From assembly GCA_009693165.1 (NCBI GenBank), contig SHXX01000008.1, forward strand, positions 1 through 48,500: a stretch of DNA of 48,500 nt, in the 5' to 3' direction. Source of the stretch: Chloroflexota bacterium (GTDB lineage Bacteria; Chloroflexota; UBA11872; UBA12225). Shown in pieces: positions 1-48,500 of this stretch. The position numbers and the translations under genes were made by a program. Below the pieces are notes generated by a model. That model was not told the origin of the DNA and did not search any database. It saw only the letters and a list, made by a program, of their open reading frames with translations. Position 1 is the first letter of the stretch, and every line of letters starts with the position of its first letter.

Positions 1-140
1 TGCCCGGACCCCCTCCGGGCGGGTGGAACCACCTCGCGACGGGTCACCGGCCAGGTTCCGCAGACCGCTGGCGACCGATCCAGACGAAACTGACCGCGAC
101 GACGTCCCCAGAACCGGAGATTCAGCCTTGTGCAGCGCAT
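1..140 (-). CDS. Possible partial gene downstream of rodA (cut by window edge)
   Basis: An ATG lies 2 bases after the rodA stop codon, and its reading frame stays open for about 46 codons to the window edge. A GGAGG lies about 12 bases upstream of the ATG. The readable part is basic and arginine-rich (MRCTRLNLRFWGRRRG...) and I recognise no family. If real, it would be the last gene of the shape operon. The short length and the openness of other frames in this GC-rich DNA make it uncertain. A hairpin (CCCGGA, five C, TCCGGG) lies at 3-18, inside this frame. Confidence 0.25.
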   Translation of the reverse strand, partial: MRCTRLNLRFWGRRRGQFRLDRSPAVCGTWPVTRREVVPPARRGSG

Positions 141-142
141 CC

Positions 143-1510
143 CTAGGCCCGTCCTCCGGTTCCACCACCACCCACCGGATCCGGGAGCCTCCGCGACCCG
201 ACCGGGGGGCGCGCCCGTACCGTCTCCTCGCGCCCAACAATCGGGCCGGCCATCCTTTGGTACCGGGTGACCGGGGGAAATGCGACATCTGCATCAGGGA
301 TGAATGGCAACGCGAACCGTCCTGCCCGAAGACGGCTTCTTGCAGGGACCTCGATACTCGGCCGGGCGTCGTAACGGCGCGACTGGGAGTGAACCAGGAC
401 ACTCTCGATTATGCCCAGGGATGCAAAGAGCGTAAGCAGCGATGATCCCCCGAAACTGATGAACGGCAAAGGTATGCCCGTCACGGGCAGGAGACCAATG
501 TTCATGCCGATGTTCACGAAAGCCTGGAAGAGCACCATCCCAGTGACCCCTCCGGCGAGGTAACGACCGAACGCATCTCGAGAAACGTGCACGGCGCGTA
601 GGCATCGCCAAAGCAGGACTCCGTAGAGCACAAGAAGACCGCAACCTCCCATGAACCCGAGTTCCTCACCGATCACCGCAAAGATGAAGTCGGTGTGTTG
701 GACCCTGAGGAAATTCAGCTGGGTCTGCGTGCCGTTCCCAAGGCCACGCCCCCACCAACCGCCCGAACCGACACTGATCCGCGCTTGGATCAGGTTGTAT
801 CCCTCACCCAATGGGTCCCGGTCTGGCGACAAGAATGAGGTAATGCGTCGGCGCATGTACGGTTTCATGACCTGCCACACAACCGGAAAACCAAGCAACG
901 GAACGCTTGCTAGTCCTCCGAGAATGGCGTACGGCGCCCCAGCGAAATAGGCAATGCTGAAGTAGGCCGCAATCAGGACCAGGGATGTGCCAAGGTCGGG
1001 TTGCAAGTAAACGAGCACCACGACAGGCGCGACGATCGCCAGGGCAACCAAGTTTGTCCTGACATGTTCCGCGAACATCCCGGCTGCCGGGTTGGCCCGA
1101 CTTTCGTTTGCGGTTGGTTCCTTTGTGCGCCCGGCAAAGAACCTCGCCAGACAGATCACGATGATCAGTTTCGCCAGTTCGGAAGGCTGGATCCGGATGC
1201 CTGCAACATCGAGCCAGCGTTGGGCCCCCGCCACGAACGTACCCAGTATGAGCACGAACACCAGCGTGACCATCATGAAGATGTACAGGATTGGTGCGAT
1301 CTGGCCGATGGCACGGTAGTCGACGAATGAAAGCCCGATCATCAGGATGACCCCGACAACCCCGATCACAGCCTGGCGAATGAGGGAAGGACTCGTTGAG
1401 ACGTCCGTGACGCGCGTTGCACTGGCAATGACCAGTAACCCGTACCCGACCAGCAAGATCGAGACGGCCAGGAGGATCGGATCGAAGTTTCGCCAAGATG
1501 GTCGTTGCAT
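143..1510 (-). CDS. rodA: RodA/FtsW-type peptidoglycan glycosyltransferase (SEDS family)
   Basis: Integral membrane polymerase that extends glycan strands from lipid II with a class B PBP during rod-shaped growth. The 455 aa product starts MQRPSWRNFDPILL and has about ten hydrophobic segments. SEDS signatures are visible: the VDYRAIGQ region after the second segment, GIRIQPSELAKL near residue 120, the FIFAVIGEELGF motif, and GIPLPFISFGGSS near the C-terminus. The cytoplasmic tail of about 70 residues is rich in Arg and Pro. It follows the PBP2 gene by about 290 bases, the usual mrdA-rodA order. I chose the ATG at 1510 because the family normally starts just before RPSWRNFD; a start at 1549 would add 13 unconserved residues. 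RodA rather than FtsW is chosen from the mre-PBP2 context. A poorly conserved 290-base gap separates it from the PBP2 stop, and I see no gene in it. Confidence 0.9.
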   Translation of the reverse strand: MQRPSWRNFDPILLAVSILLVGYGLLVIASATRVTDVSTSPSLIRQAVIGVVGVILMIGLSFVDYRAIGQIAPILYIFMMVTLVFVLILGTFVAGAQRWLDVAGIRIQPSELAKLIIVICLARFFAGRTKEPTANESRANPAAGMFAEHVRTNLVALAIVAPVVVLVYLQPDLGTSLVLIAAYFSIAYFAGAPYAILGGLASVPLLGFPVVWQVMKPYMRRRITSFLSPDRDPLGEGYNLIQARISVGSGGWWGRGLGNGTQTQLNFLRVQHTDFIFAVIGEELGFMGGCGLLVLYGVLLWRCLRAVHVSRDAFGRYLAGGVTGMVLFQAFVNIGMNIGLLPVTGIPLPFISFGGSSLLTLFASLGIIESVLVHSQSRRYDARPSIEVPARSRLRAGRFALPFIPDADVAFPPVTRYQRMAGPIVGREETVRARPPVGSRRLPDPVGGGGTGGRA

Positions 1511-1800
1511 TTCGTGCCAGACGCACGTCCGATGGACGTGCAAGCGCATCGGCGGGAACGGTCAACGAGGCTGACTGCCCGGACCATCCGGGCCACAGCC
1601 TGATTGCGGACAGCGCCTTGCAGGGAGTCTACCGGCACTCCTGATCCCTACTCCCGTTGCGACGGCAGTGCACCACGGGTTGCACCCTGAGGATGGGATG
1701 GAAACCGCCGGCGCTTGGGTCGCCCAAGGCAGCGAATGTATGCAAGTCCGCGGACCGACCTCGGTCAAGATGAAGGCAATTTACCGAACCGACCAACGCA

Positions 1801-3705
1801 CTATCTGTCAATGGACGTTGAGGGGGGAGCCCCATACAGGTAAGCACGAATCACTTCGCCTGCGATCGGTGCGGCAATTTCCGACCCTTCGCCGCCACCG
1901 TACACAAAGACTGCTACCGCTATTTTCGGATCTGAAGCCGGCGCATATCCGACAAACAGCGCATGTGTGGGAAGCCGCCCCTTGGAGTCCCGGGGACCCT
2001 CGAACTCAGCGGAGCCCGTCTTTCCCGCCATATCGAGACCAAAGGTTCGTAACGGGGCAAATGCCGTCCCCGCGAACCCCGGCACGATCAAGGGAGAGTT
2101 CGTCACATCGCGCATCCCTGCCCGGATAGCCGCCACGTACTCCGCATTCACCGGCAGGGTCCGAACAGCCTCTGGACGATATGTCGTCCGAGTTGCCCCT
2201 CCGGTTTCCCGTAACTCCCGAACAACCCTGGGCCGGTAAACGGTGCCACCATTCGCGAGTGTCGCCGTCATCGATGCGAGCTGCAATGGGGTCGCCAGAA
2301 GATCACCCTGGCCAATGCCGATGTTGTATTCGTCACCGACGTACCACGGTTCACCCTTCGCCTTGCGCTTCCACTCCGGCGACGGAACCAGACCGGCGGA
2401 TTCGCCGGGTAGTCGAACACCTGTCTTCTCGCCAAACCCGAACGCCCGGGAATAGGTCGCCAGGCGTGCAATTCCAAGGCCCTGAAGACCTGAGTAAGGA
2501 TTTCCCCCGGCGACCGAATAGAAGTAGATGTCGCACGACACTCCGAGTGCCTGCCTCGCGTTGACTGGCCCGTGTCCCTGAAGCGTCCAGTCGCGGAATT
2601 GGAGGCCATTTCGCGTAATCGACCCGGTACACGAGACATTCGTGATCGGCGTGACAATCCGCTCCTGCAGTGCGGCCGCGGCCGTGACCATCTTGAACGT
2701 GGACCCGGGTGGCACCTGACCACCGACCGCATGCGAAAAGAGCGGTCGCCAGACATCATTCGCGAGTCGACTGTAGTCGGCCTGACTGATCCCGGTTGCA
2801 AACAGGTTGTTGTCGTAGCCCGGCAGACTGACCATTGCAAGGATTTCACCAGTTGAGGGATCCATGGCAACGAGTGAGCCTTGCTGGCTCCTAGCACGGT
2901 TCATTCCCCGGGTAAGGACTGCAGACGCCAGTTCCTGCAGCGAACCATCAATGGTCAGGACGACATTCGCACCGGGGATTGTCGGCGCCAGCGTCTCGAT
3001 GACGTTGGTTACCCGCCCCATCGCATCCACTTCCACCTGTTGACGACCAGCAGTGCCGCGTAGTTCGTCCTCGAAACTCGACTCAACGCCCGAAAGACCG
3101 ATGAACTCGTCCGGGCCGTACCCGGAAGCAAGGCGTGCACCGACCTGGCTTGGCGGGATTGGCCCGGTGTAGCCAAGCAACTGGCCGAACAACAGTCCCA
3201 CCGGGTACTCACGGACCGGCGTGAACTGAACCACAACCCCCGGCAGGCGCGTGTGTTGTTCCTCGAGGATCAATGCCCTTTCGCGCGTGATCGGAGACAT
3301 GACCCGGGTGAGGAGGAAAGGGTCAACCCGGCCCGGTTCGACAAGCTTGCTGATCTCATCGGGCGACATCTCGATGATCGACCCAAGACGGGCGAAGACG
3401 TCGTTCCGGGCTGTCCGGTCGCGGGGAAGGTCGGTCGGTCGGATACTCGCGGTGAAACTCGAGACATTGCGCGCCACCACCACGCCGTTGCGATCGTAGA
3501 TCACCCCACGGAGTGGCTTCTCGGTTTCGACCCGCAGCCTGTTCGTGTCGGCCCTTTCCAGGTACTGTGCACTCGTGGCTACCTGCAGATACCAGAGTTG
3601 TGCGATCAGGACGAGCCCGAGGGCGACCATCAGGGTCACAAACAGGATTGTCCGGTCAATCGAGAGCGACCGGCGTGGCGGGAATGCAGGGGGCGCCGTC
3701 GTCAT
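1801..3705 (-). CDS. mrdA: Penicillin-binding protein 2 (class B PBP, D,D-transpeptidase)
   Basis: Crosslinks peptidoglycan during cell elongation, working with RodA. The 634 aa length fits PBP2. One N-terminal membrane anchor (about residues 18-42) is followed by the dimerisation domain with RGVIYDRNGVVVARN near residue 65. The transpeptidase domain has the catalytic SxxK in PPGSTFKMV (about residue 335), the SxN-equivalent SCD (about 390) and KTG in AGKTGSAEF (about 560). All three catalytic motifs are intact. The gene starts 2 bases after the mreD stop, so the two are very probably co-translated. Only the order and the family support the assignment to elongation rather than division. Confidence 0.95.
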   Translation of the reverse strand: MTTAPPAFPPRRSLSIDRTILFVTLMVALGLVLIAQLWYLQVATSAQYLERADTNRLRVETEKPLRGVIYDRNGVVVARNVSSFTASIRPTDLPRDRTARNDVFARLGSIIEMSPDEISKLVEPGRVDPFLLTRVMSPITRERALILEEQHTRLPGVVVQFTPVREYPVGLLFGQLLGYTGPIPPSQVGARLASGYGPDEFIGLSGVESSFEDELRGTAGRQQVEVDAMGRVTNVIETLAPTIPGANVVLTIDGSLQELASAVLTRGMNRARSQQGSLVAMDPSTGEILAMVSLPGYDNNLFATGISQADYSRLANDVWRPLFSHAVGGQVPPGSTFKMVTAAAALQERIVTPITNVSCTGSITRNGLQFRDWTLQGHGPVNARQALGVSCDIYFYSVAGGNPYSGLQGLGIARLATYSRAFGFGEKTGVRLPGESAGLVPSPEWKRKAKGEPWYVGDEYNIGIGQGDLLATPLQLASMTATLANGGTVYRPRVVRELRETGGATRTTYRPEAVRTLPVNAEYVAAIRAGMRDVTNSPLIVPGFAGTAFAPLRTFGLDMAGKTGSAEFEGPRDSKGRLPTHALFVGYAPASDPKIAVAVFVYGGGEGSEIAAPIAGEVIRAYLYGAPPSTSIDR

Positions 3706-3707
3706 CG

Positions 3708-4229
3708 TCAGAGCCTGCCAAACCGCATCTGAATCCGATACCGGTCATTGTCCGTGAACCTGCGCACCACCCAATAGACCAGGGGCGTCATTACGACATT
3801 CACGACAGCCGTCGGCGCTGTCACAGTGCGCAAGGTGTCCAACCACCAGTCGTTGGGGATTCCGAGCGAACGTAAGACGATTAGCAGGATGACCGCGTGC
3901 ACGAAAGTCGCCACGAACACCGTAGCCATCGGCAGCCACAGCGCATTTGGAAAGAGGTTGATATCTCCCGCACTTGCCAGGAACGCAACAATGACCAGCA
4001 CCAGCGATAGGGTGCCGAACGGAGTGCCGGAGACAAGGTCGAGCATCAGCCCGCCCATGAGACCCCACGGCAGCGCCTCACGCGCGCCACGCGTCACCGC
4101 CCAGATCACCACCGTATCAAGAACCAGATCGGGACGCACCACCCGGAACCCGATCGCGGGGATCAGCGAGGCCTGCATGATCGCGCACGCGAACAGCCAA
4201 AGGGGCGGTATCCACCAGCGCGTACCCAT
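3708..4229 (-). CDS. mreD: Rod shape-determining protein MreD
   Basis: Small polytopic membrane protein of the elongasome that links MreBC to the cell-wall synthases. The 173 aa product has about five hydrophobic segments and the family-typical pattern of a PDLVLDTVVIWAV stretch followed by GLMGGLMLDLVSGTPFG. Sequence conservation in MreD is low, so the call leans on length, topology, that motif and position. It starts 14 bases after the mreC stop and ends 2 bases before the PBP2 start. Confidence 0.9.
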   Translation of the reverse strand: MGTRWWIPPLWLFACAIMQASLIPAIGFRVVRPDLVLDTVVIWAVTRGAREALPWGLMGGLMLDLVSGTPFGTLSLVLVIVAFLASAGDINLFPNALWLPMATVFVATFVHAVILLIVLRSLGIPNDWWLDTLRTVTAPTAVVNVVMTPLVYWVVRRFTDNDRYRIQMRFGRL

Positions 4230-4243
4230 CTCCGTCCCTGCCT

Positions 4244-5068
4244 TCAGTTCTTGATTGGAACGAAGCCACGCGCGACGAGCACGGTGAGCAGGCGCCGGAT
4301 ATCGACCAACGGTTCGACGATTGCCTGCTGGAACATGTCCACTTCGCGGGACTCCACTTGCACCACACGCCCGATTGGCAAGTTCCTGGGAAACGCCCCG
4401 CCAAGTCCGGAGGTCACTACCACGCTTCCGGGCGTCACCCGTTCCGATGGCGGGAGGTAGCGCAGGAGTAACCGCCCGTCTGGCATGCCGTTGACCACTC
4501 CTGTCGCCCCCGCCATTCCGAGGATATAGGCGTTCACCGAACTTGACGGATGCGTGATCAACAGGACTGAACTTGTCCGTCGCGTGTGCGACACCACCCT
4601 GCCAGCCAGACCAGCCGTCGCAAGCACCGGCATCCCGTCTTCGATGCCGGCATCACCGCCTCGGTCAATGGTTGCGTACCCGGTGATTGCTGACTGGTCG
4701 AACCCGATGATCTGCGCCCCGACAAGTGAGAACCCGGGGTTCGCCTCGGCGTAATGCAACTGTTCACGGAGTTCCCGGTTCTCAAGGTCCGATGCCCGTA
4801 GCCTGATGTTCTCCCGTACTAGGTCATCAACCTGATCCCGCAGACGTGCGTTCTCGTCACGAAGTGGGCCAACATCGGTCCATCCACCAGTCGCACCAGA
4901 CACGGCTGCACCAACCTGGCTTGCCATTCCCTGCGTCGGCGCGACCACCCGGGCAATGAGATCGCGAGGCGTATCAAGCCATCCCCGTTGCCCGGCGTAC
5001 AACGTCACCGCCGCAACCATGAGTGTGAGCGCCAGCCAAACTACAAGCTGACGCAACGACGAGGACAT
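4244..5068 (-). CDS. mreC: Rod shape-determining protein MreC
   Basis: Periplasmic or extracytoplasmic scaffold that activates PBP2-RodA. The 274 aa protein has one N-terminal transmembrane helix (about residues 8-25), a coiled coil rich in charged heptads (about residues 68-105, around LRDENARLRDQVDDLVRENIRLR), and then the double beta-barrel domain with GYATIDRGGDAGIEDGMPVLATAGLAGRV and the conserved SGLGGAFPRNLPIGRV. Length and domain order are normal. It lies between mreB (225 bases upstream) and mreD (14 bases downstream). Confidence 0.95.
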   Translation of the reverse strand: MSSSLRQLVVWLALTLMVAAVTLYAGQRGWLDTPRDLIARVVAPTQGMASQVGAAVSGATGGWTDVGPLRDENARLRDQVDDLVRENIRLRASDLENRELREQLHYAEANPGFSLVGAQIIGFDQSAITGYATIDRGGDAGIEDGMPVLATAGLAGRVVSHTRRTSSVLLITHPSSSVNAYILGMAGATGVVNGMPDGRLLLRYLPPSERVTPGSVVVTSGLGGAFPRNLPIGRVVQVESREVDMFQQAIVEPLVDIRRLLTVLVARGFVPIKN

Positions 5069-5293
5069 TCAACGCACCTTTCGCCGGGACCCCACACCGT
5101 CTCCGGAACCTCGGCATGCCCGATCCACTCTCCCGCTTGCGCGAAAGCGCCCGGGGGGGGGATCTCCCACCACTGGTGTGGGACCTCAAGCATCGCGCAT
5201 GAATCGCAGGGGCGATGGGGGGTGGCGTCAGGTGTCATCTCTGCCCTGACCAACCATCGGCGGCGGAAACAACAGTACTGCCGACGCCGGTGG
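5069..5293. other. mreB-mreC intergenic region
   Basis: This gap of 225 bases is long for an operon that is otherwise packed. It contains a run of nine G (around 5152-5160) and, just beside it, a CCCAC...GTGGG hairpin-capable stretch (around 5165-5185). I see no T tract, so a classical terminator is not supported. It could lower expression of mreCD relative to mreB, but that is inference. No coding frame in it looks conserved. Confidence 0.35.
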
Positions 5294-6355
5294 TCACGTG
5301 CGCAGCCGGGCGTACGGGTCTGCCACGAAGACCTTTCGGTACACTTCAAGGTTCTCCAGACACGCACCAGTCCCTCGCACCACGCACAACAGCGGGTCTT
5401 CGGCGATGTGGACAGGAATTTTCGTCTCCTCAAAGAGACGTACGTCCAGACCCCTCAGCATCGCGCCACCTCCGGCGAGGATGATCCCAGTGTCCATGAT
5501 GTCAGCCAGGAGTTCCGGCGGGCATTCCTCGATTGATCGCTTCACCGCATCGACAATCAAACCGACCGGCCCGGCGATGGCTTCGCGGATTGCCTCGTCG
5601 GTGACCTCGATTTCCTTCGGCAGACCGGTCGCGAGGTCCCGACCCCGCATGAGGGTTCGGAGGACTGTCGAGAGACTGTGGGCAGACCCAACGGTCATCT
5701 TCGTCTCTTCCGCGGTTCGTTCCCCGATGAGCAGGTCGAATTCCCGCCGGGCGAACTGGGTGATCTGCTCATCAATCTCGTCGCCACCGATGCGGATCGA
5801 ATGGGAAAGCACTACCCCACCTAAGGAGATGATCGCGACCTCGGTGGTGCCACCCCCGATGTCAACAATCATGCTTCCCGCCGGCTCGTGAACCGGCAGG
5901 CCCGCACCAATCGCTGCGGCCATCGGTTCTTCAATGAGGTACGCCTCACGGGCACCTGCATTCACCGTAGCATCCTGGACAGCGCGCTTCTCGACTTCAG
6001 TAACCCCCGAGGGCACGCCAATAATCACCCGTGGTCGCGGAGTGATCGGGAACCGGTCATGGACCTTCCCTATGAAATACCGCAGCATGTGTTCGACGGT
6101 CTCGAAGTCCGCAATGACCCCGTCACGCAGCGGACGGATGGCCACGATATTCGCCGGCGTGCGGCCAACCATCCGCTTGGCTTCGGTGCCTACGGTCAGG
6201 ACACGGCCGGTCCGCTTGTCGATCGCCACAACCGAGGGTTCGGAGATCACCACACCCTTGTTGCGGACATACACCAACGTATTCGCCGTCCCAAGATCAA
6301 TGCCAATGTCCTTGGAGAACAAGCCAAGGAATGCGCTCAACGGACCGGACATCAT
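5294..6355 (-). CDS. mreB: Rod shape-determining protein MreB (actin homologue)
   Basis: Membrane-associated actin-fold ATPase that forms filaments and guides cell-wall insertion. The 353 aa length is normal. Visible motifs are the phosphate-1 loop IGIDLGTANTLVYV (about residue 16), TVGTEAKRMVGRTP, the phosphate-2 motif MIVDIGGGTTEVAII (about residue 162), and the adenosine motif GIILAGGGAMLRGLD (about residue 293). The gene opens with two consecutive ATG codons (6355 and 6352), either of which could be used. It is the first gene of the shape operon. No clear ribosome binding site is visible beyond a weak GAG. Confidence 0.97.
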   Translation of the reverse strand: MMSGPLSAFLGLFSKDIGIDLGTANTLVYVRNKGVVISEPSVVAIDKRTGRVLTVGTEAKRMVGRTPANIVAIRPLRDGVIADFETVEHMLRYFIGKVHDRFPITPRPRVIIGVPSGVTEVEKRAVQDATVNAGAREAYLIEEPMAAAIGAGLPVHEPAGSMIVDIGGGTTEVAIISLGGVVLSHSIRIGGDEIDEQITQFARREFDLLIGERTAEETKMTVGSAHSLSTVLRTLMRGRDLATGLPKEIEVTDEAIREAIAGPVGLIVDAVKRSIEECPPELLADIMDTGIILAGGGAMLRGLDVRLFEETKIPVHIAEDPLLCVVRGTGACLENLEVYRKVFVADPYARLRT

Positions 6356-6553
6356 TCTGCTCGTCGTGAACGCTTAGGGAAGCGCATATACATCAAAGGT
6401 GGTGAGGCATCCCCTCTCCCGCAGCAGCAGGGGAGGAGCATTGCGTGGGGACTTGCCGGCTACACGAACACCCGGGACTGAGGTCATCTCGCCCGCTCCG
6501 AACCTTCGTGCCGACCGCGCTACCCCTCCGGCAAGTGTACCGTCCACCGTCTC
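6356..6553. other. Gap between the mobA-like gene and mreB
   Basis: Both neighbours are on the minus strand, so this gap of 198 bases should hold the end of the mocA-like transcript and the mreB promoter. A hairpin can form between CCCCT and AGGGG around a CTGCTGCTG core near 6412-6436, without a T tract. I could not identify convincing -35 and -10 boxes. Confidence 0.3.
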
Positions 6554-7336
6554 TCATTCCCGCGGCCAAACCTTCCTCCTCTCTCCTGGTTGCGGGGAAG
6601 GCGCTGCCGATGGGGGTCTATTGTCACTACGCCCGTGGAGTTCATAGGCTTCGGCGTACTGTTCCGGCGTGTTGAGGTTCAGCAGGGCCATCTCATCCCC
6701 TGTGTCAAAGGTGTGAACCGTGGCCTCGTGTCGCGCAATCACCGCACGCAAGCCAAGTGTGGCTTCTTCAATACCGAACAGGTCATCGCGCAACAAGGGG
6801 GAAAAGATCGTTGGATGCCCGCGGCGCCCCAGCGCACCAGCAATCGTGACCAATCGGCCATCTTTCCGACTGGTGCCCTCTAGGTGATTGGCGACGACCG
6901 CCCGGATTACGGACGCTGGACGAGGTTGGTCCACCCCGGTAATAAGCGTGTGCCGACCATCGGGAACCCCGCTCAATCCTGCTACCACCGATCCCGACTT
7001 CCCAGCTTCCCAGTCACGATTGACCACTATCGTGACCCGCTTGTCAACCGGGACCGACGCCATGACCTCCTCCGCACGATGACCGACCACCACCACAATC
7101 CGTTCCAAGCGAAGCACATATACGCCGTGGCTATGATGGGCCGGAGCTGGCGGGATGCGCAGGAGTTCCGAGACCACATATGACGCGAGTGGTTGACCCT
7201 GCCACGGGAGGAGTGCCTTGGGTGCCCCCATGCGTGTCGATGCCCCTGCACCCAAAACCACGGCGACTACCGGCCACACGCCTCTTTCGTGCGGCGGGAT
7301 TTGAGGGGCGGTTGCGCGGGCGGAGGCCTTGTCCAT
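6554..7336 (-). CDS. MocA/MobA-like nucleotidyltransferase
   Basis: Predicted NTP transferase of the molybdenum-cofactor cytidylyl/guanylyltransferase superfamily. The 260 aa product carries the nucleotide-binding signature VVLGAGASTRMGAPKALLPWQG at about residues 24-45, followed by VVVGHRAEEV and the metal-site region TLITGVDQPRPA. Some 15 residues (PAPAHHSHGVYVLRL) are inserted between the first helix and the IVVVVGH strand. I chose the ATG at 7336, which leaves 93 bases to the divergent GT2 gene; a start at 7414 would run into that gene's upstream region. No molybdoenzyme or other molybdopterin gene is visible here, so the substrate (MoCo or another nucleotide acceptor) is open. The C-terminal 25 residues are proline-rich and unconserved. 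Confidence 0.75.
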   Translation of the reverse strand: MDKASARATAPQIPPHERGVWPVVAVVLGAGASTRMGAPKALLPWQGQPLASYVVSELLRIPPAPAHHSHGVYVLRLERIVVVVGHRAEEVMASVPVDKRVTIVVNRDWEAGKSGSVVAGLSGVPDGRHTLITGVDQPRPASVIRAVVANHLEGTSRKDGRLVTIAGALGRRGHPTIFSPLLRDDLFGIEEATLGLRAVIARHEATVHTFDTGDEMALLNLNTPEQYAEAYELHGRSDNRPPSAAPSPQPGERRKVWPRE

Positions 7337-7429
7337 CGTTCCGCATGGTACTCGGGAAATCCGGTGATGCCTGACCGAACCGCCGCCGTCATTGGGTCCA
7401 CATCGGGCACCCAACCCGAGGATGGGTCA

Positions 7430-8335
7430 ATGGTCGACGTCACTGTCGTCGTAGTCAGTTACAACTCCCGCAACTGGTTGGAACGGTGCCTCGACCCAGT
7501 GATCCACCAATCAGGTGATGTTGTCGGACTTGAAGTGATCGTCGTTGACAACGCGTCCACTGACGGGTCCGCCTCGTTCGTGCGGGAACGTTTCCCAAGG
7601 GTCAAGGTTATCGACAGCAATGTCAACCTCGGTTTCGGCGCCGGGTGTAACCGTGCATTCGCCGTTGCACGAGGCAGAACCATCATCCTAGTCAATCCGG
7701 ACTGCGAACTTCAGGCAGGCGCAATCGGCGCACTCCACCAGTTCCTCCGGGACCACCCACGGATCGGTGCAGCCGGCGGACGGCTTGCGTATGGTGACGG
7801 ATCCTTCCAGCACGCCGCGTTCCGGTTCCCGAGCCTAGCGCAAGTCTTCCTTGACTTCTTCCCACTCAATTGGAGACTGACCGAGTCTCGATTGAACGGT
7901 CGCTATCCGCGCGCAATCGACGCCACTGCGTTTGAATGTGATGCGGTCCTCGGCGCGCTTATGGCCATTCGTCGAACCGCCGTCCTGGAGACTGGAGGAT
8001 TCGACGAACGCTACTTCATGTACGTCGAGGAAATTGACTGGTGCAAGCGTCTCCACGCGTTCGGGTGGGAAGTCTGGCACTGCCCCGACGCCATGGGCAT
8101 CCATCATTCGGGCCAAAGCACGCGTACTGTCGCGGCTCGCATGTTCGTGGAGTTGCATCGGAGCCGCCTTCACTACTACCGCCGGTACTGGCCACCGGCG
8201 ACCGTCGCCGTCGCCCAAGTGATCACATGGATCGGGTGTGCCCAGGAAATCGTGCGCCTGCGACGCCATGCACCGGATGACGCGTCGCGTGAACGTATCC
8301 GCGGATGCCGTGAGGTGATGCACCTTGTCGCCTGA
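7430..8335 (+). CDS. Glycosyltransferase family 2, rhamnosyltransferase-like
   Basis: Cytoplasmic or membrane-associated GT-A enzyme that probably adds a sugar to a lipid-linked glycan or polysaccharide. Visible GT2 features are VTVVVVSYNSRNWLERCL at the N-terminus, VIVVDNASTDGSASFV, NLGFGAGCNRAF, the metal-site region VNPDCELQ, and GGFDERYFMYVEEIDWCKRL, the pattern of WbbL/RfbF-type rhamnosyltransferases. The product is 301 aa from the ATG at 7430, preceded by GAGG. An in-frame ATG at 7367 would add 21 residues. The next gene overlaps its end by 11 bases and its C-terminal half is a paralogue, suggesting a local duplication and a shared pathway. Confidence 0.85.
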   Translation: MVDVTVVVVSYNSRNWLERCLDPVIHQSGDVVGLEVIVVDNASTDGSASFVRERFPRVKVIDSNVNLGFGAGCNRAFAVARGRTIILVNPDCELQAGAIGALHQFLRDHPRIGAAGGRLAYGDGSFQHAAFRFPSLAQVFLDFFPLNWRLTESRLNGRYPRAIDATAFECDAVLGALMAIRRTAVLETGGFDERYFMYVEEIDWCKRLHAFGWEVWHCPDAMGIHHSGQSTRTVAARMFVELHRSRLHYYRRYWPPATVAVAQVITWIGCAQEIVRLRRHAPDDASRERIRGCREVMHLVA

Positions 8336-10298
8336 TACCCAACCCGAATCGGGCCATGACCGACCAACCCACAACAGTGGTGCCGAAATCGATGGCCGCA
8401 TCCTTGCCTGCATCCTGACCCGCAACGAGGCGAGGCACATCGAGGCGTGCCTCAATTCGGTGTCGTGGACCCACGCGCAGATGGTCGTCGACTGTGGCAG
8501 TACCGATGCAACAACCGACCTTGCCCGCGCCCTCGGGGCAACCGTGCTGCATCGAGACTGGGATGGGTGGGCCGGGCAACGGACCTTCGCGATCAATGAA
8601 GCCTCCCGCCGGGGCTACCGGTGGATCTTCTTCGTCGATGCCGATGAACGGGTTCCAGTTGAGTTGGCCTCCGAAGCGACCCGTGTCGTCGAGGCAAGTG
8701 ACGCGGCTCACGCCGCCGGTGACACGACCGCGCCCGTCGGGTTCTGGGTGCCCCGACGAAACATCATCGCCGGCAAATGGGTGCGCCACGCCGGTTGGGA
8801 TCCCGACTACCAGTTGCGCCTCTTCCGCACGGACCGTGGGCGCTACGACCCGGCGCGCCCTGTCCATGAACTCGTCCTGCTTGACGGACCAGACGCCCAC
8901 CTCGAGGCACGGCTCATTCACTACAACTACGACGACTGGCAACACTTCTGGATCAAGCAACAGCGGTATGCGCGTATCGAGGCGACCGCTCGCGTCTCGC
9001 GTGGACAGCGCATCCGCCCCCACAACTTCATCCTGCAACCGTGGCGCGAGTTCTGGCGACGGTATGTCACCCTGCAAGGATGGCACGCCGGCACCCATGG
9101 CGTCATCCTTGCCGTCCTTCTGGCAATTGCCGAGTTCCAGACCCTTCGCCTTGCATGGGCAATGGGCAGTACGCATTCGAACCGGGACGGCTCTGAGGGG
9201 GACGTGGCCCCGGCCTCCCGTCGCAATGGGGCCGGCACAGGCGCTGGTAATAATATTACAGACGATACTTACTCGCGATCAGCAGTCACGGTAAGCGGTG
9301 ACACAACCGCACCAGTTCCCGATCAAGTGCCGTCTGGCCTGCCCGATTTCGGTAATCACCCGCCCGATACCGTCGCTGTCATTGTCAGTTACAACGTCGC
9401 GTCCCTCCTGCACGAATGTCTGGCATCGATATTTGACGCGGCCGAAACGGGGGGCATCGCCGTCCATGTCGTCGTCATCGACAATGCTTCAACCGACCAC
9501 AGCATTGGTGTCGCCCGTGCCACCCCCGGAACGACGGTGGTAGCCAACACCCGCAACGTCGGATTCGGCGTGGCCTGCAACCAGGGCATCGCCATTGCCC
9601 GGGCCATCGGAAGCCAACACGTCCTGTTCCTGAACCCGGATGCACGCCTCGCGCCCGACGCGCTTGCAGCACTTCGGAACGCCCTTGAAACCAGTCCAAG
9701 ACATGCGATTGCCGGTCCGGACCTCCGGTTTCCCGACGGTCGACCGCAACCGCCTCGCCGACGCTTCCCAAACCTTGCGACGCTTCTGGTCGAAAGCACC
9801 CCCCTCCAATGGCACGGAGGTGGCATCGATGGATCACCTGGATGGCCGGTTATCGAACCGATCATTCGCCGGTACCAGTGCGCCGACCTACCCGACGTCC
9901 CCGGGCCAGTCGACTGGATTTCCGGTGCGTGCCTGCTCGTCCGGTTGAATGCACTCGCCTCCGTAGGGGGGTTCGATCCAGCATTTTTCCTCTACTTCGA
10001 GGAAACCGACCTTGCGCGCCGATTGAGGCAGTCCGGGTGGACCTGCACGTACGCACCTGAAGCCCGTGTCTTTCACCATCGATCACAGAGCGCCGACCAG
10101 AACGTCGGCGCGCGCGACCGCCACTACTACGCCAGCAAGATGACGTACGCAGCACGCACTCTGGGAACGCCAGTGGCCGCCCTGGTGCGCGCCGAACACG
10201 TGGTCCTGTTCGGCGTGGAGGCACTCTGGCAAGCACTCCGGGGCAACCGTGCTGGCGCCCGGCGCTACGTCACCCTGGTTCGGAACCTCGTCGCGTAA
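8325..10298 (+). CDS. Bifunctional fusion of two GT2 glycosyltransferases
   Basis: A 657 aa protein with two complete GT-A domains. Domain 1 (about residues 25-280) resembles the WaaE/KdtX beta-glycosyltransferase type: ILTRNEARHIEACL, DCGSTDATTDLA, FVDADERVP and GKWVRHAGWDPDYQLRLFR. Domain 2 (about 347-640) is rhamnosyltransferase-like: VAVIVSYNVASLL, VIDNASTDHS, NVGFGVACNQG, FLNPDARL and GGFDPAFFLYFEETDLARRL. They are joined by about 68 low-complexity residues rich in Gly, Asn, Thr and Pro, whose DNA is locally AT-rich near 9245-9290. The start is TTG at 8325. An in-frame TGA at 8316 excludes an earlier start, and GAGGTGAT sits 4-5 bases upstream. The 3' end overlaps the convergent GT9 gene by 29 bases. 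The domains probably carry out successive steps on one glycan (inference). Confidence 0.85.
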   Translation: MSPDTQPESGHDRPTHNSGAEIDGRILACILTRNEARHIEACLNSVSWTHAQMVVDCGSTDATTDLARALGATVLHRDWDGWAGQRTFAINEASRRGYRWIFFVDADERVPVELASEATRVVEASDAAHAAGDTTAPVGFWVPRRNIIAGKWVRHAGWDPDYQLRLFRTDRGRYDPARPVHELVLLDGPDAHLEARLIHYNYDDWQHFWIKQQRYARIEATARVSRGQRIRPHNFILQPWREFWRRYVTLQGWHAGTHGVILAVLLAIAEFQTLRLAWAMGSTHSNRDGSEGDVAPASRRNGAGTGAGNNITDDTYSRSAVTVSGDTTAPVPDQVPSGLPDFGNHPPDTVAVIVSYNVASLLHECLASIFDAAETGGIAVHVVVIDNASTDHSIGVARATPGTTVVANTRNVGFGVACNQGIAIARAIGSQHVLFLNPDARLAPDALAALRNALETSPRHAIAGPDLRFPDGRPQPPRRRFPNLATLLVESTPLQWHGGGIDGSPGWPVIEPIIRRYQCADLPDVPGPVDWISGACLLVRLNALASVGGFDPAFFLYFEETDLARRLRQSGWTCTYAPEARVFHHRSQSADQNVGARDRHYYASKMTYAARTLGTPVAALVRAEHVVLFGVEALWQALRGNRAGARRYVTLVRNLVA

Positions 10299-11376
10299 GC
10301 AGATTGCGTGACCGCGACCACGCAGGCGTGAATGTCTCTGCGATGGCAGCAATCACCTCGTCGACTGCCGGCCAGATCACCCCCGCGGGAGCGACACGTG
10401 TCGCGTGAGGCCACGAAGCGCCGGGAGTACCCCCACACACCCGCACGATTGGACCACGGGGACGCCAGACCGCAGGATCGGTCGGTCCGAAGATTGCGAC
10501 CGTCGGCGCCCCAAGGCCAGCAGCCAGGTGGGCTATGCCCGAGTCGTTTGCAATCACGCCGGACGCACCGGCGAATAGGCTTGCAACTTCCGTGAGCGAC
10601 CTTCCACGGATCACCCGGACCGTCTCGGGTGACATCGCCGTGGTGATGGCTGTGACCGCCGACTCATCCGCCTCTCCCTCGAGGACAATCACCTTGTACC
10701 CCTGACGCAACAGATGACGGATCACTGCGTGCCAACTCAGGGCCGGCCAACACTTCCTCGCACTTCCACTACCAGGATGCACAACAACGTAACGACCTTC
10801 GTCTAAGTCTTCAGCGCCAGACCAATGATCATCAAGGGGTGTAACCGCGCAGGGTTGCATGATCCAAGGTGAAGAATCCCAACCCACTGGCAAGACGCCA
10901 CCAACCGGTTCGATGGTGTTGGCCAGCCACTCTGCAACGTGCGTTCGAGTACCGGCCGGAGGAAACGGAGGTGCGACGACCACGGATCCCACACCCCGCG
11001 CCTTTAGTCGGTCTGCGATGTCGAGACCGGAGTGGGTCCACACCACTGCGTGCGTCACCGACGCCCAGTCGAAACCTACGTCTTCGGCGGAACGGTAATT
11101 GCCGTCGTCCTGGGAGCGGCCATTGACACCGAAATAGAGATTGGCGATTGACTCGCTATCGGGCCGGATGACCAGGAGAGGCCCAGGCACCGTTGAGGCG
11201 ATGAATTGCGCCGGACCGGGTGGCGAGGCCAAGACAATTGCCCTGCACCGGTTGGCGCGCCGGATTGCCTGCCACGAAGGAATGCCCAGAAGGACATCGC
11301 CAAGGGCACCGGCTCGGATCCCAAGTATGGTCCCCATCAGCAGTCGCGTCCCATCACTGGTCACCGTTGTGACCAT
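10270..11376 (-). CDS. Glycosyltransferase family 9 (ADP-heptosyltransferase-like)
   Basis: GT-B enzyme of the heptosyltransferase family, which transfers a sugar from a nucleotide donor to a surface glycan or core. The 368 aa product has ILGIRAGALGDVLLGIPSWQAI near the N-terminus (the GxLGDxLL pattern), YVVVHPGSGSARKCWPALSWHAVIRHL (about residue 195), and the donor-site region GVIANDSGIAHLAAGLGAPTVAIFGPTDPAVWRP (about 280-315). It lies 23 bases after the accB-like stop, on the same strand, and converges on the GT2 fusion gene. An alternative start at 11337 (MGTILG) removes 13 residues. The sugar need not be heptose; family members in bacteria without LPS use other donors. Confidence 0.85.
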   Translation of the reverse strand: MVTTVTSDGTRLLMGTILGIRAGALGDVLLGIPSWQAIRRANRCRAIVLASPPGPAQFIASTVPGPLLVIRPDSESIANLYFGVNGRSQDDGNYRSAEDVGFDWASVTHAVVWTHSGLDIADRLKARGVGSVVVAPPFPPAGTRTHVAEWLANTIEPVGGVLPVGWDSSPWIMQPCAVTPLDDHWSGAEDLDEGRYVVVHPGSGSARKCWPALSWHAVIRHLLRQGYKVIVLEGEADESAVTAITTAMSPETVRVIRGRSLTEVASLFAGASGVIANDSGIAHLAAGLGAPTVAIFGPTDPAVWRPRGPIVRVCGGTPGASWPHATRVAPAGVIWPAVDEVIAAIAETFTPAWSRSRNLLTRRGSEPG

Positions 11377-11399
11377 AGGAAGCTTCGCGAGGAGAGGAC

Positions 11400-11894
11400 C
11401 TACGCTGGGTGGACGACCGCAACCACAAGGCCATAGTCGACCGCCTGACCGTCCTGGATGCGGAGTTCAAGCCGACCGGTAACCGGGGACACCACCTCTC
11501 CCGCCATGCCTAGTGTCTCGATCACCCCGATGGGTGCCCCGATTGCCACCGGGGCGTCATCCGCCGCAAGGTTCGGCCCACCTTCGGAGCGCGCCCGATG
11601 GAAGAACCCGACCGAGGGTGACCGAATCTCCGTCACGCCCGCCTCAACAGGCGAAGCCTCGGGGGAATGGCCGGCTTCGACCGCGGGACCTGCCCCTCCG
11701 GCCCTACCTCCGGGCACTGAGACCGACGGCACTCCTCCGCTCGCCCCACGGACCACTTGGATCACTATGTCACCATCCTCAAGCCGCACCTCCTCGACGG
11801 AGGTCCGGGTGACGGCCGACATCACGGTCTCAAGATCCTTCCCCAGGATCACTGCAAGGCGCGAGGTGTCCGAGTGGTCCGCCGGTGTCGTCAT
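11400..11894 (-). CDS. BCCP-like protein lacking the biotinylation lysine
   Basis: The 164 aa product has the overall layout of the acetyl-CoA carboxylase biotin carboxyl carrier protein AccB: an N-terminal helical segment (DLETVMSAVTRTSVEEVRLEDGDIVIQVVRG), a Pro/Ala/Gly-rich linker (about residues 50-95) and a C-terminal biotinyl-like domain that begins IRSPSVGFFHRA. At the biotinylation site, where AccB has EAMKLMNE, this protein reads ETLGMAGE. The acceptor lysine is replaced by Gly (codon 11508-11510), while the flanking Glu residues and the downstream GQAVDYG are kept. It therefore cannot be biotinylated at the usual site. It starts 11 bases after efp; the common efp-accB order is kept, but accC is absent downstream. 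It may be a non-catalytic BCCP homologue (compare plant BADC proteins) or a relic. Confidence 0.8.
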   Translation of the reverse strand: MTTPADHSDTSRLAVILGKDLETVMSAVTRTSVEEVRLEDGDIVIQVVRGASGGVPSVSVPGGRAGGAGPAVEAGHSPEASPVEAGVTEIRSPSVGFFHRARSEGGPNLAADDAPVAIGAPIGVIETLGMAGEVVSPVTGRLELRIQDGQAVDYGLVVAVVHPA

Positions 11895-11905
11895 TGCCGT
11901 CCTGC

Positions 11906-12463
11906 CTACGCGCGTTCGATGTAGCTGCCGTCGCGGGTATCGACCTTGATCCGGTCACCCGAGTTCACGAACAGGGGAACCTGCACGACGAGACCTGTCT
12001 CGAGGGTTGCCGGCTTGGTGCCACCGGTTGCGGTATCACCCTTGAACCCGGGATCCGTCTGCACAATCGACATCACCATGTTCAGGGGCAACTCCACGCC
12101 GATCGCTTCCTCACCGTAGAGGTTGATCTCCAACTGGATACCATCCTTGAGGTAATTGACCGCGTAGCCGAGGATGTCCTTGGTGATGGGACGCTGCTCG
12201 TACGTCTCCTGATCCATGAAGTGGTACATGTCTTCGTCGTTGTAGAGGTACGTCACCGGACGACGTTCGATGCGGATGCGCCGGAACTTCTCCGATGCGG
12301 AGAAAGTCTTGTCGAAGATGGCCCCGCTACGAAGGTCGCGCAACTTGAGGCGCGCCAACGCACCACCACGCCCGATCTTGATGTGCTGGAACTCGACGAT
12401 GCTGCAGATCTTGCCGTCGAGTTCGATCCCGACTCCCTTGCGGAGTTCGCCCACTGTGATCAC
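11906..12463 (-). CDS. efp: Elongation factor P, arginine-type loop
   Basis: Translation factor that binds between the P and E sites of the ribosome and relieves stalling at polyproline. The 185 aa length is typical. Domain I has the tip loop FQHIKIGRGGALARLKLRD, where residue 32 is Arg, the position rhamnosylated in EarP-containing bacteria (E. coli uses Lys34). Domain II holds VTYLYNDEDMYHFMDQETYEQ, and domain III ends in GLVVQVPLFVNSGDRIKVDTRDGSYIERA. I chose the GTG at 12463 with GGAG about 9 bases upstream, since the family starts right before the TVGELRKG-like strand. No earP-like gene is in the window, so modification of Arg32 is unproven. Confidence 0.95.
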   Translation of the reverse strand: MITVGELRKGVGIELDGKICSIVEFQHIKIGRGGALARLKLRDLRSGAIFDKTFSASEKFRRIRIERRPVTYLYNDEDMYHFMDQETYEQRPITKDILGYAVNYLKDGIQLEINLYGEEAIGVELPLNMVMSIVQTDPGFKGDTATGGTKPATLETGLVVQVPLFVNSGDRIKVDTRDGSYIERA

Positions 12464-12627
12464 GTTCGTCTGTCTCCAGTGATGTTCATGCGCATCCGGG
12501 GTGCCAAGACACCCGGGGAAACGGGCGCGGCACACGCCGACACCCAGCAAGGTCGGCGCACATCGGTCTTCCTATACAGTCAAAGTGTACGGGTCTCCCA
12601 CACGGTCTCCGCAGCCTGGGTCGGCCC

Positions 12628-13782
12628 TCAGCCCGCCATGACTGGTTGCTTGTGCGCGGTAGTCAGGACCTGGCACCGCTGTTCACCAACCACGACCATG
12701 TCCTCAATGCGCACGCCTCCCCAACCGGGCAGGTAGATGCCGGGTTCGACCGTCACCACTGCGCCTACCGGAATCCGACCCAAACCGCGTTCAGAACTGC
12801 TCAACCACGGCGGCTCGTGGATCGCCATTCCGACACCGTGGCCCGTCCCATGGCCGAAGCACGCCACTGGATCAAAACCGGCACGTCCGATGATGTCGCG
12901 GGCAAGTGCATCAGCCTCGATACCGGTCATTCCCGCCCGCAACCCGTCCTCGCAGACCGTCTGCGCAGCTAGGACAGTCCGGTACACATTCCAGAACGTG
13001 GCATCCGGATCACCCACCACGACCGTCCGCGTCATGTCAGAACAGTAGCCGTCAACGACACACCCCATGTCGATCACGATCGGATCACCCGCCTGGATTT
13101 CGCGATTCCCCGGTCGGTGATGCGGCATGGCGCCATTTGGGCCACTTGCAACGATCGTAGGAAACGAGAGACCGGTCGCACCTGCCTCCCGCATCACGAC
13201 CTCAAGACGCCATGCAATCTCGCGTTCCGTCATGCCGGGTCGCAATCCTGCGGTAACCGTTTCGATTGCCCGGTCACCGATCAGGACGGCACGGCGGATC
13301 TTCTCGACTTCAGAGGCGTCCTTCACTTGGCGCAGGGGAACCAGAAGGCCGGTCTCGCCCGAGATGGTGCAACCTGGGGCATGTTCGGCCATCGCGCCCA
13401 GGAACCGCCGATGACCATCGACAGTCATGTCGTCCGCCTCGATTGCCAAATGAGCGACGCCGTGAGCCGACGCACGCTGTGCAATCGACGCACACGGCGA
13501 CCCGTCAGGCTGGACAACGGTGAACGCCGGCGCCTGAACCGACGCCTGCTCGACGTAGCGGAAGTCGGTAAAGATCACCGCATCGGTCGCCGACACAAGG
13601 ACCTGACCCGCCGAACCGGTGAACCCTGTCAGGTAACGACGGTTGTCGGCTTGCGTGACGAGGATTGCACCTATCGAAGTCGTCCGCGTCGGGTCGGCAT
13701 TCAGGGCGGCAAGATGGCGCCTCAATGCGGCCAGACGCGTCGCGCCAACACCGGCGGGATGATCGCGGTTGAGTTCTGTCAT
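12628..13782 (-). CDS. Xaa-Pro aminopeptidase/dipeptidase (M24 family)
   Basis: Cytoplasmic metallopeptidase that cleaves the bond before proline in short peptides. The 384 aa protein has an N-terminal creatinase-like domain (about residues 15-150, with YLTGFTGSAGQVLVS) and a C-terminal pita-bread domain. All five metal ligands are readable: Asp in VIDMG, Asp in CSDMTRTVV, His in GHGTGHGVG, Glu in VEPGIY and Glu in VRIEDMV. It lies 19 bases after mltG and 165 bases before efp, an order common in Gram-positives and Chloroflexota where a PepQ/YqhT-type peptidase precedes efp. Confidence 0.92.
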   Translation of the reverse strand: MTELNRDHPAGVGATRLAALRRHLAALNADPTRTTSIGAILVTQADNRRYLTGFTGSAGQVLVSATDAVIFTDFRYVEQASVQAPAFTVVQPDGSPCASIAQRASAHGVAHLAIEADDMTVDGHRRFLGAMAEHAPGCTISGETGLLVPLRQVKDASEVEKIRRAVLIGDRAIETVTAGLRPGMTEREIAWRLEVVMREAGATGLSFPTIVASGPNGAMPHHRPGNREIQAGDPIVIDMGCVVDGYCSDMTRTVVVGDPDATFWNVYRTVLAAQTVCEDGLRAGMTGIEADALARDIIGRAGFDPVACFGHGTGHGVGMAIHEPPWLSSSERGLGRIPVGAVVTVEPGIYLPGWGGVRIEDMVVVGEQRCQVLTTAHKQPVMAG

Positions 13783-13801
13783 GCCGGAATGATATCCACG
13801 G

Positions 13802-15052
13802 CTAGCCGGGCTTTTGGTATTTCACCCGGTTTGCCTCGTGTTCCCGAAGCGTCACTGCAAAGACGTGTGTCCCGTCATTCCGTACATCGTTCCGGACGAA
13901 GTACTTGTACGCATTGCCATCGGGCGAGGCCATGGAGCGGAGGGAGGCCTCTCCGGGGTTGGCTATGGGACCTGGAGGTAATCCTCGTTGCACGTACGTG
14001 TTGTAGGGCGAATCGGGTGCGATCAATCTCGGAGCGTCACGGAGGACCGGCCACCACGCCCCCGACTTGCCAACAGCGTACTGGACCGTCGGATCAGCAA
14101 AGAGGCCCTCACCATCCCGGAAGCGGTTCAGGTAGACCGATGCGATTCGTGCCCGTTCGGATGGAACGGCCGCCTCACGTTCTACTATCGACGCAATCGT
14201 CACGATCTGATGCACGGTCAGGTCAGACAGTCCCGTGTTACGCCGGACTTCTGCAACAAACTGCGGCGTGACGATCTGCCCGAACCGACGCAGCATCATG
14301 TGAATGACGTCATCTGCATTCGTGTCGTTCGGTAGGACCCGGTAGGTGTCCGGATAGAGATAGCCCTCGAGCGTCGTGCCAGCAGGTCGGGCTTGCAGAA
14401 ACTCGTAGACGAAATTCGCCCGCCGGGCACTCAAGACAAACTGCTGCGCATCAATCCCGGCCCCCGATGACGCAATTGTCTCGGCCTGTTCCTCAAGGCG
14501 CCGGCCCTCAATGAAGGTGAGCGTCACCTCACGCACCTTCTGTATTTGGAAGGTGTCGATGAGTTCGTTCATCGACATGCCCTGCCGAACTTGATAGGAC
14601 CCGGCGAGCATGCGGTCCTCTGCACCCCGCCAGATGACGGCCATGCGGAAGAGCCGTGCGTTGGGGACAAGCCCCACCTCGGCCAGCCGCTCGGATATGA
14701 CCGTTGCCGTGTCACCCGGTTCGATGACGAACGTCGCCTGCACGCCGGGAACAACTGTTGGGGCCGGGGTGGACCGCCCGGATGAAGCCGTTCGTGTAGT
14801 CACCGCCAGATCGCCGACCGATACCGTCGAAGGCTGCTGGTCACTCATGCCCGCCCAAATGGCGTTGAACGCAAAGCCACCTACTGCCAACAGAAACGCG
14901 AATGCGATGACAATCCGTCCACCACCAACCTCACCACCGCGGCGGCGCGTAGTCTTGCGCTGGGACTGGACCTTCTCGCCTGGAGGAAGCTCGCGCGCTG
15001 TCCCTCGACCAACCTTGGTTCGCGGTTCCGCATCGCTTTGTCTGGCCATCAC
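13802..15052 (-). CDS. mltG: Endolytic peptidoglycan transglycosylase MltG
   Basis: Membrane-anchored lytic enzyme that cuts nascent glycan strands and sets their length. The 416 aa protein has a basic cytoplasmic N-terminus of about 45 residues, one transmembrane helix (about 47-67), a spacer, a LysM-like stretch (about 105-160) and the YceG catalytic domain. The domain has the signatures LEGYLYPDTYRV (about residue 230), IASIVEREAAVPSERARIASVYLNRF with its catalytic Glu (about 288-312), and QRGLPPGPIANPGEASLRS. It starts 3 bases after the ruvX stop; ruvX-mltG neighbours are widespread. Confidence 0.93.
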   Translation of the reverse strand: MMARQSDAEPRTKVGRGTARELPPGEKVQSQRKTTRRRGGEVGGGRIVIAFAFLLAVGGFAFNAIWAGMSDQQPSTVSVGDLAVTTRTASSGRSTPAPTVVPGVQATFVIEPGDTATVISERLAEVGLVPNARLFRMAVIWRGAEDRMLAGSYQVRQGMSMNELIDTFQIQKVREVTLTFIEGRRLEEQAETIASSGAGIDAQQFVLSARRANFVYEFLQARPAGTTLEGYLYPDTYRVLPNDTNADDVIHMMLRRFGQIVTPQFVAEVRRNTGLSDLTVHQIVTIASIVEREAAVPSERARIASVYLNRFRDGEGLFADPTVQYAVGKSGAWWPVLRDAPRLIAPDSPYNTYVQRGLPPGPIANPGEASLRSMASPDGNAYKYFVRNDVRNDGTHVFAVTLREHEANRVKYQKPG

Positions 15053-15055
15053 CAG

Positions 15056-15649
15056 TCACCGTTTGCCGTCTATCCCGGGATCAGGCAGCCCGAGGATGTC
15101 GGTTTCATTGTCCCCCGCCCGGTCGTCAAGTGCATCCTTGAGGGCTTCTTCCAACCTGCGTCGTTCGTCAAGGTACGCCTGGAGCAGGACCGTCGCCGCC
15201 AAGGCATCGATTCGGCGTCGGCGCGCTTCCCTCTCGCGCACCGATGGTATTGGGCGAAGACGCGCCCGTCGCCCAGTCGACGAACCACCACTCAACGCGT
15301 CGACATGTCCGCCGGCCAGATCTCCGGCAGTCGCCAGTCGCAATGCATCCTGGGATGTGTTTCGCTCGTCCCGGAACACCATTGGCAATCCGGTGTGCGC
15401 CTCGATTCGATTCGCAAGCGAGCGAATGTCCTCTGACCGAGTCGTCGCCTCTCCCAGAAGTCCGAGGGGAACACCAACGAGGATCGCGGTCGCACCGCGG
15501 TCGCGCGCCACCGAACCGATTCCATCAAGTGTCGATGCCAGATCGTTTCGGATGATCGCACCCACCGGCGATGCCAACAGGCCGGTTGGGTCGCTCGCGG
15601 CAACCCCGATCCGACGTTCTCCAACATCCAGGGCAATGATGACGGTCAT
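15056..15649 (-). CDS. ruvX: Putative pre-16S rRNA nuclease / Holliday junction resolvase, YqgF family
   Basis: RNase H-fold nuclease of the YqgF/RuvX family, implicated in 16S 5' maturation. The 197 aa product opens IIALDVGERRIGVAASDPTG (first catalytic Asp), then AILVGVPLGLLGE, the RDERNTSQDA strand (Glu region) and the final IDALAATVLLQAYLDE with the last Asp. About 40 residues rich in Arg, Ser and Gly (GGHVDALSGGSSTGRRARLRPIPSV...) are inserted between DERNTS and the last catalytic helix, and a tail of some 30 residues follows, so it is longer than the common ~140 aa form. The start is the ATG at 15649. The mltG start follows 3 bases after its stop. Confidence 0.9.
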   Translation of the reverse strand: MTVIIALDVGERRIGVAASDPTGLLASPVGAIIRNDLASTLDGIGSVARDRGATAILVGVPLGLLGEATTRSEDIRSLANRIEAHTGLPMVFRDERNTSQDALRLATAGDLAGGHVDALSGGSSTGRRARLRPIPSVREREARRRRIDALAATVLLQAYLDERRRLEEALKDALDDRAGDNETDILGLPDPGIDGKR

Positions 15650-15709
15650 CACTGGTCCATCCGGCAGGCACACCTTGTCACGTGACAGGGCAGGCTACCG
15701 AAGGAAAGG

Positions 15710-18214
15710 TCACGGCGCACTACCATTCGGAGACCGGGTAGTCACTGAAATCCGCCACCCAATGCGCGGCAAGGTCGATTTCCATTCTGGCCATGCCTCA
15801 AGACGAGTGGACGCAGCACCTGAGAGTGATCGCAGGTGCGCCCGGGCTTCATCGGGTGTCAGGCCTGAAATCGCGGCCCGGATGTCGGACGCATTAAAGA
15901 CAGGAACAACCGATGCCGTAGCCTTAGCGCGAACCTGGACCTGACCCGTGACCGTCTCAAATGATCCGACGTCCGGGGTCTGTACCCGCGCCGTTCCGGT
16001 CACCGCAGCAAATCCCGGACGTTCCTGAGCGATGCGGTTGATCACCGCACCCTGAGCAAGTTCCTGCACATCTGCAAGTGCGAAGGTCGTCACGGCATAC
16101 CGAACCTTGACGGTTGCCTGAACCGATGTCGCCTCGTCGTTCTCATTCTTGCTGAACGTGACCTCGGAAACAGACATCATCCCCCCGGGGCCAATGCCGG
16201 TCGCACCCGGTGTCGTCAGCGGAACTGCGACTTCCTTTTGTGGTTCGATCGACACGGATTTGACCTGTGACGCCAGCTTGTCAGTGGCAGATTTCTGGGC
16301 ATTCTCCTGGGCACGTCGACGGTCATCCGCACTTACAAAGGTGATCGCACGCTCGGTGCCGCCGCGGAGGGGTACGTCATTCTGGACATCGAGCTGGCCA
16401 GCAAGCGGGCCCTCGATGGCGACGATCTGCTGCTTCTCCACATTGCCTGCGGGGCCACCAACCACGGCCTGGACCTGCATCTTGGTAAAACCGGACCTGC
16501 GCTGTGTGCCTGAAAATGTCGTACCGGCGACGACAAAATCCGCCTGGGTTGCGAACCGCTGCGACCCCGCAAGGACAATCGTCCCCTTCGGCACGGTGAT
16601 TGCCTTGTTGGACCTATTGACGAAAACCACATCACCGGTGGCCCGCCAATCGGGAACAGTGCGCTTCCCGGATGTCGGCACCTGTGCGGTCTCCGTCACT
16701 TCCTTGACGATCCACTTGCCGGGAATACGGCCGTTGACCGGATCAGCCTTGCGGGCACCCGGATCGATGGTGATCGACATCGTGGTCGACCACGTCTCGA
16801 CAACCGGAACAATGTCGACGGTAGCCGCAGGAACCACGTACCAGACAAACATTCCGAACAGGACTGAGACGCCGGCGAGACCGACAAGCCCACGCTGAAC
16901 CGGTGCCGGCAACCGTACGAGGCCGACCCCTAGCCAACGCAAAAACCCGAACACCCACCGCAGCGTAACGACGACCGCGGTCCACACGAATGACAGTGCG
17001 ACGGGTCCGATCCTCGGGGCACTCCGTCCCGCGTTGCGCACTGGGTTAGACCCGATGCCTGTTTCGATCGCTTGGCGAATGCCGCTGACCGCTTCCCCGA
17101 TCGCTCCGGCGCCTCGCACGCCAAACCCGCCGAACGCTGCCGAAACGGTTGGACGCACCCGTCCCGTTTCCGTGGCCTCGGTTTGGTCACCAGCAAGTCG
17201 ACGGATCTTCTCAAGGTGACGGCGCTCACCCAATGTGGGTTCCAGCACAATCCGGCCACTCGTCCGGCCACGTGCCAACAGGCGAGGCCTCGACCGGAGA
17301 GGCACGGCGGGTCGTCGCACCCCGGAGCGTCCCTCGCCACCGCCACCACTAGAACCATTGGGGGCAGACGGCGAAAAGACCTTCCCTAGGTCATGTGAGG
17401 CGTCAGGATTGTCAAGGAGTTCCTTGCCGGGCGTGCCGGTCCCGGGGCCACGCACGATTCGCAGCGAATGCGTCCGACGGGCCGGAATGCGGTCTTCCTC
17501 TGGATGGGCTGGTGTTGTGTCACTTGCATCATGTAGTGCCCCAGAAGCGGCACTTTGCGGCAACGCGGCGGGGACGCGACCCGGGGTCACGTCGATATCA
17601 AGCCAAGCCTCAACCGTCGACAAGGCGGAGCGTATTTCAATCGGGGGCGAGGGGGTGGTGTGTGGCAAATGCACGTCATCCGGGCCACGTTCGGGTTCAC
17701 CGACACCCATCAGGTCATCGATGACCCCGATGCGGGCCTCGGAAGATTCCTGCCGTGCGAGAAATGTCAATGGACGTGTGTCTGGCGTCGACCGAACCAA
17801 ATCATCGTCATCACCGCGCCTCTCCGAAAAGGTTGGTGGCGGTGGCACCGCAACCGCAGGCACCGCACCCGCCGGGCCGAACCCGGAAGCCGAATCGTGA
17901 TCAGACCACGCAACAGATTCGAAGTCGGATGATGCGATTGCATCGATGCCTTCGCGAGCCCCCATGCGTCGCAAGTCACGGTTCGCAGCGATCAGGCTCA
18001 GTAACTTGCCACGCCGATCAGCGCGCCGCTTCAGGACGATCAGACTGGTACGAGTCTGCAGTAACGGCGGAAGGTCACGCGCGTTAAGGATTACCCGCAT
18101 ACCGATCGCCGTTTCAATCGCCGAGGCGAGCGAAAGGAGCGAAGCACCCGCAGGACACGGAAGCAGGGTGGGTTGCTGTTCAGCGTTCGCGCGGATAGCG
18201 GTTGCAGTCGCCAT
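15710..18214 (-). CDS. Baseplate J/gp47-like membrane protein
   Basis: An 834 aa protein of the group annotated as baseplate J/gp47-like in Chloroflexota and Patescibacteria; the cellular role is unknown. The N-terminal ~80 residues form an alpha/beta region (LLSLASAIETAIGMRVILNARDLPPLL). A long low-complexity segment rich in Ser, Pro and Arg follows (about 80-390), then two hydrophobic segments (about 400-425 and 440-460). The extracytoplasmic C-terminal half is beta-rich: VPAATVDIVPVVETWSTTMSITIDP, GDVVFVNRSNKAITVPKGTIVLAGSQRF, and VNRIAQERPGFAAVTGTARVQTPD. No phage tail genes are nearby, so a phage origin is unlikely. It sits between a PilM/FtsA-like ATPase and ruvX on the same strand. Confidence 0.7.
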   Translation of the reverse strand: MATATAIRANAEQQPTLLPCPAGASLLSLASAIETAIGMRVILNARDLPPLLQTRTSLIVLKRRADRRGKLLSLIAANRDLRRMGAREGIDAIASSDFESVAWSDHDSASGFGPAGAVPAVAVPPPPTFSERRGDDDDLVRSTPDTRPLTFLARQESSEARIGVIDDLMGVGEPERGPDDVHLPHTTPSPPIEIRSALSTVEAWLDIDVTPGRVPAALPQSAASGALHDASDTTPAHPEEDRIPARRTHSLRIVRGPGTGTPGKELLDNPDASHDLGKVFSPSAPNGSSGGGGEGRSGVRRPAVPLRSRPRLLARGRTSGRIVLEPTLGERRHLEKIRRLAGDQTEATETGRVRPTVSAAFGGFGVRGAGAIGEAVSGIRQAIETGIGSNPVRNAGRSAPRIGPVALSFVWTAVVVTLRWVFGFLRWLGVGLVRLPAPVQRGLVGLAGVSVLFGMFVWYVVPAATVDIVPVVETWSTTMSITIDPGARKADPVNGRIPGKWIVKEVTETAQVPTSGKRTVPDWRATGDVVFVNRSNKAITVPKGTIVLAGSQRFATQADFVVAGTTFSGTQRRSGFTKMQVQAVVGGPAGNVEKQQIVAIEGPLAGQLDVQNDVPLRGGTERAITFVSADDRRRAQENAQKSATDKLASQVKSVSIEPQKEVAVPLTTPGATGIGPGGMMSVSEVTFSKNENDEATSVQATVKVRYAVTTFALADVQELAQGAVINRIAQERPGFAAVTGTARVQTPDVGSFETVTGQVQVRAKATASVVPVFNASDIRAAISGLTPDEARAHLRSLSGAASTRLEAWPEWKSTLPRIGWRISVTTRSPNGSAP

Positions 18215-18368
18215 AACTCTGGTACTCGCAACGCCCCGGAACGGTTGCGGTTACGCCGCCGTTGGTGACTTCACATCGCGGCCGCGATTCGCGCCGCAAC
18301 AACTGCGATGCATCGCCTAACAGGGAAGAATGACCGCTTCGCGCCTTGGACAGGACCGGTCGCACATG

Positions 18369-19742
18369 CTAGGACGACCGCAGGCGGCTTACGAGGGATG
18401 ACAAGTCATCGGTTGGCGCGATTGCCTGTATCGCTGCAATGCCAAGTGCCAATGACGGCACGAGGACCGACCCATGCAGCCGTCCCATGCGTTCGGGGTC
18501 ACCGCGTAGTTCGACCAAATCCGTGGTTCCCAAGATCGATACGACCGGGGTCTGATCAAAGTACGCACTTCGCCACGCCGGCCCGGTCAGGACACCCCGC
18601 AGGTCCGGCAAACGCGCGCCACCACCGCATAGCCAAACAAGCGGTGGGAGCGGGTGTTCTCGCGCAAGATCAGCCAACCGGACCTCAACCGCATCACGCC
18701 AGACCGATGCAAAGAAAGCCCCAACCCGTTGGACGTGATCCCGGTTCGCTCTGCGGGAAATCTTGCTGAGGTCTCCAGAAACATAGTGGTTCAAGGTTTC
18801 GCGCGATTGGGACGCGGTCATTCCGGTCTCCGCGACCAGATGGTCCTCGAGCGCATTCGTGCCGATCGGCACCGAAAGGGAGAGTTCCGTTCCCGCTTGC
18901 CCGATGCGTGCGATTGTCGTGGCGCCTGCACCGATATCGATCACTACGGCGCCAGACGGCGGGACATTGGTCCGCACCGCACTGCCCAAGGCGGCTGGCA
19001 CCCCGACAACGCCAACCAGTTCCAGATCGAGGCGTTCCGCCAAGGTGCGGAGATTGTGGAAAACCGCCAGTTCGGTAGTGGCGACTGCGAGCGAAACCGT
19101 TACCTTCGCACCCGTCAACCCTACGGCCTGCGTGACACTCTGGGCATCAACGGTGATCGAGAACAGGGCCGCGCTCACGACGCGGAGATCAGTCACGCCG
19201 CCCCGATCCTCCCTCGTGTAGTCGAGCGCCTTGGCCAACGCTGCTGACCGGGCCGAACTCATTGCCTCGGCCAACTCGTCCCGGGTGATGGGTGCCGAGG
19301 GAGCGGGACGGATAATCGTTCCCTCACCCAGTGCCACAACCGTCTGCGCACTGGGGACCGCCAGCATCGCACGCCGCGGGATGGTTCCGGCGAGATCTTC
19401 CGCCTCTCGGAGGGCACGTTCCACCGAAGTCAACAGCTCTCCGGGGTCACCCTCCGTCGCGGTCGTCCCTGGCATTGGAGCAACGCCAACCCCCAACACA
19501 CGCACTTGACCGGCCGTGGTAGGATGACCGCCTCGTTGCTCGGGCTCGACAACCACGGCCTTGATGAGGCCCGCACCGCAATCGATCACCGATAGGACGG
19601 ATGAATCTGGTGACGCTACAAGGTTCGTGTGGCCACCCGCATCCCGATTGCGACCTGATCCTGCGACAACACGTCGCCGTATCGCCGCCAGACCACTCCC
19701 GCCAATCCTGCCCAGCAACTCCGCGATAGTCTGGCGAGGCAT
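18369..19742 (-). CDS. PilM/FtsA-like actin-fold ATPase
   Basis: Predicted cytoplasmic ATPase of the FtsA/PilM branch of the actin superfamily, about 457 aa. The phosphate-1 motif reads LSVIDCGAGLIKAVVVEP (about residue 52), an SHS2-like insertion follows (AMLAVPSAQTVVALGEGTIIR to VTDLRVVSAALFSI), the phosphate-2 motif is VVIDIGAGATTIARI (about 265), and the adenosine-site motif is LVWLCGGGARLPDL (about 380). No ftsZ, ftsQ or pil operon is nearby, so FtsA is unlikely. It may be a partner of the downstream baseplate-J-like membrane protein (154 bases away). The start is uncertain: ATG 19742 has AGGGA 9 bases upstream; ATG 19751 and a longer frame to 19943 are alternatives. Confidence 0.65.
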   Translation of the reverse strand: MPRQTIAELLGRIGGSGLAAIRRRVVAGSGRNRDAGGHTNLVASPDSSVLSVIDCGAGLIKAVVVEPEQRGGHPTTAGQVRVLGVGVAPMPGTTATEGDPGELLTSVERALREAEDLAGTIPRRAMLAVPSAQTVVALGEGTIIRPAPSAPITRDELAEAMSSARSAALAKALDYTREDRGGVTDLRVVSAALFSITVDAQSVTQAVGLTGAKVTVSLAVATTELAVFHNLRTLAERLDLELVGVVGVPAALGSAVRTNVPPSGAVVIDIGAGATTIARIGQAGTELSLSVPIGTNALEDHLVAETGMTASQSRETLNHYVSGDLSKISRRANRDHVQRVGAFFASVWRDAVEVRLADLAREHPLPPLVWLCGGGARLPDLRGVLTGPAWRSAYFDQTPVVSILGTTDLVELRGDPERMGRLHGSVLVPSLALGIAAIQAIAPTDDLSSLVSRLRSS

Positions 19743-20015
19743 TCTGCTCATTCCCTGTGTTTCGCCCGGCACCCGGTTCGGATGCATCGGGTACGCAAGC
19801 GCAGTCCGTGAGACGGCATCTTCTGTCAACCCACGCGTGAAGACAGAACGATTGCCCGGGTGCGACGGGCACCTCCGGCGATCAGGCACACAACGCCTGG
19901 GACCGAACGGCTGTGTGGTAGCGATCAGCGTCGAGAAACGCAAGCACCGGCAGTCGGACGCCCCCCACAGCCATGGAACTGCATCCCAGCGGGAAGTTAC
20001 CCGTCTGGATCGCGC

Positions 20016-22751
20016 TCATCCTGTAAGCGCGGTACATGCCATGCCGGTTCCTCTGGCAAGCGCCGCACCTAGCAGGGCGGGATCTCCGCCACCGCCCTGC
20101 GCCATCTCCGGGCGTCCACCTCCCCGACCACCGAGTTCGGTAGTCACTTCGGACAACACCCGGTTTGCGCCCACGGTACGTGAGAGATCACGGTGCACCG
20201 TAGCGATCACCTGGACCCGGCCGTCCACGACGGATGCCAGGACGATGACCGACGGTACGCCAATCTTGTCTCGAAGCCAGTCGGATGCCTCTCGCAGACG
20301 GTCAAGTGTAGGCGCGACCGATGCGGTTACCTCGGCACCAAGGACGGCAACAGTCCGTCCGCCTGCATCAGCAAAGGTCTGGACTTGTGCCAACGCAACC
20401 GAAAGCGCATCCTGTGCCTCGCGGCGTTCGGATGCCTCGAGTCGTCGACGTACCTCGGCGAGCTCAGTCAACATGGCGTCAAACCGCGTGCCAACATCTT
20501 CACGGGTCGCACCAAGCCGTGATGCAAGCCCATCAAGAAGACTTGACTGGTGATCGAGGTGCGCCATCGCGGCGGCACCTGCAAGGGCCTCGATGCGACG
20601 GATCCCCGACCCGGTACCTGCCTCTGAAAGGATGACGAACGGGCCGACGTCACCCGTATGGAATGCGTGGGTGCCACCGCAGAGTTCACGGCTCAACGGG
20701 GCTTCATTGCTTTCATCCTGACCGAACAAGGGGGTCGGAGAGGGAACCGTGACGACACGGGCGAGATCACCGTATTTCTCGTCAAACAGGGCCAGTGCTC
20801 CCATCTTGACGGCCTCGGAGGTGGGCATCTCGACAACCGCCACCGGAAGATTTTCCCTGATGGCCCGATTCACGCGCTCCTGAACGGCGCGACGTTCGTC
20901 TGGCGTGAGTGACTGCCCATGCGCAAAATCGAACCGTAACCGATCGGGCGTCACAAGTGACCCGGACTGGTGCACGTGTTCCCCGAGTTCGGCCCGAAGC
21001 GCGGCGTGGAGAAGGTGGGTCGCCGTGTGGTGCGCCATGGTGCCTCGGCGCGCAACCTCGTCAACCTGTGCGACAACCACATCTCCCTCAGCGAGGGCAC
21101 CCTCAATAACACGTCCCACATGCACGATCGCCCCTTCGCCCTGGGGGGACTGGGTTGTCGCGATGGCGATGCGTCCGTGAGGGCCGGTCAGCATGCCGGT
21201 ATCGCCTGCCTGACCACCACGCTCGGCATAGAACGGGGTCCGGTCGAGGACTACCCACACGTCTTGCGTGTGGGCCTCAACAGTCACTACCCGCTCACCG
21301 CCCGCACGCAGGGCGAGCACAGCCGCGCCTTCGACAGCTAGTCGGTCGTACCCCACGAACTCGGTCGTAACAGCGGGAAGGTCGAGTTCCGCCAACTTCG
21401 TGAAACGCTGCGAAGCCCGACTGCGGACGCGGCTTGCCTCGAGTTCGGCGTGGAACGCCATTTCATCAATCGCGACCCCTCGCGATTCGGCGACCTCGCG
21501 GGTCAGTTCCAGTGGAAACCCATAGGTGTCGTACAACCGGAAGGCCGTCACCCCGGCGAGTGCTTCCCCCGGAGTCAGGCGACCAAGTGCCTCGTCGAGA
21601 AGTTCGGTCCCGGCGGCGAGTGTCTCGGAGAACCTGGCCTCCTCCTGGTTGACGACACGTCGGATCGTCGACGCACGTTCCGCGAGGTTCGGGTAGAGGG
21701 TGCCGAAACGGGCAATCGTCGCGTCAACGAGTGCCCCAAGGAACGGTCCGGTCTGCCCTAGGAGGCGTCCGTAGCGGACGGCACGGCGCAGGAGACGCCG
21801 GGCGACGTACCCGCGCGCCTCATTGGATGGGAAGACCCCATCGGAGACCATGAAGGTGACGCTTCGCAAGTGATCCGCCACGATCCGGAGTGAGCGGTCG
21901 ATTTCGCGCGAGGTCCCGTATTTGACGCCAAGCTTCTCCTCGGCCGCGGCAACGATCGGACGGAAAAGATCGGTCTCGTACGCCGACTGGGCGCCCTGGA
22001 GGATGGCAACGATCCGCTCAAATCCCGCACCGGTGTCGATTCCAGTGTGCTCGAGTGGACGGAGCGACTTGTCTGTCTCCTGATAGAACTGGTTGAAGAC
22101 AAGGTTCCAGATCTCGACGAAGCGGCCACATTCGTGACCCGGACCACAGTCGGCATCGGATGCCCCGTGAGGACAGTTGCCCAGCACATCGACGTGCAGC
22201 TCACTGCATGGGCCGCACGGACCACTATCACCGGTCGGCCCCCAGAAGTTCTCGCGCGACCCGTCAGGCTTGCGGTTCAGTCCACGGATGCGCGCCATCG
22301 GCATGCCGGTCGCAATCCAAAGCGCCACCGCTTCCTCATCGGCCGGTATCCCGGGTTCGCCCGACCACGTCGTAGCCCAGACCTTTTCGACCGGCAATTC
22401 GAGTTCCTGCGTGACAAAGTCGTACGCGAAGGCAATCGCTTCCTGCTTGAAGTAGCCCCCATGGTCAGCCCCCCCGAATGCGAAGTTGCCAAGCATCTCG
22501 AAGAAGGTGTGATGGGTGTCATCCCCCACATCCTCGATATCACTTGTCCGCATGCACTTCTGGATGGTGACCGCCCGGCGTGATGGCGCACGGGATGGAT
22601 CAAGGTAGAAGGGCTTGAACTGTTGCATCCCGGCACTGGTCAGCAAGACGCTTGGATCGCCCTGCACGACCAAGGAGGCACTGGATACCGGAAGGTGTGC
22701 CCGGGATTCGAAGAAGCGCACGAAGCGCTCGCGGAGGGTGTTGCTGTCCAT
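20016..22751 (-). CDS. alaS: Alanyl-tRNA synthetase
   Basis: Charges tRNA-Ala and edits mischarged Ser/Gly. The 911 aa length is normal. The class II core begins MDSNTLRERFVRFFESRAHLPVSSASLV and includes GMQQFKPFYLDPSRAP and the motif 2 region TIQKCMRTSDIEDVGDDTHHTFFEMLGNFAFG. The editing domain has the zinc ligands in MAHHTATHLLHAAL (about residue 573) and CGGTHAFHTGDVGPF (about 690). A C-terminal coiled-coil and oligomerisation domain (about 740-911) ends in GGRGGGRPEMAQGGG. It diverges from clpC, 126 bases away. No T-box leader is possible in that short space. Confidence 0.97.
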   Translation of the reverse strand: MDSNTLRERFVRFFESRAHLPVSSASLVVQGDPSVLLTSAGMQQFKPFYLDPSRAPSRRAVTIQKCMRTSDIEDVGDDTHHTFFEMLGNFAFGGADHGGYFKQEAIAFAYDFVTQELELPVEKVWATTWSGEPGIPADEEAVALWIATGMPMARIRGLNRKPDGSRENFWGPTGDSGPCGPCSELHVDVLGNCPHGASDADCGPGHECGRFVEIWNLVFNQFYQETDKSLRPLEHTGIDTGAGFERIVAILQGAQSAYETDLFRPIVAAAEEKLGVKYGTSREIDRSLRIVADHLRSVTFMVSDGVFPSNEARGYVARRLLRRAVRYGRLLGQTGPFLGALVDATIARFGTLYPNLAERASTIRRVVNQEEARFSETLAAGTELLDEALGRLTPGEALAGVTAFRLYDTYGFPLELTREVAESRGVAIDEMAFHAELEASRVRSRASQRFTKLAELDLPAVTTEFVGYDRLAVEGAAVLALRAGGERVVTVEAHTQDVWVVLDRTPFYAERGGQAGDTGMLTGPHGRIAIATTQSPQGEGAIVHVGRVIEGALAEGDVVVAQVDEVARRGTMAHHTATHLLHAALRAELGEHVHQSGSLVTPDRLRFDFAHGQSLTPDERRAVQERVNRAIRENLPVAVVEMPTSEAVKMGALALFDEKYGDLARVVTVPSPTPLFGQDESNEAPLSRELCGGTHAFHTGDVGPFVILSEAGTGSGIRRIEALAGAAAMAHLDHQSSLLDGLASRLGATREDVGTRFDAMLTELAEVRRRLEASERREAQDALSVALAQVQTFADAGGRTVAVLGAEVTASVAPTLDRLREASDWLRDKIGVPSVIVLASVVDGRVQVIATVHRDLSRTVGANRVLSEVTTELGGRGGGRPEMAQGGGGDPALLGAALARGTGMACTALTG

Positions 22752-22795
22752 GCCGGTTGGTGCTCCGCGTTGACAAACTGCCTTGCACCCTACCC

Positions 22796-22824
22796 TTTAC
22801 AACCCTGCCTCTCGCCACTATACT
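22796..22824 (+). promoter_or_regulatory. Sigma-70-type promoter of clpC
   Basis: The -35 box TTTACA (22796-22801) and the -10 box TATACT (22819-22824) are separated by 17 bases, close to consensus. It points toward clpC, whose ATG is at 22878, leaving a leader of about 45 bases. On the other strand the same -10 area reads TATAGT (22822-22817) with TTGAGT 19 bases upstream (22847-22842), a possible weaker promoter for alaS. The HAIR-like repeat downstream overlaps the start site of the first and the -35 box of the second. Confidence 0.65.
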
Positions 22825-22827
22825 TCA

Positions 22828-22848
22828 CTTGCGTGCAGGGCACTCAAG
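22828..22848 (+). promoter_or_regulatory. HAIR-like operator (probable HspR site) before clpC
   Basis: CTTGCGT, seven bases, then ACTCAAG: this matches the HspR-associated inverted repeat CTTGAGT-N7-ACTCAAG in 13 of 14 positions. It begins 3 bases after the -10 box, so a bound repressor would block initiation. A further half-site-like ACACAAG lies at 22854-22860, giving a second inverted arrangement (CACTTGCGTG and CACACAAGTG, 22826-22862). Known HspR targets are dnaK and clpB operons; clpC control by HspR here is inferred. No hspR gene is in the window. Confidence 0.6.
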
Positions 22849-22877
22849 TCACCACACAAGTGAGGTAGCAACCAATC

Positions 22878-25355
22878 ATGATCCCGATGGAGCGTTTCAC
22901 CCGCCAGGCTCAGGAGGCCATGGCCCGCACTCAGGCCATTGTTACCCAGTTCGGGCACGCAACCGTCGAACCGGAACACCTTCTGCTTGCCCTTCTGGAC
23001 AACACCGGCCCGGTCGTCGATGCCGTTGCCTCCCTCAAGGCCGATCCCCAGGCAATCGCAAGCCAGGTCCGCGCACACCTCGGACGCCAACCGCGCCAAG
23101 GTGCCTCCGGGCAACTCTTCCTTGGCCGTCGCGGAAAGCGCGTCCTCGACGCCGCCATCTTCGCTTCAAACCAGCAGCAGGACAAGTTCATCGGCGTCGA
23201 GCACCTCTTCCTCGCCACCTTGGCGGAAGGTGGGCCCGGTGCCGACCTCCTCAATGCCGCCGGCGTGAACGCACAGAACGCCACGCGCGCCTTCAGAGAA
23301 CTCAGGGGCGAACGCCCAATTGATGACCAGAACCAGGAGGGCACGTACCGCGCCCTTGAGAAATACACCGTGGATCTCACCCGCTTGGCTCATGAGGGCA
23401 AACTCGATCCCGTCATCGGGCGCCACGACGAGATCCTTCGCGCCATGGAGATCCTCGCGAGGCGGACCAAGAACAATCCGATCCTGATCGGGGAACCGGG
23501 TGTCGGCAAGACCGCGATTGTGGAGGGGCTCGCCCAACGCATCGCCAGCGGTGACGTCCCCGAGCCTCTCCAGAACAAGAAGGTCCTGTCGCTCGACCTC
23601 ACCGGACTTCTCGCCGGGTCGAAGTTCCGCGGGGAGTTCGAGGAACGCATCAAGGCAGTCCTAGGCGAGATGGGCCAACGCAACGGCGAAGTCATCCTAT
23701 TCATCGACGAGCTCCACATGATTGTTGGTGCCGGCGGTGGCGAAGGCGCGATGGACGCCGCCAACATGCTCAAGCCAGCACTCGCCCGAGGCGAATTGCG
23801 CGCCATCGGCGCCACGACCCTCGACGAGTTCCGGTCCCGCATCGAACGTGATCCTGCACTCGAACGACGGTTCCAACCGATCTACGTGAAACAACCGGAT
23901 GTGGCCACCACCACGGACATCCTTCGTGGTCTGAAGTCTCGATACGAACAGCATCACAACCTGACCATCGGTGACGACGCGATCGTGGCCGCCGCCACCC
24001 TTGCCGACCGCTACATCAGCGACCGGTTCATGCCCGACAAGGCAATCGACGTCATGGACGAAGCCGGCAGCAAGGTTCGTCTGCGCGGGTTCGCCAAGGA
24101 TCCCGACGCACCCCGACGCCTCGCTCGCATCCGGCAGCTGCACGACCTGGAAGACAAGGCCGCCCTTGAACGGGATTACGAAGGCGCGATGCGTCTGCGC
24201 CAGGAACGCCTCAGCATTGAACAGGAACTGGGTTCGACCACCTCAGGCATCCCCGCGCCACAGTCAGTCGTGACCCCCCAGGATGTTGCCGAGGTGGTCG
24301 CCAAGTGGACGGGTGTGCCAGTGGCAAACATCTACTCCGAAGAGGCGACCAAGCTGCTCGACCTCGAGGCGAAACTCCACCGTCGGGTCGTGGGGCAGGA
24401 AGAGGCGGTCATTGCGGTCGCGGATGCCCTGCGACGATCACGATCCGGCCTTGGTGATGGCAAGCGCCCCATCGGAACCTTCCTGTTCCTTGGCCCGACA
24501 GGTGTCGGTAAGACCGAACTTGCCAAGGCCCTCGCCGAGTTGGTCTTCGATGCCGATGATGCCCTCCTGCGCCTGGACATGTCCGAGTACATGGAACCCC
24601 ACACCGTGTCACGCCTCTTCGGCTCACCGCCGGGCTATGTCGGCTTTGACCAGGGTGGCCAACTCACCGAGGCCGTCCGGCGCCGTCCCTACCAGGTAAT
24701 CCTGTTTGACGAGGTTGAGAAGGCGCATCCTGAGATCTTCAATGCCCTCCTCCAGATCCTGGATGACGGGCGCCTGACCGACGGGCACGGACGTACGGTC
24801 GATTTCCGCAACACGATCATCATCATGACCAGCAATGTCGGCACATCCGGGATCAGCATGCAGGCCGGTCCGCTCGGCTTCCGGACGACGGGGTCCGGCA
24901 CCGACGATTCACGCTACGAGGAGATGAGAACCCGTGTCCTCGACTCACTCAAGAAGGCGTTCCGGCCAGAGTTCCTGAACCGGATCGACGAAATCCTCGT
25001 CTTCAACCGACTGACCCGTCCTCAGTTGCGCCACGTCGTTGACAAGATCGCCCGCGACCTCCATGCACGCCTTGAAGCGAAGCAGATCGGTCTGACGATC
25101 ACCGATGCAGCATCGGACTGGCTTCTGGAACGCGGGTACGACGAGACCTTTGGCGCCCGGCCGCTCAAGCGTCTCGTCCAGCGTGAAATCGAGAACACCC
25201 TCGCCCGCAAGGCCATCGCCAACGAACTCGTGGCCGGCACTGCCGTCACCGTCGACATCGCCAGCGATGGCAAGTCCCTCACCTTTGCGATCGAACCCGG
25301 AAGTGGCAATGGCGCCACGATCACTGCGCCGGTGCCCCAACCGCAGTCGGCCTGA
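22878..25355 (+). CDS. clpC: ATP-dependent chaperone/unfoldase ClpC
   Basis: Hsp100 AAA+ unfoldase that feeds substrates to ClpP or disaggregates proteins. The 825 aa protein has a Clp N-domain double repeat (residues 1-150), AAA domain 1 with Walker A GEPGVGKT (about 204) and Walker [12 protein letters not shown], a short middle segment with a UVR-like motif ([20 protein letters not shown], about 430-452), and AAA domain 2 with Walker A GPTGVGKT (about 538) and Walker [12 protein letters not shown]. The short middle segment, rather than the long coiled coil of ClpB, decides for ClpC. The start is the ATG at 22878 with GAGG upstream. A promoter and a HAIR-like operator precede it, and a strong hairpin follows the stop codon. 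Confidence 0.95.
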
Positions 25356-25380
25356 CCACAATCCGGTCCCTGCATTGGCA

Positions 25381-25419
25381 CAGTGCCCCCGATCCGTGAC
25401 GGCGGATGCGGGGGCACTG
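25381..25419 (+). terminator. Strong hairpin after clpC
   Basis: CAGTGCCCCCG pairs perfectly with CGGGGGCACTG, and ATCCG with CGGAT inside it (one bulged G), around a TGACGG loop. It begins 25 bases after the clpC stop. There is no U tract, so it is a likely terminator or RNA 3'-end stabiliser rather than a textbook intrinsic terminator. Confidence 0.6.
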
Positions 25420-25474
25420 CCGTTCTGACGCCGATTCCCACCAGCATGGGCGCACGTCTGGTACGTTTCACGTG

Positions 25475-25720
25475 ATGGCTGAATACGATTTCTTTGCAAC
25501 CCTCCGGGAAGAACTGAACCAGATCGAACGTGAGGCCGATGGCCCGGGTGTGCACGATGCCGTGCGCGACTTCGCACAGGCAACCGGCACCACCGAAGCT
25601 CGTGCGTTGGCAGCATTCTGGCGCGCAAGCAAGCGGCATGGCGAATCCCTCGAGGCCTTCGCCACCGAGGTGCGTGAACAGCGCGAACGCGAGCTCGCGA
25701 CCCGCGGCGCCCACGCCTGA
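25475..25720 (+). CDS. Small hypothetical protein (81 aa)
   Basis: I do not recognise this family. The 81 aa product is soluble, charged and probably all-helical: MAEYDFFATLREELNQIEREADG, a middle alanine-rich helix and a very acidic/basic C-terminal helix (EAFATEVREQRERELATRG). The start is the ATG at 25475 (a GTG directly before it is possible). It lies between the clpC terminator and the GT4 genes, so it is probably transcribed separately from clpC. The regular codon usage and absence of an overlapping better frame support it as a real gene. Confidence 0.6.
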   Translation: MAEYDFFATLREELNQIEREADGPGVHDAVRDFAQATGTTEARALAAFWRASKRHGESLEAFATEVREQRERELATRGAHA

Positions 25721-25825
25721 CGAGAAGAAGCGTGTAGTCAGGAGCGATGGGGTGAGGAGGCTTCACAACCACGGTGATGCCCACCACCCTGACGCGACCT
25801 GTCCCGTTCATCCGTTCCCCCGGAT

Positions 25826-27034
25826 GTGGTTGACGGTCGAACGGTCGCGCTCAACGGTCACTTCCTTGCCCATCCGGCGACCGGCAGTGGCCAGTATGTC
25901 TCGCACCTCATCGGCGCAACCGAGCGCCTAGGTGGCGAAACCTCGCTGCGGCCATTTGTGTCCGACCACACAACCCGACCACAGCCAGCGGCATTTCGCA
26001 CGCAGCCGACGCTCGCCGCGTTACCCGCGACATTCGCTACCCGACGGATGCCGAACGACCTGCGCAAGGTCATTTGGGAACAACTGACCTTTCCCCTCGC
26101 GGCGCGCCGGACCGGAGCGGACTGCGCTCATGTCCCGTACTTCGGGTCACCCGTGATGACCCGAGGCATCCCAACGGTAGTCACCATCCACGACCTGATC
26201 CCGTTGGTCATGCCCGCCTACGTCACCACACCACTGGTCGCCCTCTACAACCACCTGGTCAGCGCCGGCGCCCGCGCGGCGACACTTGTCATGGCGGATT
26301 CCGAAGCATCGCGCCGGGACATCATCAGACTGCTTGGCATCGCACCGGAACGGGTACGGACGGTCTATCTGGGGGTCGACCCGCACCTGGGCAAAGCCGT
26401 GCCGTTCAACGTACGCGAAGCCGTCCGCAGCAAATACGGCCTTCCCGAACGCTTCCTCCTCTACCTTGGCGGCTTTGATGTACGAAAGAACCTGACCGGA
26501 TTAGTGGACGCCATTGCATCACTGGACCCATCCACCGGAGTGCATCTGGTGATTGCGGGACGGGTACCACACCCGGGGCGAAGGCCACACCTCTTTCCAG
26601 ACATCCGGCACAGGGTCAACGAAGCAGGTCTGCAAAGCACCGTCCACTTTCCGGGCTTCATCGAAGAAGAAGACAAGGCTGCCTTGATGCAACTGGCGAC
26701 GGCATTCGTCTTCCCATCAACCTATGAAGGGTTCGGCCTCGACCCTCTAGAAGCCCTGCAGGCCGGCACACCCGTTGTCTGCGCCAATCGCACATCCCTT
26801 CCCGAACTGATGGGTGACGCGGCCATCATGTTCGACCCGGATACACCTGGCGAACTTGCGACCATCCTTGACCGGATCTGGCGGGACGAGGGTCTACGGA
26901 ATGACCTCTCGACGCGTGGCCCAAAGCAAGCTTCGCGCTTCACCTGGGAGGATTGCGCGCGTCAGACCTCCGATGCGTACAAATGGGCAATCGACGCGCC
27001 CACGGTGCGAAGCGTCTCCGGACGGGCACCGTGA
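25826..27034 (+). CDS. Glycosyltransferase family 4 (mannosyltransferase-like)
   Basis: Retaining GT-B glycosyltransferase of about 402 aa. The N-terminal acceptor domain begins VALNGHFLAHPATGSGQYVSHL, the glycine-rich opening of GT4 enzymes, and contains the TIHDLIPLVMP segment. The donor domain has RFLLYLGGFDVRKNLTGLVDAI (about residue 210), VHFPGFIEEEDKAALMQLATAFVFPSTYEGFGLDPLEALQAGTPVV (about 275-320) with the E-x7-E motif, and SLPELMGDAAIMFDP. The start is GTG at 25826, with no strong ribosome binding site. The next GT4 gene starts 64 bases after its stop, and the two probably act in one pathway. Acceptor and sugar are unknown. Confidence 0.85.
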   Translation: MVDGRTVALNGHFLAHPATGSGQYVSHLIGATERLGGETSLRPFVSDHTTRPQPAAFRTQPTLAALPATFATRRMPNDLRKVIWEQLTFPLAARRTGADCAHVPYFGSPVMTRGIPTVVTIHDLIPLVMPAYVTTPLVALYNHLVSAGARAATLVMADSEASRRDIIRLLGIAPERVRTVYLGVDPHLGKAVPFNVREAVRSKYGLPERFLLYLGGFDVRKNLTGLVDAIASLDPSTGVHLVIAGRVPHPGRRPHLFPDIRHRVNEAGLQSTVHFPGFIEEEDKAALMQLATAFVFPSTYEGFGLDPLEALQAGTPVVCANRTSLPELMGDAAIMFDPDTPGELATILDRIWRDEGLRNDLSTRGPKQASRFTWEDCARQTSDAYKWAIDAPTVRSVSGRAP

Positions 27035-27098
27035 CCATCATGCGACTTCCGCGCCCGCAAACCCGTCAATCATCAATGTCCCGGGTCAGGAGAGATCC

Positions 27099-28211
27099 AT
27101 GCGGGTCCTGATGATCTCGAAGGCATGCATCGCCGGGGCCTATCAGAGGAAACTCGAGGAGATTGCCTCACACGGCGTTGATCTCACGGTCATCGTTCCA
27201 CCGTACTGGCGGGACGACGCCGGACGCCGGGTGCCTTTGGAACGGAGGCACACCGATGGATATCGCCTGATCGAGACCCCGATGGCCTTCAACGGCCACT
27301 TCCACTTCCACTTCTACCCGGGACTGGCAACCCTGATACGCGATACGCGCCCTGATCTGATCCACATCGATGAGGAACCCTACAACGTCGCAACCGCGCA
27401 CGCACTTTGGCTAGCGCGTCGCAGCGGCGCGCGCACCCTCTTCTTCACCTGGCAGAACTTGAACCGCGCGTACCCCCTGCCATTCCGCCTCATCGAACGG
27501 TATGTGTACCGGAACATCGGGGGCGCCTTGGCAGGCAATCGTGACGCCGCCGATGTCCTTCGTGCAAAAGGCTATGCGGGACCATCGTGGGTGATACCTC
27601 AGTTCGGCGTTGATCCGGCACTCTTCCGCCCCAAGTCCGAACGCAAGTCCAGTACGCCGTTTACCGTTGGGTGGTTCTCCGGGCGGCTTCACGCCTTCAA
27701 GGGGGTTCATCTCCTCGTGGAAGCCGTGGCCTCACTGGGCGACGATACCCGCCTGGATATTCTGGGTTGGGGGCCAGAAGAGAACCGTCTGCGCACCCTC
27801 GCGGCGGAACGTGGACTGGGTGACCGGTTCCGCATCGTCCCGGGTGTACCATCGCACGAGGTGCCGGCGTTCGCTTCCCTACTGGATGTCGCCGTACTGC
27901 CATCCCTGTCTACCGCAAGGTGGAAAGAGCAATTCGGGCGCATGTTGATCGAGGCAATGTCCTGCAATGTCGCCGTCGTCGGATCGGATTCGGGCGAGAT
28001 CCCGCACCTGATCGCCGATGCAGGATTGGTCTTTCCCGAGGGTGACATCGCGGCCCTGACATCCTGCCTGCGTCGCCTGCGCGACGACCATGCGCTGCGG
28101 CAGGATTTCGTGCGTCGTGGTCACGACCGAGTTCATGCCAACTTCACGCAGGCAAGGATTGCCGAAGCGACTGTGGACGCCTACCAGGCCATCATGGGAT
28201 CGCCGCGCTAA
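27099..28211 (+). CDS. Glycosyltransferase family 4
   Basis: A 370 aa GT-B enzyme. MRVLMISKACIAGAYQRKLEEIASHGVDLTVIVPPYW is the typical N-terminal fold, RPDLIHIDEEPYNVATAHALWLARR follows, and the donor domain has FTVGWFSGRLHAFKGVHLLVEAV (about residue 190), VPSHEVPAFASLLDVAVLPSL and EQFGRMLIEAMSCNVAVVGSDSGEIPHLI with the E-x7-E motif. The ATG at 27099 is preceded by AGGAGAG, a clear ribosome binding site; the frame upstream is open but does not look conserved. It ends 28 bases before the convergent CehA-like gene. Substrate unknown. Confidence 0.87.
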   Translation: MRVLMISKACIAGAYQRKLEEIASHGVDLTVIVPPYWRDDAGRRVPLERRHTDGYRLIETPMAFNGHFHFHFYPGLATLIRDTRPDLIHIDEEPYNVATAHALWLARRSGARTLFFTWQNLNRAYPLPFRLIERYVYRNIGGALAGNRDAADVLRAKGYAGPSWVIPQFGVDPALFRPKSERKSSTPFTVGWFSGRLHAFKGVHLLVEAVASLGDDTRLDILGWGPEENRLRTLAAERGLGDRFRIVPGVPSHEVPAFASLLDVAVLPSLSTARWKEQFGRMLIEAMSCNVAVVGSDSGEIPHLIADAGLVFPEGDIAALTSCLRRLRDDHALRQDFVRRGHDRVHANFTQARIAEATVDAYQAIMGSPR

Positions 28212-28238
28212 CCACACATGGCATTGGCGGGTTTGCTT

Positions 28239-29732
28239 CTAGCGACCGACCCACACGGGATTGGTGATCGCAAGCAACTCGGTGGTTCCGGCACGCACCA
28301 GATGCACCCGGAACCAGGTGCCTTCGGCCGGGCGGGACCGCAGCGTGTAGGTCACGACAGTGTCATCGGTTGGTGCCGGACGCATGTCCACGACCTGTCC
28401 GTCACGCACAAGCCTCAATTCGCTTCCGGCCTGGGCACCTCGCACCTCGACAACAACGTCAGCGGCATTGCGTGGAACGGTCTCACCGGGACCGGGTGAC
28501 TGCCACGCGAGGTGTGGCCCGCGCGAGAGGAATGATCGTCCGGCGCTCACCGAGGCTAAGATGCCGGACACGTCCGGAATCGCGTGCACGTAGGTGAACC
28601 CGACGCGGTCAGCGTGAAGCGGGGCCGCGTGTGCGTCGGTGCCGGCGGTCGCCGGTACCCTCCATCCAAGTGCGAGCCACCGGTCCCAGAGAGTCATGGC
28701 GTCATCATTCTGTCGACGTGGCCAATCGCCGTTCATCACCTCGATTAGATTTGTGTACGAAGGCGCGTCGTCAAAATCCCAGTGGCAACCAGTGCACATC
28801 GGATAGCCGGCAGACCGCGGATGGTTTACGACAAACAGGCCACCTCGTGACTGGACCGCGCTTGCTGTCTCGGCCATCGTGCGAGTTGGGCGGTGCACGG
28901 AGTACGTCAGCGCACGGGCATCCTCGCCAACCTCAACCCCCTCGGCATCGCCAACCGGGACCACATCGCTCGAAGGTGGCACCGTACGCCAATCCACCCA
29001 GTCCTCGACACCCAGGACGTTGGCATGACCAAAGAATGTCGTCAGTTCCATGCCCGGGATGACCACGGTTGCGAGGCCCGCCGCGGCTAGCGCCTCGCGC
29101 AGGTGGCGCGTGCCACTAACAGTGTTGTGATCGGTCAGTGCCACGAAATCCAGACTGAACCGCCGTACATGGTCGACGATTGCTTCGACCGACCAGCGTC
29201 CATCCGAGTGATCCGAATGGATGTGTAGGTCGCCCTTCAGCCACCGGGGGGTTCCGTCGCCGAGGTCGGAGAGCATTGCCGGCTGGTCGGCAGGCGGAAC
29301 AGGGTCATGAGGTGTGATCGCCCCAAGCAACGTGGAATCAACGATCGCTTCCCCAGTCATCGAACCGGTCACAGCGAAGGTGTAGCGGACACCTCCGACC
29401 TCAGACGGAACAACGCAGTGGACATCGATCGCGACCGTCCACTCGCCAGCAACAACCGGCCCGTCAACAAACCCGACCGTTGATCCCCGATCGGCAACGG
29501 TCACCATCTGTGCAGGTTCATGTCGATGGGCCGCGCCACGGCAGGTACCACCGGGCTCAAAGACCGCCAAGGTGACCAGGTTCCGGATGCCGTTCACCCG
29601 TGACGGCTCAAAGGTGACCCGAAAATCGAGGCGATCCACTCCGGCTGGAACCACGGCTGGAACGAGCAGCGTGTGGCGAGCGACCGACGGTCTCAGGAAC
29701 CCGGACGCCTCAACGATCGAGACCGGATCCAT
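28239..29732 (-). CDS. CehA/McbA-family metallohydrolase (PHP domain)
   Basis: A 497 aa protein with an N-terminal beta-sandwich region (about 1-155) and a PHP-type metallohydrolase domain. The metal-site motifs are GDLHIHSDHSDGRW (about residue 168), VALTDHNTVSG, IPGMELTTFFGHANVLG and GLFVVNHPRSAGYP. A C-terminal beta domain follows. CehA and McbA were described as carbaryl hydrolases, but the natural substrates of most members are unknown. Its ATG directly abuts the stop codon of the DUF6807 gene, so the two are very probably co-translated. Together with the isomerase-like gene this suggests a sugar or sugar-derivative catabolic unit. Confidence 0.8.
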   Translation of the reverse strand: MDPVSIVEASGFLRPSVARHTLLVPAVVPAGVDRLDFRVTFEPSRVNGIRNLVTLAVFEPGGTCRGAAHRHEPAQMVTVADRGSTVGFVDGPVVAGEWTVAIDVHCVVPSEVGGVRYTFAVTGSMTGEAIVDSTLLGAITPHDPVPPADQPAMLSDLGDGTPRWLKGDLHIHSDHSDGRWSVEAIVDHVRRFSLDFVALTDHNTVSGTRHLREALAAAGLATVVIPGMELTTFFGHANVLGVEDWVDWRTVPPSSDVVPVGDAEGVEVGEDARALTYSVHRPTRTMAETASAVQSRGGLFVVNHPRSAGYPMCTGCHWDFDDAPSYTNLIEVMNGDWPRRQNDDAMTLWDRWLALGWRVPATAGTDAHAAPLHADRVGFTYVHAIPDVSGILASVSAGRSFLSRGPHLAWQSPGPGETVPRNAADVVVEVRGAQAGSELRLVRDGQVVDMRPAPTDDTVVTYTLRSRPAEGTWFRVHLVRAGTTELLAITNPVWVGR

Positions 29733-31151
29733 TCAGCACAACTCCACCGTCGGGGGATTGGCGAAGTCGTGGTAGCGATCTCGCACGGACCCGGCTGCCG
29801 CATCGCCCCGGTGAACAAGAATGCGGTACCGGAAGACCCGTGATTCGTACGGTGGAATGATGAAGTCACCCCGGTGTGCATCGGTGTCGCCATAAAAGTC
29901 GTGCAGGCCAAACGGGTTCGCGGTCATGAGACCGTAGTTGCGCACGTGCCAGTGAGTCGGGAAGCGCGGGTTCGTGGGATGGTCCATGATCGCAACGCCA
30001 ACAACCTGTTCGGCAACTGGACCAGAGTAATCGCACCACGAAGCACGCCGCCCCCATGCCTCATCCTCACCGATGGCCCCATCGCTGGTCTCAATGCGAC
30101 CAGCCCCATCCTGGTTAGCCTTCGTCGGCCCATTCATACTCGTTGCAACGCGGATGGCCACGATCCCTGCCTCCTTGGTGTCACCCATCGTGACCTGGCC
30201 GTGGCTCGCACTGAACCTGATGCTGATCTCCACAAGACGCTCATCCCGTCCGACGTTGAATACGGTCACGCGGCGTGTATCGGTCATGGCAATGGATCCC
30301 CATCGGTCAATCCATTCACTACCCGCGTCAAACGATCCGTAGACCGGTCCTGAAATAAGTCGGGAGAAGCCAGCATGCCTGATGGTGGCCTTGCCATACC
30401 CTTCGAGCCAGTTGTCGTGACCATTCAGGTCACCGTGTGCCGTCCACATGCCCCGGTGGTGGGGATGATCACTGGTCTCACCCTCGATACCCTCAGTCAT
30501 GGGGAACGCACGGGTGACTGACAGTCCTGTCGGGCCAACCACGGGATGGAAGTACGGCCGCTGACCATCCGCACTGAACCGGTACGACGTGAAGTGGTCA
30601 CCTTCGATGTCGATGGCGAGCTCACCATCAGGGAGTTCCGTTAGCACCATACCGGGAAGCTTTTCCCGTGGAACCCGGGGCACCTCGACAACTTCCTCGG
30701 GTGCGTCTTCGACGGCCTCATCCGTACTGGCCTCTGCGTTCACTTCTGATGAAGCGGCTGGTGCGCTTTCAATCACGACCGCCGCCTGAACATCAGCCAC
30801 TGGAACAACTTCGGCCACGGGCGCGGCATCTTGTGGCCATGCAACCTCTACAACATGCGCGTCGGGTGGTGTGTCCTCGACCACTGGAGCGATCGGCGGT
30901 CCAGGCTCCAACCGATAGCTTCGCGAGGCATGGGCCTCAAGGTCACGCACGATGAACGCGAGAAGAAGCCGCTCATCCGCGCTGACGCCTGACGTCTCAG
31001 ACTGACACGGGACTTCATTGCCGACATCATCAAAAAGCCGAAGTGTTGGAGCCGGCGCCGGTGGCACGGGAAGTTGCACCCATACCGGGCACGCGATACG
31101 GGGGTGTGGACCCGCGCGGACGATGAACTCAAGCGGCTCCATGAACTGCAC
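29733..31151 (-). CDS. DUF6807 (PmoA-family) protein with an acidic linker
   Basis: A 472 aa protein. The C-terminal part (about 165-472) matches the family annotated as PmoA or DUF6807: the HPHHRGMWTAHGDLNGHDNWLE signature, YFHPVVGPTGLSVTRAFP, and SWCDYSGPVAEQVVGVAIMDHPTNPRFPTHWHVRNYGLMTANPFG. The family is unrelated to particulate methane monooxygenase subunits in the usual sense and has no settled function. An N-terminal segment (about 1-80) is joined by about 80 residues of low-complexity, acidic Ala/Pro/Val/Glu-rich sequence, which is unusual. The start overlaps the end of the isomerase gene by 23 bases; an internal ATG at 31142 is possible. Confidence 0.75.
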   Translation of the reverse strand: MQFMEPLEFIVRAGPHPRIACPVWVQLPVPPAPAPTLRLFDDVGNEVPCQSETSGVSADERLLLAFIVRDLEAHASRSYRLEPGPPIAPVVEDTPPDAHVVEVAWPQDAAPVAEVVPVADVQAAVVIESAPAASSEVNAEASTDEAVEDAPEEVVEVPRVPREKLPGMVLTELPDGELAIDIEGDHFTSYRFSADGQRPYFHPVVGPTGLSVTRAFPMTEGIEGETSDHPHHRGMWTAHGDLNGHDNWLEGYGKATIRHAGFSRLISGPVYGSFDAGSEWIDRWGSIAMTDTRRVTVFNVGRDERLVEISIRFSASHGQVTMGDTKEAGIVAIRVATSMNGPTKANQDGAGRIETSDGAIGEDEAWGRRASWCDYSGPVAEQVVGVAIMDHPTNPRFPTHWHVRNYGLMTANPFGLHDFYGDTDAHRGDFIIPPYESRVFRYRILVHRGDAAAGSVRDRYHDFANPPTVELC

Positions 31152-32007
31152 CTTCCGACACCCCGGCCGTGGCCCAGGATTCTTTCAAGTACGCGATGCT
31201 CTCGCGGGCTATCGTCTCCGGGCCTGGCCGGAAATCGAACGGTTCGATCGATACCCAACCGTCGTAGCCGATTGCCTTCAATGCAGACATGATCGGCACA
31301 AAGTCGATCAATCCGGAACCCGGGTGACCCCGGTTCTCATCGTTCGCCTGCACGTACGCAACCGATCGCCCAACCCGGCGGATAATTTCTGGAATGGCAT
31401 CGCCACTGACACGACCCTCGGCCGCAAGGCTCTTCACATCCAGGACCAACCGGAGGTTGGGGTGGTCCAGTTCGCGGATGAGCGAGAGCGATTCATTGCA
31501 GGAGTTGATGACATCAGTCTCGGCCCCGGGAAGCGGTTCGAGGCAAAGCGTCACTCCGGCCGCCGCTACAGCGGGCATTGCCGCCGCAAGTGACGAGCCT
31601 AGCAGCTTGGTGGCCTCTTCAACCGACAACCCACCCGTGGTCGATCGCTGACGCGGCGAACCAAGGACCAGCACACCACCGCCAAGGTCAGCGCAGAGGG
31701 CAGCCAATTCCCCTAGGTATGCGACTGTCTTGGTCCGTACGTGCACATCCGGGTGGGTCAGGTGCCAACCCTCGAACTCTGCAGCCGGACCGGCAAGCAA
31801 CCAATGCAAACCGGTAACCGTCAGTCCAAGCCGGGCAGCCTCATTGCGGACCTCGCGCCGACGGGCGGACGAAATCTCACTCGCCCTCGCCGCCAAGGTA
31901 AACGGCGCGATCTCTACGCCCTCATAGCCTAGGGAAGCGAGACACGCAAACTGCAATGAGATGTCCCATCCCTCGAACATCTCATTGCAACTCGCCCAAC
32001 GAACCAT
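31129..32007 (-). CDS. Sugar phosphate isomerase/epimerase (xylose isomerase-like TIM barrel)
   Basis: A 292 aa AP-endonuclease-2/xylose-isomerase-like TIM barrel. Readable strands are FACLASLGYEGVEIAPFTL (the EIAP position), GLTVTGLHWLLAGP, VLVLGSPRQR, VTLCLEPLPGAETDVINSCNESLSLI (metal-ligand Glu), LRLVLDVKSLAAEG (Asp), VAYVQANDENRGHPGSG (His) and GWVSIEPFDFRPGP (the last metal-ligand Glu). The ATG at 32007 is preceded by GGTGAG. It is followed by the DUF6807 gene with an overlap of 23 bases, the first step of a probable three-gene operon. Isomerase or epimerase specificity cannot be told from sequence. Confidence 0.85.
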   Translation of the reverse strand: MVRWASCNEMFEGWDISLQFACLASLGYEGVEIAPFTLAARASEISSARRREVRNEAARLGLTVTGLHWLLAGPAAEFEGWHLTHPDVHVRTKTVAYLGELAALCADLGGGVLVLGSPRQRSTTGGLSVEEATKLLGSSLAAAMPAVAAAGVTLCLEPLPGAETDVINSCNESLSLIRELDHPNLRLVLDVKSLAAEGRVSGDAIPEIIRRVGRSVAYVQANDENRGHPGSGLIDFVPIMSALKAIGYDGWVSIEPFDFRPGPETIARESIAYLKESWATAGVSEGAVHGAA

Positions 32008-32129
32008 CTCACCCGACCCTTCACGAACACCTGCCCAAGAAGGACGCCAGCGCACCGCCTCGCGAGTCTACCAACGCCCTCGAACAACCCCTTGGACGTG
32101 AACGTCAACCCAACCCGAACCTCAAGCAA

Positions 32130-32570
32130 TCACCCCTGGCCGTCAGGCTTTGCCGACCTTGGCGGACGCGATACACGCCCCCTGACCGTACGCCGAACCC
32201 GTGGCAAACCTCGAAGGCCATCATTAGGCTGAGAAACCCTAGATCTGGAAACCCGTCCACTTGCAATCCCGGTCGCAACCGGCGGCTCATCAACCACAGT
32301 CACATCTGCCTCGACGAGCACCGAACGAGCCCAATCATGGGCGTCTGATAGGTTCCGATCACTCAACGCCATCCGGGCAATGCGCACCAACAGCGCCGCA
32401 TCATCCATCGTGATGAGCCGTTCGGCGACACCGCGCTGATGCAAATCCGACCACTCACGCAGGAAGGCACGATACGCATCCGCGGACCCGGTGCGAATCA
32501 TCGCCGCCAACTCAAGCCTGTAGCGACTAAGATCAGGCGGCACCATGGACCCACCCGGCGCACCACGCAT
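32130..32570 (-). CDS. Hypothetical protein (146 aa)
   Basis: I do not recognise the family. The first 95 residues look helical and folded (LSRYRLELAAMIRTGSADAYRAFLREWSDL, then AALLVRIARMALSDRNLSDAHDWARSVL), and the last 50 are rich in Arg, Pro and Ser and probably disordered. The ATG at 32570 has AAGGGGG 5 bases upstream, a good ribosome binding site. A GTG at 32573 is an alternative. It precedes the isomerase gene by about 120 bases on the same strand, and diverges from the Lon-domain gene. Confidence 0.55.
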   Translation of the reverse strand: MRGAPGGSMVPPDLSRYRLELAAMIRTGSADAYRAFLREWSDLHQRGVAERLITMDDAALLVRIARMALSDRNLSDAHDWARSVLVEADVTVVDEPPVATGIASGRVSRSRVSQPNDGLRGLPRVRRTVRGRVSRPPRSAKPDGQG

Positions 32571-32681
32571 CACATCCCCCTTGACTGGATCCGATACCTG
32601 CGGATCGGATCATGAACCGAACCCACGGAGACCCGCAGGAAACGTGCGAAACTTGCGAAAACCCGTAGGAAGGCAATCACG

Positions 32682-33404
32682 ATGTACCGGGTCGGACTGC
32701 CACTATTCCCACTGAATGTCGTCCTCTTCCCCGACGCGCCCCTACCCCTCCACATCTTCGAAGAGCGGTACCGGGAGATGATCAGGGAATGCCTGGAAAA
32801 CGACCGCAGCTTTGGCGTCATCCTGGCCACTCCACAAGAAACCACGGCCGGTACAGGACACCACTACTCCATCGGGACAATTGCCCACATTGTGGAAACC
32901 CGACCCTATCCAGACGGACGGTTCGACATCCTGTGCCTTGGACGCGAACGCTTCAGGGTCGAATCCCATCAAAGCGACCGAGCGTTCCACACTGCCTCCG
33001 TGACCATCCTCAGCGAAACCGGAGCCCGTCCGGCTCATGCTGATGCGGACGAAGGTACGGTAAACGGTGGCGCCATCGCGACCCAGACCATTGTGGAACT
33101 ACGGATAGTGCTAACCACGCTCATCAGCGCCACGGTTGACGACGACGCCCGCGCAGAGCAACTAGGGCGAATTGTGCAAGCGATACCAAATGAACCGATC
33201 GCACTCTCCTACTTCGCTGCGCGCATCCTGCCAACCGCGAACCTCGCTGACCGGCAGGAACTCCTGGAAATCCCAGACGTATCAAGCCGGCTCATAAAGA
33301 TTCAACAACACCTCAAACGGGAACGGTTGGTGGCAAACCAACTGGAAGACATCAGCAAGAACCCACTCATCAGGGGAGAAACCGCCGGAACCGTCTTCAA
33401 CTGA
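32682..33404 (+). CDS. Lon N-terminal (LON) domain protein
   Basis: A 240 aa stand-alone LON substrate-binding domain (the COG2802 type) without ATPase or protease domains. The family signature LPLFPLNVVLFPDAPLPLHIFEERYREMIRECL opens the protein, followed by FGVILATP, IGTIAHIVETRPYPDGRFDILCLGRERFRV and a C-terminal helical bundle (DRQELLEIPDVSSRLIKIQQHLKRE). The ATG has AGGAAGG about 9 bases upstream. Such proteins are proposed to recognise protein substrates; no partner is evident here. It ends 26 bases before the convergent tRNA-Leu gene. Confidence 0.9.
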   Translation: MYRVGLPLFPLNVVLFPDAPLPLHIFEERYREMIRECLENDRSFGVILATPQETTAGTGHHYSIGTIAHIVETRPYPDGRFDILCLGRERFRVESHQSDRAFHTASVTILSETGARPAHADADEGTVNGGAIATQTIVELRIVLTTLISATVDDDARAEQLGRIVQAIPNEPIALSYFAARILPTANLADRQELLEIPDVSSRLIKIQQHLKRERLVANQLEDISKNPLIRGETAGTVFN

Positions 33405-33429
33405 CGGAGCCTGGCATCAACCGTGATCT

Positions 33430-33515
33430 TGGTGCGGAAGGCGGGAGTCGAACCCGCACGCCTTGGGAGGCACAAGTTCCTAAGACTTGCGTGTCTGCCA
33501 TTCCACCACTTCCGC
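33430..33515 (-). tRNA. tRNA-Leu (UAG anticodon)
   Basis: The acceptor stem GCGGAAG pairs with CTTCCGC, with discriminator A and a genomically encoded CCA (33432-33430). The anticodon arm is CAAGT-CTTAGGA-ACTTG, giving anticodon UAG (33482-33480), which reads CUN leucine codons. A long variable arm (TGCCTCCCAAGGCGT) and a TTCGACT T-loop mark a class II tRNA. It follows the rRNA terminator by about 60 bases, so it is probably not part of the rRNA transcript. Confidence 0.95.
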
Positions 33516-33576
33516 GCACCGTCAGTCTACCTTGCGAAAGTCAAGACCTGACCACTGATGTACCAATGGCCAACGC

Positions 33577-33604
33577 AAAACGCCCCATCGAAACCGATGA
33601 GGCG
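33577..33604 (-). terminator. Rho-independent terminator of the rRNA operon
   Basis: In the minus-strand RNA, CGCCTCATCG pairs with CGATGGGGCG (ten pairs, one G-U) around a GTTT loop, followed by TTTT. It lies about 100 bases after the 23S 3' end. Confidence 0.8.
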
Positions 33605-33705
33605 TAGGCGAACCAGACGACATTCGATGTTGGCCACCCCAGATGAGCCGGGGTATGGAGATAGTTGCCGGAACCCAACCAGTCTGATGCTGGCTCACAA
33701 GAAAA

Positions 33706-36727
<3,022 letters not shown>

Positions 36728-37158
36728 TGCCTTCTAATTGCGAACCGTTGTTGCGTCACACCAGTTGAAGTGTCCGAACAACATCATCACCATACGCCCG
36801 GCACATCTGCTGTGCGCCGGCGCGCTCATCATCTAGCTGCCCATTGCCGTCTCGTTGCCTCGCAATTGCGGGTCGGATCGGGTGGCAGCGATGTGGCAAA
36901 AACCTACCATCGCATGTCGTATCTGGTTGTCAAGGTGCAACGCCGGACCACAAAGTGATCCGGCGTCTCTTGGGTCGCAGCGACTTAACGTCACCGCCAC
37001 CGCTGAAGCGTGGAAGGAAGCGCAGGCCATGAGACTGAGCCCGCGAGATCAGGCAGATACGTACTGGTCAGCAAGGGCTGCCGGTCGCTCTGATCGACCT
37101 GGAAGTCGTGAAGCCTCCTACCGCGACCAAGTCGGGTGGGGTCACTGCACTCCGTAAG
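36728..37158 (-). other. 16S-23S internal transcribed spacer without tRNA genes
   Basis: About 430 bases. I searched by eye for the T-loop and CCA patterns of tRNA-Ile and tRNA-Ala and found neither. It contains the 3' arm of the 16S processing stem (37003-37021), a hairpin of 11 pairs with a TTT loop (36941-36965), and a CCGGCGCAC hairpin near 36810. Confidence 0.75.
37003..37021 (-). other. 16S processing stem, 3' arm
   Basis: In the minus-strand RNA this reads GCTTCCTTCCACGCTTCAG, the exact complement of 38855-38837 in the leader. The two arms form 19 perfect base pairs around the 16S gene, the expected RNase III processing helix. I saw no equivalent stem around the 23S gene. Confidence 0.7.
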
Positions 37159-38702
<1,544 letters not shown>

Positions 38703-39037
38703 ACTGCCCCCGTCCCACTGGACGGAGTTCAAGTTCTGTGCAACCGAACTCAGCTGTTCATCGGCGCATTGCCGAGAACGCTCTCATATCCTGACAGATG
38801 CTGTCAGATGCATCTTGCGATGCTTTTGGAAGCAGTGCTTCCTTCCACGCTTCAGTTGTGAAGGTGCGCGGGTCTCCGCATTTGGGCCCGGCGAGTGCCG
38901 GTTCCCGAACAGTGCTTCTCAAGATTGCCTTCGCACCTCAATCTGCAGGGGCGGTTTTGGCATGTTGCCTTCCGCGCCCCAGAGTTCGTTTCCGGCCTCT
39001 CGATCCCGCTTCGCCTTCACGTTCCCGCAATGGCGAC
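38703..39037 (-). other. rRNA operon leader
   Basis: About 335 bases of transcribed leader upstream of 16S, with no protein gene that I can support. It contains the 5' arm of the 16S processing stem (38855-38837) and a perfect inverted repeat CTGACAGATGCTGTCAG (38791-38807). I saw no clear boxA antitermination element. Confidence 0.6.
38837..38855 (-). other. 16S processing stem, 5' arm
   Basis: Reads CTGAAGCGTGGAAGGAAGC in the transcript and pairs without mismatch with the spacer at 37021-37003. It lies about 135 bases upstream of the mature 16S 5' end. Confidence 0.7.
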
Positions 39038-39043
39038 CCTTTT

Positions 39044-39073
39044 ATGGTAGCCCGTCCGGTTTTCGGCTGTCAA
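39044..39073 (-). promoter_or_regulatory. rRNA operon promoter
   Basis: On the minus strand, the consensus -35 box TTGACA (39073-39068) is followed after 18 bases by the -10 box TACCAT (39049-39044). An A-rich stretch (GCGAAAACGC) lies just upstream and could act as an UP element. The -35 box covers the stop codon of the upstream glycoside hydrolase gene (39072-39070). Confidence 0.7.
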
Positions 39074-40308
39074 GCGTTTTCGCGATATTGGCCGCTTTGG
39101 GGCGGATTTGGCTGGTTGTGGGCCGCGGTGCCCATTCTGGCCCGCTCGGCAGCAAATGCCTCGTGGATGGGGCGAAACGGCCTTCTAGAAAGAAGTCCGT
39201 CATGTTCTTCCATGTCCCAGAAACCGAAATGCATCCAGTGCCGCTCGTGCCACTCGTGCCACTCGGTCATATCGACCAGTGGGTAGAAACAGACCCCAGC
39301 GATCGGAATGCCGCTTGCCACGGCCGCCCGGACCTCCTCGGCGATCATCCTGAGCCATGGGACCCGCAAATCTCCCCAGCAACCCGTCTCTGTCACCAGT
39401 ATCGGATGCCCCGGATACCGGGACGCGACCTCTCCAAGCATCTCGCGGAACGGCCGCCGCCGAGGATCGTCAAACGCCAGATGTCCGCCTCGCCGGTGTT
39501 CCCACTGTCCAGTGAGGTAGTAGTTCACTCCAATCACATCGAGGAGATCCGCCCGACCTCCAAGGTCAGACCAACCGCGGCCGCCGAGCATGTCCCAGGC
39601 TTGCCATTGGTAGCCCGTGAACTCGGCGGCCTCGGCGGCGAGTTCGGGTGCATCACAAGGCGCAACGGCGTGGCAAACCGGATCGACGTTCACGAACCGT
39701 GCCTCAGGATCGACGGCACGGATCGCTTCCATGCCAACGATTGCCGTTCGTGCGAGCTTCATCTTGAGTTCGTAGCCGCGCCCTTTTCCATAGGGAGCGA
39801 ACCAACCAACTTCACCGGCTGCCCAAGCGAGGAAACTCGGTTCGTTGACGGGCGTGTACCACTGTCCGGGGCCATCCAGGCTGACCAGATAGCGGGCAAC
39901 CGTGGCCGCATACCTAGCGAACCGTTCGGCGAATGCCTCGCAGAATGGATCGAGGTCTTCGGGGTACCCATAATGCAAGAGATCCCAGACGACCCTCTGC
40001 CCGTGGCGTAAGGCCGCATCACGGATGGTCCGGACTGGCCCAATGTCAACCGTGCCACCGGCGTCAACCCGGTCCCATGCAATCCCTTCCCGAATGACCA
40101 CCATCCCCAGATCCCGCGCCCCCGCCAGGTCCTCGTCGAGAAATCGATCATGCTGGGTCTCAGCGACGAGGTTTCGCCTCACCCCTTGACGATCCAACTG
40201 GCTGGAACACTCGTAGCCCCCGAAGTAGAACCCAGGGATGGTGATCGGAGGCCGGATGATCGGCGGAAGCCTATCCTCATCTTGTGTGGCGGTATCGTTC
40301 CTGTCCAA
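39070..40308 (-). CDS. Clan GH-A glycoside hydrolase (beta-glucosidase-like)
   Basis: A 412 aa (beta/alpha)8 glycosidase resembling GH1 and related families. The acid/base motif is WYTPVNEPSFLAW (about residue 160) and the nucleophile motif is HPILVTETGCWGD (about 310). Other typical segments are FYFGGYECSSQ near the N-terminus and GVNYYLTGQW. There is no signal peptide, so it is probably cytoplasmic. The start is TTG at 40308: an in-frame TGA lies only four codons upstream, and no ATG or GTG occurs before the conserved N-terminus. It ends inside the rRNA promoter, and is transcribed toward the rRNA operon. Substrate specificity is not clear; database names for this group include beta-glucosidase. 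Confidence 0.75.
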   Translation of the reverse strand: MDRNDTATQDEDRLPPIIRPPITIPGFYFGGYECSSQLDRQGVRRNLVAETQHDRFLDEDLAGARDLGMVVIREGIAWDRVDAGGTVDIGPVRTIRDAALRHGQRVVWDLLHYGYPEDLDPFCEAFAERFARYAATVARYLVSLDGPGQWYTPVNEPSFLAWAAGEVGWFAPYGKGRGYELKMKLARTAIVGMEAIRAVDPEARFVNVDPVCHAVAPCDAPELAAEAAEFTGYQWQAWDMLGGRGWSDLGGRADLLDVIGVNYYLTGQWEHRRGGHLAFDDPRRRPFREMLGEVASRYPGHPILVTETGCWGDLRVPWLRMIAEEVRAAVASGIPIAGVCFYPLVDMTEWHEWHERHWMHFGFWDMEEHDGLLSRRPFRPIHEAFAAERARMGTAAHNQPNPPQSGQYRENA

Positions 40309-40486
40309 TCCGTTATCACCTCAGGGCAATAATGACGCGACGTCGCAATGACCGTTTCGGAACCCTCGGGGCTACGCCTAAGCTGCGTGCGTGTGTCGAC
40401 CTGGGGTATTCCATGACGCGATGCACGGTGATGCGTCGGATATTCCGGTCAGGCGCCTCTAGTACTCTTGGGACGGATTTCCGGTC
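40309..40486. other. Divergent intergenic region
   Basis: This gap of 178 bases separates the minus-strand glycosidase from the plus-strand GT-C cassettes. I could not identify convincing promoters or operators in it, although promoters in both directions are expected. Confidence 0.3.
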
Positions 40487-42031
40487 GTGAGAGCAACAGG
40501 TCCTTCCAACCCGGTTGGCGTCTTTCGTGTCCGCAAAGAATTCGCGTCGGTCACCTTGGCGATCGGAATTTCCGTGTTCCTTATATGCGCGCTGCCGATC
40601 GCTGACTACCTCGCCGACTGGAGCGCCCTGGCTGACATCGCCACTGGTTTGGCCGTCTCGCTTTCATTCCTGTTCATCGCGATTTCATCAGCCTTCTCTA
40701 GCCTCAAGACGGGTCAAACGGTTCTCCCGTCAATCACCACCCACACGTACCCCGAAACCCGACGAACTAGGAACGTCACTCCATTCACGGTGCTGATCCT
40801 CATGGCGGTGCTTGGTCTCTGCAGTCTTGAGTGGTATCTGCACCGCGACGACCGGAACCCGTTCCTTGCAAGCAGCCGTCCCGAGGCCAACGAGGACACG
40901 TGGCTGACCGCGGACGGGTACGCGATGCTTCTTGACGGCCACATCGCTCAGAACGATGGGACATTTCTGCTCCCCATGCTGCGCATGTTCACCGGCGACG
41001 CCCGCCCCGAACCGAGCGAGTTTGACGCGCGAGCTGGCCATCTATATGTAGTGTCATTCCTCGTCCCGTGGCTTGGAACTTATTGGGCGTTTGCCGGGAC
41101 CAATCTTGTCTTCTGGTGGCTCGCAGTCGTCTCTGTATGGTGGCTTGGGATCCGCCATTGGTCCGAAAAATCTATCGGCGTAATTGGGGCAGTCCTGGTA
41201 GCTACAAGCCAAGGGTTCATTTTCATGGGGACTGCACCCCAACCCCATGCCGTCGCGTATGCAGTGTTCGGCGTTCTGCTCGTCGTTCACGACCTGTTGC
41301 TCAATCGGCAACTCGACACCTCCGCGAGCAAGGCGGTTCGGTTCGGATGGGCCACAGGTGCATCTGGACTGATCTATTTCGTCCACGTTCCGTCGCTGAT
41401 TTACCTATGGCTCGTGATGCCTTTACGGACACACTGGCGGGCGATGGTGGTCGGTACTTTTACAACTCTTTCAATACTCGCTTTTTGGCAAGTTATCGGG
41501 TCATATTTAGGTTTGTCTTTTTCTGGCGGAAATAGCGCCCTAGCGACAGAGGCTATCGCAAATTGGATGGTTGTCGTCCGAGGCGGCCTTCAGAACATCG
41601 CCTCCTGGGGGCATTACTCGCGCCCCAGAGGAACTCTCCTTGGCGCGTTTTGGTATCCGTGGTGGATCCTGGCGGCGATCGGATGGTGGAAATCGCCTCG
41701 GATCGCACGAAACTGGGCCATGGTCGTCCTGATCGCCGCATTCGCGCCAGCACTGCTCTTCACCACTCGCTTCCAGCTTCCTCGGGTGGCCTTCTTCGCG
41801 TATCCCGGCATGCTTCTCCTCGCTAGTGTCGGCATCGATGAAATCGCGAATGTAGGTTCCCGGATTGTGTCCTCCTTCGTATTGGGGACCGCTGCCGTGA
41901 GACGCGCGGCCTACATCGCAACCGTCATCACTATCCTTATGGCGCTTGCGACGGTCACGAACCGCGACTTGATTACCGGGTCACTACGGTTCGCCGTGAA
42001 CTTCCACTATGCACTGGGAACCGAATGGTGA
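40487..42031 (+). CDS. GT-C-like polytopic membrane protein, cassette 1 gene A (A1)
   Basis: A 514 aa integral membrane protein with about 12 hydrophobic segments. I do not recognise a named family; the topology resembles GT-C glycosyltransferases that use polyprenyl-phosphate sugars. A large extracytoplasmic loop after the third segment holds NPFLASSRPEA, the acidic motif TADGYAMLLDGH (about residue 140-152) and FDARAGHLYVVSFL. Later conserved blocks are ATSQGFIFMGTAPQPHA, GLSFSGGN, GAFWYPWWILAAIG and FQLPRVAFFAYP. All of these recur in the paralogue A2 at 42890. Its stop codon overlaps the B1 start (GTGA). The start is GTG at 40487, without a strong binding site. A patch near 41460-41530 is AT-rich compared with its surroundings. 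Confidence 0.75.
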   Translation: MRATGPSNPVGVFRVRKEFASVTLAIGISVFLICALPIADYLADWSALADIATGLAVSLSFLFIAISSAFSSLKTGQTVLPSITTHTYPETRRTRNVTPFTVLILMAVLGLCSLEWYLHRDDRNPFLASSRPEANEDTWLTADGYAMLLDGHIAQNDGTFLLPMLRMFTGDARPEPSEFDARAGHLYVVSFLVPWLGTYWAFAGTNLVFWWLAVVSVWWLGIRHWSEKSIGVIGAVLVATSQGFIFMGTAPQPHAVAYAVFGVLLVVHDLLLNRQLDTSASKAVRFGWATGASGLIYFVHVPSLIYLWLVMPLRTHWRAMVVGTFTTLSILAFWQVIGSYLGLSFSGGNSALATEAIANWMVVVRGGLQNIASWGHYSRPRGTLLGAFWYPWWILAAIGWWKSPRIARNWAMVVLIAAFAPALLFTTRFQLPRVAFFAYPGMLLLASVGIDEIANVGSRIVSSFVLGTAAVRRAAYIATVITILMALATVTNRDLITGSLRFAVNFHYALGTEW

Positions 42032-42801
42032 TCGATCTTCTCGGCAACAGCCTGGACCGGAAACCCCGAGTGATCATGATGGCCCGAGGCATCACCCTTG
42101 CCGCAATCGCCATCCAACTGGTCGCACCGACGTTCGAGGCATTTGTCTTCCGATTAACCTTCGCGACGATCTACGGGATTGGCGCACTTGTCATTGCCGG
42201 CCGGTCGGCTCCGTTCGTGCAATTGGCCGGTGCGTCGACCTACTTGATTGCAAGCATCGCCAAGAACGTGATCGACCTTCCAGTCGCCGAACCCCCATCA
42301 ACGCTTTGGGGCCAGATCATCGACGACACTCGCCAGGAAGTCGCGCATCGGATCATCCCACCATACGGATCCCGGCAGTGGCAACTGGGTTGGGCGTCGG
42401 ACGGCAAACCGTTCATCTACGTTTGCGCCCGTGGTCGTCTCGAACCCCCCGAGACACTCGTTGTGATGGTAAACGGCTCGGCAATCAGTGAACTCAACAC
42501 TTCCCAGATGTTCGGGCCCCGCCCACAACTCGAAAGTGTTGGCTTCTACCGGATACCGGTCCTACGAGACCTGTTCAATGGTTCACCGGCCCTGGATATC
42601 CAAGTCCGACGCGACGTACGGGCAACCCTGCCTATGGAGATTTGCGGCACCATCACGGCGCGACCGACAGCCGGTTTCGAGAGCAGCCGGTTCTTCGACG
42701 GAACGTCGTGGATATCGCCGTGGACAACCCGCCAGGGACGGTTCCAGATCGAGCTGCGTCTCGAAGGCCCCGGTGGCCATGTGTTTGGCGCGTGGTACTG
42801 A
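42028..42801 (+). CDS. Membrane-anchored protein with exported domain, cassette 1 gene B (B1)
   Basis: A 257 aa protein of unknown family. The first ~85 residues contain three or four hydrophobic helices, and the rest is probably an extracytoplasmic beta-rich domain. Blocks shared with B2 are VCAR (VCAE in B2), GFYRIPVLRDLF, MEICGTITARP, SSRFFDGTSWISP, IELRLEG and a C-terminal AWY. The two cysteines (VCA and CGT) are conserved and could form a disulphide. The GTG at 42028 overlaps the A1 stop by four bases (GTGA). The same arrangement, with a G-rich site at the same distance, occurs in cassette 2, which favours GTG over the ATG three bases earlier. Confidence 0.7.
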   Translation: MIDLLGNSLDRKPRVIMMARGITLAAIAIQLVAPTFEAFVFRLTFATIYGIGALVIAGRSAPFVQLAGASTYLIASIAKNVIDLPVAEPPSTLWGQIIDDTRQEVAHRIIPPYGSRQWQLGWASDGKPFIYVCARGRLEPPETLVVMVNGSAISELNTSQMFGPRPQLESVGFYRIPVLRDLFNGSPALDIQVRRDVRATLPMEICGTITARPTAGFESSRFFDGTSWISPWTTRQGRFQIELRLEGPGGHVFGAWY

Positions 42802-42889
42802 AGGCAGTGTGGGACTTACCAACACACGAGCCATCGGTTGCCACTGACTGTTTGCAGACATCGGGACAGTCCACGACCCGTTCAGGGTC

Positions 42890-44482
42890 ATGATTGCACT
42901 GCGCGTGGACCTGACACCTAGATTAGATCAAATCCCGATGAACTTCCAGAACCGGCAACCACTCGGGCCTAGGCGAGACCTCACCGCCGGGGCATGTGCC
43001 TTTGCCATCGCGGGGATCGCAATCAATGCGGTCCGACCCGACGACTCTGTCAGCACGGTTCCACTACTTCTCGACCTCGCCGTGTCACTCTGGGCCACGA
43101 TCTGGGTCGGCGCTTTCGCGGCCATCTCGATCGGATCGGTCAATCCGGGAGTTCGTGGCCTGTTCGGCTCCGACACCCGACTATTTGAACAGGATCCACC
43201 ATCAGGCCCATCTAGCTTTCGCTCAGGCAAGCGCGTTTGGGGGTTCGCGATCCTCCTTGCACTGATCTGCGTCGCCGAATGGGGAACCCACGGCGGCGCG
43301 CGAAACGGCTTCCTAGCGAGCAGCCGGCCCGAAGCAGGCATGGAAGATTGGACCGCTGCTGACGGATACGCGACTGTTCTTGACGGACACCCTGCCCAAG
43401 GCGATGGCCTGTTCCTCCTGAACCTCGTCGGACTGTTCACTGCCGAAAGACCAGCCATATCGGGAGAGTTCGACCGGCGTGCGGGTCATGTTTGGCTAGC
43501 TTCCCTACTCCATCGTCCGTTCGGTTCATACTGGGCTTTTGCCCTTGTGAACCTGGCAGGGTGGTACGCGAGTGCGATTGGTGTCTGGTGGCTCGGGCGT
43601 CGTCGATGGCCTCAGACGTGGACGGGTGAACTTGCCGCACTGATGGTGGCGACTGGTCAGGGGTTCATCTTCATGAGCACAGCCCCACAAGCCCATCCAG
43701 CCGCATTCGGTGCCTTCGTGATCGGCCTGATGGTATTTGACCACCTGAACTTGTGGTCCGTGGTCCAGACGAGACGCGAACAGTGGGCAGCCATCCTAGG
43801 TTCGGCGTGGATGACAGGCATTGCGGGACTGCTGTATTTCGGACACATTCCGCTACTTCTCACTACCTGGATCTTTGGAGGTCCAAGGATGCGCGTGCAG
43901 CCCCTACTCGCGGTATCGGCTGGCGCACTTGCAATAGTGACCGCGTGGCAGGTTGTTGGCGAGAACCTGCTTGGCCTGCGTTTCAGTGGCGGGAACAATG
44001 ACCTGGCAGGTGGAGCGATCCGGATCTGGCTTCGGATCATCTCCGAGGGAGCTTGGTCGCTCCGGTGGCAGTTCCACGCCGGATCAATCAGGGGGCTCCT
44101 GGTCGGCGCGTTCTACTACCCATGGTGGATCCTCGCCATCATCGGCATCTTTGCATCACCACGCAGATCCCGCACGTGGGCACTATGCATCCTCGCGGGC
44201 ACATTGCTCCCCGCGATCGCGTTCGCACCCCAGTTCCGGCTACCGCGCGCCGCATACTTCGCGTTTCCCGCGGTCTACCTTCTTGCGGGCGCCGCCCTCT
44301 ACATGATCAGCCAGGCGATCGCGACTCGCTTCGCTACACGAAGCGATCACTGGAGGACGGCCGCCGGGTTGGTTGCCTGTGCAGTCGTCATCGCCGGCCT
44401 CGCGACCCTCACCAACCTCGACCTCACCGGCGATCAGACCTTCAACGTCTGGTTCCACGAGGCGCAGGGGAACAGTTGGTGA
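42890..44482 (+). CDS. GT-C-like polytopic membrane protein, cassette 2 gene A (A2)
   Basis: A 530 aa paralogue of A1 with the same topology. Shared blocks include NGFLASSRPEAGMEDWTAADGYATVLDGHPAQ (about 138-170), FDRRAGHVWLASLL, GSYWAFALVN, ATGQGFIFMSTAPQAHP, LRFSGGNNDLA, GAFYYPWWILAIIG and FRLPRAAYFAFP. The Asp in ADGY, next to conserved His and Asp in LDGH, is the best candidate for a catalytic or metal-binding site in the exported loop (inference, from GT-C enzymes). The start at 42890 is uncertain; an ATG at 42938 is possible. It follows B1 by 88 bases and is coupled to B2. Confidence 0.75.
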   Translation: MIALRVDLTPRLDQIPMNFQNRQPLGPRRDLTAGACAFAIAGIAINAVRPDDSVSTVPLLLDLAVSLWATIWVGAFAAISIGSVNPGVRGLFGSDTRLFEQDPPSGPSSFRSGKRVWGFAILLALICVAEWGTHGGARNGFLASSRPEAGMEDWTAADGYATVLDGHPAQGDGLFLLNLVGLFTAERPAISGEFDRRAGHVWLASLLHRPFGSYWAFALVNLAGWYASAIGVWWLGRRRWPQTWTGELAALMVATGQGFIFMSTAPQAHPAAFGAFVIGLMVFDHLNLWSVVQTRREQWAAILGSAWMTGIAGLLYFGHIPLLLTTWIFGGPRMRVQPLLAVSAGALAIVTAWQVVGENLLGLRFSGGNNDLAGGAIRIWLRIISEGAWSLRWQFHAGSIRGLLVGAFYYPWWILAIIGIFASPRRSRTWALCILAGTLLPAIAFAPQFRLPRAAYFAFPAVYLLAGAALYMISQAIATRFATRSDHWRTAAGLVACAVVIAGLATLTNLDLTGDQTFNVWFHEAQGNSW

Positions 44483-45231
44483 CAAACCGTCAATTTGGTT
44501 GCATGTCGGCAGGCATCGCTGCGTTGACCTTGGCGGTCGCCCTCACTGACACGCCATGGGAGACTGCCGTCGCACGCGGGTTCTTCGTTGTCAGCATTGG
44601 CTTCGGCCTCATAGCCGGTACCGGACTGATTGGCGCACGCACCCAATTCGCGACCGCGTTCGTCGTCCTAACGCTTGCCGTTGCTCAGCGCCTACCGGGC
44701 CAGGCAGTGTCGAACCCACCATCGCCGAACTGGACACGGACGATTGCAGACACAAATCAAGTTGCCGAACACCGGTTCTCGCTCGCTGAAGCAGCGTGGA
44801 AGAACGCTCTTTCCAATTCAGCAAACACATCTCTTCTCGTCTGCGCCGAGGCAGTCCTCGACCAACCAGATGCGATGACCGTCACGGTCGCAACCAGCAA
44901 CGGAACACTTACGCGGCTCATCGGCGCGGAACACGCCTACGGCGCACATCCGCGTCCTGACCGCGGAGGCTTCTACCGGATACCAATCCAACGCGAACTA
45001 TTCGACCGTGTTGAGGAGGCAACCGTCACGGTCTCTGCAAGCACGACACGCACTCCGCCACTTCGTCTATGCGGGACCCACAGCATCCGTCCCGGCGTTG
45101 ACCCAAACGCAAGCCGGTTCTTCAGCGGGACAGAGTGGGTAGCGCCACCTGGACCAACCAGCCACACCCGGTGGCTCATCGAGTTGAGGCTAGCCGACAA
45201 GGACGGCCGCACGATCCTCGCCTGGTACTAA
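44479..45231 (+). CDS. Membrane-anchored protein with exported domain, cassette 2 gene B (B2)
   Basis: A 250 aa paralogue of B1. Hydrophobic segments lie at about residues 9-75 (MSAGIAALTLAVALT, VARGFFVVSIGFGLIAGTGLIG, TAFVVLTLAVAQ). The exported part has LLVCAEAVLDQ, GFYRIPIQRELF, RLCGTHSIRPG, SRFFSGTEWVAPP, WLIELRLADKDG and the terminal AWY. The GTG at 44479 overlaps the A2 stop codon by four bases. AGGGG lies about 10 bases before it. The conserved Cys pair and the identical coupling to the A gene suggest that A and B proteins act together, perhaps as a complex. Confidence 0.7.
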   Translation: MTNRQFGCMSAGIAALTLAVALTDTPWETAVARGFFVVSIGFGLIAGTGLIGARTQFATAFVVLTLAVAQRLPGQAVSNPPSPNWTRTIADTNQVAEHRFSLAEAAWKNALSNSANTSLLVCAEAVLDQPDAMTVTVATSNGTLTRLIGAEHAYGAHPRPDRGGFYRIPIQRELFDRVEEATVTVSASTTRTPPLRLCGTHSIRPGVDPNASRFFSGTEWVAPPGPTSHTRWLIELRLADKDGRTILAWY

Positions 45232-45277
45232 GTTGCTTGCGGTGCGCACCGAACATGGATGGGATCCGCCCGCCGCG

Positions 45278-46300
45278 CTACGCCGGTTCGCGTGTCAGGA
45301 CAGTGCGGTACGAGGCACGTTCAACTTTGATCGATCCACCGTGCGCCGCATCGCGTTTGGTTTCACCGACCTTGAACTGGCCAAGCGGGCCTTGTGATCG
45401 CGCCTTCCAGATCTCATTCCCGTCGATTCGGAGACGGATTTCCCTTGGATTGCGGTTGATCTCCCAGTCGTGCATCTTGCCATCGAGGGTCACCTGTGTC
45501 TGGATCTCGTGTCCCTTAACCTGCTTCATCTCATCCGGATACGTGATGTGCAGCCCGTAAGGAACAGCCTGGATCAAGAGTTGCTTGATTTCGGTGATGA
45601 CGAGATAGCCACCGGTCCGGTCAACCTGCGCACGCCAGGAAAGGGTCTCTTCCCGTTCGAGCGTGGCCAAACCAAGAGGTAACCACCACGACTCTCTGAC
45701 ATCAGGTTCCTTGGGTAGGCGTGCAAGGATGTATGAAGTGCCAGTCGGCCCCGCGGTCAGGACCGCCGTTGAACCTTCAACCTTTGCGGTCCCACCATTT
45801 GCCGTCTCCACCTCCCATTGACCGTCAAGTGGGGTCGTGGAGGCAAAGGACGCATTGAAGGCAACCACCGGACCGCCACGCACAATCGGGTTCGCTAGGC
45901 GGACGTAATGGACGGCATCACCGGCAAGCATCACGGCGATTGCACAGTAGACCGGCCATCGCTTTTGCGCACCCACCTGAAGCAGGACAAGAAACCAGAC
46001 CATCATCGCCGACGCACCGCCGAAGATGGCAGTCTTCACATACCGTGATCTGGCTCCATCCGCGATTTCATTCCACGTTACGACCCGCAAACCGACGAGA
46101 ACGACCGTCGCAACCACCACGATTGCAAACGAACGCAGCACCACTGGGTGAATGATTAGATCAACGATTTCCCGGAATGTTGGAAGTCGGTCCTCATCCT
46201 CCGACGTGACCGGGGCCGAGGGTTCGCCAGAGGTCTTGGTCAGGTTGGTGGCACCATCACCCTTGGGTCCTGGACCAGGCGCAGACACGGTCACCGACAT
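45278..46300 (-). CDS. Membrane protein with C-terminal beta-sandwich domain
   Basis: A 340 aa protein. The N-terminus is Pro/Gly-rich and cytoplasmic (about 1-50), followed by three or four hydrophobic helices (about 55-145: SFAIVVVATVVLVGLRVV, TAIFGGASAMMVWFLVLLQVG, CAIAVMLAGDAV) and an exported beta-sandwich-like domain (about 155-335: FASTTPLDGQWEVETANGGTAKVEG, SWRAQVDRTGGYLVITEIKQLLIQ, EIRLRIDGNEIWKAR). The domain resembles DUF1080/LamG-type sandwiches in pattern, but I did not confirm it. The ATG at 46300 follows the upstream stop codon after a single T, with GGGAGGAT as the binding site. Architecture matches the B proteins, although the sequence is different. Confidence 0.7.
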   Translation of the reverse strand: MSVTVSAPGPGPKGDGATNLTKTSGEPSAPVTSEDEDRLPTFREIVDLIIHPVVLRSFAIVVVATVVLVGLRVVTWNEIADGARSRYVKTAIFGGASAMMVWFLVLLQVGAQKRWPVYCAIAVMLAGDAVHYVRLANPIVRGGPVVAFNASFASTTPLDGQWEVETANGGTAKVEGSTAVLTAGPTGTSYILARLPKEPDVRESWWLPLGLATLEREETLSWRAQVDRTGGYLVITEIKQLLIQAVPYGLHITYPDEMKQVKGHEIQTQVTLDGKMHDWEINRNPREIRLRIDGNEIWKARSQGPLGQFKVGETKRDAAHGGSIKVERASYRTVLTREPA

Positions 46301-46301
46301 A

Positions 46302-48500
46302 TCATCCTCCCGAACCGCTCCGCGCGATCCGATCATTCCGCCTATTGAACCACGATATCCCCATGATCGGCACTCCGCATACCGCCCATGCGACCGCAAG
46401 GGTGGCAAATGGGAGGGCTTGATGCGCATACCGGCCCGGAAAGACCCAGGGGTTCGGCACGCCGGCCATGAACGCGTAGAACGGGAGAAGCGTCATCGCA
46501 ATCCCCCAAGGAATGATCCATCGTCCTGAAACCACTGAGAACGCCAGGCCAACCCAGAACAGCACAAGCAGCGCCGGTTGATCCGGAAACAGGATTTCCC
46601 GGAAGATCCTCTCGAAACCGGTTATGGAGTACTGAAGAAACTGCGTGGGCGTGTGGTAGCCGAAGAAGTACGTTATCGGTGAAATCAGCGGGCCAGCCGC
46701 CCAATTGGCAGCATATTCGGCCGCCGACGGAAATCCCGGCGTTCCCATGCGTTCGGGGAACTCAAGGTTCCGGTTTACGGACGCCCCGTACGTTCCCGGC
46801 CAGAATGGATCACCCTGCGTGGCCCAGTACCCGACGTACATCGGCGCCGCGAAACCCAACGCAAGCGCCGCGATCGGAACCCACGTCCGCCAACCCCAAC
46901 GAAACATCGCGGTGAAGGTCCCACCGACCATCGCCACAAGGACCACCATGTCAGCGCGGACGAGGATGACCCCCGCGCCAGCCAATCCTGCAAGGACAAT
47001 TCGCCACCACTCGATAGTTCGCCCGGCAAGTGGCCACCGGTCCCCGATGGGCTCCCGAAACCATTCGCGGAAGTCATCAGCACCTGGACGCCAGAGGTGC
47101 CCTGACGACACCACAAGCACAAGCACGAGAATGAAGCAGGTGACCAGTTCCTCGCGGAGCCCATGGATGGCATTCGACACGTGTGGCACATTGACCGCCA
47201 CGAGAAATCCGCCGACGACACCAACTAGTGGGTTGATCCGGCAAGCGCCTATCAGCACTGTCAGGAACGCCACTGCGCTACTGCACAGGATGGATACCAA
47301 CCTCGCGTGAAACGTCGAAAAGCCGAACGCCGAACCGAACCAGTGGATGACCGCGGGCCAAAGTGGTTCACGACCATTGTGACCGCCGGCATAGAAGACC
47401 GCCGCGAAACTCGCCTGGCGGTCATACCCTGCCTCACCAAGTTCCTTGAGTATCGATACCGTCCGGATCAGAGGCGAGAAGTTCACTTGCTTCTCGGCAA
47501 ACACTCGCGCAATCGCAAGGTAACCCTGCGCGTCCGGAAGGAGAAAGTCGGACCGGACACGGATCAGCGTCTCCCAACGGACCCCGAGTGAAATCATGAA
47601 AACAGACAACGCCCCAAAAATGATCAGCGACGATGGGGATGACACGTATTCCCGACGTCCACCTATTCGGACCAAAACCGCCAGCAGGCACAAGACCAGT
47701 GAAATGGCGGGAAACACGCGAAGCACAAGTTGAACTGTCGTGGTCAGGTCAATCTCCAGTGTGGTCGTCGGACGCACCAAACCGGGAAACAACTCTGCCA
47801 TCGCCTTCCCTGTGCCCCACCCTGTGTCGCACACGAACGCGATGGCGAGTACCAAGCCGGACGCAACAAGTGCCCCCCACCACGCAGATGCGGACCGTGG
47901 AAGCCAGCGACGCAACCCAACATAGGTCGCCAACGCAACCAAGCCACCCCACGGAACAACCGGGAACACCGGGTGGGGTGCAGTCATCGGATCAACAACC
48001 ACGCTGACCACCATCGACGGCAACACCAACATCGGTTCGGAAGCTGTGTTCGTCGCGCGGAACCGAAGAAGGTAATTCGAGGCGTTTCCGACAGATGGCG
48101 TCAGGTCAACCGGTTCACTGCCAACAACATCACCAATCGACCGGTCCGTGAAGACCGGCCAGTATGTCTGTCCGCGGTCGGTAGACACCTCGAGCGCGTT
48201 GGTGAAGACCGTCTCCGGGACTGAACCAACAACCTCACCCTTCTGTAGAAATCGTCGATTGTAGAAGTTTGCCTTGAGCAGCGCGATTGAGCGTGGCGGA
48301 CGGTCAAGCGTGAACGTGATAGCACCAGACGCACCCGGCTTGAGCATCAATCCCCGTTCACCAAGGTCATACCCCTCCAAACCCACAATCCGGGCATCAC
48401 TTATGGAGTAATTAAAGAATGAACTGTAAAGATTGTATTTCTGTGCATCCGGCGGGTCGTCACGAAACCATCCCTGCATCGCATCTGGGTAGAAGGCACC
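46302..48500 (-). CDS. GT-C-like membrane protein (5' end beyond window)
   Basis: At least 732 aa; the frame is open to the window end. The first ~175 visible residues form a beta-rich exported or lumenal domain (DLGERGLMLKPGASGAITFTLDRPPRSIALLKANFY, VFTNALEVSTDRGQTYWPVF). The rest has about 12 hydrophobic segments. The motif LLPDAQGYLAIARVFAE (around residue 325) and YAGGHNGREPLWPAVIHWF (around 375) are typical of ArnT/PMT-like GT-C transferases, in which an acidic residue in the first exported loop is catalytic. It is translationally coupled to the beta-sandwich gene that follows. The function is inferred; the sugar donor and acceptor are unknown. Confidence 0.7.
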   Translation of the reverse strand, partial: GAFYPDAMQGWFRDDPPDAQKYNLYSSFFNYSISDARIVGLEGYDLGERGLMLKPGASGAITFTLDRPPRSIALLKANFYNRRFLQKGEVVGSVPETVFTNALEVSTDRGQTYWPVFTDRSIGDVVGSEPVDLTPSVGNASNYLLRFRATNTASEPMLVLPSMVVSVVVDPMTAPHPVFPVVPWGGLVALATYVGLRRWLPRSASAWWGALVASGLVLAIAFVCDTGWGTGKAMAELFPGLVRPTTTLEIDLTTTVQLVLRVFPAISLVLCLLAVLVRIGGRREYVSSPSSLIIFGALSVFMISLGVRWETLIRVRSDFLLPDAQGYLAIARVFAEKQVNFSPLIRTVSILKELGEAGYDRQASFAAVFYAGGHNGREPLWPAVIHWFGSAFGFSTFHARLVSILCSSAVAFLTVLIGACRINPLVGVVGGFLVAVNVPHVSNAIHGLREELVTCFILVLVLVVSSGHLWRPGADDFREWFREPIGDRWPLAGRTIEWWRIVLAGLAGAGVILVRADMVVLVAMVGGTFTAMFRWGWRTWVPIAALALGFAAPMYVGYWATQGDPFWPGTYGASVNRNLEFPERMGTPGFPSAAEYAANWAAGPLISPITYFFGYHTPTQFLQYSITGFERIFREILFPDQPALLVLFWVGLAFSVVSGRWIIPWGIAMTLLPFYAFMAGVPNPWVFPGRYAHQALPFATLAVAWAVCGVPIMGISWFNRRNDRIARSGSGG

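What the first reader, a model, noticed from the sequence alone, without database searches (positions are those of the whole stretch)
40487..45231. Tandemly duplicated two-gene cassette: GT-C-like membrane protein plus coupled exported-domain partner
Seen directly: A1-B1 and A2-B2 lie head to tail on the plus strand. A1 and A2 share long blocks (SSRPEA...ADGY...LDGH, FIFM-TAPQ-H, FSGGN, YPWWIL). B1 and B2 share VCA, GFYRIP, CGT, SRFF-GT-W and a terminal AWY. Both junctions use the same GTGA overlap with a G-rich ribosome binding site at matching distance. Tight coupling plus duplication of both genes together suggests an obligate A-B pair, perhaps an enzyme with its exported partner that presents or modifies a glycan. 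I know no described system with this exact composition.
Basis: partly seen in the sequence, partly recalled or inferred. Interest (0 to 1): 0.72.

Follow-up and report, generated by a model that had tools for sequence, protein, structure and literature searches.

The report
Two-part membrane sugar-transferase cassette, duplicated
A lake-type Chloroflexota bacterium carries two side-by-side copies of a gene pair that appears to encode a membrane sugar-adding enzyme and a separate, membrane-anchored, probably sugar-gripping partner, an arrangement that is normally fused into one protein or known as two subunits mainly from eukaryotes.

Summary
A1-B1-A2-B2 are four real genes under purifying selection, duplicated as whole pairs before two genera split. 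A has no Pfam or NCBIfam family, but its AlphaFold model matches GT-C glycosyltransferases (AglB, ArnT, Pmt4, STT3, AftA/AftB, ALG12). One extracytoplasmic-loop position is acidic in 26 of 26 A homologues (D172 of A2). B is three N-terminal helices plus an exported beta-sandwich with only weak, CBM/BcsB-like fold matches. Best reading: a lipid-linked-sugar GT-C enzyme whose acceptor-binding module is a separate subunit, a split form of GT-C+CBM enzymes such as EmbC or Citrobacter ORF12. A's fold class is well supported; B's role, donor and acceptor are inferred. New variant of a known kind.

The parts
40487..42031 (+). A1: multi-pass membrane protein, predicted GT-C glycosyltransferase, 514 aa
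   Evidence: 39% identical to A2; fold assignment through A2's model; ortholog start conserved in G001
42028..42801 (+). B1: three N-terminal TM helices plus exported beta-sandwich, 257 aa (alternative ATG at 42025)
   Evidence: model of homologue B2
42028..42031 (+). GTGA overlap of A1 stop and B1 start
   Evidence: sequence, relatives
42938..44482 (+). A2: predicted GT-C glycosyltransferase, 514 aa from the conserved ATG (ORF opens at 42890, 530 aa)
   Evidence: AlphaFold model pLDDT 76, pTM 0.83; Foldseek GT-C matches; start from relatives
44479..45231 (+). B2: three TM helices (3-22, 27-48, 53-69) plus exported beta-sandwich (85-250), 250 aa
   Evidence: AlphaFold model pLDDT 80; Foldseek
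44479..44482 (+). GTGA overlap of A2 stop and B2 start
45278..46300 (-). D: TM helices plus exported ConA/laminin-G-like domain; third component, convergent with B2
   Evidence: alignment; same 11 of 41 genomes as A and B; lies between C and A3-B3 in G005/G006
46302..48500 (-). C: large GT-C-like membrane protein with an exported beta-rich region, cut by the contig end; coupled to D
   Evidence: alignment; GT-C assignment by pattern only (no Pfam match)

Best explanation
A is a GT-C-fold glycosyltransferase that takes a sugar from a polyprenyl-phosphate carrier on the outer face of the cytoplasmic membrane, using an acidic residue in its first large extracytoplasmic loop (D172 of A2) as catalytic base. 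B is its dedicated non-catalytic subunit: three helices pack in the membrane beside A, and the exported beta-sandwich holds the growing or finished surface polysaccharide (or stabilises A), doing the job that a fused C-terminal carbohydrate-binding module does in EmbC or Citrobacter ORF12. The locus encodes two such heterodimers (A1-B1, A2-B2), probably for two linkages or acceptors, plus a second lectin-like subunit D with its own GT-C-like protein C; together they decorate or extend a cell-surface glycan. Shown: gene structure, duplication, co-inheritance, clade distribution. Supported by prediction: GT-C fold of A, topology, beta-sandwich of B. Inferred: lipid-linked donor, physical A-B complex, sugar binding by B, the acceptor, joint action with C-D.
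For: GT-C fold: Foldseek matches with probability near 1.00 for A2's model are GT-C enzymes (AglB E 3e-4, ArnT 6e-4, Pmt4 TM 0.45/0.48, STT3, AftA, ALG12, ALG9; AftB 0.98). EL1 acid: position D172 is D or E in 26/26 A homologues, including distant ones. B: 3 TM then beta-sandwich; fold matches, all weak, include BcsB and CBM36/CBM6-type domains; conserved Cys122/Cys198 fit an exported domain. Pairing: 18/18 strong A genes have B adjacent; B->A order in G005, G009, G010; distance correlation r=0.95, 0 of 20000 permutations, and swapping partners in the window genome lowers it to 0.45; A and B trees recover the same duplicate clades. In another Chloroflexota family an A homologue (E 2e-46) is followed at once by a 3-TM plus beta-domain gene. 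Context: beside a Wzm/Wzt-type ABC exporter in G005 and G006, with GT1/GT2 genes nearby in G005, and next to GT2 genes in G009. The genome encodes a homologue, 52% identical, of a GT2 protein that I read as a polyprenyl-phosphate-sugar synthase.
Against: No sequence match of A to any GT-C Pfam, NCBIfam or PDB entry. TM-scores to GT-C structures are only about 0.3-0.48. B's fold matches have TM below 0.31 by query length and include unrelated beta proteins, so 'CBM' is a guess from architecture. The other-family B is not linked to B by sequence (hhalign E 0.11). No complex was modelled. Pairing has exceptions (one B without A, one A without B).
Confidence: 0.55

Rival explanations
1. B is not a sugar binder but an assembly and stability subunit for A, working like PIG-X/Pbn1 with PIG-M/Gpi14: its exported beta domain and helices clamp the GT-C enzyme.
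For: GPI-MT-I is a GT-C heterodimer with a beta-sheet lumenal partner that docks on the enzyme and is essential (PMC9306709, PMC12653191). Matched A-B distances fit a direct interface. B's fold matches to CBMs are weak.
Against: B has no Pfam match to any such family, three helices rather than one, and its beta domain keeps aromatic residues (W85, W107, Y166, W220). These do not exclude the rival.
Confidence: 0.25
2. B is the acceptor: A glycosylates the exported domain of B, or the pair is a surface glycoprotein with its own transferase.
For: One-to-one pairing and joint duplication.
Against: B is anchored by three helices and conserved in its core rather than in a Ser/Thr-rich tail; A-B sits in polysaccharide export loci in relatives.
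Confidence: 0.07
3. A is a membrane protein of GT-C ancestry that lost or changed catalysis (for example a flippase or receptor) and A-B senses or moves glycans.
For: No characterised sequence homologue.
Against: The single EL1 acid is kept in 26/26 and all four genes are under purifying selection.
Confidence: 0.08

Closest known systems
Citrobacter youngae ORF12 (GT136), GT-C with a C-terminal CBM, in an ABC-transporter polysaccharide locus (PMC11127046)
   Same: GT-C fold, exported beta-rich domain, Wzm/Wzt-type polysaccharide export context
   Different: There the beta domain is fused to the enzyme; here it is a separate three-helix protein. Sequence relatedness was not tested directly.
Mycobacterial EmbC / AftD arabinosyltransferases with lectin-like C-terminal CBMs (PMC3044687)
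   Same: GT-C plus exported carbohydrate-binding beta module needed for chain extension
   Different: One polypeptide and a different sequence family; AftA, AftB and AftD appear only as remote fold matches
GPI mannosyltransferase I: PIG-M/Gpi14 with PIG-X/Pbn1 (PMC9306709, PMC12653191)
   Same: GT-C enzyme with an obligate, separately encoded, membrane-anchored partner whose lumenal domain is beta-sheet
   Different: Eukaryotic; one TM in the partner; no PIG-X or PIG-M Pfam match for B or A
Gtr-type three-component extracytoplasmic glycosylation systems (GtrA/GtrB/Gtr), as described in PMC11127046
   Same: Same assumed donor chemistry with a GT-C end enzyme
   Different: Here the enzyme has a lectin-like partner; the donor synthase and flippase are not in the locus

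Membership tests
GT-C glycosyltransferase superfamily (A) | GT-C membrane fold | tested here: met
   Foldseek: the matches with probability near 1.00 are GT-C enzymes; TM up to 0.45/0.48
GT-C glycosyltransferase superfamily (A) | Acidic residue in the first large extracytoplasmic loop | tested here: met
   D/E at D172 in 26/26 homologues
GT-C glycosyltransferase superfamily (A) | Polyprenyl-phosphate-sugar donor and transferase activity | not testable with these tools
   Only indirect: a 52% identical homologue of a GT2 protein read as a donor synthase exists in the genome
Known sequence families of GT-C (PMT, PMT_2 and other Pfam/NCBIfam models) | Curated profile match | tested here: not met
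   No match except one member to PMT at E=0.67
Carbohydrate-binding module (B) | CBM-type beta-sandwich fold | tested here: inconclusive
   Weak matches to BcsB, CBM36 and CBM6 domains, TM below 0.31 by query length, mixed with non-CBM beta proteins
Carbohydrate-binding module (B) | Sugar binding | not testable with these tools
   Conserved W85, W107, Y166, W220 are suggestive only
PIG-M/PIG-X heterodimer | PIG-X or PIG-M profile match | tested here: not met
   No such Pfam match in any of 16 A or 15 B proteins
GT136 (ORF12) | GT-C and CBM fused in one chain | tested here: not met
   A and B are separate genes in every undamaged case seen

The most novel reading that the evidence does not exclude
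A bacterial class has a modular extracytoplasmic glycan synthase in which GT-C catalytic subunits (A, C) work with separately encoded, interchangeable membrane-anchored lectin subunits (B jelly-roll-like, D laminin-G/ConA-like), so that linkage specificity and acceptor grip evolve by duplicating whole pairs: a bacterial heteromeric GT-C machine not described before.
Probability: 0.35. Interest if true: 0.66.

Novelty: new variant of a known kind. Interest (0 to 1): 0.5.

Why it matters
Heterodimeric architecture is called unusual for a glycosyltransferase (PMC9306709), and GT-C enzymes with a grip on their polymer usually have it fused. A bacterial family with the grip as a separate, co-duplicated subunit gives a natural experiment on what the accessory domain does, adds a GT-C family with no current profile, and gives a first handle on surface glycans of an uncultured Chloroflexota class reported to have the highest share of carbohydrate-metabolism genes in its phylum (PMC10608941).

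Tried and rejected
Pfam and NCBIfam for A, B, C, D: nothing above cut-off. Sequence search of PDB with A and B profiles: nothing for A, and for B two weak helix matches to a photosystem subunit, taken as chance. Viral contigs and plasmids: no relatives of A, so a phage or plasmid origin has no support. Profile comparison of B with D, and of A with C: no detectable homology, so C-D is analogous rather than a shown paralogue of A-B. B-profile hits in other classes (G056, G125) lie on unrelated genes and were rejected as chance. Sigma-70 promoters and terminators in the locus: not above shuffled sequence. A phylum search failed once for machine reasons and was repeated. Literature searches for a bacterial GT-C with a separate CBM subunit found none, in an open-access library only.

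Full report
WHAT IS THERE. The finding is real and its coordinates are right. On the plus strand lie A1 (40487-42031), B1 (42028-42801), A2 (ORF 42890-44482) and B2 (44479-45231). A1 and A2 share 39% identity over 511 residues (E=2e-100); B1 and B2 share 31% over 244 (E=5e-37). Each A stop overlaps its B start by GTGA, which follows from A's terminal Trp codon plus TGA and is kept in 12 of 19 A genes examined. A2's true start is probably ATG 42938, since two close relatives have an in-frame stop just before it. dN/dS against same-genus orthologues is 0.14-0.22 for all four genes, so both copies are maintained.

WHOSE GENES. The window is a 48.5-kb contig of a 2.2-Mb draft genome. Related loci carry Chloroflexota record titles (two are titled Thermoflexus hugenholtzii JAD2), and one of the closest is from MAG UBA2235, the name-giver of class UBA2235 in PMC10608941. 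Next to the cassette are a GH1-like gene (39070-40308, minus) and an rRNA operon (33706-38701, minus).

WHAT A IS. A has no Pfam, NCBIfam or PDB sequence match. A model of A2 built from 16 homologues (pLDDT 76, pTM 0.83) was compared with the PDB: the matches with probability near 1.00 are GT-C enzymes, namely AglB, ArnT, Pmt4, STT3, AftA, ALG12, ALG9 and Pmt1, with AftB at 0.98 and AftD at 0.92. Non-GT-C matches in the list have probability below 0.2. In an alignment of 26 A homologues including very distant ones, D172 is the only position of the first large extracytoplasmic loop (about residues 134-197) that is acidic in all. That is where a GT-C catalytic acid is expected (established for the superfamily; see also D31 of ORF12 in PMC11127046). 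I take 'A is a GT-C glycosyltransferase' as likely (about 0.85); its donor and acceptor are unknown. The genome has a 52% identical homologue of a GT2 protein that I read as a polyprenyl-phosphate-sugar synthase.

WHAT B IS. The model of B2 (pLDDT 80) shows three helices (3-22, 27-48, 53-69) and then a beta-sandwich to the C-terminus. An odd number of helices with a short N-terminus places the sandwich outside; two nearly invariant cysteines (C122, C198) fit that. Fold matches are weak (TM below 0.31 by query length) and mixed: Kex2 P-domain, BcsB, TGF-beta prodomain, collagen-binding and CBM36/CBM6 domains. 'CBM-like' therefore rests on architecture and precedent, not on a clean match.

THE PAIR. 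In the 41 held genomes of the class, A and B occur in the same 11. The 18 A genes with E below 1e-140 all have B next to them. B also lies upstream of A, with close spacing or overlap, in G005, G009 and G010, so the pairing survived a change of gene order. Pairwise A and B distances over 15 pairs correlate at r=0.95 (0 of 20000 permutations reach it); exchanging the two B copies of the window genome drops it to 0.45. A and B trees recover the same A1/B1, A2/B2 and A3/B3 clades (in the B tree one row, G2_B1, was read in the wrong frame and should be ignored). The A1-B1/A2-B2 duplication predates the split of the window's genus from genus g2. In a different Chloroflexota family an A homologue (G183, E=2e-46) is followed at once by a three-TM plus beta-domain gene; its sister G246 has the same arrangement, with the B reading frame apparently broken in the draft. 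That B is not linked to ours by sequence, so there the pair is analogous or too diverged to prove. Exceptions: one B without A beside it and one divergent A without B, both in G005 and both next to D.

A THIRD AND FOURTH COMPONENT. Forty-six bases beyond B2, on the minus strand, are D (45278-46300) and C (46302-48500, cut by the contig end). D has TM helices and an exported domain with a sub-threshold laminin-G match. C is a large membrane protein that looks GT-C-like by pattern (PDAQGYL ... REPLWP) but has no profile match. D occurs in exactly the same 11 of 41 genomes as A and B and in no further genome of a 251-genome phylum sample. In G005 and G006 the genes lie in one same-strand series, C-D-A3-B3 and C-D-D3-A3-B3, with overlapping or adjoining reading frames; in G009 a D-B-A series is seen. 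So the window's locus is one system of two GT-C kinds and two lectin-like partner kinds, not an isolated pair. No sequence homology between B and D or A and C was found.

CONTEXT AND MECHANISM. In G005 and G006 the cassette is a few kilobases from a Wzm/Wzt-type ABC polysaccharide exporter (Wzt with its C-terminal sugar-binding domain), with GT1, GT2 and epimerase genes also nearby in G005; in G009 it is followed by GT2 genes. Citrobacter ORF12 (GT136) is a GT-C enzyme with a fused C-terminal CBM acting on an ABC-exported polysaccharide (PMC11127046), and EmbC uses a C-terminal CBM for chain extension (PMC3044687). The best reading is a split version: A transfers, B grips or stabilises. PIG-M/PIG-X shows that GT-C enzymes can depend on a separate beta-domain partner (PMC9306709, PMC12653191), which supports the rival that B is an assembly subunit rather than a sugar binder.

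VERDICT. New variant of a known kind: an unprofiled GT-C family with a separately encoded, co-duplicated, exported partner.

Noticed in passing
window 45278-48500 (minus): C-D pair: a large GT-C-like membrane protein and a TM protein with an exported laminin-G/ConA-like domain; D homologues sit beside A-B genes in several genomes.
   Followed up: yes
window 33515-38701: 16S and 23S rRNA genes are present, but no 5S rRNA match was found near them; only a tRNA-Leu follows the 23S.
   Followed up: no
window 39070-40308 (minus): A divergent GH1-like glycosidase lies between the rRNA operon and A1 and is kept next to A1 in G001 and G003.
   Followed up: partly
G000:C89:174-1025 (locus L134): A 283-aa protein with a possible Tat-type N-terminus carries only the C-terminal lectin-like part of D and lies near a protein that looks like a GT4 glycosyltransferase.
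   Followed up: no
L102:6665-9891, L101, L043:6461-8892: Distant relatives have the order B->A (with D upstream in L102), so the pair has been rearranged but kept together.
   Followed up: yes
L105:5525-7392 and L104:5391-7860: Further distant A-like genes overlap a small TM protein that lacks the exported beta domain, possibly a reduced partner.
   Followed up: no
L110:7087-8090 and L049:2219-4204: Reading frames of A/B genes look broken or fused in draft assemblies (G246 B; G002 A2/B2); probably assembly errors.
   Followed up: partly
L052, L054: Public records titled 'Thermoflexus hugenholtzii JAD2' hold this cassette; the titles look like mislabelled MAGs.
   Followed up: no
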